DNA of 23,769 nucleotides, from IMG/VR virus record IMGVR_UViG_3300025102_000294, positions 1-23,769 of that record. The stretch is one strand, 5' to 3'. The position numbers were made by a program, and so were the translations under genes. A model generated the notes under the pieces. The model made no database searches. It saw nothing but the letters and a program-made list of their open reading frames with translations, and had not been told where the DNA came from. This stretch comes from a virus. Positions 1 to 23,769 of the stretch are shown in pieces (position 1 is the first letter of the stretch; the number at the start of each line of letters is the position of its first letter).

Positions 1-1680
1 GACACGACCGGAGAGGGCAACTTTGACCGCGTCTATTTGCCTTGCTACAACGGGGCCATATCACCAGAGAGCGAAGGCGACGAGGACAACACCATACACG
101 TGGGCATCAATGCCGACAGGACGGGACCCACAAATGTGGTGACCATGCCGTTGCGCGACGACATCGACAACGCCCGCGACGCTTCCGAGAATTTCGAGAA
201 CAACCCCAACCACAGGTACACGGCCCCATTCACGGGCCTCTATTCTATGCTTATTCGCGTGCCCTACGCATTCACGGGAACGGGTCAAATTGAAGTATGG
301 GTCTACAAAAACGGCTCGGAATACGAGCAAATTTTAGACGTCTCAAACCCCGGGGGCACAACCACGGGCGGCCAACTGACGTGGACGTATGACGGTGACG
401 GCATTGGGCACGTAGGTGGTCCGGCTTTGTTTCTTGAAACGGGCGACACGTTGTCCATCCGTTACAAGCTACACAGCGCAAACGTGAAAATCTATGGGGA
501 CATCCCAAACACAAGCACCAGCGACGTCACAAGCTACTACAACACGAACCTTGAAATCTTCAACGTCGTCGAGTTAAGTGGGCAGGACGTGACCATATCG
601 GACAACCTGCCCGAAATGAAGCAAATCGACTTTGTGTTGGGGCTTCAGAAAATGTTCAACCTCGTGTTCGTGCCGGACAAGAACCGAGAGAACCACCTCC
701 TCATCGAGCCGTACATCGATTACATGACAGGAGGCACGGACAAAGCGTGGAACGACTTGATTGACTACGACCACGACATCACCCTCAAGCCTACCTCGGA
801 CGTTCAGGCCAAGCGATACGAGTGGACGCAAACACCCGGACAGGACTTCGTGGCGACGGCCGTGCAAGAGCAACGTGGTCGCGTGTATGGACGCTACCAA
901 GTCCTCGAACCGGACAACGACTTCGCCACCGGCGACAAGGTCATCGAGGCACCCTTTGCGCCTTACATCGTGAGCCTCATCCCGGGCACCCCGTTCCAAA
1001 TTTACCGGAGCATCAACGCCAGCGGACAACGCATCGAGAACCCGAAGCCCATGTTGGCTTATTACGGCGGCCTCACGGACAACTTCGGCGCATATTACGT
1101 CAAGGCCGACGACGGCACCACAGGAAGCGCGGCGACGTTGTTCCCGTACTTCTCGCCGTTTGCTACTGACCAACCCGCGCTCGCTGACAATCAATTGCAG
1201 TACGGTGTCGAGCGTCCCTTTGTGCCAATGGCGACGCCGCCCATCAACACGCTGTTCGTGAAATATTGGTCGCAGTACGTGACCGAGTTGTACAGCGAGG
1301 AGGCCCGCATCATGACGCTACACGTCAAGCTCGACCGCGTGGAGTTGGCCGGTTTTGAGTTCAGCGACAAAATTTGGATGCGTGGGGCGCGTTGGCGCGT
1401 GCTAAAAATGACCTACGACGCAAACGTGGAGGGGTTGGTTCAGGTGGAATGCCTCAAGGTCTTGTCGGACATCGCGTTTTGCGAGGACGTACCCACCAGT
1501 CACATCGCCAAGGTCAACTATGTGTTGTTCAACGGCTCATCTTCAGGCTCGCCGGACTACGGGTCGCAAGCGTGTTGTGAGGCATACGGATACAACTGGG
1601 TCAAAAACACCACCGTCATCAATGGCGTGACACCCCCCAACCTTTGCAAGCCGCCTAATTCCGAAATCAACCCAACGTAA
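1..1680 (+). CDS. Tail-tip / baseplate-hub-like structural protein (5' partial)
   Basis: The frame is open from base 1, so the gene begins upstream of the window; 559 residues are visible. An in-frame TTG at 37 is not needed as a start. The N-terminal visible part (about residues 15-170) is Gly/Thr-rich and beta-like. The middle contains LPEMKQIDFVLGLQKMFNLV followed by VPDKNRENHLLIEP, a pattern I associate with a large tail protein of Bacteroidota siphophages that sits next to the tape measure. The last 70 residues carry five cysteines (FCEDV, ACCEA, NLCKP) and may be an exposed, disulfide-stabilised tail. The position directly before the tape measure and the size fit a tail-tip hub or adhesin carrier. 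No enzyme motif is visible. Structural role fairly sure; exact position in the tail is inference. Confidence 0.6.
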   Translation, partial: DTTGEGNFDRVYLPCYNGAISPESEGDEDNTIHVGINADRTGPTNVVTMPLRDDIDNARDASENFENNPNHRYTAPFTGLYSMLIRVPYAFTGTGQIEVWVYKNGSEYEQILDVSNPGGTTTGGQLTWTYDGDGIGHVGGPALFLETGDTLSIRYKLHSANVKIYGDIPNTSTSDVTSYYNTNLEIFNVVELSGQDVTISDNLPEMKQIDFVLGLQKMFNLVFVPDKNRENHLLIEPYIDYMTGGTDKAWNDLIDYDHDITLKPTSDVQAKRYEWTQTPGQDFVATAVQEQRGRVYGRYQVLEPDNDFATGDKVIEAPFAPYIVSLIPGTPFQIYRSINASGQRIENPKPMLAYYGGLTDNFGAYYVKADDGTTGSAATLFPYFSPFATDQPALADNQLQYGVERPFVPMATPPINTLFVKYWSQYVTELYSEEARIMTLHVKLDRVELAGFEFSDKIWMRGARWRVLKMTYDANVEGLVQVECLKVLSDIAFCEDVPTSHIAKVNYVLFNGSSSGSPDYGSQACCEAYGYNWVKNTTVINGVTPPNLCKPPNSEINPT

Positions 1681-1684
1681 GCAA

Positions 1685-1846
1685 ATGCAGAACCCGCGTC
1701 ATATCATTGAAGCCATCGACCTGCTCGTGGCAACCAAGACACGCAAGCCCTCCCTTTGGTGGGTAAAGCCTTTGGACGTCGTGTTGACGGTTGCTTACCT
1801 CGGGGCGTTTGGTTGGTTTATCTCTAACGTGGTCAAATGGCTGTAA
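1685..1846 (+). CDS. 53-residue single-membrane-segment protein
   Basis: This short gene fills the gap between the tail-tip gene and the tape measure and overlaps the tape-measure start by 10 bp. It opens with MQNPRHIIEAIDLLVATKT, then a Trp/Lys patch (SLWWVKP), and then one hydrophobic segment, VVLTVAYLGAFGWFISNVV (about residues 32-50), ending KWL. The ATG follows the previous stop by 4 bp. The layout (amphipathic N-terminus, one membrane helix at the extreme C-terminus) could suit a small holin or a tail-tip membrane factor, but I recognise no family. The tight packing between two real genes is the main support. Confidence 0.5.
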   Translation: MQNPRHIIEAIDLLVATKTRKPSLWWVKPLDVVLTVAYLGAFGWFISNVVKWL

Positions 1847-3477
1847 CAAAGCAACAAGTAATACTCGAATTCGACGCCGACACGGGCGAGTTGCTTAAAG
1901 CAACGAAGGCCGTTGAGGATAGCGTTGAAGGTGTAGGCACGGCCGCCAAAAAAAGCGGCGACGACTTGTCCGACATGGGCAAGACGGGGTCGAGTGCGTT
2001 CAAGGGTATAGGCACGGCCCTCAAGGCCACCGGAATCGGCTTGCTCGTCGGTTTGTTGGCAAAGCTGGCCATGAAGTTTGCCGAGAACAAAAAGGTCGCC
2101 GACACCTTGGCTGTGGCCGGGGCCGCCTTGGGCACCGTGTTCAACGACATTGTGGACCTCGGCATTCGGCTCGGCGAAACGGTGGCAAGTGCGTTCACCG
2201 ACCCCAAACAGGCCGTCATCGACCTGAAGGACGCCATCGTTGACAACATCACCAACCGCATCACGGGGCTGTTGAACCTTTTGCCGTCGTTGGGTGAGGC
2301 CATTGAGCTCGTGTTTGACGGCAAATTCAAGGAAGCCGGCAAGGTGGCCCTCGATGCGGCCGCCCAAGTGACCCTCGGGGTCACCGACTTCACCGACAAG
2401 GTCAGCGAAGCGGCGGACGCCGTGACCGACTACGCCGGTGCCGTGGCGGACAGCGTGGAGGAAAGCTCACAACTTGAACGACAGCTCCAAAAACTACGTG
2501 ACGCGGAGCGCGACCTAAGCGTCGAGACGGCCCGAAGCCGTGCAGAGGTCGAAGAACTGAAGCGGCAACGCGACGACCAAACGTTGAGCATTGAGCAACG
2601 CCTCGAAGCGTCGCAAAAAGCGGCGGCCATCGACAAGGCAATCGCCGACGAGAACGTCCGCATCCAAGAACAAAAGGCGGCCCTACTTCGACAGGAGATT
2701 GAGTTGCAGGGGGAGACGGAAGAACGCCTCAACGGCTTGGCAGAGGCCGAAATCGCGGCCGCCGATGCACGGCAACAAAGCGCGACCGTACAAACGGAAC
2801 TCCAAAACAGCATTTTCGCGCTCAACGAAGAAATCAAAGCGCAAGAGGAGGAGGCACAACAAGCCGCAGACGACGCATTGAAGGCCGAGGAGGAGCGTTT
2901 GGCCGAGGAACAAAAGCTCAAGGACGAAGCGGCCAAGAAAGACAAAGAACGACGCGACAAAGACCTCGCAGACGAGAAGGCTTTGCAGGACCAAAAGCGG
3001 GCCATGACCTTCGCGGCGCTTTCTGCCTTGGCTGACCTGAGCAACGCCTTCGCCAAAAACAACGAGGAGGGTGCCCGCCGTGCCTTCAAACGCAACAAAG
3101 CCCTCTCCCTTGCGTCCGCTGTCCTCAACACAAGCCAAGCAATCACGGACGCATTGGCAAAAGACGCCACGTTCCCCGGTTCGCGCTTCATCGCGGCGGC
3201 AACCGCAGGGGCGGCCGGCCTTGCTCAAATCCAAAACATCCGAAAGACGCAGTTCCAAGGAAGCAACCCACCACCACCGGCCACGGAAGACCGGGGACCG
3301 GCGGGAGGCTTTGCGGCGGGAGCCGTCAACGCACCCGGAGCGCCAGCCCTCGACCTCGGGTTCTTGGGTGAAGGTGCCCAAGGCGCACCAATTCAAGCGT
3401 ATGTCATCGCGCAAAACGTGAGCAACGCACAACAAGCAAACCAACAGGTCCAAGACCAAGCAACTCTCGGAGGATGA
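1837..3477 (+). CDS. Tail tape measure protein
   Basis: This 546-residue protein has the tape-measure layout. The short N-terminal region (DADTGELLKATKAVEDSVEG) resembles the start of many tape measures. A hydrophobic stretch (about residues 61-82, GIGLLVGLLAKLAMKFA) is followed by a helical region. A long charged coiled coil rich in Glu, Lys, Arg, Gln and Ala spans about residues 210-390. An Ala-rich C-terminal segment (about 424-465, LSLASAVLNTSQAITDAL) and a Pro/Gly-rich tail end the protein. Tape measures set tail length and are ejected with the DNA; by the usual rule of about 0.15 nm per residue this one predicts a short tail of roughly 80 nm (inference). It overlaps the next gene by 4 bp (ATGA), which suggests coupled translation. 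Confidence 0.85.
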   Translation: MAVTKQQVILEFDADTGELLKATKAVEDSVEGVGTAAKKSGDDLSDMGKTGSSAFKGIGTALKATGIGLLVGLLAKLAMKFAENKKVADTLAVAGAALGTVFNDIVDLGIRLGETVASAFTDPKQAVIDLKDAIVDNITNRITGLLNLLPSLGEAIELVFDGKFKEAGKVALDAAAQVTLGVTDFTDKVSEAADAVTDYAGAVADSVEESSQLERQLQKLRDAERDLSVETARSRAEVEELKRQRDDQTLSIEQRLEASQKAAAIDKAIADENVRIQEQKAALLRQEIELQGETEERLNGLAEAEIAAADARQQSATVQTELQNSIFALNEEIKAQEEEAQQAADDALKAEEERLAEEQKLKDEAAKKDKERRDKDLADEKALQDQKRAMTFAALSALADLSNAFAKNNEEGARRAFKRNKALSLASAVLNTSQAITDALAKDATFPGSRFIAAATAGAAGLAQIQNIRKTQFQGSNPPPPATEDRGPAGGFAAGAVNAPGAPALDLGFLGEGAQGAPIQAYVIAQNVSNAQQANQQVQDQATLGG

Positions 3478-4418
3478 AAATTGTGGAACTAATAATTGAC
3501 GAGGAGGCCGAGGTGTTCGGTATCGAAGCCATCTCGCTCGTGGACCGTCCGGCCATCGAGTTGGACTTCGTGGCATTGAAAGACCAAAAGGTCACATTTG
3601 CCGAGGTCGACAACGACAAGCGCATCCTCATGGGGCCGGCTCTTGTCCCAGATAAACCCATCTACCGGAAGAACGCCGAGGGCGAGTTTTACGTGTACTT
3701 CTCGAAGGACACCGTTCGCCGTGCGGCCGAGCTATACCTTCAACAGGGACGCCAAACGGCCCACACCTTGGAGCACGAACACGCCATCAACGGGCTCACT
3801 GTGGTCGAGTCGTGGCTCGTGGAGGACAAGGCCAAGGACAAGTCGGCCATGTACGACCTCGACGTTCCCGTAGGTACATGGATGGTGGCCGTCAAAGTTG
3901 AGAACGAGGCCATTTGGCAAGACTGGGTCAAAGAGGGCAAGGTCAAAGGGTTCTCGATTGAGGGCTACTTCGCTGACAAGATGCAAAAGCAAGAGGAGGA
4001 GACGGCGATGGGCTACGACGTGGTCGACGCCGTGTTGAACGTGTTGGAGCTGGAGACGTATTCGGACTATCCCGACGCGGTGGTGAACAACGCCAAGCGC
4101 GGCATCGAGCTGAACGAGAAGGAAGGCAACAAATGCGCCACACAGACGGGCAAGGTGCGCGCTCAACAACTTGCCAAGCGCCAACCCTTGAGCCGCGAAA
4201 CGGTGCAACGTATGGCCTCCTATTTGGCCCGTGCTGAAGTGTACTACGACAACGGCGACCCGAGCGAGTGCGGGTACATCTCCTACCTCTTGTGGGGTGG
4301 TAAAGCGGGCAAGCGATGGGCCGACGCCAAGGTGCGGGAGTTCCAAACGCTGTCCGAGCTGGAGAAGGTAGCCGTGCAAATCATGGCACACAACGAAAAA
4401 AAATCAGGGGGCGCGTAA
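3474..4418 (+). CDS. Prohead maturation protease, XkdF-like (S78-type)
   Basis: The 314-residue protein matches the XkdF-like phage protease family. The N-terminus has the typical EAISLVDRPAIELDFVAL. The core runs from RILMGPALVPDKPIYR (about residue 50) to GFSIEGYF (about 159-166). The likely catalytic histidine is in TLEHEHAI (101-103) and the nucleophile is Ser161 in GFSIEG. This enzyme cleaves scaffold and capsid proteins during head maturation. A C-terminal domain (about 220-310) contains RAQQLAKRQPLSRETVQRMA and ISYLLWGGKAGKRW, which I associate with head proteins of Bacteroidota phages. It lies directly before the scaffold and capsid genes. The start overlaps the tape-measure stop (ATGA). 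Confidence 0.85.
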   Translation: MKIVELIIDEEAEVFGIEAISLVDRPAIELDFVALKDQKVTFAEVDNDKRILMGPALVPDKPIYRKNAEGEFYVYFSKDTVRRAAELYLQQGRQTAHTLEHEHAINGLTVVESWLVEDKAKDKSAMYDLDVPVGTWMVAVKVENEAIWQDWVKEGKVKGFSIEGYFADKMQKQEEETAMGYDVVDAVLNVLELETYSDYPDAVVNNAKRGIELNEKEGNKCATQTGKVRAQQLAKRQPLSRETVQRMASYLARAEVYYDNGDPSECGYISYLLWGGKAGKRWADAKVREFQTLSELEKVAVQIMAHNEKKSGGA

Positions 4419-4429
4419 GCATCGCCCCC
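4407..4429 (+). promoter_or_regulatory. GC-rich stem-loop across the protease stop codon
   Basis: Left arm GGGGGCG (4407-4413) pairs perfectly with CGCCCCC (4423-4429) around a 9-nt loop that contains the protease TAA (4416-4418). There is no T-run after it, so it is unlikely to be a simple intrinsic terminator. It sits 30 bp before the scaffold start and could be an RNA processing or stability signal or a pause site. It resembles the hairpins after the capsid and tail-tube genes. Confidence 0.5.
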
Positions 4430-4458
4430 ACTTATCCGTCTTATACAAAACGCACACC

Positions 4459-5199
4459 ATGAACATCCAACAACGCGTGCAGGACATCCTCAACAAATTC
4501 GACGTCAACTTGACCGTCAGCGAGGAGAAAAGCACCGAACTCGCCGAGGTGACCCTCGAAAACGGGACCGTAGTTTACACCGACGACGAGTTTGTCGTTG
4601 GCGCTGAGGCTTACATCATCAACGACGAGGGCGAACGCATCTCGGTCCCCGCTGGCGACTACGAATTGGCCGACGGCCGTTTGATGGTTGTGGGCGAGGG
4701 TGGTGCCATCGAGGAAATCAAAGCCGCCGAGGAACCAGCCGAGGAGCCCGTGGCCGAGGAGGCCGGTGAGGACCGCGTCGAGCAAAGCGCCGAGGAGCCC
4801 GAAGCCACCGAGGAAGATACCGAGGAGGAACTCGAAATTGAAGTCGAAATCGAAATGGAGGACGAAGACGAAGAAAAGCCGTCATACGTCACCCGTGCCG
4901 AGGTGGAGGACATGATTAAGTCCGCGTTTGAAGCCCTCAAAGAGGAAGACAAGGAAGATATGTCTGACGTCAACCCCGAGGCACCCAAAGAAGAACCCAA
5001 AGCAGAGGAAGCCCCCGAGGCCGACCCTGTTGCCGAGGAACTGGCCGCCGTGAAGGCCGAGCTTTCAGACATGAAAGACGAAGCCGTTCCCATGCTCAAG
5101 CACGCTACACCAACGGCGCAACCTGAGCACATTGATTTGTCGAAACTTTCACTTACGGAGCGCGTTGCCGCCCTCCACTCTAAATTCTCTCAGAAATGA
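4459..5199 (+). CDS. Acidic protein, probable head scaffold
   Basis: This 246-residue protein is very rich in Glu, mostly between residues 90 and 200 (repeated AEEP/EEE blocks), and is predicted to be highly acidic and helical. The N-terminal 80 residues form a small conventional domain (MNIQQRVQDILNKFDVNLTV, then TLENGTVVYTDDEFVVGA). The C-terminus (about 205-246) contains AAVKAELSDMKDEAVPMLKH and ends with a basic LSLTERVAALHSKFSQK, typical of a scaffold's capsid-binding end. Position between protease and major capsid, acidity and helical content all fit a scaffolding protein removed by the protease. The stop overlaps the capsid start (ATGA). Assignment rests on composition and context, not on a recognised family. 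Confidence 0.7.
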   Translation: MNIQQRVQDILNKFDVNLTVSEEKSTELAEVTLENGTVVYTDDEFVVGAEAYIINDEGERISVPAGDYELADGRLMVVGEGGAIEEIKAAEEPAEEPVAEEAGEDRVEQSAEEPEATEEDTEEELEIEVEIEMEDEDEEKPSYVTRAEVEDMIKSAFEALKEEDKEDMSDVNPEAPKEEPKAEEAPEADPVAEELAAVKAELSDMKDEAVPMLKHATPTAQPEHIDLSKLSLTERVAALHSKFSQK

Positions 5200-6197
5200 G
5201 CCAATACAAATTTGCCAACGCTTCTATTGCCGTTGGTACCTACGCAGGTGAGGCGGCCCGTCCATACGTGGCGGCGGCTATCCTGTCCGCAGACACAATC
5301 GCGAACAACTACGTGAGCGTGTTGCAAAATGTCCACAGCAAAGCCGTCCTCCGGAAGTTCTCCGGCGCCGCCATTCAGGCGAACGACGATTGTTCTTTCT
5401 CTACTGCCGCCGGCCAATTGACCCTCGGGGAAGCCATCTTGGCAACAAGCCCGCTGAAGGTCAACGAGCAGGTGTGTAACGAAGACCTTCGCGCCACTTG
5501 GGAGGGTATGCAAATGTCCGGCCAAAATAGCGCCGCACCCGCTGACTTCACAACCTACGTCGCCCAATACGTGGCCGCCAAGGTTGCTGAAAACGTCGAA
5601 ATCAACTTGTGGGGTGGTAACTACGACCCTACCGATGGAGGCAACACAGGCGCTGGACGCTTGGGTACTGCCTTTGACGGGTTGTGCCACCAACTTGTGG
5701 ACGCGACACCCGGTTACGAAAAAACCGCTGCCGGCGCTTTCACCGCTGACAACGCGGCCGTGACTGGCATCTTGAGCAAGTTGGACGACATCGTTGACAA
5801 CGCGCCAAGCGAAGTGCAGGGTGACAGCAACGCCGTCATCTACATGAGCAAGAAGTCGTTGTTCTTGTTGCAACGCGCCATGTCCGGATTGACCGTGACC
5901 AATGGTTCCAACTACGCGGCGGCATTTAGCCCCACTTTCCTCGGAGAGAGCCGCCCGTTGACCTACCTCGGCTTCCCAATCGTGGCCCCCGCAGGTATGG
6001 CAAACGACACAATCATCTTTTGCAACCCCAACCAGTTGTACTTCGGTACTGACTTGTTGACCGACCACGTGAACGCGAGCATCTTGAACCTCCGCGACGT
6101 GACAGGTGACGACGTGACTCGCGTCATCATGCAGTTCAGCGGTGGCACACAGATTGTGGACGCTGGCTCCATCGCCATCTCTCGCCGTAGCTCGTAA
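5196..6197 (+). CDS. Major capsid protein
   Basis: The 333-residue product has the size, position and composition of an HK97-fold major capsid protein: an N-terminal helix-rich arm (SADTIANNYVSVLQNVHSKA), an extended middle, a long helix (FTTYVAQYVAAKVAENVEIN) as in the spine helix, and a C-terminal beta-rich part (GFPIVAPAGMANDTIIFCN, then NLYFGTDL-like QLYFGTDLLTDH). The segment after the scaffold-type upstream gene and before the tail tube supports this. A GC-rich hairpin follows its stop, as expected for an abundantly expressed gene. The start overlaps the scaffold stop by 4 bp. No insertion or Ig-like decoration domain is apparent. Confidence 0.85.
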   Translation: MSQYKFANASIAVGTYAGEAARPYVAAAILSADTIANNYVSVLQNVHSKAVLRKFSGAAIQANDDCSFSTAAGQLTLGEAILATSPLKVNEQVCNEDLRATWEGMQMSGQNSAAPADFTTYVAQYVAAKVAENVEINLWGGNYDPTDGGNTGAGRLGTAFDGLCHQLVDATPGYEKTAAGAFTADNAAVTGILSKLDDIVDNAPSEVQGDSNAVIYMSKKSLFLLQRAMSGLTVTNGSNYAAAFSPTFLGESRPLTYLGFPIVAPAGMANDTIIFCNPNQLYFGTDLLTDHVNASILNLRDVTGDDVTRVIMQFSGGTQIVDAGSIAISRRSS

Positions 6198-6214
6198 CAT
6201 TAACCCGAAGAACG

Positions 6215-6238
6215 CGGGGGAGCGACTTGGCTCCCCTG
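6215..6238 (+). terminator. Stem-loop after the capsid gene (weak terminator or stabiliser)
   Basis: GGGGAGC (6217-6223) pairs with GCTCCCC (6230-6236) around loop GACTTG; a G-T and a C-G pair extend the stem to 9 bp. The downstream bases (catcttcc) are pyrimidine-rich but not a T-run, so termination would be partial. It lies between the capsid and tail-tube genes and looks related to the stronger hairpin after the tail-tube gene. Confidence 0.6.
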
Positions 6239-6260
6239 CATCTTCCTAACCTCTGAAACC

Positions 6261-6803
6261 ATGGCTTGTAGCCTTACAATTACAGGACGGTCTTTACCTT
6301 GCCGCGACGCCCTCGGAGGTGTGAAAAAGGTTTGGTTTGGGGCGGCATTATTCACCGACGGGATTTGGACCGCAGTAGGCGCAACAACACCCGGTGAAAT
6401 TGACAACTCTACCGCCGGGGTTGCGTTGCAGGACTTCGTGAGCCCTAAGAACACGTCAAGCCTCACGCAAACCGTCAACGCATCAGTCGAGAACGGGACT
6501 GTCTTCTACTCGCAGGTGCTTTCATTGGTTTGCAACAAGCCGGTGGCGGCTGACATTGTAGAGATTCAAAACCTCGCCAAGGGCCGCCTCATCATCGTCG
6601 TGCAAGACCTCAATGACAACTACTTCGTCATGGGCCACACGCGCGGCTGTGAATTGACCGGAGGAAGCCTCGCGACAGGTACCGCCATCGGCGACCTGAA
6701 CGGGTTCACCTTGGAGTTCACAGCGGAGGAGGGCATTCCTGCACCGTTCTTGGATAAGACAAGCGCCGAAGCCGGAAGCGTCACCTTCAACGTGACACCG
6801 TAA
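6261..6803 (+). CDS. Major tail (tube) protein
   Basis: The 180-residue product begins MACSLTITGRSLPCRDALGG and has a C-terminal part reading GCELTGGSLATGTAIGDLNG and then FTLEFTAEEGIPAPFL. This glycine-rich ELTGG..GDLNG pattern is one I associate with tail-tube proteins of Bacteroidota siphophages. Size (about 20 kDa) and predicted beta content fit a tube subunit. It is a stand-alone cistron flanked on both sides by GC-rich hairpins, consistent with high and separately tuned expression. Start at ATG 6261, 63 bp after the capsid stop. Function is likely rather than certain; a minor capsid or decoration protein is the alternative. Confidence 0.65.
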   Translation: MACSLTITGRSLPCRDALGGVKKVWFGAALFTDGIWTAVGATTPGEIDNSTAGVALQDFVSPKNTSSLTQTVNASVENGTVFYSQVLSLVCNKPVAADIVEIQNLAKGRLIIVVQDLNDNYFVMGHTRGCELTGGSLATGTAIGDLNGFTLEFTAEEGIPAPFLDKTSAEAGSVTFNVTP

Positions 6804-6850
6804 TAAACACCGGGCCAAAAAGCCTTGGGACCGTTTATAGTTACAAAAGG

Positions 6851-6880
6851 AGGGGGAGGGCGTTGGCTCTCCCCTTTTTT
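6851..6880 (+). terminator. Intrinsic terminator after the tail-tube gene
   Basis: AGGGGGAGGG (6851-6860) pairs with CTCTCCCCTT (6867-6876), including two G-T pairs, around loop CGTTGG; the run of six T follows (6875-6880). It ends only 6 bp before the ATG of the next gene, so downstream genes depend on read-through, antitermination or another promoter. Confidence 0.75.
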
Positions 6881-6886
6881 GATACC

Positions 6887-7282
6887 ATGATACACCTAAC
6901 ACCAAACGCCGCCGCCAATGTTGTGAGCCTTTCGCCCTACCAAGCGCGAAAGTACCTCGCCACGTTTTCGCACTACCTCATCGTCTTGACCAACGAAGCC
7001 ACCGAAGCGACTCACGCGGCGGTGCTTGCGCCATCGGTCGACAATGCGAGGGAGACGAAGTTTGACCTTCCCACGGACGCGGATGCGGCCGGTGAGGTGC
7101 TCATCACCCAATCAGGTCTCTACACGTACACCGTGTACGGCCAAAACAGCTCATCCAACACCGACCCCACGAACGGCGCGGTGGTTGGCATTTGCGAAAC
7201 GGGAGCCGCCCGCGTGACGGCCTCGGCCGCATGGACTACGCCGGACATTTCGATACCTGACAACGTCGTATATTACGAGTGA
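6887..7282 (+). CDS. Small head/tail structural protein, function unknown
   Basis: I place the start at ATG 6887 (131 residues). An upstream TTG at 6863 would put the first codons inside the terminator hairpin and is rejected. The sequence has a predicted beta-sandwich look: YLATFSHYLIVLTNEATEA near the N-terminus and a conserved-looking SGLYTYTVYGQNSSSNTDPT about residues 69-88, followed by VVGICETGAARV. I associate this type with a minor virion protein encoded just before the portal in Bacteroidota phages. One bp separates it from the portal gene, so the two are probably co-translated. The specific role is unknown. Confidence 0.6.
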   Translation: MIHLTPNAAANVVSLSPYQARKYLATFSHYLIVLTNEATEATHAAVLAPSVDNARETKFDLPTDADAAGEVLITQSGLYTYTVYGQNSSSNTDPTNGAVVGICETGAARVTASAAWTTPDISIPDNVVYYE

Positions 7283-7283
7283 C

Positions 7284-8969
7284 ATGGATTTACTACAACT
7301 CAAGGAATACAAGGCCAAGAGCTTTTCCGAATACACAAGCCGTGAAGGCTGGATGAACTACGGGGACGACAATATGTTCCCGCAGTACCTCATCGACCTC
7401 TACCACTCAAGCGCCACCCACAACGCCCTTTGCACGTCCATCGCTTACATGATATTCGGCGACGGGGTGCAAGCCGACACCCTTGAGGCGCGGTTGAAGT
7501 TGGAGGAGTGGGGTTTGGACGACGAGATACGCAAGGCGTGCCTCGACCTCAAAATCCAAGGCGGCTTCGCTTTGGAAATCGCCTACAACCTCGGGCGCAC
7601 CTCCATCAAAAAGGTCAAGCACTGCCCGTTTGAGCGCATCCGGTCGGCTGAGGTCAACGACGACGAGAAGGTGGAATTTTACTACTACTCGGAGGACTGG
7701 AGCAACAAGCAAATCGAGCCCGTGAAGGTGCGGTGTTTCAACCCCGAAGACCGGAACGAATACCCGCATCAGATTTTGTACGTGAAGCCGTTCTCTCCGG
7801 GCTCCTACTACTACCCGAAACCCGACTATGTGGGCTCCATCAACTACATCGAGTTGGACAAGGAAATCGGGACGTACCATATTAACAACATCAAGAACGG
7901 CCTCGCCCCTTCGTTCACCATCCATTTCAAGAACGGGGTGCCATCACAGGAGGAGCGCCACAAAATCCGCAACGACATCGAGCGCCAACTTGCAGGGGCT
8001 ACAAACGCGGGCAAGTTCCTCGTCACGTACTCAGACCAACCCGACAGGAAGCCCGATTTTGAGCCGTTCCCGTTGAGCGATGCGGACAAACAATACCAAT
8101 TCCTCTCGACCGAGGTGTCGGACAAAATCATGGTGGGCCACCGCGTGGTATCTTCGGCGATGTTTGGTGTGAAGACAGCGGGCCAACTGGGCAACACCCA
8201 AGAGCTCGCAATCGCGTCGGAGTTGTTCGACAAGCAAGTCGTCAAGCCATACCAACGCATCCTGACAGACGCCATCGAGAGCGTGTTGGAAGCGGCCGAC
8301 ACTCCGGCCAAGGTCACGGTCGAAGTGGTCGAAACGGACGCGGAGATTGTTGAAGACCCGGACGCAAACACCGAGTTGAGTGCGGACGCCTTAAACCTTG
8401 CCTGCGACTACCTCGTCGAGATGGGCGAGGAGGAGAGCGACGAGTGGGAACTCATCGACGCCCGCCGCGTGGACTACGACACCGAAGCACAACAGGACGC
8501 CATGTGGACGTTCGCGACGGTGCCAAGCGGCAAGCCGCAAGCCACCTCCGAACAGGACAACGAGGTCATCAAGGTGCGCTACGCATATATGCCCAAGAAA
8601 ACGGGCACCGCCGAACACAAGAGCCGGGACTTTTGTACGCGCATGGTCAACGCCGGGAACCGTATTTGGCGCAAGGAAGACATCGGGGCCGCGTCACAGC
8701 GTGCCGTGAACCCCGGGTGGGGTCCGAATGGGGCCGACACGTATGACCTGTTCCTCTACAAAGGCGGGGGGTCTTGTCAACACTTTTGGGAGCGTCGCAC
8801 CTACCTCCGCCGCAACAACAAAAAAGTGAGCGTCAACCGCGCCCGTGCAATCATTCGGGAGGCAGGGTTGCCACCGATGGAGCAAAACGACCCCAAGGTC
8901 GCCCAGCGTCCCCGCGACATGGTCAACCGTGGCTTCCTCCAGCCCCGAAACATTACAACCCCCGTATAA
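7284..8969 (+). CDS. Portal protein with C-terminal extension
   Basis: A 561-residue protein. Residues 1-360 match the phage portal pattern: WMNYGDDNMFPQYLIDLYHS near the N-terminus, then HNALCTSIAYMIFGDG, IQGGFALEIAYN and, near 270-310, VSDKIMVGHRVVSSAMFGV and LGNTQELAIASELF, as in the portal stem/wing region. The portal forms the ring at the DNA entry vertex and anchors terminase and connector. Residues about 390-561 form an extra domain: SRDFCTRM, IWRKEDI, NPGWGPNGADTYDLFLY and CQHFWERRTYLRRN, with two conserved-looking cysteines. I have the impression that this domain also occurs on other head proteins of Bacteroidota phages; its function is unknown. The gene abuts the connector with no gap. 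Confidence 0.85.
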   Translation: MDLLQLKEYKAKSFSEYTSREGWMNYGDDNMFPQYLIDLYHSSATHNALCTSIAYMIFGDGVQADTLEARLKLEEWGLDDEIRKACLDLKIQGGFALEIAYNLGRTSIKKVKHCPFERIRSAEVNDDEKVEFYYYSEDWSNKQIEPVKVRCFNPEDRNEYPHQILYVKPFSPGSYYYPKPDYVGSINYIELDKEIGTYHINNIKNGLAPSFTIHFKNGVPSQEERHKIRNDIERQLAGATNAGKFLVTYSDQPDRKPDFEPFPLSDADKQYQFLSTEVSDKIMVGHRVVSSAMFGVKTAGQLGNTQELAIASELFDKQVVKPYQRILTDAIESVLEAADTPAKVTVEVVETDAEIVEDPDANTELSADALNLACDYLVEMGEEESDEWELIDARRVDYDTEAQQDAMWTFATVPSGKPQATSEQDNEVIKVRYAYMPKKTGTAEHKSRDFCTRMVNAGNRIWRKEDIGAASQRAVNPGWGPNGADTYDLFLYKGGGSCQHFWERRTYLRRNNKKVSVNRARAIIREAGLPPMEQNDPKVAQRPRDMVNRGFLQPRNITTPV

Positions 8970-9533
8970 ATGGCACTCACCGCAGAAGTTCTATTTGTCA
9001 ACCCCGACTACCTCAAGCGCATCACCCAATTGAACGGGGCGGTCGAGGAAGCGGTCATGGTTCCCGCCATCATTTTGGCGCAAGACAAGTACCTTCAACA
9101 GTACCTCGGCACCGACCTGTTGAACAAGCTCAAGAGCGACGTGGCCGGTAGCGGCCCCTCGGGCGTTTACGAGACCCTCTTAGACGACTACGTCCGCAAG
9201 ACGACCGCGTGGTGGTCAATGGTCGAGATGTTGCCGAATTTGTACGTCAAATTGGACAACGGGGGGTTGGTCATCCGCACGGCTGAGAACACCGCCGCCA
9301 TCGGGCCGGACGACCTGCACCGCGAAATCGAGAACGCACGGCAAAACGCGCAATTTTACACCACGCGCATGGTTGAGTATTTGTGTCACAACCAAACGAG
9401 CTTCCCGGAGTACACGTCGAACACCTCGCCGGATATGTTCCCGCAAAAGACGGCCTACTTTCAGAACGGTATGACCATCTCCATCGGTCACGAAGGCATC
9501 GACCCGGACCTTGCCCGCAAGCTCTACAAATGA
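8970..9533 (+). CDS. Head-tail connector / adaptor-like protein
   Basis: The 187-residue product begins MALTAEVLFVNPDYLKRITQ and is helical through about residue 110 (VPAIILAQDKYLQQYLGTDL, then TTAWWSMVEMLPNLYVKLDN). It is like the gp6/gp15-type adaptors that stack under the portal. The C-terminal part has YTTRMVEYLCHNQTSFPEY and then NGMTISIGHEGI. I recognise the general pattern from Bacteroidota phages, where it is encoded next to the portal, but the exact Pfam family is not certain. The start follows the portal stop immediately and its own stop overlaps the next ATG (ATGA), so it belongs to a tightly coupled set. Confidence 0.65.
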   Translation: MALTAEVLFVNPDYLKRITQLNGAVEEAVMVPAIILAQDKYLQQYLGTDLLNKLKSDVAGSGPSGVYETLLDDYVRKTTAWWSMVEMLPNLYVKLDNGGLVIRTAENTAAIGPDDLHREIENARQNAQFYTTRMVEYLCHNQTSFPEYTSNTSPDMFPQKTAYFQNGMTISIGHEGIDPDLARKLYK

Positions 9534-9616
9534 CGCGGGAAGAAAACGAGGCGGCCTTGCGTGCATGGCTTGCCAAACAAGAGAAAGAGAAACCCCAGCC
9601 CAAGCCCAAGCCATGA
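9530..9616 (+). CDS. 28-residue Lys/Pro-rich mini-protein
   Basis: This tiny reading frame is bracketed by start-stop overlaps on both sides: its ATG overlaps the connector TGA, and its TGA overlaps the ATG of the holin-like gene. The product is MTREENEAALRAWLAKQ followed by a KEKPQPKPKP-type tail. A short amphipathic helix with a basic Pro-rich end is all that can be seen. It could be a genuine small protein, or act mainly as a relay for coupled translation into the holin-like gene. I know no homologue. Confidence 0.45.
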   Translation: MTREENEAALRAWLAKQEKEKPQPKPKP

Positions 9617-9816
9617 ACTACGAAGCGTTGATAACTTTGGTTCCAACTTTGGTGGCGATTATTGGTGTTTGGGTGAACTTCAACGCAGAGGTGGCAAAAT
9701 TGAAGGGCCGCGTGTACCGTTTGGAGTCAGACCAAAATGAACTCAAGGGTATGCTCAAGGAATGCGTCGAAGGCATTCAGGAGCTCAAAATTTTGCTCGC
9801 CAAAAAAGGGTTCTAA
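9613..9816 (+). CDS. Holin-like small membrane protein with coiled coil
   Basis: I take the start at ATG 9613 (67 residues), which overlaps the previous TGA; longer in-frame starts would run deep into the connector gene. One hydrophobic segment, ALITLVPTLVAIIGVWVNF (about residues 5-23), is followed by a heptad-patterned helix (EVAKLKGRVYRLESDQNELK and onward to about 63). This resembles XhlA-type or haemolysin-like lysis proteins, which sit in the inner membrane next to the endolysin. It is directly followed by the peptidase gene, so a lysis role is likely. It could also be an inner-membrane spanin component. Confidence is from topology and neighbours. Confidence 0.6.
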   Translation: MNYEALITLVPTLVAIIGVWVNFNAEVAKLKGRVYRLESDQNELKGMLKECVEGIQELKILLAKKGF

Positions 9817-9817
9817 A

Positions 9818-10174
9818 ATGTACAAATATTTCAAGCTCGAAGAGTTCGACAGCCCCGACGAACCGGGGTCAGGTGAAATGATGGAGCCGGCAGTCATTGA
9901 AGCGTTGGAGAACGCCCGTGACCTTGCCGGTTTTCCTTTTGTGGTGACGAGTGGGGTGCGGACAATCGCACACAACCGAGCCGTCGGAGGGTCGCCCCGG
10001 TCGAGCCACCTTTTGGGCCTTGCGGTCGACCTGCGTGTGGACAACAGCCAACGCCGCTACCTTATGGTTGAGGCATTGCTCGACGCTGGGTTCAATCGGC
10101 TGGGCATCGCGGAGGACTTCATCCACTGCGACATGGACGAAAACAAAATTCCCAACGTATTGTGGACATACTAA
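9818..10174 (+). CDS. Endolysin, M15-type zinc D,D-/L,D-peptidase
   Basis: The start is ATG 9818, 1 bp after the upstream stop, giving 118 residues. The sequence has the M15 (VanY/DacA-like, M15_3) fold signature: TSGVRT (44-49, with the substrate-binding Arg48), SSHLLGLAVD (62-71) with zinc ligands His64 and Asp71, and FIHCD (101-105) with the third ligand His103. Such enzymes cut peptide bonds in peptidoglycan stem peptides or crosslinks. No signal peptide or separate wall-binding domain is seen, so release through a holin is expected. The length is usual for single-domain M15 phage endolysins. The phosphoesterase start lies inside its last codons (13-bp overlap). Confidence 0.9.
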   Translation: MYKYFKLEEFDSPDEPGSGEMMEPAVIEALENARDLAGFPFVVTSGVRTIAHNRAVGGSPRSSHLLGLAVDLRVDNSQRRYLMVEALLDAGFNRLGIAEDFIHCDMDENKIPNVLWTY

Positions 10175-11007
10175 GAAAGAGCCGAACGGTTCACCACGTC
10201 GACCTCGACTTCAAAAAGCGAGGCACCGAGAAGAACTTCCTTTTCATATCGGACGTTCACTACGACAGCGTCAAATGCGACCGGTCACTTTTGCACCGCC
10301 ACCTTGAAGAGGCGCGACGCATCGGGGCCGGCGTTTTCATTTTTGGCGACCTGTTCGACCTTATGCAAGGGCGGTTTGACCCCCGGGGCAACTACTCCGA
10401 ACTGCGACCCGAATACAAGGCGTGTACCTACGTCGACGAAGTCATTCAAGACGTGGGCGAGAAGCTCGCAGAATACAAGGACGTCATCCGGTTCATTTCA
10501 AGGGGCAACCACGAGACCAACATCGAAAAGCGTATGATGGTGTCGCCCATCGACCGCGTGGCGCAAATTATCAACGCCGCAGGGGGTAGAGTGGAGACCG
10601 GGGGTTATGCGGGGTGGCTCGGGCTCACCTGCCACCGTGGCAAGAAAAGCGCCAAGCGTTTCCTCGTCCATTATCATCACGGGTACGGCGGCAACGCCAA
10701 ACGCTCGAAGGGTGTGCTAAACAACGACCTCGACCTTGCCCAGTTCCCCGACGCCGACTTTCTTGTCAGGGGCCACGACCACAACAAGTGGTATCACCCC
10801 GTCACCGTGGACCGCATCAACCAAAAAATGAAGCTCGAACAGCGCACGCGCTACCTCATGCGCCTCGGGTCTTACAAAAAGCTCGGGGACCGCTTTGCAG
10901 GGTGGGCCACCGAGAAGGGATTCAATACGCCAACCCTTGGGGGGTGGTGGGTGCGCCTAGTTGAAAACCGCGACGACTACCGCGTCGAAGTACGGGACGC
11001 TTCGTAG
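10162..11007 (+). CDS. Calcineurin-like metallophosphoesterase
   Basis: The 281-residue product carries all metallophosphoesterase motifs in order: D-x-H (ISDVHYD, Asp31 and His33), GD-x-x-D (FGDLFD, 62-66), GNHE (115-118), a His-rich element (VHYHHGYG, 169-176) and GHDH (204-207). These bind two metal ions and hydrolyse phosphomono- or phosphodiesters; the substrate cannot be read from the sequence. The GTG start at 10162 overlaps the endolysin by 13 bp. It is the last gene before the terminator at 11060, an odd place for a nucleic-acid enzyme. Roles in DNA processing, in degrading a signalling nucleotide, or in dephosphorylating host RNA or protein are all possible. Confidence 0.85.
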   Translation: MDILRKSRTVHHVDLDFKKRGTEKNFLFISDVHYDSVKCDRSLLHRHLEEARRIGAGVFIFGDLFDLMQGRFDPRGNYSELRPEYKACTYVDEVIQDVGEKLAEYKDVIRFISRGNHETNIEKRMMVSPIDRVAQIINAAGGRVETGGYAGWLGLTCHRGKKSAKRFLVHYHHGYGGNAKRSKGVLNNDLDLAQFPDADFLVRGHDHNKWYHPVTVDRINQKMKLEQRTRYLMRLGSYKKLGDRFAGWATEKGFNTPTLGGWWVRLVENRDDYRVEVRDAS

Positions 11008-11059
11008 TATATTAGCCTCGGCCATCAGGTGGTCGAATCATTTGTTTTTTCAGTCTAGG

Positions 11060-11091
11060 AGCCTCCGGAACGCCGGGGGCTTCTTTTTTTT
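11060..11091 (+). terminator. Strong intrinsic terminator ending the late genes
   Basis: AGCCTCCGG (11060-11068) pairs with CCGGGGGCT (11073-11081), including one T-G pair, around loop AACG, followed by a T-rich run to 11091 (eight consecutive T). It is separated from the phosphoesterase stop by about 50 bp of sequence in which I see no gene. It insulates the late unit from promoter P1. Confidence 0.9.
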
Positions 11092-11100
11092 GTGTCAAAA

Positions 11101-11137
11101 TTAGGAAACAAGGAAAGGCTGTCCTATCTTTGGGACA
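11101..11137 (+). promoter_or_regulatory. Promoter P1, Bacteroidota type, with palindromic operator
   Basis: The -7 box TATCTTTG (11125-11132) matches TAnnTTTG exactly. Twenty nt upstream is TTAG (11101-11104), a one-base departure from the TTTG box. The -7 box is exactly enclosed by TGTCC (11120-11124) and GGACA (11133-11137), a perfect 5-bp inverted repeat with an 8-nt spacer, which is a likely regulator site. The final A of the repeat is the A of the ATG at 11137. The whole region is homologous to promoter P2. It should drive the 11137-19773 operon. Confidence 0.75.
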
Positions 11138-11334
11138 TGAGACCAACACCTGAAAACATCACGGCCATGATTGCAGAACAAGGCTACGGCGGCGTCAAGA
11201 AAGCCGTCCGAGCAAGCTACTGGGAGCTCTACCGCCTCGGATACAACGCCAAGGAAATGAAAGAGGCGTTGAGCCGTGAGTACGGCACCGAGGACGCATT
11301 CATCCGGAACATGATTTACTTCGAATTAAACTAA
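11137..11334 (+). CDS. 65-residue protein, first gene of the early operon
   Basis: I use ATG 11137 because a GTG at 11092 in the same frame would place codons across the promoter. The ATG is only 4 nt after the -7 box, so transcription would start at or next to it and the mRNA would be leaderless; a second in-frame ATG at 11167 is the alternative. The product is MRPTPENITAMIAEQGYG and then a helix-rich domain (VKKAVRASYWELYRLGYN, KEMKEALSREYG). No known family is recognised. The size, first position in the operon and helical content would fit a small regulatory or host-takeover protein, but that is inference. Confidence 0.65.
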   Translation: MRPTPENITAMIAEQGYGGVKKAVRASYWELYRLGYNAKEMKEALSREYGTEDAFIRNMIYFELN

Positions 11335-11345
11335 ACCCCAAACAA

Positions 11346-11582
11346 ATGGCAAAGCCCACACACAAGACGAGGCTCCTTGACTACCTCAACCAACACGGAA
11401 CCATCACCTCGCTCGAGGCCATCCGCGACCTCGGCAACACGCGCCTCAGCGCAACCGTTTTCGACCTACGCCGCCAAGGCCACGAAATCGTCTCTCGCCC
11501 GGTGCGCGTCCCGAACCGCTGGGGCGGTGAGACGGAAGTCGCTCGGTATGTGTATCACCCAACAACCACCCCCAATGGATAA
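11346..11582 (+). CDS. Small helix-turn-helix DNA-binding protein
   Basis: The 78-residue product resembles the phage helix-turn-helix family HTH_39: KTRLLDYLNQHGTITSLEAI followed by RDLGNTRLSATVFDLRRQG (about residues 7-45), with the wing-like HEIVSRPVRVPNRWGGETEV and an aromatic C-terminus (ARYVYHPTT). Proteins of this type are common in phages and mobile elements and probably bind DNA as small regulators. It is the second gene after promoter P1, so it is a candidate for binding the palindromes at P1 and P2, though nothing in the sequence proves this. ATG 11346 is 11 bp after the upstream stop; its stop overlaps the next start by 8 bp. Confidence 0.75.
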   Translation: MAKPTHKTRLLDYLNQHGTITSLEAIRDLGNTRLSATVFDLRRQGHEIVSRPVRVPNRWGGETEVARYVYHPTTTPNG

Positions 11583-11757
11583 GACCCTCAAGCCCAACGG
11601 CATCAGCCACACCGTCTACCCGGAAAAGCCGGCGCGTAATTACAATGAATGGATAGCCCACATTACTGCCTCAAGCATTAAGCGCGATGCGGACACCTTC
11701 AAGGAAAAGTTCGACGCGCTCTGGGCTGATTTTATTACTGAAATTGAAAAACACTGA
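11575..11757 (+). CDS. 60-residue protein of unknown function
   Basis: ATG 11575 lies inside the end of the helix-turn-helix gene (8-bp overlap); longer in-frame extensions would read through that gene and are rejected. The product starts MDKTLKPNGISHTVYPEKPA, then has an aromatic NYNEWIAHI and an amphipathic C-terminal helix (DTFKEKFDALWADFITEIEK). No family recognised. Its support is the consistent packing with its neighbours and its plausible composition. Confidence 0.55.
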   Translation: MDKTLKPNGISHTVYPEKPARNYNEWIAHITASSIKRDADTFKEKFDALWADFITEIEKH

Positions 11758-11759
11758 AC

Positions 11760-12020
11760 ATGAGCGACAACACCTACAACGGATGGACAAACTGGGAGAC
11801 ATGGCAGGTTCTCCTCTGGGCCGACAACGAACAATCCTTGCACCGCGAGGTCTGCAAATTTGTAAAGTGGGCCGCCCCAAAGGCAGCGTTTGAACTGAAG
11901 TGTAAGACGTTTTTTTTCTCAATGTTCCCCGAGGGCACTCCCGATATGGACGGAGCAGAGGACATGAGCAAAGTCAACTGGACCGAAATCGCCAACCACC
12001 TCGAAGATTGGGACGTATGA
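11760..12020 (+). CDS. Phage protein with the NGWTNWETW motif
   Basis: The 86-residue product begins MSDNTYNGWTNWETWQVLLW, the hallmark of a small protein family found widely in phages of many hosts (I think DUF7249; name from memory). The rest (VCKFVKWAAPKAAFELKCKT, then EDMSKVNWTEIANHLEDW) is helical and acidic and also fits that family's layout. The function is unknown. The ATG follows the previous stop by 2 bp and the TGA overlaps the next ATG, so it belongs to the coupled chain of small early genes. Confidence 0.75.
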   Translation: MSDNTYNGWTNWETWQVLLWADNEQSLHREVCKFVKWAAPKAAFELKCKTFFFSMFPEGTPDMDGAEDMSKVNWTEIANHLEDWDV

Positions 12021-12277
12021 AGGACTACTACGAAAAGAAAAGCGGCGAGACGAGCGTCAAGAACCCCCTCGACTTGCCTTCGGTGTTCATGCCCGACAAC
12101 GGGTGCCAGTTTAAGCCGGACCGCATGGAAGAAATGGGGTACACGCTGTACATTGACACCCGCCACAAAGACCGCGACTATGATACGCGGTGGTGGTTCC
12201 GTGGCGAACACAACCGAGACCGAGTAATTCAAGGAATCAAGGCACAAGGCTTTGAGGTCGTAACTATAAACCCCTAA
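12017..12277 (+). CDS. 86-residue protein of unknown function
   Basis: ATG 12017 overlaps the upstream TGA (ATGA), which decides the start over the TTG at 12008. The product has an N-terminal Lys/Glu-rich segment, a middle FMPDNGCQFKPDRMEEMGYT, and a C-terminal part YIDTRHKDRDYDTRWWFRGE, then IQGIKAQGFEVVTINP. The last part looks like an alpha/beta unit. No enzyme motif or known family is recognised. Four bp separate it from the next gene. Confidence 0.6.
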   Translation: MKDYYEKKSGETSVKNPLDLPSVFMPDNGCQFKPDRMEEMGYTLYIDTRHKDRDYDTRWWFRGEHNRDRVIQGIKAQGFEVVTINP

Positions 12278-12280
12278 ACA

Positions 12281-12694
12281 ATGGCACAAGCCAAAATCAC
12301 GCGGCTAGAACCCGCAAACCCCCCGACGTGGCAAGGAAGCCACGGACTCATGTACGCCTTTGACGTGGAGCTTGACGACGGCGCCTCCGGAGTCGTGAAC
12401 GCAAAGAGCCCCGACAAATGGCAAGTGGGCGCCGAGGTAGAATACACCTCCCTCAGCACGCACCACGGCAACAAACTCAAGCTCGACAAGCCCGGGTTCA
12501 ATGGCCTCCCCAAGCCCTTCGCGGGCGGTGGTGGCAACAACGACAACACCAAGGGCATCATAGCCTCGTGGGCTGTCGGTGTGGCGATGCAGGTGTGCGA
12601 CAACTCAGCGAGCAACTACGACCAACAGGTCATGCAATACGCACGCCTTGCGCTTGAGGCACGCCGTCAAATCAAGAACGAAGTCGAGCCGTGA
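12281..12694 (+). CDS. Possible OB-fold nucleic-acid-binding protein
   Basis: The 137-residue product begins MAQAKITRLEPANPPTWQGS and GLMYAFDVELDDGASGVVNA, with later KWQVGAEVEYTSLSTHHGNK. These short alternating beta strands and turns look like an OB-fold, as in small phage single-strand binding or DNA-metabolism proteins. A Gly/Asn-rich linker (AGGGGNNDN, about residues 83-91) separates this from a C-terminal helix (SWAVGVAMQVCDNSASN, then MQYARLALEARRQIKN). I have seen similar proteins near replication genes of Bacteroidota phages. DNA binding is inference from fold impression and context; no signature proves it. Confidence 0.55.
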   Translation: MAQAKITRLEPANPPTWQGSHGLMYAFDVELDDGASGVVNAKSPDKWQVGAEVEYTSLSTHHGNKLKLDKPGFNGLPKPFAGGGGNNDNTKGIIASWAVGVAMQVCDNSASNYDQQVMQYARLALEARRQIKNEVEP

Positions 12695-12930
12695 GTGGCT
12701 GGGACTTCCGATGGAGTGAAGGGCGCCCGGGAAAGCCGGGCGTCTACCTCCTGTGCTGGATGAGCCCGAACGACGACAAGTGGCCGACCGCTTACGAGAT
12801 ACACGAATGGAACGGGACGCACTGGGTAACCTTCAGACCCAACCAAGTCCTCCCAACACACTGGCAGAAAATCACGAGCCCTGCCCTCGACATTTTAGAA
12901 ATGAAGGAATACGAAAACGCTACAACATGA
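12691..12930 (+). CDS. 79-residue DUF551-like protein
   Basis: The GTG start at 12691 overlaps the upstream TGA (GTGA). The product has the pattern PGKPGVYLLCWMSPNDDKWP, then AYEIHEWNGTHWVTF and LPTHWQKI. This recalls the DUF551 family (a 'price-tag' arrangement of a value-entry segment and a closing THWMPLP-like motif), which is common in phages and of unknown function. The final residues (ALDILEMKEYENATT) are a short helix. Its TGA overlaps the next ATG. Family assignment is moderate; a role is not known. Confidence 0.6.
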   Translation: MSGWDFRWSEGRPGKPGVYLLCWMSPNDDKWPTAYEIHEWNGTHWVTFRPNQVLPTHWQKITSPALDILEMKEYENATT

Positions 12931-13178
12931 AAAAGCACAACGCCCGATGGACCGAAGCCGACGAAAGACAAATGCTTCACCTCCACGCTCAACACAAGAG
13001 CCCCGACGAAATGTCCAATGTCATGGGACGAACTCCCAAGGCCATCGCCCTACGTCTAACCCAAAAGCGCCTCAAGCCGTACCGCGCACCAAAAGCGTCC
13101 AAGTACACTAAGTACACCAACGTCCCGCGCAAGACGGTGAAGTGGTTTTGGGGGGCCCTTGAAATCACGAAGTTTTAA
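12927..13178 (+). CDS. Myb/SANT-like DNA-binding protein
   Basis: The start is ATG 12927, overlapping the upstream TGA; longer in-frame starts would run through the previous gene. The 83-residue product has a Myb/SANT-like helix-turn-helix: ARWTEADERQMLHLHAQHKS, then DEMSNVMGRTPKAIALRLTQ (residues 6-46). The Trp8, the GRTPKAI turn and the following basic helix fit DNA recognition. The C-terminal half is strongly basic (KPYRAPKASKYTKYTNVPRK), which could add non-specific DNA binding. A regulatory or replication-accessory role is inferred. Confidence 0.75.
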   Translation: MKKHNARWTEADERQMLHLHAQHKSPDEMSNVMGRTPKAIALRLTQKRLKPYRAPKASKYTKYTNVPRKTVKWFWGALEITKF

Positions 13179-13181
13179 GCC

Positions 13182-13364
13182 ATGAAAACCTTTGAGGATT
13201 GCCTTGAGTGTGGTAAGATTGGCACCATGACCGTGGAACGAGTCATTGGCCACACGGTTGGAGGTAGTGCCATTCAACAACAGGAATACCACTGCGACAA
13301 ATGCGACAGCGATTGGAGCGTGTGGTTGGAACAAGTAGCAATTTCACGAACAATGACATCATGA
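13182..13364 (+). CDS. 60-residue zinc-ribbon protein
   Basis: Two CxxC pairs are visible: C7-x2-C10 (CLECG) and C38-x2-C41 (CDKCD), separated by a beta-like segment (TMTVERVIGHTVGG). This is the usual layout of a zinc ribbon. Such tiny proteins often act as transcription or nuclease cofactors; no more can be said. ATG 13182 is 3 bp after the upstream stop and the TGA overlaps the next gene's ATG at 13361. Confidence 0.65.
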   Translation: MKTFEDCLECGKIGTMTVERVIGHTVGGSAIQQQEYHCDKCDSDWSVWLEQVAISRTMTS

Positions 13365-13579
13365 AGGAATACATCTGCAAACACTACGGGAGCCTTGACA
13401 AGTGCGCCGAGGAGCTCAACGTCGGTCGGTCGACCGTGTACCGTTGGGTCCAAAGCAACCCCCGGGGAATCTTGCTCCACGCGCCCGAGATTCTACGCGA
13501 CAAGGACACGACGTCCTTGGAGCTTGTGTCGGAGGTCGTACACCGTGAGGGCCAGCTCACAAAAGCCGAGGACGCATGA
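13361..13579 (+). CDS. Small helix-turn-helix regulator
   Basis: ATG 13361 overlaps the preceding TGA (ATGA), giving 72 residues; a longer start at 13301 would overlap the zinc-ribbon gene heavily. Residues 9-31 (YGSLDKCAEELNVGRSTVYR) form a clear helix-turn-helix: the alanine and glycine in the turn and the RSTVYRW recognition helix resemble Cro/C1-type or resolvase-type DNA binders. The rest is acidic and helical (PEILRDKDTTSLELVSEVVH), which could be a dimerisation part. It is another candidate for the operator seen at the two promoters. Its TGA overlaps the next ATG. Confidence 0.7.
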   Translation: MKEYICKHYGSLDKCAEELNVGRSTVYRWVQSNPRGILLHAPEILRDKDTTSLELVSEVVHREGQLTKAEDA

Positions 13580-13830
13580 GGCCGGTCAACACCAAGAGCC
13601 TTTTTCACACGTTGTGTACAACGCTGGAGAAGCTCGAAGCCGACGAGGTCGACGTCTACAAGGCAGCGGCCACGGCCAAGCTCGTCCACGAGTGCGGGAA
13701 CCTCTTGAACTACGAATTGAAACGGGCGGCGCTTATGACGCGGCCCGAGTTCAAAGCGGAGCACCGGAGGTTGGAAAGCAAGAACTTCGACAGCATTCCA
13801 CAAGATGCACCCAAAAGCCTGACGCCATGA
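13576..13830 (+). CDS. 84-residue helical protein common in Bacteroidota phages
   Basis: The product contains SLFHTLCTTLEKLEADEVDV followed by YKAAATAKLVHECGNLLNYE, a pattern I associate with a small protein found next to replication genes in many phages of this phylum. It is predicted to be all helical, with a Lys/Arg-rich C-terminal half (KRAALMTRPEFKAEHRRLES). The function is unknown. The ATG overlaps the preceding TGA, and the next gene's ATG overlaps its TGA. Confidence 0.65.
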   Translation: MRPVNTKSLFHTLCTTLEKLEADEVDVYKAAATAKLVHECGNLLNYELKRAALMTRPEFKAEHRRLESKNFDSIPQDAPKSLTP

Positions 13831-14408
13831 AGACGCTGGACGAAGCACGAGAGCCGCATTTTCGTGAGTTCATAAAGTCGTGCAACAACTGGGAGGTGTG
13901 CGTTTCGATGGGGTGCAGTTATGAAATGCTTGAGGACATTGACCGGGACAAGTTCCGCGACGACCTCAAGCGGTTCATGGAAGCCTACAACATCGAAGAC
14001 AGCGACTACCAAACCGTCGTCGACTTCTACAACAAGGTTTATCAAAACTTCAGGGCACAACAGCCGGAAGGTGGACAGGTACACAAGCGCGACCCGGAGT
14101 TGTGGGCGTTACGAAAGCAATTCCTCAAGCGGTGCGGGGTCAAGTCAACGCACAACCGCAAATCTCACAAACACCCCAAAGCGGTGTGGTATATGGTCGA
14201 GGCTTACGGGTTCAGTTGGCACCACTTTAATCTTGAGAAGTTGCCCGACGAGGCGCTGGCCTACCTTGTGAGCAACGCGGCCCTCGCCGTGGCGCACAAA
14301 GACGCAAGGGGCCAGACGTTGGACTATATGTGGGACGAAATGGAGGACTCGACGTTGTACGAATTGTACAAAGGCGTCAAGAACTTCACTAAACTTGCCG
14401 AAGCATGA
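13827..14408 (+). CDS. 193-residue protein of unknown function
   Basis: ATG 13827 overlaps the preceding TGA; the in-frame extension back to 13395 would cross two genes and is rejected. The protein has a helical acidic N-terminal half (EPHFREFIKSCNNWEVCVSM, EDIDRDKFRDDLKRFMEAYN), a central basic stretch (CGVKSTHNRKSHKHPKAVWY), and a C-terminal helical part (EKLPDEALAYLVSNAALAVA). I see no enzymatic motif and no known family. It is the largest uncharacterised protein of the early operon and directly precedes the tiny gene before the initiator. Confidence 0.65.
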   Translation: MKTLDEAREPHFREFIKSCNNWEVCVSMGCSYEMLEDIDRDKFRDDLKRFMEAYNIEDSDYQTVVDFYNKVYQNFRAQQPEGGQVHKRDPELWALRKQFLKRCGVKSTHNRKSHKHPKAVWYMVEAYGFSWHHFNLEKLPDEALAYLVSNAALAVAHKDARGQTLDYMWDEMEDSTLYELYKGVKNFTKLAEA

Positions 14409-14584
14409 GCGACAAGAACCTTGCGCAAGGTTGGTTGGATGGGGGGGGCTACGGCTCCCTCCCTCCCAACTCACACAAGAAAAGCAGCAAATACCACAGC
14501 GGACCCCAAAAGACCTACTACCACGGCGTAAAGACGTGGGACCCTTGGAAAAAGCGGTGGTACGTCATCCAAACCTATCCTTGA
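14405..14584 (+). CDS. 59-residue Gly/Tyr/Lys-rich protein
   Basis: This short gene fills the 178-bp gap between two longer genes. Its ATG overlaps the upstream TGA and its stop lies 2 bp before the initiator ATG. The product, starting MSDKNLAQGWLDGGGYGSLP, has a middle KKSSKYHSGPQKTYY and a Trp-rich end (VKTWDPWKKRWYVIQTYP). It is basic, short and aromatic, which might fit a nucleic-acid contact, but there is no known family. Coding support is the precise packing. Confidence 0.5.
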   Translation: MSDKNLAQGWLDGGGYGSLPPNSHKKSSKYHSGPQKTYYHGVKTWDPWKKRWYVIQTYP

Positions 14585-14586
14585 GC

Positions 14587-15258
14587 ATGGAAAGAGAATT
14601 TCGAGGGGTATGGATTCCCGCCGAGGTGTGGTTGGACAAGAGGCTCACCCTTGTCGAGCGTGCTTTGTTGGCCGAGATTGATTCGTTCAGCGGAGCCGGG
14701 AAGACATTCCACAAGTGCAACGACACCATTCAGACCGAGTACGGCATAAGCCGCAACACCATTTCGAGGGCTTTGCGTAAACTTGAGGCGCTCCGATTCA
14801 TCCAGGTGAACTTCAACGGGAGGGTCCGTCATTGCTCAACTCGTGCAGGCAGCATCCCCAAAATGGGGAGGCAGAGTCCCCAAAATGGGGAGGCAGCATC
14901 CCCAAATGATACCCCTACTAACAAAGTAGAAAGAACAAAGAACAACACAATGAAAAAGAGAGGGGCACGCCCGCACGGTTTGGAGGAGGTGGTTGAAGCC
15001 TTCAAAGCCGTGCAAGCCTCCGAAGACGACGCGATGGCCTTTTGGGATTATTACGAGGCCAACGGGTGGACGCAAGGCAGGGGCAAACCCATCAAAGATT
15101 GGAAAGCCGCCGCGCGTGGCTGGATTCGTAGAACTGGACAATGGAAAACAAATGAACGAACTCGCAAAGGCACAACAACAAATGGTCCAACGGACGGCTC
15201 ACTCATTGAGCAACATCTCCGCCGCCTCTCGGATGGACCCGGTGGAGGCATGGAGTAA
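14587..15258 (+). CDS. Replication initiator with winged-helix domain
   Basis: ATG 14587 gives 223 residues; upstream in-frame codons belong to the preceding gene. The N-terminal domain (about residues 8-80) is a winged helix of the phage replication-initiator type: GVWIPAEVWLDKRLTLVERA, then EYGISRNTISRALRKLEALR and the wing FIQVNFNGRVRH. Residues 84-130 are a low-complexity linker that contains the iteron-like DNA repeats. The C-terminal domain has MAFWDYYEANGWTQGRGKPI and DWKAAARGWIRR, typical of phage replisome organisers. These proteins bind the origin and recruit helicase. The two-domain layout with iterons in the linker resembles lambda O. It overlaps the next gene by 107 bp. Confidence 0.8.
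   Translation: MEREFRGVWIPAEVWLDKRLTLVERALLAEIDSFSGAGKTFHKCNDTIQTEYGISRNTISRALRKLEALRFIQVNFNGRVRHCSTRAGSIPKMGRQSPQNGEAASPNDTPTNKVERTKNNTMKKRGARPHGLEEVVEAFKAVQASEDDAMAFWDYYEANGWTQGRGKPIKDWKAAARGWIRRTGQWKTNERTRKGTTTNGPTDGSLIEQHLRRLSDGPGGGME
14848..14913 (+). repeat. Iteron-like 22-bp repeats inside the initiator gene (putative origin)
   Basis: Unit 1 (14848-14869) and unit 2 (14870-14891) match at 20 of 22 positions and share the core TCCCCA-AAA-TGGGGA, a perfect 6-bp inverted repeat around AAA. Unit 3 (14892-14913) repeats GGCAGCATCCCCAAA exactly and then diverges. The 22-bp period is about two helix turns, so the sites lie on one face of the DNA, as in iteron arrays. Because 22 is not a multiple of three, the same bases are read in different frames in each unit (SIPKMG versus SPQNGE versus SPND); conservation is therefore at DNA level. 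Confidence 0.75.
14903..14962 (+). other. AT-rich stretch, possible DNA unwinding element
   Basis: Only 20 of these 60 bases are G or C, in a GC-rich window. It begins at the end of the last iteron-like unit and extends downstream. This iteron-plus-AT-rich arrangement is the layout of lambda-type origins. It also encodes the Asn/Lys/Thr-rich linker of the initiator, so amino-acid composition contributes to the AT content. Confidence 0.5.
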
Positions 15259-15796
15259 GGGCGTCAACGTACAAGCCGCATACAACAACCCACAAACCCA
15301 AGCGGCCGTCGAAGCCGCATTGATTGCGATGGTTGCCAAGACGCTCCGGTATCTTGACTACTCCCGCACCATAACAGCAGACCAAGACATCATTGACGCG
15401 GTCGAACACCTGCGGCTTGAGTTTCCGGCCATGAAGCTGGAGGAGTGGGCCATCATATTCCACCGGCTGAAGACGGGCCAATATCGTCCCGGTTACGAGC
15501 GTTTGAAACTTCCTGAACTTGTGTCTATATTTCAGCAGTACGAAGGCGAACGAGCCGAGCGTCGTGAGGCGAACTGGGGAGAGCTAAAAAAGGCAACCCC
15601 CGACAACCTCGACGACGAACAGGTCAAAGCGCTTTACGAGACATACGCACAACAACGCCGTGAAGCGAAGCAAGCCGCTCAAAAGGAAGCCGAAGTCAAG
15701 CACGTCCAAACAGACGAGCGAGGGAGGTGGGACTTCATCCCGTACCCGAACACGCAAGACCACGAACCCGAGGGGGGCGATGGTCAAAAAGGTTGA
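15152..15796 (+). CDS. Replication-associated helper protein (possible helicase-loader analogue)
   Basis: ATG 15152 gives 214 residues and overlaps the initiator gene by 107 bp. In-frame ATGs at 15182 and 15233 would overlap less and remain possible. The core reads DYSRTITADQDIIDAVEHLR, then FPAMKLEEWAIIFHRLKTGQ and YRPGYERLKLPELVSIFQQY, a pattern I associate with a family following the initiator in Bacteroidota phages. A charged helix (about residues 150-195) and a polar tail follow. By analogy with the lambda O-P pair it might load helicase, but no ATPase motif is visible and this is inference. Confidence 0.6.
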   Translation: MNELAKAQQQMVQRTAHSLSNISAASRMDPVEAWSKGVNVQAAYNNPQTQAAVEAALIAMVAKTLRYLDYSRTITADQDIIDAVEHLRLEFPAMKLEEWAIIFHRLKTGQYRPGYERLKLPELVSIFQQYEGERAERREANWGELKKATPDNLDDEQVKALYETYAQQRREAKQAAQKEAEVKHVQTDERGRWDFIPYPNTQDHEPEGGDGQKG

Positions 15797-16163
15797 CGCG
15801 GTCTTCTCTCAATACGTGCGACTCCGCGCCACCGACGACACCGGTCACGGCGAGTGCTATACCTGCGGCTCCCGTCGGCATTGGTCCGAGGTAGACGCGG
15901 GCCACTTTATGAGCCGGGCCTGTATGTCGACCCGATGGCATGAGGACAATGTCATGTTCCAATGTAAACGGTGCAACGGGTTCCGGTCGGGTGAGCAGTT
16001 CCTGTTCGCTCGCAACTTGGACGCCCAGTTTGGAGAGGGTAAGGCCGAGGAGCTTTTCATCAAGTCCAAGCAAACGCGCAAATGGACCCGCGCCGAGCTT
16101 GAGCAAATGTACCACCACTACAAACGCCTTGTGGATGAACTCCGCTCGTCGAAAGGGATTTGA
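15780..16163 (+). CDS. ninG: NinG/Rap-like recombination protein
   Basis: ATG 15780 gives 127 residues; a 17-bp overlap with the upstream gene remains. The NinG pattern is clear: C26-x2-C29 (CYTCG), WSEVDAGHFMSRA (35-47, with the DAGHF signature), TRWHEDNVMFQCKRCN (51-66, including the second CxxC, C62-x2-C65) and FRSGEQFLF. Lambda NinG/Rap is a recombination endonuclease cutting branched DNA (Holliday or D-loop structures). This copy is shorter than lambda's (about 200 residues), as often in other phages. It fits phage DNA recombination or resolution during replication. The C-terminal helical part (WTRAELEQMYHHYKRLVDEL) is family-like. Confidence 0.9.
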   Translation: MVKKVDAVFSQYVRLRATDDTGHGECYTCGSRRHWSEVDAGHFMSRACMSTRWHEDNVMFQCKRCNGFRSGEQFLFARNLDAQFGEGKAEELFIKSKQTRKWTRAELEQMYHHYKRLVDELRSSKGI

Positions 16164-16626
16164 GGCGTGGTTCGTTGAGAACTACGACGACCTTGTGGCC
16201 TCGGCCCAGTCGTTTCACCCGGACGGGCGTGACCTCGTCCACAACGTGTACCTCCGATGCATCGACGCGCTGGCAAGCACCGGCCGACCGATTGACAAAT
16301 ACGCCGCCTACTTCCGGCGGGCCATGTGGATAGAATCAACGAGAGGGGCTTTTAAACGGCTTTTCACGTATGTAGACGCCCCTCAAAACGAGTTGGGCAA
16401 CCCTGACCCCTCCCGCGACCCTTTCGAGGCCGAGAACGCGCTAATTTTAACCCGGCACCTCGCATGGTTTGACCGCACCGTCCTGAACCTGTACCTCGAC
16501 GGGTACAACCTCCGGCAAGTAGCAAGAGAATCCGGCATACCTCCGACCACGCTTTACCAGTCACTCCACCGAAGCAAAACCAAACTCCGCCATGTTCATC
16601 GTCAGCGCACAAACAAGGGCAAATAG
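16135..16626 (+). CDS. Sigma-70-family (ECF-like) sigma factor
   Basis: ATG 16135 gives 163 residues and overlaps ninG by 29 bp; the longer in-frame form would cover most of ninG. Region 2 is seen at about residues 16-75: YDDLVASAQSFHPDGRDLVH, then NVYLRCIDAL and YAAYFRRAMWIESTRGAFKR, including the -10 recognition/melting helix. Region 4 is at about 110-153: FDRTVLNLYLDGYNLRQVAR, then ESGIPPTTLYQSLHRSKTKL, a helix-turn-helix for the upstream element. Such a small two-region protein should redirect host RNA polymerase, plausibly to phage late promoters. Some phage relatives have lost activity, so function is likely but untested. Confidence 0.8.
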   Translation: MNSARRKGFEAWFVENYDDLVASAQSFHPDGRDLVHNVYLRCIDALASTGRPIDKYAAYFRRAMWIESTRGAFKRLFTYVDAPQNELGNPDPSRDPFEAENALILTRHLAWFDRTVLNLYLDGYNLRQVARESGIPPTTLYQSLHRSKTKLRHVHRQRTNKGK

Positions 16627-16999
16627 ACTCAACACCTGCCGGGAGTGTGAACACTTCGTCGAGACCACCAAAAGTTGCGGGCCTCTCGTCACCGAGGCGT
16701 TCACCGACTCAAAGCTCTGTGGGTGCCATATGCCAACCAAGACACGCCTCAAGTGGGCCGAGTGTCCCCTTGGCAAATGGGAGGCCGTCATAACATCCGA
16801 ACAACTCGCCGAGGTGCAAGCGTTCATCGACATCGTTGCCAGCGACCCTAAAAGCCTGACCGACCAAGACCTCGCCGACCTGTACAACCGTATCTTGGGC
16901 ACCAATGAACAAGCCACCTCTTGCGGGGGGTGTAACCGCAAGATGCTCAAGACCCTGAAAAAACTCATCAATGAAAGCCAACGAAACAATCCCAAGTGA
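16592..16999 (+). CDS. Cysteine-rich zinc-binding protein
   Basis: The 135-residue product overlaps the sigma gene by 35 bp. Residues 14-60 hold six cysteines: C16-x2-C19 (NTCRECE), C29, C43-x-C45 (LCGCHMPTK) and C58 (CPLGKW), a layout I associate with a family in Bacteroidota phages. A second pair, C111-x2-C114 (SCGGCNRK), lies near the C-terminus after a helical linker. Zinc or iron-sulfur binding is likely. The position beside the sigma factor could hint at transcription control. No catalytic residues are identifiable. Confidence 0.65.
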   Translation: MFIVSAQTRANRLNTCRECEHFVETTKSCGPLVTEAFTDSKLCGCHMPTKTRLKWAECPLGKWEAVITSEQLAEVQAFIDIVASDPKSLTDQDLADLYNRILGTNEQATSCGGCNRKMLKTLKKLINESQRNNPK

Positions 17000-17327
17000 A
17001 TCCTTCTACCTCGCCGTGGGCACGCTTGCCCATCAGGGCGGGTACAGAATGACAGAGGACGAAGCCCTACAACGTGCCCAACGTGGCGTCACTCGCCTCG
17101 GACATACGTGGGAAGAGATAGTGAGCCCCGTGCGCCTTCGGCCATTGGTAGACACTCGCAAAATGGTGTCGTTTTTTCTGCGCGACCAAGGGTGGACCTA
17201 CAAGGCCATCGGTCAAGTCATGAACCGCGACCACGCCACAGCCGTCCACCATGTGCGGTCCCTGTTTTGGTTGATTGAAACCGAAGAACACATGAGCCGC
17301 AAATACAACGAATTCCTCTCCGCATGA
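16971..17327 (+). CDS. Stand-alone DnaA domain IV (DNA-binding domain)
   Basis: The 118-residue product matches the C-terminal DNA-binding domain of DnaA: LRPLVDTRKMVSFFLRDQG (56-74), TYKAIGQVMNRDHATAVHHV (76-95). The RDHATAVHH segment corresponds to the DnaA signature (RDHTTVxH), which contacts the DnaA box. The N-terminal 50 residues are unlike DnaA and there are no AAA+ motifs, so it cannot act as an initiator ATPase. It could compete for host DnaA boxes, mark phage sequences, or act as a repressor. It overlaps the upstream gene by 29 bp and its TGA overlaps the next ATG. Confidence 0.8.
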   Translation: MKANETIPSESFYLAVGTLAHQGGYRMTEDEALQRAQRGVTRLGHTWEEIVSPVRLRPLVDTRKMVSFFLRDQGWTYKAIGQVMNRDHATAVHHVRSLFWLIETEEHMSRKYNEFLSA

Positions 17328-17575
17328 CCAAGCCCCTCACCTTCCGCAAAGCCAAGCGCCTCCTCGGTCAATGTGACGACTGGGTACTCTTTACAGCCAA
17401 AAACAACGGCGACGAAACGTGCAACCTTGAGTGCGCAACCATGACCTCTACCTCGTGGGCTCTCTTGATTGACTTTGCAACCGCCGACGAAAACTTCTAC
17501 AATGCCCTTGAGACCATCCTCAACACGGCCCGTGACATTCGCGAAAACGGCGAATCTACGGACCAACCCGAATAA
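17324..17575 (+). CDS. 83-residue protein of unknown function
   Basis: ATG 17324 overlaps the DnaA-like TGA. The product starts MTKPLTFRKAKRLLGQCDDW, has a central acidic and Thr-rich part (NGDETCNLECATMTSTSW), and ends in a helix (FYNALETILNTARDIREN). Two cysteines six residues apart (CNLECA region) are noted but do not form a known motif. No family is recognised. The next gene's start lies inside this one. Confidence 0.55.
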   Translation: MTKPLTFRKAKRLLGQCDDWVLFTAKNNGDETCNLECATMTSTSWALLIDFATADENFYNALETILNTARDIRENGESTDQPE

Positions 17576-17969
17576 CCCTCGGGCCATACGCAAGGACCAA
17601 CTCAACAAGCTCGTGAAGAGTTTGCAAGAGTTTCCCGAGATGCTTGAAGCACGGCCCATTGTCATCGACAAAGAGGGAACCGTCCTTGGGGGCAATATGC
17701 GCCTCAAAGCGGCCCAGCTTGCCGGACTCAATGAGGTGCCGGTTTTTGTGCGAGAGTGGAGCGAGGAGAAGGACCCCGAGTTTATCATCAAGGACAACGT
17801 ACCCTCCGGCGAATGGGATTGGGAGATGGTGGGCAACAACGAAGACCCCGAACAGTTGCAAGAGTGGGGCATGACCATCCCTTGGGACAACACCGAGGGA
17901 GAGGACCAACAAGAGGACACACCAAACACACCGAAACAATGCAAGCATTGCGACAAGATTCTTCCGTGA
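17532..17969 (+). CDS. ParB-like (ParB/Srx fold) protein
   Basis: I take GTG 17532 as the start (145 residues), because the family usually begins a few residues before LRTNPNNPR; an ATG at 17502 in the same frame is the alternative. The ParB/Srx-fold part spans residues 9-70: NPRAIRKDQLNKLVKSLQEF, then RPIVIDKEGTVLGGNMRLKA and LNEVPVF. The GGNMRLKAA element corresponds to the GERR-type nucleotide-binding motif, here with Asn in place of Glu. The C-terminal tail is acidic (EDQQEDTPNTPKQ) and ends CKHCDKILP. The position next to the small terminase suggests a role in DNA modification, packaging or partition; this cannot be decided here. It overlaps the upstream gene by 44 bp. Confidence 0.75.
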   Translation: MTFAKTANLRTNPNNPRAIRKDQLNKLVKSLQEFPEMLEARPIVIDKEGTVLGGNMRLKAAQLAGLNEVPVFVREWSEEKDPEFIIKDNVPSGEWDWEMVGNNEDPEQLQEWGMTIPWDNTEGEDQQEDTPNTPKQCKHCDKILP

Positions 17970-18322
17970 CAGAGGAGGACACTTTAGAGCCAAAAAAGAG
18001 AGCGATGGTCGAAGCCCTTACCAAGAGCCTCGGCATCGTGAAAATGGCGTGTGAATCCGTGGGCATCTCAAGGAACACACATTACCGGTGGCTCAAAGAA
18101 GACGAAGCCTACAAGAGCGCGTGCAACAACCTCCCCGAAGTGGTCCTCGACTTTGCAGAGCACCACCTCCACAAGCTCATCAGCGAAGGCAACCCAGCCG
18201 CGACGATTTTTTATATGAAGACCAAGGGCAAAAACCGGGGATATATTGAAAGGCAAGAGATTGAAGTGGCCGAGAAGAAGCCGCTGTCATGGTTTGGAAA
18301 CGACAACTCAACGACCACATGA
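17966..18322 (+). CDS. terS: Terminase small subunit
   Basis: The GTG at 17966 overlaps the ParB-like TGA (GTGA) and gives 118 residues; ATG 17939 in frame is a possible longer start. The N-terminal helix-turn-helix (KSLGIVKMACESVGISRNTH, YRWLKEDEAY) is typical of small terminases that bind the packaging site. The following helical region (VVLDFAEHHLHKLISEGNPA) and ATIFYMKTKGKNRGY match the oligomerisation part and the conserved end of many Bacteroidota and Firmicutes terS proteins. It is separated from terL by two tiny genes, which is unusual but not rare. The DNA site it recognises (cos or pac) is not identifiable. Confidence 0.85.
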   Translation: MTEEDTLEPKKRAMVEALTKSLGIVKMACESVGISRNTHYRWLKEDEAYKSACNNLPEVVLDFAEHHLHKLISEGNPAATIFYMKTKGKNRGYIERQEIEVAEKKPLSWFGNDNSTTT

Positions 18323-18501
18323 AATACACCATCAACACAACCGTCCGCAACATTGCGGAGAACGGCACCGAGGGAGAGCGCACCCTTCACCAAGTAATCG
18401 GAACTGACAGGGAGGGCAACGCCTCCATTGTGGGCAACTACGACACCGAGGAAGCCGCCAAGGAAGTCGTCAAACAACTCGAAGCCCTCGAAGATGAGTG
18501 A
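18319..18501 (+). CDS. 60-residue protein of unknown function
   Basis: ATG 18319 overlaps the terS TGA; the in-frame start at 18289 would overlap terS further. The product MKYTINTTVRNIAENGTEGE, then LHQVIGTDREGNASIVGNYD and a C-terminal helix (EEAAKEVVKQLEALEDE), looks like a small beta-beta-alpha unit with an acidic helix. No family is recognised. Placed between the two terminase subunits, it could affect packaging, but nothing shows this directly. Confidence 0.55.
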   Translation: MKYTINTTVRNIAENGTEGERTLHQVIGTDREGNASIVGNYDTEEAAKEVVKQLEALEDE

Positions 18502-18619
18502 GGCACTTTACCACGCGCTCGGGTTGTGTGGTGAGCACTGGCATCCCAACCTTATCAACGTCTCATTGTTTGGGCTTTTGATTTGGGCGGCATACCGAAC
18601 AACGAGGGAGAAGGCTTGA
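18494..18619 (+). CDS. 41-residue single-membrane-segment protein
   Basis: ATG 18494 lies 8 bp inside the previous gene. The product MSEALYHALGLCGEHWHPN is followed by one hydrophobic segment (INVSLFGLLIWAAY, about residues 21-34) and a basic end (RTTREKA), the positive-inside pattern of a tiny inner-membrane protein. Its TGA overlaps the TTG I propose as the terL start, so it may couple translation into terL. No family is known. A lysis, superinfection-exclusion or regulatory role would be guesswork. Confidence 0.45.
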   Translation: MSEALYHALGLCGEHWHPNLINVSLFGLLIWAAYRTTREKA

Positions 18620-19773
18620 AACAGGCGGCGACATATTACCACGTCAAAGAGTCGCCGGCCAAGATACAAGTTCACCAAGGGGGCACACGTAGCGGCAAGA
18701 CGTTCTCCATCCTGACGGCACTCATTGAGCTCTGCCACACCAACGAGAACTCCGGCGCCGTCATCACCATCGCGCGGAAAACCTTCCCGGCCATACGTGC
18801 GTCGGTCATGCGCGATTTCTTCACCATCCTCGAAAGGGAAGGCATCTACAACGTAGCCAACCACAACAAGAGCGAAGCCACGTACATCCTGTTCGGGAAC
18901 CTCGTGGAGTTCATTTCGATTGACCAACCGCAAAAGGTGCGCGGCCGCAAGCGTGACATTCTGTTTGTGAACGAAGCCAACGAGCTCAACCTCGAAGATT
19001 GGCGGCAACTAATCCTCCGAACCACGGGGCGCATCTTGATTGACTACAACCCCTCCGACGAGTTTCATTGGATATACGACGAGGTCATTCCACGCGACGA
19101 CGCCGACTTCTACCAAACCACATACCTCGACAACCCTCACCTCCCGGATGCGGTCATTGAGGAGATTGAACGCCTACAACAGGCGGACCCGGACTACTGG
19201 AAGGTCTACGGCTTGGGGGAGCGTGGCGTCAGTCGTGCGACCATCCTCACACACTGGAAGGAGTTCGACCAAATTCCGACCGACTACAAGCTCCTCAACA
19301 TCGGCCTCGACTTCGGGTACACGAACGACCCGACGGCGATTGTGAAGGTGTACACGGACGGTCACGGCTTCATCTTGGACGAAGTATGCTACGCCACGGG
19401 CCTCACCAACGCGGCCATCTCGCAAACGCTACGCGATGCCGAGGTGGGGCGGGGTGCCATGATTGTGGCGGACAGTGCCGAACCCAAGAGCATCGACGAA
19501 ATACACGGCCACGGGTTCAACGTCCATCCGGCGCGCAAGGGACGGGACAGCATCCGGGCCGGGTTGGACTTCCTACGCTCTCGACCGTTGGGCATCACGT
19601 CGCGAAGCGTGAACGGCATCAAAGAGCTCCGGAACTACAAATGGAAGGAAGACAAGAACGGGCGCCAACTCAACGAGCCGGTGGACGCTTTCAATCACTT
19701 CATCGACGCGAGCCGGTACGCCATCACCCACACGCAGACCAACCCGAACTTCGGGAAATACGCCCTCGGCTAA
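18616..19773 (+). CDS. terL: Terminase large subunit
   Basis: TTG 18616 overlaps the upstream TGA and gives 385 residues; a TTG at 18583 is a longer alternative. The ATPase half has Walker A GGTRSGKT (22-29), a Walker B-like ILFVNEAN (115-122, with Asn before the catalytic Glu120, as in other terminases of this type) and the coupling motif DYNPSDEFHW (143-152). The RNase H-like nuclease half has three acidic sites: Asp232 in LDFGYTNDPT, Asp286 in IVADSAEP, and Asp364 in HFIDASRYA. This motor pumps and cuts phage DNA at the portal. The length is slightly short but all motifs are present. It ends the P1 operon. Confidence 0.95.
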   Translation: MKQAATYYHVKESPAKIQVHQGGTRSGKTFSILTALIELCHTNENSGAVITIARKTFPAIRASVMRDFFTILEREGIYNVANHNKSEATYILFGNLVEFISIDQPQKVRGRKRDILFVNEANELNLEDWRQLILRTTGRILIDYNPSDEFHWIYDEVIPRDDADFYQTTYLDNPHLPDAVIEEIERLQQADPDYWKVYGLGERGVSRATILTHWKEFDQIPTDYKLLNIGLDFGYTNDPTAIVKVYTDGHGFILDEVCYATGLTNAAISQTLRDAEVGRGAMIVADSAEPKSIDEIHGHGFNVHPARKGRDSIRAGLDFLRSRPLGITSRSVNGIKELRNYKWKEDKNGRQLNEPVDAFNHFIDASRYAITHTQTNPNFGKYALG

Positions 19774-19780
19774 AAAAAAG

Positions 19781-19827
19781 TGTCCTAAAATTTGGACAGA
19801 GGGGAAACTTGTCTTATCTTTGGGACA
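19781..19827 (+). promoter_or_regulatory. Promoter P2, Bacteroidota type, with two palindromic operators
   Basis: TTTG (19791-19794) and TATCTTTG (19815-19822) are separated by exactly 20 nt, which matches the Bacteroidota sigma-factor consensus. The -33 box is covered by TGTCC-N8-GGACA (19781-19798). The -7 box is enclosed by TGTCT-N8-GGACA (19810-19827), one base off the perfect repeat seen at P1. The two palindromes start 29 bp apart. The last A of the second repeat is the A of the ATG at 19827. Confidence 0.85.
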
Positions 19828-20027
19828 TGGAAAACAACAACACAACCACCGCCGGGGAGACCATGACCTTCGAGTACACCTATTACAACAGGATTGACCG
19901 AGACGACTGGAGCAAGGGCACCATCCAAGCACTCACCAAGGAAGGTGCAATCAATCGCATCAACAGAAAGCTACACCTCACAGGAATGAACCTCAAGCGT
20001 AGCAGTGTCAAACTTGTGAAGCCATGA
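19827..20027 (+). CDS. 66-residue protein in its own transcription unit
   Basis: The start is ATG 19827, 4 nt after the -7 box of P2; upstream in-frame codons are a shadow of terL. The mRNA would be leaderless, or translation might begin at a second in-frame ATG at 19863, after an A/C-rich stretch. The mature-looking part begins MTFEYTYYNRIDRDDWSKGT, with IQALTKEGAINRINRKLHL and a basic end (KRSSVKLVKP). A small alpha/beta protein with a positive C-terminus is suggested; no family is recognised. The promoter is homologous to that of the early operon, and a terminator follows, so it is expressed in parallel with the early genes but alone. A regulatory role is plausible, not shown. Confidence 0.7.
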   Translation: MENNNTTTAGETMTFEYTYYNRIDRDDWSKGTIQALTKEGAINRINRKLHLTGMNLKRSSVKLVKP

Positions 20028-20046
20028 ACCGACCCACACCCAATAC

Positions 20047-20071
20047 AAGAGCCTCCGGGCTCTTTTTTTTT
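20047..20071 (+). terminator. Intrinsic terminator after the P2 gene
   Basis: AAGAGCC (20047-20053) pairs perfectly with GGCTCTT (20058-20064) around loop TCCG, followed by a run of nine T (20063-20071). It shares GAGCCTCCGG with the terminator at 11060. It separates the P2 unit from the tail genes that begin at 20115, so those need their own promoter or antitermination. Confidence 0.9.
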
Positions 20072-20114
20072 GCCTTAACTTTCAGAGCGTAAGCAAACCA
20101 CGAAACCGCGTCTT

Positions 20115-20777
20115 ATGAGTGTGAAGCTATCCCTCCCCGCAACCTTTGCCGACCTCACCTTGCGCCATCTTCAGGTGCTTGAGACGTCCGACGACCCCAT
20201 GACGTGCGTGGGCGCCGTTACGGGCACCGATTGGGAGGAATTAAGGGATATGCCCCGCGCTTTGATTCAAGAGGCATACAACCACCTCCAAACGCTTCGC
20301 AAGGCCGAAACACAACGCCACCTCGAGACGTTCGAGCTCAACGGCACGCGATACGGCTTCGTGCCGAACTGGGACGAGTTCACGGCAGGGGAGTGGATTG
20401 ACGCGGAGCAACTGTGTGGGGACTTTTGGAAAAACGCTCACAAGGTCATGGCTTTGTTGTTCCGTCCCGTCGCAAGGGAGTGGGGCAACCGCTACGAGAT
20501 AGAGCCCTACACGGCCAAGGAAGACGCCGAGGCGTTCCTCGATATGCCAGCGGACCAAGTGGCGGGGGCCCTGCTTTTTTTTTCGACTACCAAAAACGAA
20601 CTTCTGAGCACTTTGCAGTCCTCTTTGATTCAAGCGGCGATGAAGGTGGCGACGACTTCGGGGAGAAGTGGGGGTGGTATCCTGTCCTCCATTCTCTTGC
20701 GGGTGAGGACGTTCTTCGCATCGAAGCCGTCACCAAGCTCACCGTCGGTCATGTATTCACCCACCTCGCATTCCTGA
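20115..20777 (+). CDS. Tail-associated protein, unshifted product
   Basis: The zero-frame reading gives 220 residues. The first 150 look like a real domain: DLTLRHLQVLETSDDPMTCV, FVPNWDEFTAGEWIDAEQLC and NAHKVMALLFRPVAREWGNR, a pattern I associate with tail genes of Bacteroidota phages. After the T9 run (20575-20583) the zero frame continues for a while in a plausible way (NELLSTLQSSLIQAAMK), then becomes Ser/Pro-rich and unlike a protein domain (KPSPSSPSVMYSPTSHS). The expected C-terminal region is instead found in the -1 frame. The short form could be a genuine minor or major product, as with tail-assembly chaperones, or an artefact of a sequence error. Confidence 0.5.
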   Translation: MSVKLSLPATFADLTLRHLQVLETSDDPMTCVGAVTGTDWEELRDMPRALIQEAYNHLQTLRKAETQRHLETFELNGTRYGFVPNWDEFTAGEWIDAEQLCGDFWKNAHKVMALLFRPVAREWGNRYEIEPYTAKEDAEAFLDMPADQVAGALLFFSTTKNELLSTLQSSLIQAAMKVATTSGRSGGGILSSILLRVRTFFASKPSPSSPSVMYSPTSHS

Positions 20778-20815
20778 GGGACTTGGAGTTTAAACGCAAA
20801 CAGGCGACAGCATGA
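20115..20815 (+). CDS. Tail-associated protein, -1 frameshifted full-length product
   Basis: Moving to the -1 frame in or after the T9 run gives about 233 residues ending at TGA 20815. The -1 frame reads GEKWGWYPVLHSLAGEDVLR, then IEAVTKLTVGHVFTHLAFLR, a pattern I associate with the conserved C-terminus of this Bacteroidota phage family. Its TGA overlaps the next gene's ATG (20812), the same coupling seen across the genome; this independently supports the shifted end. The frameshift could be programmed, as in phage tail-assembly chaperones, or reflect a one-base indel in the sequence. The N-terminal domain is as in the unshifted entry. The function is tail assembly by context only. Confidence 0.6.
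20576..20582 (+). other. Slippery heptamer T_TTT_TTT for -1 frameshifting
   Basis: In the zero frame the codons are CTT-TTT-TTT-TCG, so positions 20576-20582 form the canonical X_XXY_YYZ heptamer with all T, inside a run of nine T. Slipping back one base gives TTT-TTT-TTC-GAC in the -1 frame. No obvious strong hairpin directly downstream was found by eye. Confidence 0.5.
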
Positions 20816-21267
20816 TAACTTACACCAACATCGTGAACCGTTTCGAGGCATTCGTTGCGGCCAACCCGTTCGTGTCGACGTTCTCATTTGGCTCGCCCTC
20901 CGACGTCGATTTGGATAAGCTCGAAACCTACCCCATCCTGCACCTCGTGTACACGGGGGCCAGCTACGAAGGGAGCTCCAAGACCTACTCTTTCGAGGTG
21001 TACATCCTTGACAACCCGCCCAACAGCGAAGCCAAAGTGGACTTTCAAAAGGGCGCCATCACAAACGCCGAACAGGTGGCCGAGGACATCTTGGCCGACA
21101 TGGAGCGCGGTGGGGAGGTGTTCACCTTTGCCCATCGCTTCGACGTCGCCAGCGCCTCCACCGTCCCCCTTGAGGAGGAGGGAAGCAACGTACTGTCCGG
21201 CGTCCTCTTGAACCTTTCCGTGACCGTTGGTTACGAACACAACTCTTGCATTTCACCACTCACATGA
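20812..21267 (+). CDS. Tail terminator/completion-like protein
   Basis: ATG 20812 overlaps the TGA of the shifted upstream product, giving 151 residues. The sequence starts ITYTNIVNRFEAFVAANPFV and has DKLETYPILHLVYTGASYEG, KTYSFEVYILDNPP, and AEQVAEDILADMERGGEVF. I associate this pattern with a small tail protein of Bacteroidota phages. The size and alpha/beta order resemble tail terminators (lambda gpU-like), which close the tail tube, but that function is inference. Its TGA overlaps the fibre gene's ATG (21264). Confidence 0.6.
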   Translation: MITYTNIVNRFEAFVAANPFVSTFSFGSPSDVDLDKLETYPILHLVYTGASYEGSSKTYSFEVYILDNPPNSEAKVDFQKGAITNAEQVAEDILADMERGGEVFTFAHRFDVASASTVPLEEEGSNVLSGVLLNLSVTVGYEHNSCISPLT

Positions 21268-23447
21268 ACAACTGGAAACTTCGCGCCACGTACAGCGGCG
21301 ACAATACAATGGACTTCGTCGAAGTCAATGGCTACCTTGCTTCGCCGTCAAGCTCCGAACCTCAGATGAAGGTTGTCCCATTCGGAGATAAGTACGCCGC
21401 AGCGTTGCGCAAAGCGGCAAGCGAAACATTTGGCCCCGTTTCAAACCAAGTGCCCGGGATTTGCAACGGCACATTTACCCACACCGGGTCAGGCTCTGCG
21501 ACGGTGTCGGCGACTACGCTCACCGGGTCAGGCTCAAGCGCTACTTTTACCTATTCATTCCTTGCCGACGGCACGCTCTCGACCATTGTCGCGGCGGCGG
21601 GAGGAAGCAACTACAAGGTGGGGGACAAGCTCCGCATCACCACAAGCGCAGCACATGGTTCACAGGTCATCGAGTTCCGTTTGGTCGATGGGTCCAATGG
21701 CGTGTTGTTGACTGTCCGGTTGATTCACGACCGCAACAACCCACTCCCCTTCCCCGTGCATCGAGCAAGGGTCAACGAATCCTCGAGCTTCACCTTTCAG
21801 GTGCTCGACTACCGGGGCCAACAGGTCTTCCCACGTCCACAGGACAAGCTCCTCGACAAGTACCCCAACGCGGCGGCGGCCTACGGCTTGCGCAAGTTGC
21901 GTTCGGCCTACCTCGGTCCAGCTATACAAGTAAGGCGGGCAAGTGACAACGCATCGAAGGACATCTACTTCGATTCACAAGGCAACCTCGACACTGCCGA
22001 CTTGGTAGCGTTTGCAGGTGGGTCTTCATTCATCCGCACTTGGTATGACCAGTCAGGCAACGGAAACGACGCACTACAAACAGCGGCGGCAAGTCAACCA
22101 CGCATCTCGCAGCTGGACGGCTCGCTTGTCACGGTCAACGGCAAGCCCGCCCTTGACTTCGACGGAAGCGACGACCAGTTTTCTATCGACGGCTCGGACC
22201 TGTACGGCCAAGACCGTTTGGACGCATATATGCACTATCAAACAACGGACGCGGCATACATCATGTTCGTAGGTGACACGGGCGGCAAGTACAGCTTTGT
22301 GCCTCAAGACCAAGGAACCGACACCGCCTTGTCCTCGCAGTACGACATCGATGGAACTCTACCTACGCTGTACGTCAACGGAATCAAACCGGGCATCGTT
22401 TCAGGCACCACAGACCGAGACGACCTTCACACAATGATGGTCACCAACGCGGCCTCACACTCCAACGGTGCCATCATGGTGCACGAAGCCGCTGGCACGC
22501 AGGGGTGGACAGACTTTGGCGTCAGCACATACAGCGGCTTTCGGTTCCTCGGCAAGCTGACCGAGATGGTGCTTTACAACACCGACCAGTCGGCCAACCG
22601 CGAGAACATCGAGAAGGACATGGCCCTGCACTCGGGAGCCTACCAAGTGGAGGATGCGCCGTTGCTTGACGCCTACGGGGGTGCCCATGCGGCCTACTCC
22701 CTCCGCAAGCTGAACAGCGATTACACGGGTGCGGCCATTCGGGTGCGTGCTACCCGCACGGGAAGCCCGGAGCAAGACATCGGCTTTGACGCTGACGGCA
22801 ACTTGGACACCGCCGCATTGCTTGCGTTCACAGGTTCTAACAGCGGCTACATAAAAACGTGGTACGACCAAAGCGGCAACGGGAACGACGTCACGCAGGA
22901 GGCCACTAACAAACAACCGAAGATTGCCTACTCCAACAATACCGTCGTCAGCGTCAGCGGACGCCCGGCCCCAGTTTTCCAAGGCTCCGCCGCCCTACCC
23001 TTCGACAACACGGGCCTCGACATCGGCAACCTTTCGTCCTTCACGGTTCTGAAGTATCAAGATACCGCAGGCTCTGAAATCGGGCTTGGTGTCAGTGGTG
23101 GTGGCGGCAACAAGCGATGGTACTCGCCATACCTTGTAGGCGGCACTTTTGCGTATGGATATGCAGCGTCGCCACAAGGCGTTAACACCACAGCCAACAC
23201 CAACAACAACCTCCACACCATGATTGCGGGAGCTACGCAGACCGACATGGAGGCTTTCCTTAATGGCACAAGCGTCGGCACCGCTACGCTCGCCACGGGC
23301 ATTGATACAACCAAGAGCGGCATCGGAAACCTTGACAGCGCCTTTCAAATGGACGGCTTCATCCAAGAGGTCGTCGTCTACTCCAGCGACCAAAGCGAGC
23401 GCCGCGAAGGCATCGAACGCAACATCTCAAACCACTACGACTTATGA
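21264..23447 (+). CDS. Receptor-binding tail fibre with two concanavalin-like domains
   Basis: ATG 21264 overlaps the upstream TGA; the ATG at 21246 would add six residues. Of 727 residues, 1-190 are beta-rich and include a repeated GSGSA/TGSGSS element. Two related domains follow, at about 196-455 and 465-727. Both have AAYGLRKLRSAY or AAYSLRKLNSDY, then DIYFDSQGNLDTADLVAF or DIGFDADGNLDTAALLAF, and WYDQSGNGND (260-269; about 533-542). This resembles the arabinofuranosidase-B-like (GH54, concanavalin fold) domains often found in surface-binding proteins. They may bind or cleave host polysaccharide; I cannot confirm catalytic residues. It is the likely host-recognition protein. Confidence 0.75.
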   Translation: MNNWKLRATYSGDNTMDFVEVNGYLASPSSSEPQMKVVPFGDKYAAALRKAASETFGPVSNQVPGICNGTFTHTGSGSATVSATTLTGSGSSATFTYSFLADGTLSTIVAAAGGSNYKVGDKLRITTSAAHGSQVIEFRLVDGSNGVLLTVRLIHDRNNPLPFPVHRARVNESSSFTFQVLDYRGQQVFPRPQDKLLDKYPNAAAAYGLRKLRSAYLGPAIQVRRASDNASKDIYFDSQGNLDTADLVAFAGGSSFIRTWYDQSGNGNDALQTAAASQPRISQLDGSLVTVNGKPALDFDGSDDQFSIDGSDLYGQDRLDAYMHYQTTDAAYIMFVGDTGGKYSFVPQDQGTDTALSSQYDIDGTLPTLYVNGIKPGIVSGTTDRDDLHTMMVTNAASHSNGAIMVHEAAGTQGWTDFGVSTYSGFRFLGKLTEMVLYNTDQSANRENIEKDMALHSGAYQVEDAPLLDAYGGAHAAYSLRKLNSDYTGAAIRVRATRTGSPEQDIGFDADGNLDTAALLAFTGSNSGYIKTWYDQSGNGNDVTQEATNKQPKIAYSNNTVVSVSGRPAPVFQGSAALPFDNTGLDIGNLSSFTVLKYQDTAGSEIGLGVSGGGGNKRWYSPYLVGGTFAYGYAASPQGVNTTANTNNNLHTMIAGATQTDMEAFLNGTSVGTATLATGIDTTKSGIGNLDSAFQMDGFIQEVVVYSSDQSERREGIERNISNHYDL

Positions 23448-23769
23448 GCTATATCCTAATCTCAGCAAACGACGACTTGACGTCGCAGGAGCGCGCCGAA
23501 CTCATCACCCGCGAGCTCTACAACATCACGGCCCCCGAAGCCATGCAACACGACTACCAAGCCGACGGCACCGTCTTCGGCCTCGTGGAGCACCCCGACG
23601 GGGGCAACTGGGCCATGCACATCGACGAGGACTGGGTCATCTACTGCCACGACGACGTGGACCTTGCTCGCCTTGTGGGTGCCTTCCCTGAAGTGCCCGC
23701 CGACGAGGTGGCAAGCCTCAGCGCCTTGATTGAGTCGAGCGAAAAGATTGAGTTCGCCCAAATCATTCC
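23444..23769 (+). CDS. Partial gene at the window end, function unknown
   Basis: ATG 23444 overlaps the fibre TGA (ATGA), and the frame stays open to the window end (108 codons). The product starts MSYILISANDDLTSQERAEL, then ITRELYNITAPEAMQH and TVFGLVEHPDGGNWAMHIDE, with an acidic, helical end (PADEVASLSALIESSEKIEF). The position right after the receptor-binding protein suggests a tail-fibre partner or chaperone. No family is recognised. Confidence 0.6.
   Translation, partial: MSYILISANDDLTSQERAELITRELYNITAPEAMQHDYQADGTVFGLVEHPDGGNWAMHIDEDWVIYCHDDVDLARLVGAFPEVPADEVASLSALIESSEKIEFAQII

Follow-up and report, generated by a model that had tools for sequence, protein, structure and literature searches.

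A palindrome around the −7 box of two phage promoters and a Cro-like protein as its candidate repressor

Introduction

The Cro lytic repressors of lambdoid and telomere phages, such as P22, N15, and PY54, are small all-helical helix-turn-helix (HTH) proteins of the early operon, and Cro/OR operators are palindromic sites of 14–18 bp that overlap a promoter. For PY54 Cro, the site is a palindrome of 16 bp (PMC4488713), and the recognition helices of Cro proteins change with the operator (Hall et al., 2005, as cited in PMC4488713). In Bacteroidota, σABfr promoters are composed of TTTG and TAnnTTTG boxes, and in Flavobacterium johnsoniae the −7 element extends from −12 to −5 and is separated from the start by 4 or 5 nt (PMC6847099). 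Leaderless mRNAs are rare in this phylum; 3.7% of 5′ UTRs are shorter than 10 nt in Bacteroides thetaiotaomicron (PMC7366714), and 5.5% of mRNAs are leaderless in Flavobacterium psychrophilum (PMC9723704). Phage morons are small cassettes with their own promoter and terminator.

The literature that we searched contains hardly any description of transcriptional repressors or operators from Bacteroidota phages. A search on Bacteroidetes phage repressor, operator, and immunity returned nothing, and a full-text search for TAnnTTTG together with phage and operator returned only translation-related work.

Here, we analyzed a linear viral fragment of 23,769 bp (hereafter, the window) carrying two promoters, P1 and P2, whose −7 boxes are enclosed in inverted repeats. 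The locus resembles Cro systems in that a small all-helical HTH protein (gene 13361, named by its first position) is encoded in the early operon, the putative operator is a palindrome overlapping the promoter, and the recognition helix changes with the putative operator in close relatives. It differs from them in that the promoter is of the Bacteroidota type, the −7 box itself forms the spacer of the palindrome, and the site reaches the predicted leaderless +1. Moreover, no divergent cI-like gene was found in the window (none beside P1), no phage integrase was found in ten related records, which are possibly fragments, and the 13361 product scores below the Pfam P22_Cro (PF14549) cut-off (18.6 vs 30.2 bits).

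Architecture of the promoters P1 and P2

The features of P1 are as follows.

11057..11091, + strand: intrinsic-terminator-like hairpin with a 12-pair stem and T run, ending the upstream transcription unit
11101..11104, + strand: weak −33 element TTAG of P1, 20 nt before the −7 box, recognized from the sequence
11120..11137, + strand: predicted operator TGTCC-N8-GGACA of P1, predicted to span −17 to +1; flanks covary
11125..11132, + strand: −7 box TATCTTTG of P1, fitting TAHHTTTG (consensus from PMC6847099)
11137..11334, + strand: 65-aa gene at the head of the P1 operon; mRNA predicted to be leaderless (+1 assigned to the A of ATG from the 4-nt spacing, PMC6847099)

The 18-mer TGTCCTATCTTTGGGACA at 11120–11137 reads TGTCC-TATCTTTG-GGACA, such that its 8-nt spacer (11125–11132) is the −7 box and its final base, A 11137, opens the ATG start codon of the 65-aa ORF, exactly as the first-pass annotation had described. 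P1 begins directly after the terminator at 11057–11091, which is nearly identical in relatives with a different P1. The repeat surrounding the −33 region of P1 is degenerate (TGTCAAAATTAGGAAA), and the L031/L248 phage (related contigs bear L numbers) carries TTTG at the position of TTAG in the window. The 65-aa product had no Pfam or PHROG match, and its homologues were found in 14 family loci.

At P2, 8690 bp from P1, the arrangement recurs and contains an additional palindrome.

19781..19798, + strand: upstream predicted operator TGTCC-N8-GGACA of P2, enclosing the −33 TTTG at 19791–19794
19810..19827, + strand: downstream predicted operator TGTCT-N8-GGACA of P2, enclosing the −7 box TATCTTTG at 19815–19822
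19827..20027, + strand: P2 cassette ORF, 66 aa, predicted leaderless
20047..20072, + strand: terminator-like hairpin with T run, closing the P2 cassette

The palindrome TGTCTTATCTTTGGGACA at 19810–19827 (TGTCT-TATCTTTG-GGACA) bears out the recurrence 8.7 kb away that had been noted earlier; its innermost arm pair is T/G, leaving Watson–Crick pairs at four of five positions. The perfect copy TGTCCTAAAATTTGGACA at 19781–19798 (TGTCC-TAAAATTT-GGACA) was absent from the first-pass annotation. Thus, both boxes of P2 are palindrome-enclosed, with a centre-to-centre distance of 29 bp.

The sequence TATCTTTG at 11125 and 19815 matches the −7 box TAnnTTTG (TAHHTTTG) of σABfr promoters, and the −33 TTTG is present at P2; P2 therefore fits both boxes and P1 the −7 box. 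The 4-nt distance between box and start at both promoters also fits F. johnsoniae (PMC6847099). Applied to P1 and P2, this spacing would place +1 on the A of the start codon, so that both mRNAs are predicted to be leaderless and the palindrome to extend from −17 to +1. These promoters differ from described σABfr promoters in that their boxes sit inside an inverted repeat and that the start is predicted on AUG, a configuration found in approximately 4–5% of mRNAs in B. thetaiotaomicron and F. psychrophilum. Because a start at 11137 would leave all but the final base of the repeat untranscribed, an RNA hairpin or attenuator was rejected.

An ATG exactly 4 nt past the −7 box was found in 22 of 32 strict family promoters (e.g., L014, L067, L074, and L261–L316), compared with 7 of 84 other viral promoters picked regardless of ATG. 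From this spacing, leaderless phage mRNAs are predicted in large number, within a phylum in which such mRNAs are rare. The P1 promoters of L259, L292, L298, L301, L303, and L317 have a TAnnTTGC box instead of TAnnTTTG, which resembles the F. psychrophilum motif SM5 (PMC9723704) and possibly reflects a different sigma factor.

The P2 cassette, comprising promoter, 66-aa ORF, and terminator, is located after the terminase gene and before the next one; it is missing from the near-identical phages L030, L031, L035, L037, L038, and L085. Its product had no family match and no homologue among the fetched family loci. In its composition and its absence from near-identical phages, the cassette resembles morons; it differs in that its promoter bears the predicted operators of the early operon, by which it would share the control of P1 and appears tied to phage control instead of being independent.

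Frequency of the palindrome

Exact TGTCY-N8-GGACA yielded five strand-counted matches (three sites) in the window, compared with 0.07 ± 0.33 in shuffled sequences, and near copies of the 18-mer (≤3 mismatches) numbered two against 0.04 expected. TAnnTTTG alone occurred at chance (7 vs 7.1). The search for the palindrome away from promoters, proposed along with the initial description, returned no exact copy in the window outside P1 and P2, and the single-mismatch copies at 3694, 9241, 17872, and 22330 all lie within coding sequence; the frequent occurrence away from promoters that was to count as a refutation was thus not seen. In the whole collection, TGTCYTANNTTTGGGACA was found in 26 contigs; their context suggested chance for almost every one, and the arrangement was clear only in the family member L014.

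A perfect palindrome with 5-bp arms resembling the type B operator described below, TTGTAGCCTTACAA, lies at 6266–6279 of the window, just inside the start of ORF 6261. It is kept in several relatives and may simply be conserved coding sequence.

Flank covariation among related phages

We collected approximately 160 related viral contigs using the terminase and the 10162–11007 protein as queries. The nearest phage records, with terminases only approximately 40% identical, come from Phocaeicola and Bacteroides, consistent with a Bacteroidota host. A comparison of the terminase with genome contigs gave only five distant matches (36–48%), including a Chitinophagaceae MAG and Bacteroides salyersiae.

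Next, we examined complementarity between the flanks of the −7 box in 46 distinct family promoters by shuffling left and right flanks between promoters. The observed complementarity was 2.74, compared with 2.17 ± 0.11 in permuted sets, and was reached in 0 of 2000 permutations; shifted registers showed no comparable excess, the +3 register reaching p 0.02 in the full set only. When similar promoters were grouped into 17 clusters, the covariation persisted (p 0.003), as it did within the close clade taken by itself (p 0.001) and in the rest of the family (p 0.002); its significance was lost under coarser clustering (≤7 clusters). By permutation, pairs 1–3 of the arms covary in the observed register only. 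Compensated arms were found in L036 (TGCC/GGCA) and in the L033/L244 phage (TTGTA/TACAA at P1 and CTGTA/TACAG at P2), and in this latter sister phage a palindrome with an unrelated sequence occupies the corresponding position at both P1 and P2. In addition, exact TGTCY-N8-GGACA with differing spacers surrounds the −33 box at P2 of the window, at three L036 promoters, and at one L119 promoter.

Each arm alone is common, with GNCATG following and TGTC preceding TAnnTTTG boxes in many promoters of unrelated viral contigs. For this reason, the evidence for an operator lies in the covariation, the compensations, and the −33 copies and not in the arms themselves, and part of the symmetry could arise from separate constraints on each arm. 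One alternative dispenses with a regulator: GGAC plus ATG would be favoured by leaderless initiation and TGTC by promoter strength, their complementarity being coincidental. The many family phages in which GGACATG is retained although the left flank, for example GAGTTG, cannot pair with it agree with such a by-product, as does the marginal excess of complementarity outside the family, where 98 viral leaderless promoters (mostly non-family) barely exceeded permutation (p 0.05). Against it stand the covariation of pairs 1–3 in one register only, the unrelated palindrome retained by L033 at both P1 and P2, and the same arms at the −33 boxes of P2 and four promoters of relatives, where there is no start codon to explain them. 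We regard a coincidental origin as quite improbable. When TGTC was fixed on the left, GACA occurred on the right in only 3 of 86 viral promoters; given this count and the marginal excess above, the palindrome as a general Bacteroidota promoter feature was unsupported. Selection on the palindrome at the DNA level is probable, and we hold this with greater confidence than the identity of the repressor proposed below.

Covariation of the 13361 recognition helix with the putative operator

Three genes of the early operon had been suggested as regulators.

11346..11582, + strand: HTH_39 winged-helix protein (Pfam E 2e-15), regulator candidate without support
12927..13178, + strand: Myb-like HTH protein (weak Pfam match), regulator candidate without support
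13361..13579, + strand: Cro-like HTH protein, 72 aa, best candidate regulator; recognition helix at residues 23–31, RSTVYRWVQ

To track the operator, we compared eight phages with 94–100% identical 10162 proteins, which fell into three P1 types, type B being a single phage.

Type A: left arm TGTCC; window, L249, L248, and L251; 13361 helix VGRSTVYRW
Type B: TTGTACATTTACAA; L244; 13361 helix VTPVTVRNW
Type C: CCCATATTAG, without ATG at +1; L242, L243, and L245; 13361 helix VTVVTVRNW

Type A phages share the left arm but differ in the right one (GGACA, GGATA, and ACACA). Of 22 genes tested, 13361 best separated the P1 types (within-minus-between identity, 0.241; p 0.007), followed by a runner-up at 0.118; the scores were 0.079 for 11137, 0.001 for 12281, and −0.046 for the Myb-like 12927. 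Residues 21–32 of the 13361 product were the most conserved segment relative to L251, which has the same operator (92% amino acid identity), and the least conserved relative to L244, which has a different operator (42%), whereas residues 43–52 were 100% identical to those of L244. At the DNA level, the terminator region upstream of P1 is nearly identical between the window and L244, and divergence begins at the promoter.

The proposal of 13361 as a regulator was thus strengthened by a helix that tracks the operator, whereas the other two candidates named in the first-pass annotation do not track it and were rejected on that ground. The HTH_39 protein 11346 has a 92% identical counterpart in type B L244 and none in the other type A phages, and the Myb-like protein 12927 is 35% identical in L251 with the same operator and 90% identical in L243 with a different one. 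More generally, the earlier suggestion of a DNA-binding regulator acting on the palindrome is the best-supported reading, given the covariation, the sister palindrome, and the tracking by the 13361 helix.

The correspondence of helix and operator holds among these eight phages of the close clade and is loose in the wider family, for which promoter picking failed or was wrong at several loci (e.g., L265–L267). There, L303, L314, and L315 share a helix (VTEQTVGNWLRYN) but have different P1 flanks, and L315 carries TGTCC..GGACA with a different helix. These discordant pairs would be expected if the repeat were the operator of another protein, either a regulator of the host or one that the phage encodes beyond this fragment, with 13361 covarying by linkage. 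The window is a linear fragment, so genes are missing from it, and 13361 lies only 2.2 kb from P1, both of which speak for this alternative. However, genes nearer to P1 or beside 13361 track the operator less or not at all (11137, 12281, and 12927), the differences between the window and L244 cluster in the 13361 recognition helix, and the different palindromes of sister phages argue against a single host regulator. Another protein as the cognate regulator is accordingly judged unlikely.

As a separate observation, helix–promoter pairing is also hinted at by L090, where a type-C-like helix, VTTVTVRNW, accompanies a post-terminase promoter, GACACCCCATCTTAGCGTCATG, that has CACCCCAT.TTAG in common with the P1 of the type C phages L242/L243.

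Structural prediction of the 13361 product

Structural prediction from a 31-member alignment showed five helices (pLDDT 96), with helix 3 at residues 23–31. The best PDB profile match was P22 Cro (E 9e-4), a single-sequence search gave N15 Cro at E 0.05, and all 31 family members matched P22_Cro at E ≤ 0.01 (best, 1e-6). Structural alignment of the model gave Z scores of 4.3–5.7 to the Cro proteins of P22, N15, and Xfaso 1, with equally high scores for antitoxin-type HTH proteins, and a Foldseek search of the model against PDB returned no match at E ≤ 0.001. No relatives of the protein were found among genome contigs. The 13361 product is therefore Cro-like and no proven Cro. Its gene lies downstream of P1 on the same strand, with no terminator-like site reported between them on the + strand.

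Predicted regulation by the 13361 product

The repeat is probably the docking site of the 13361 product, because the recognition helix of this protein changes with the repeat in sister viruses. On these sequence comparisons, we consider it likely that 13361 encodes a repressor whose operators enclose the −7 boxes of P1 and P2 and additionally the −33 box of P2. P1 would fire early, and the 13361 protein produced from its operon would accumulate; a dimer would then cover −17 to +1, and at P2 the −33 site, 29 bp farther upstream, would be occupied as well. The bound protein would keep RNA polymerase off, shutting down the early genes together with the P2 cassette, and 13361 would thereby repress its own operon. 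Dimer binding, repression, and autoregulation are all predicted from sequence, repression being preferred over activation from the position of the site (−17 to +1, and over −33 at P2). The lack of an integrase in the ten related records, which may be incomplete, points to a shut-off of early genes more than to lysogeny.

The sites of activators normally lie beside the core promoter or upstream of it. A site covering +1 and the −7 box, which RNA polymerase needs for its own binding, is at odds with an activator or a polymerase-redirecting phage factor needed for P1 and P2 to fire, and the −33 box of P2 is good. The poor −33 element of P1 (TTAG) and the TAnnTTGC box of some family P1 promoters, like motif SM5 (PMC9723704), would suit such a factor, which we nonetheless consider very improbable.

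Beyond repression by 13361, we tentatively suggest, at somewhat less than even confidence, that uncultured Bacteroidota phages fuse operator, promoter core, and start codon in an element of approximately 18 bp, and that joint switches of helix and operator among sister phages generate immunity-like specificity groups without visible lysogeny genes. These data supply a named candidate regulator, a predicted 18-bp site, and a natural series of matched and mismatched regulator–operator pairs. Small synthetic DNAs would suffice to test the predictions, and regulated promoters for use in Bacteroidota genetics could result.

Variation at the post-terminase locus

The spot following the terminase gene (19774–20072 in the window and 1278–1900 in L036, and also examined in L119 and L032–L034) holds varying small promoter–ORF cassettes or none. 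The type B P2 of L032–L034 has a perfect inverted repeat in its −33 region, TTGCTTTC-G-GAAAGCAA, with a sequence unlike that of the −7 palindrome. In L036, three consecutive promoters occupy this spot, and TGTCY-N8-GGACA lies over the −33 box of each.

Follow-up and report, generated by a model that had tools for sequence, protein, structure and literature searches.

The window, by which we mean the whole 23,769-nucleotide stretch analyzed, is a linear virus record, possibly a fragment, that carries a replication initiator gene with an array of direct repeats and an A-rich tract inside it (Table 1). The initiator protein matched PHROG replication-initiation families 270, 428, 678 (O-like), and 186, and these matches together with the one to PF13730 are the two hallmarks of HTH_36-type phage replication initiators. 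In an AlphaFold2 model with 38 relatives as input, a winged helix extended to residue ~86 (pLDDT about 72–88 at residues 11–90), with predicted helices at residues 22–34, 45–52, and 56–68 and a wing at residues 72–76/81–85. Linker residues 91–113, encoded by the array, were predicted to be disordered (pLDDT <50), and the C-terminal part was helical in a model whose overall mean pLDDT was only 66. The nearest solved folds found by VIA-align were the N-terminal domains of plasmid initiators 4pql (Z 9.5), 4pt7 (Z 9.2), and 5kbj (Z 8.2; a Rep–DNA complex), which we take to be staphylococcal RepA_N proteins. Z scores of 8.2–9.5 for a predicted fold are middling and no proof of kinship with plasmid initiators, and a Pfam search found no RepA_N (PF06970) match in the initiator protein.

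Table 1. Features of the initiator locus and its surroundings, in window coordinates.
Feature	Position	Strand	Remarks
Replication initiator gene	14587..15258	+	223 aa; HTH_36 E=2.8e-7, above Pfam cut-off; PHROG matches
Winged-helix DNA-binding domain, residues 1–86	14587..14844	+	AlphaFold2 and VIA-align
Predicted recognition helix	14752..14790	+	N57 (14755–14757) and R61 (14767–14769) covary with iteron sequence
Iteron unit 1	14848..14869	+	GGCAG CA TCCCCAAAATGGGGA
Iteron unit 2	14870..14891	+	GGCAG AG TCCCCAAAATGGGGA
Iteron unit 3	14892..14913	+	Left half-site only (TCCCCAAAT); adjoins AT-rich tract
Putative DNA unwinding element	14903..14962	+	A-rich on + strand; overlaps end of iteron unit 3
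C-terminal part of initiator	14926..15255	+	Two alternative domain families among relatives (A in the window; B the other)
Overlapping downstream gene	15152..15796	+	Next to initiator in nearly all family loci (tblastn)
NinG/Rap-like endonuclease gene	15780..16163	+	NinG E=6.5e-16

The downstream gene overlaps the initiator gene by about 100 nt (15152–15258) in another frame. Relatives often align to its protein only from residue 9–11, and the true start may therefore be later. Its position suggests a helicase-loader role; Foldseek found no PDB fold match for the product at E≤0.001, and with no recognizable loader fold at that threshold we rejected its identification as a known loader. Farther along the same strand, a small protein encoded at 16971–17327 resembles DnaA domain IV (Bac_DnaA_C, E=8e-7, just under the cut-off), and a protein with a ParB N-terminal domain is encoded at 17568–17969, between the replication genes and the terminase. 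A DnaA-box reader encoded by the phage close to the origin might either rival or assist the host initiator; the window contained 5 one-mismatch matches to DnaA boxes, compared with 2.6 expected, and none was near the array. The first-pass annotation had called this a Bacteroidota phage. This assignment is tentative: only the terminase, ~40% identical to those of Phocaeicola/Bacteroides phages, points to Bacteroidota.

Three direct repeats occupy 14847–14868, 14869–14890, and 14891–14912, with spacings of 22 and 22 (unit borders in Table 1 are anchored on GGCAG). Unit 2 was 91% identical to unit 1 (20/22), and unit 3 repeated the first 16 bases, a half-site form of the last unit that is kept in most relatives. 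The exact palindrome TCCCCA-AAA-TGGGGA was found only at 14855–14869 and 14877–14891 in the 23.8-kb window; allowing three mismatches added just those two sites on the other strand, and the match count was reached in none of 100 dinucleotide shuffles. The units are read in three different frames (SIPKMG, SPQNGE, and SPND), and self-identity at a lag of 22 nt was 0.57, compared with 0.37 in synonymous-codon shuffles of the same peptide (z 4.5; 0/500). By nearest-neighbor energies, no stretches of 40, 50, or 60 bp in the whole window are less stable than those adjoining the array on its 3′ side (14916–14955, 14909–14958, and 14903–14962, respectively). Thus, the 22-bp repeats described at this place in the first-pass annotation, with each copy in another frame, were borne out, and the AT-rich stretch reported after them was confirmed and had been understated.

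The earlier proposal that the repeats are under selection as DNA was upheld among relatives. First, searches of viral contigs returned >80 distinct relative loci, and in all 74 initiator genes long enough for a comparison of lags 15–30 (window plus relatives), the best self-match lag was exactly 22 nt at the same place, with a mean identity of 0.60 versus 0.20–0.37 at other lags. No conserved and intact initiator in this set lacked the repeats or carried them elsewhere, and the refuting pattern named in the first-pass annotation was thus not seen. Second, the lag-22 identity of each of these 74 genes was reached by at most 4 of 500 synonymous-codon shuffles. Third, at identical residues, the share of identical codons in diverged class-N pairs (iteron classes are described below) was 97% for the array, 87% for the A-rich tract, and 49% for the DNA-binding domain, and the corresponding values for class P were 90%, 93%, and 42%. 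Codon identity in the array and A-rich tract far exceeds that in the DNA-binding domain, and we therefore conclude that both stretches are under selection as DNA.

In 194 kb of class-N family loci, 46 class-N sites (≤2 mismatches) lay inside the gene and 0 outside it. Two scans across 2.9 million viral contigs, run with the two main unit types, returned 44 stretches. All 23 class-N stretches were on contigs already found by protein searches, and seven of the eight class-P loci outside the first searches were in the initiator gene, the other being cut by the contig end. Neither of these two scans of the whole viral contig collection revealed satellites that borrow the array without the initiator. 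The number of units differs in a few loci. One 22-bp unit is missing in L010 (about 505–825) and two units (44 bp) are missing in L086 (from 920), with the initiator frame broken in both; assembly collapse is as likely an explanation as real deletion in defective phages. The frame is kept in the longer arrays of L055 (+66 nt, 3 units) and L043 (+45 nt, two extra units, one of 23 nt), which is consistent with an out-of-frame period that limits unit number.

Position and period of the iterons are fixed among relatives and their sequence varies, with a central A-tract and the GGCAG spacer common to most classes. This variation tracked the predicted recognition helix. Helices with Asn at residue 57 pair with TCCCCAAAATGGGGA, those with Pro with CCGTAAAAATTTTACGG or GGGGAAAGATTCTTTC, those with Arg with TCGCCAAAATGGCGA, and those with Ser with TGGTCAAAATGACCA, and residue 57 agreed with the iteron class assigned from DNA only in 60 of 61 non-redundant genes. 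The sole exception, L078, is among the few P57 proteins with Arg rather than Lys at residue 61. At that residue, AAATG(A/G) was present in the arrays of 35/35 Arg genes and 0/26 Lys genes, a rule that predicts 61/61 genes and was found and counted on the same genes; these 61 genes represent far fewer independent tests because clades share class and helix by descent. The P57/R61 proteins L088, L092, L096, and L078 have mixed arrays, in which one unit is P-type and the others contain TGATCG or TGAGCA half-sites. These mixed arrays resemble intermediate steps of a specificity change that proceeds by single half-sites.

Recombination among relatives is an independent test of the apparent pairing of helix and iteron. 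C-terminal families A and B, which automatic clustering merged and which we split by motif instead, have been swapped independently of the DNA-binding domain and array: family A is combined with classes N (9), P (16), and R (1), and family B with classes N (12), P (9), R (4), and S (3). Between L045 and L052, for example, the C-terminal DNA is 98% identical and the A-rich tract 91%, the DNA-binding domain and array are 75% and 77% identical, and helix and iteron class are both switched. The C-terminal trees contain 9 and 7 class changes, with well-supported branches forcing at least 4 and at least 2. Judged by these alignments and trees, several recombinants have independently exchanged the DNA-binding domain and array together while keeping near-identical C-terminal domains. 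The two elements move as one cassette, as expected if one binds the other. In our view, these sequence comparisons argue strongly that the initiator itself binds the repeats. More tentatively, and with rather less than even confidence, we propose a compact recognition code for this widespread initiator family, in which the inner base pairs (AAATG or another sequence) would be set by residue 61 (Arg/Lys) and the outer pairs by residue 57 (Asn/Pro/Arg/Ser). Under such a code, a single gene might reveal the replication specificity and compatibility of uncultured phages. As part of the same proposal, the 22-bp period, being out of frame, would lock unit number, since adding or losing one or two 22-bp units breaks the initiator.

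The array is very probably a phage replication origin inside the initiator gene, at which bound initiator dimers would melt the adjoining tract and a loader or helicase would be recruited; we infer dimer binding, melting, recruitment, and origin activity. In the mechanism that we envisage, dimers of the N-terminal winged helix would bind the palindromic arms of each 22-bp unit, and units two helical turns apart would place these dimers on one face of the DNA around the central A-tract. The bound dimers would form an O-some-like complex that melts the A-rich element on the 3′ side, and the C-terminal domain would then recruit a helicase loader or helicase, possibly through the product of the overlapping downstream gene. 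Iteron DNA would double as the code for a flexible linker whose own sequence matters little. Cumulative GC skew, which had been suggested as a check on the origin, showed no clear switch at the array in this linear and possibly fragmentary record.

Alternatively, the initiator could bind the array as an operator, repressing its own operon or the overlapping downstream gene, with replication starting elsewhere. Replication initiators often autoregulate, and the covariation, which speaks for self-binding, fits an operator as well as an origin. We nevertheless regard this arrangement as improbable, as the array lies 260 nt inside the gene rather than at a promoter, coincides with the window's least stable DNA and with an A-rich tract conserved at synonymous sites, and has a layout that is an origin in lambda and pSK41. 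Still less probable is a role for the palindromes at the RNA level, as hairpins governing how the overlapping downstream message is translated or how stable it is: the two arms are complementary in a transcript, and the downstream gene does overlap, but most relatives have only a half-site as the last unit, each class has a fixed sequence instead of compensatory variation, and arm sequence tracks the recognition helix, which a hairpin would not need. The idea that selection for a repeated peptide gave rise to the repeats, which are coding, is contradicted by the shuffle and codon-identity results, including lag-22 identity above synonymous shuffles in 74/74 genes, as well as by a 22-nt period that is not a multiple of 3 and puts every copy in another frame and by the predicted disorder of the encoded region, and we give it almost no credence.

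To our knowledge, the origins of uncultured phages are rarely known. If the array is an origin bound by its own initiator, then origin, initiator, and specificity residues would lie together in one 670-base gene, and initiator gene plus array would constitute portable candidate replicons. The site sequence changes in step with two initiator residues in dozens of related phages, and the pairing is therefore readable from sequence alone. The many natural domain swaps make a protein–DNA recognition code testable, and it should be possible to predict, for any two phages, whether one can share or block the replication of the other.

An in-gene iteron origin is a layout already known from lambda O and from the Rep proteins of pSK41 and pPR9; for the present initiator family, a literature search that reached few subscription papers found no paper on in-gene iterons. 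The lambda O protein binds to iterons within its own gene, and the neighboring AT-rich tract melts (PMC7466680). The annotated lambda iterons (ATCCCTCAAAACGAGGGA and similar; spacing 20, 24, and 23 bp) lie 5′ of the AT-rich tract in gene O, and the window likewise has iterons in mid-gene, at a spacing within lambda's 20–24 bp, with an A-rich tract 3′ of them. The next gene is a replication partner in lambda, both proteins match PHROG 678, and the lambdoid iterons ATCCCTCAAAACGAGGGA and TTCCCCTAAAATGAGGGA (the latter from Stx phage) resemble the window's ATCCCCAAAATGGGGA, as seen when the unit ATCCCC-AAAATG-GGGA is set against TTCCCCTAAAATGAGGGA, a resemblance that may reflect either common descent or convergence. 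By contrast, the window has a strict 22-bp spacing, arms one base shorter, two full units and a half rather than four, and a family with several alternative iteron classes. The initiator protein had no match to PF04492 (Phage_rep_O) at E≤0.1, whereas lambda O itself scored 5.7e-36, and direct hhalign of the initiator family with lambda O found no alignment. Thus, the first-pass description of a lambda-O-style origin stands for the layout and not for the Pfam family. For the A-rich tract of the window, 41 of 200 mononucleotide shuffles were as similar to that of lambda, and we claim no likeness; in some relatives the likeness is suggestive (2/200).

The Rep protein of pSK41 (RepA_N) binds boxes within its own gene, and the part encoded by the origin is a dispensable linker (PMC5703833). 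It shares with the window protein a winged-helix N-terminal domain, an origin-encoded central linker, and a separate C-terminal domain, which in pSK41 serves host contact (PMC5703833), and differs in its Pfam family, in its site sequences, and in belonging to a plasmid rather than a phage. In pPR9, an HTH_36 (PF13730) N-terminal domain of phage type and its origin have replaced the native block on a pSK41 C-terminal domain, and the replicon works (PMC5703833). Repeats also lie within this chimeric gene (L252:11955-12131), and the AATAATACTAATAG tracts that come after them closely resemble the A-rich element of the window, although the gene's HTH_36 match is below the cut-off, its repeat period is 45/15 and in frame, and it resides on a Staphylococcus plasmid. 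Finally, distant relatives in Halomonas, Pseudomonas, and Burkholderia genomes and in the Pseudomonas phage Skulduggery, in which a DnaC-like loader lies next to the replication initiation protein gene, have a different unit (CCCTTCGGAAAA or similar) and are ~31–44% identical over the first 75 residues. The best lag was 22 in 19/32 of these distant genes, in a scan that had no shuffle control and in which some matches were weak. They share with the window the same N-terminal domain (FKGVWIPAE or similar), a near-22-nt array in the same linker, and an AATACA-type tract after it.

Follow-up and report, generated by a model that had tools for sequence, protein, structure and literature searches.

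The window, by which we mean the whole stretch of 23,769 nucleotides analyzed here, is a 23.8-kb viral contig whose main open reading frames (ORFs) all lie on the + strand. Terminase matches support its assignment to an uncultured phage of Bacteroidota: in a search outside metagenomes, the nearest terminases belong mostly to Bacteroidota phages and MAGs, and these matches are distant only (48% for a Chitinophagaceae MAG, 40% for Phocaeicola phages). Two similar promoters, P1 and P2, lie 8.7 kb apart in the contig; P1 precedes the early/replication cluster, while P2 follows the terminase gene and stands ahead of the structural genes. The features considered are the following:

11057-11084, + strand: terminator-like hairpin immediately 5' of P1
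11101-11104, + strand: -33 position of P1, reading TTAG
11120-11137: P1 site B, TGTCCTATCTTTGGGACA, TGTCC-N8-GGACA enclosing the -7 box
11125-11132, + strand: P1 -7 box TATCTTTG (Bacteroidota consensus)
11137-11334, + strand: P1 ORF, 65 aa, opening the early/replication cluster
11346-11582: winged-helix protein of the early cluster
12927-13178: Myb-like protein of the early cluster
13361-13579, + strand: Cro-like helix-turn-helix (HTH) protein, 72 aa, with recognition helix NVGRSTVYRW; proposed regulator
19781-19798: P2 site A, TGTCCTAAAATTTGGACA, TGTCC-N8-GGACA, at predicted positions -46 to -29 and covering the -33 box
19791-19794, + strand: P2 -33 box TTTG (Bacteroidota consensus, PMC6847099)
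19810-19827: P2 site B, TGTCTTATCTTTGGGACA, TGTCT-N8-GGACA, at predicted positions -17 to +1 and enclosing the -7 box
19815-19822, + strand: P2 -7 box TATCTTTG (Bacteroidota consensus, PMC6847099)
19827, + strand: predicted P2 transcription start, 4 nt downstream of the -7 box (4-5 nt rule, PMC6847099)
19827-20027, + strand: P2 ORF, 66 aa, without a family match
20047-20064, + strand: terminator-like hairpin ending the P2 cassette

By their sequence, P1 and P2 belong to the housekeeping class of Bacteroidota promoters, for which the consensus is TTTG at -33 and TANNTTTG at -7, with a TAHHTTTG rule for the -7 element and transcription beginning 4-5 nt past the -7 box (PMC6847099). The box TATCTTTG of both promoters fits TANNTTTG, with no G at two N positions, while the -33 element (TTTG about 19-20 nt upstream) is found in P2 only, P1 having TTAG at equal spacing. 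The two promoters are 79% identical over 43 nt. They resemble sigma-ABfr promoters (PMC6847099) in their boxes, in the 20-nt spacer that both possess, and in the 4 nt between the -7 box and the predicted start; they differ in that the boxes lie inside palindromes and in that, by the 4-5 nt rule, the predicted start of each transcript is the A of an ATG (11137 and 19827). Transcripts of F. johnsoniae are mostly leadered (PMC6847099). At 11137, P1 abuts MRPTP, so that a leaderless message is predicted there; in L039 (1840-2010), an extra small gene, missing in the window, lies between P1 and the MRPTP gene. The P2 ORF has a second in-frame ATG at 19863, preceded by an A/C-rich leader, and this may be its true start. 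Beyond the P2 cassette, the stretch TTAACTTTCAGAGCGTAAGCAAACCACGAAACCGCGTCTTATGAGTG (20073-20121) stands before the gene next to terminase and is conserved in near relatives; a 76% copy (34 nt) lies at 1676-1709, ahead of another gene. It is possibly a late promoter or leader.

The initial annotation had placed two palindromes on P2, one at each box, and we confirm their positions: TGTCC-TAAAATTT-GGACA lies over the -33 box and TGTCT-TATCTTTG-GGACA around the -7 box, with starts 29 bp apart (19781 vs 19810). Also borne out is its description of P1, which carries the -7 palindrome only and reads TTAG at -33 where P2 has TTTG. The arms are complementary at all five positions in the P2 -33 site and the P1 -7 site, and at four of five in the P2 -7 site, where the innermost pair is T vs G. 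These palindromes resemble regulator sites common to P1 and P2, as had been suggested, with one extra site at P2. We infer that P2 may be under tighter control than P1. Cooperative binding by two dimers and an ordered response of the two promoters, as the initial annotation proposed, gain no support from our analysis; the spacing of the two P2 sites (29 bp in the window, 30 bp in L002) is fixed by the promoter boxes and thus gives no evidence for cooperativity.

The exact motif TGTC-N10-GACA occurs four times in the window, where 0.47 occurrences are expected, and none of 100 shuffles reached this number; three of the four occurrences sit on P1 and P2. When the wider collection was scanned for the -7 palindrome, for the -33 right arm together with the -7 box, and for the -33 palindrome, the matches were mostly chance ones in unrelated viruses, indicating that the motif is specific to the family. 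We also considered site A as a minus-strand terminator (TGTCC...GGACA followed by CTTTTTTT), a candidate rejected on the grounds that the palindrome persists at L002 promoters 2 and 3, where this T-run is missing.

It could be argued that the palindromes are the promoter consensus in disguise, with right arms that are ordinary promoter sequence, left arms that reflect ancestry or chance, and no regulator that reads them. We consider this unlikely, but several observations fit it. For generic palindromes (5-bp arms, 8-bp loop) the window shows no enrichment (22 found, ~25 expected), and the right arms overlap ordinary promoter sequence in part (TTTGGA, and GRACAT of the discriminator/start region), which relatives retain in the absence of a palindrome. 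At -33, the left arm TTGTC is also present in P1-type promoters without the full right arm (L449, L443), where it follows terminator T-tracts. Furthermore, TTTGGAGAA and TATCTTTGGGACATG are conserved in distant relatives whose left arms do not match.

Comparison with relatives shows how the P2 arrangement is distributed. The terminase gene directly adjoins the next conserved gene in most of 80 terminase relatives; since most thus have no P2 unit after terminase, this unit is an optional cassette. L410 has one P2-type cassette after terminase, while at positions 1270-2150 of L002 three tandem cassettes, each with a -33-palindrome promoter, a small ORF and a terminator, lie between terminase and the next conserved gene. 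Together with the window phage, these yield five promoters of the P2 class. All five keep TGTC(C/T)...GGACA at -33, with a centre that varies in position. Their -7 arms are TGTCT/GGACA (window), TGTCG/GGACA, TGCCG/AGGCA, TTCCCG/AGGCA and TACCCG/AGGCA, comprising two of the form TGTC/GACA, one matched substitution, and two that are broken. Across P2-type promoters, therefore, it is the -33 palindrome that stays constant, and the -7 palindrome that varies.

The double arrangement, which the initial annotation had proposed to look for in relatives, is complete at L002 promoter 2, and at L002 promoter 1 it is present with matched substitute -7 arms, TGCC/GGCA; in this homologous P2, both arms have been altered jointly from TGTC/GACA. 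At P2 of L041 the arrangement recurs with other palindromes at both boxes. Here, in the region following terminase (~11170-11225), TTGCTTTCGGAAAGCAA at -33 lies beside GCTGTACATTTACAGC at -7, an unrelated sequence in a like layout. The -33 element TTGCTTTCGGAAAGCAA is a perfect 17-bp palindrome, and its 8-bp arm was reached in only 2 of 400 shuffles. That L041 has other palindromes at the same places counts against a promoter consensus in disguise.

L410 and L002 promoter 3 have lost the -7 palindrome but kept the one at -33, and P1-class promoters show the reverse pattern. Both observations favor a division of labor, in which the -7 palindrome is a repressor operator, while an activator or some other protein specifically serving P2-type accessory promoters binds the -33 palindrome, whose centre lies near -37.5. 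Regulators centred near the -35 region can indeed activate, as do lambda CI and CRP. We nevertheless regard two separate functions as somewhat doubtful: the identical arms TGTCC/GGACA at both places point to one protein, and the -33 boxes of P2-type promoters are good already (TTTGG).

To compare P1-type promoters, we gathered P1 regions by way of the metallophosphatase gene (~75 loci), a search with the P1 ORF protein having given four loci only. The palindrome of P1 reads TGTCC-TATCTTTA-GGACA in L449, TGTCC-TATCTTTG-GGATA in L445/L447, and TGTCC-TATATTTG-ACACA in L446, while in the near relatives L440, L441, L444 and L448 no such P1 palindrome was found. L041/L442 carry TTGTA-CATT-TACAA at P1 and GCTGTA-CATT-TACAGC at P2, and TGTACATTTACA has exactly two occurrences in 12.9 kb of L041, at P1 and at P2.

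We then analyzed the covariation of the arms quantitatively, setting the dyad axis at the middle of the -7 box and scoring five flank pairs in 40 family promoters, a set that does not contain the non-palindromic near relatives L440, L441, L444 and L448. With this fixed axis the -7 flanks pair at 2.73 of 5 positions, and pairing falls to 0.4-1.5 of 5 (maximum 1.48) when the axis is slid by 1-3 bp. When left and right flanks were re-paired between promoters, pairing averaged 2.29 of 5 and none of 20,000 shuffles was as high as 2.73, although the promoters are related and every test of this kind is inflated by relatedness. Taken by themselves, the nine nearest promoters give weak covariation of the -7 arms (p = 0.037); addition of the two L041 promoters, whose -7 box TACATTTA is non-canonical, gives p = 5e-5. 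The same re-pairing test on the -33 palindrome showed no covariation. The joint variation of left and right arms at -7 is a further point against mere promoter consensus.

The most likely regulator, in our analysis of the encoded proteins, is the P22/N15-Cro-like protein at 13361-13579, whose gene follows P1 after ~2.2 kb, within one run of genes. A profile built from 39 family members, searched against the PDB, matches P22 Cro (1rzs, E 5.5e-4) and N15 Cro (2hin/6on0, E 0.029), and the protein matches PHROG 4779, transcriptional regulator. The Pfam P22_Cro score of 18.6 bits is below the cut-off of 30.2, and we therefore use the name Cro-like and assign no family membership. The AlphaFold2 model is all-helical, with five helices, a pLDDT of 96, and the HTH at residues 12-31. 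Cro proteins occupy the top rows of the Foldseek search, but with E > 0.3, and VIA-align comparison of the model with Cro proteins gives modest scores (Z 4.4-5.7).

The recognition helix of this protein tracks the type of operator. Among near relatives, the helix GRSTVYRW is found in exactly the four phages with a TGTCC-type P1 operator (the window phage, L446, L447 and L449), while those without this operator (L442, L440, L441, L444) have T(P/V)VTVRNW. The sequences of L002 and L410 are too short to reach the Cro gene, so this match rests on the other phages. We also scanned the early-region proteins and the metallophosphatase of eight phages, 2,097 residues in total, for positions at which the phages divide in line with operator type. 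Only 12 residues behave in this way; nine of these are in the Cro-like protein, and eight of the nine fall within residues 20-32, the recognition helix. The strongest grouping in other genes places the window with L442, not with L449 (55 positions), indicating that shared descent alone is insufficient to explain the match. Likewise, in a tree computed without the helix, the window Cro is nearer to L442 (path 0.31) than to L449 (0.69), a tree compatible with what may be a single origin of the GRSTVYRW helix. There is one exception: the distant phage L512/L019 has TGTCC/GGACA arms but the helix TEQTVGNW. Since P1 operator type follows the Cro helix and not overall relatedness, these results also argue against palindromes that no regulator reads. 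In related phages, it seems, palindrome and DNA-reading helix change in step.

The early cluster also encodes winged-helix, Myb-like, sigma-like and DnaA-C proteins, any of which might in principle be the regulator. We judge this the least probable of the explanations considered, and rejected these proteins on the basis of the scan, as they contain zero diagnostic residues. In addition, no winged-helix gene was found in three phages that share the operator type, L446, L447 and L449, and identity of the Myb-like protein is 35% in L449 as against 90% in L441, the opposite of the operator pattern. The sigma-like protein (16150-16626) has a weak match to sigma-70 region 4 (Pfam Sigma70_r4_2, E 1.9e-5; PHROG RNA polymerase sigma factor) and is possibly a late-gene regulator. 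The replication cluster includes DnaA C-terminal-like (16971-17327) and ParB N-terminal-like (17502-17969) proteins. Inside an HTH_36 replication gene, three near-identical 16-nt direct repeats (AGGCAGCATCCCCAAA) with a spacing of 22 nt (14847-14906) are possible origin iterons.

Host regulators sometimes control phage promoters, and this is the sole point in favor of a host protein, such as the host SOS repressor, as the factor that binds the sites; we hold this to be very improbable. Different palindromes are found in sister phages whose terminases are nearly identical, and viral contigs in general show no enrichment of the motif. The LexA-like motifs of Bacteroidetes are CTAA-N5-TTAG and GGA-N5-TCC (PMC8565304), and TGTCC-N8-GGACA fits neither; host LexA was rejected on this mismatch.

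The palindromes, their enrichment, the covariation of the -7 arms, the conservation of the -33 palindrome in P2-type promoters, and the operator-helix match are computed results. We propose that the TGTCC-N8-GGACA sites on P1 and P2 are probably operators of the phage's own Cro-like protein. This protein would bind 18-bp operators at the -7 boxes of P1 and P2, and additionally at the P2 -33 box; once bound, it would occupy the -7 box together with the start point, thereby blocking RNA polymerase. Repression of P1 would then constitute negative feedback on the cluster to which the Cro-like protein itself belongs, and P2, which is predicted to drive the accessory small gene between terminase and the structural genes, would be switched off. 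Both the binding of the Cro-like protein to these sites and repression by that binding are steps we infer from sequence comparison.

The proposed system is like that of P22/N15 Cro in its profile match, its all-helical 72-aa model, and its 18-bp palindromic sites overlapping early promoters. In contrast to P22/N15, the window has no apparent divergent CI-type repressor gene (in a 23.8-kb record that is possibly incomplete), and thus no lysis-lysogeny switch is shown for this phage; moreover, the Cro-like gene is mid-cluster, away from its operator, the promoters are of Bacteroidota type, and operator binding is predicted. As in the multiple operators of lambda, P2 has two similar operators just under three helical turns apart, but the distance between these two follows from the promoter boxes, and, unlike OR1-3, the three sites in all are distributed over two promoters 8.7 kb apart. 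The P2 unit is also comparable to moron-type cassettes, in which a promoter, a small ORF and a terminator are inserted between conserved genes: it is absent from most relatives and present as three tandem units in L002. It departs from these in that the cassette promoters bear operators matching the early promoter of the same phage.

More broadly, and more tentatively, it is possible that the -7 box lies inside a phage-specific operator, that this operator and the helix of the Cro-like autoregulator switch jointly between close relatives, and that accessory cassettes spread with an added -33 operator copy, which would place them under the control of the resident Cro. Cro-type operators overlapping promoters are already known; what is new is their setting on Bacteroidota-type promoters, the way operator and helix change to match each other in sister phages, and the cassettes with an extra -33 copy. 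Text searches of the literature found no description of such a system, which is weak evidence given their incomplete coverage.

Little work has addressed gene control in phages of environmental Bacteroidota, and the phage family described here is present in many metagenomes. The system offers a concrete pair that experiments can address, a 72-aa protein with three 18-bp sites, and among its relatives the matched variants of helix and operator form a natural series in which changes of repressor specificity can be studied. If the proposal is true, it would explain how these phages exert control over newly acquired small genes.
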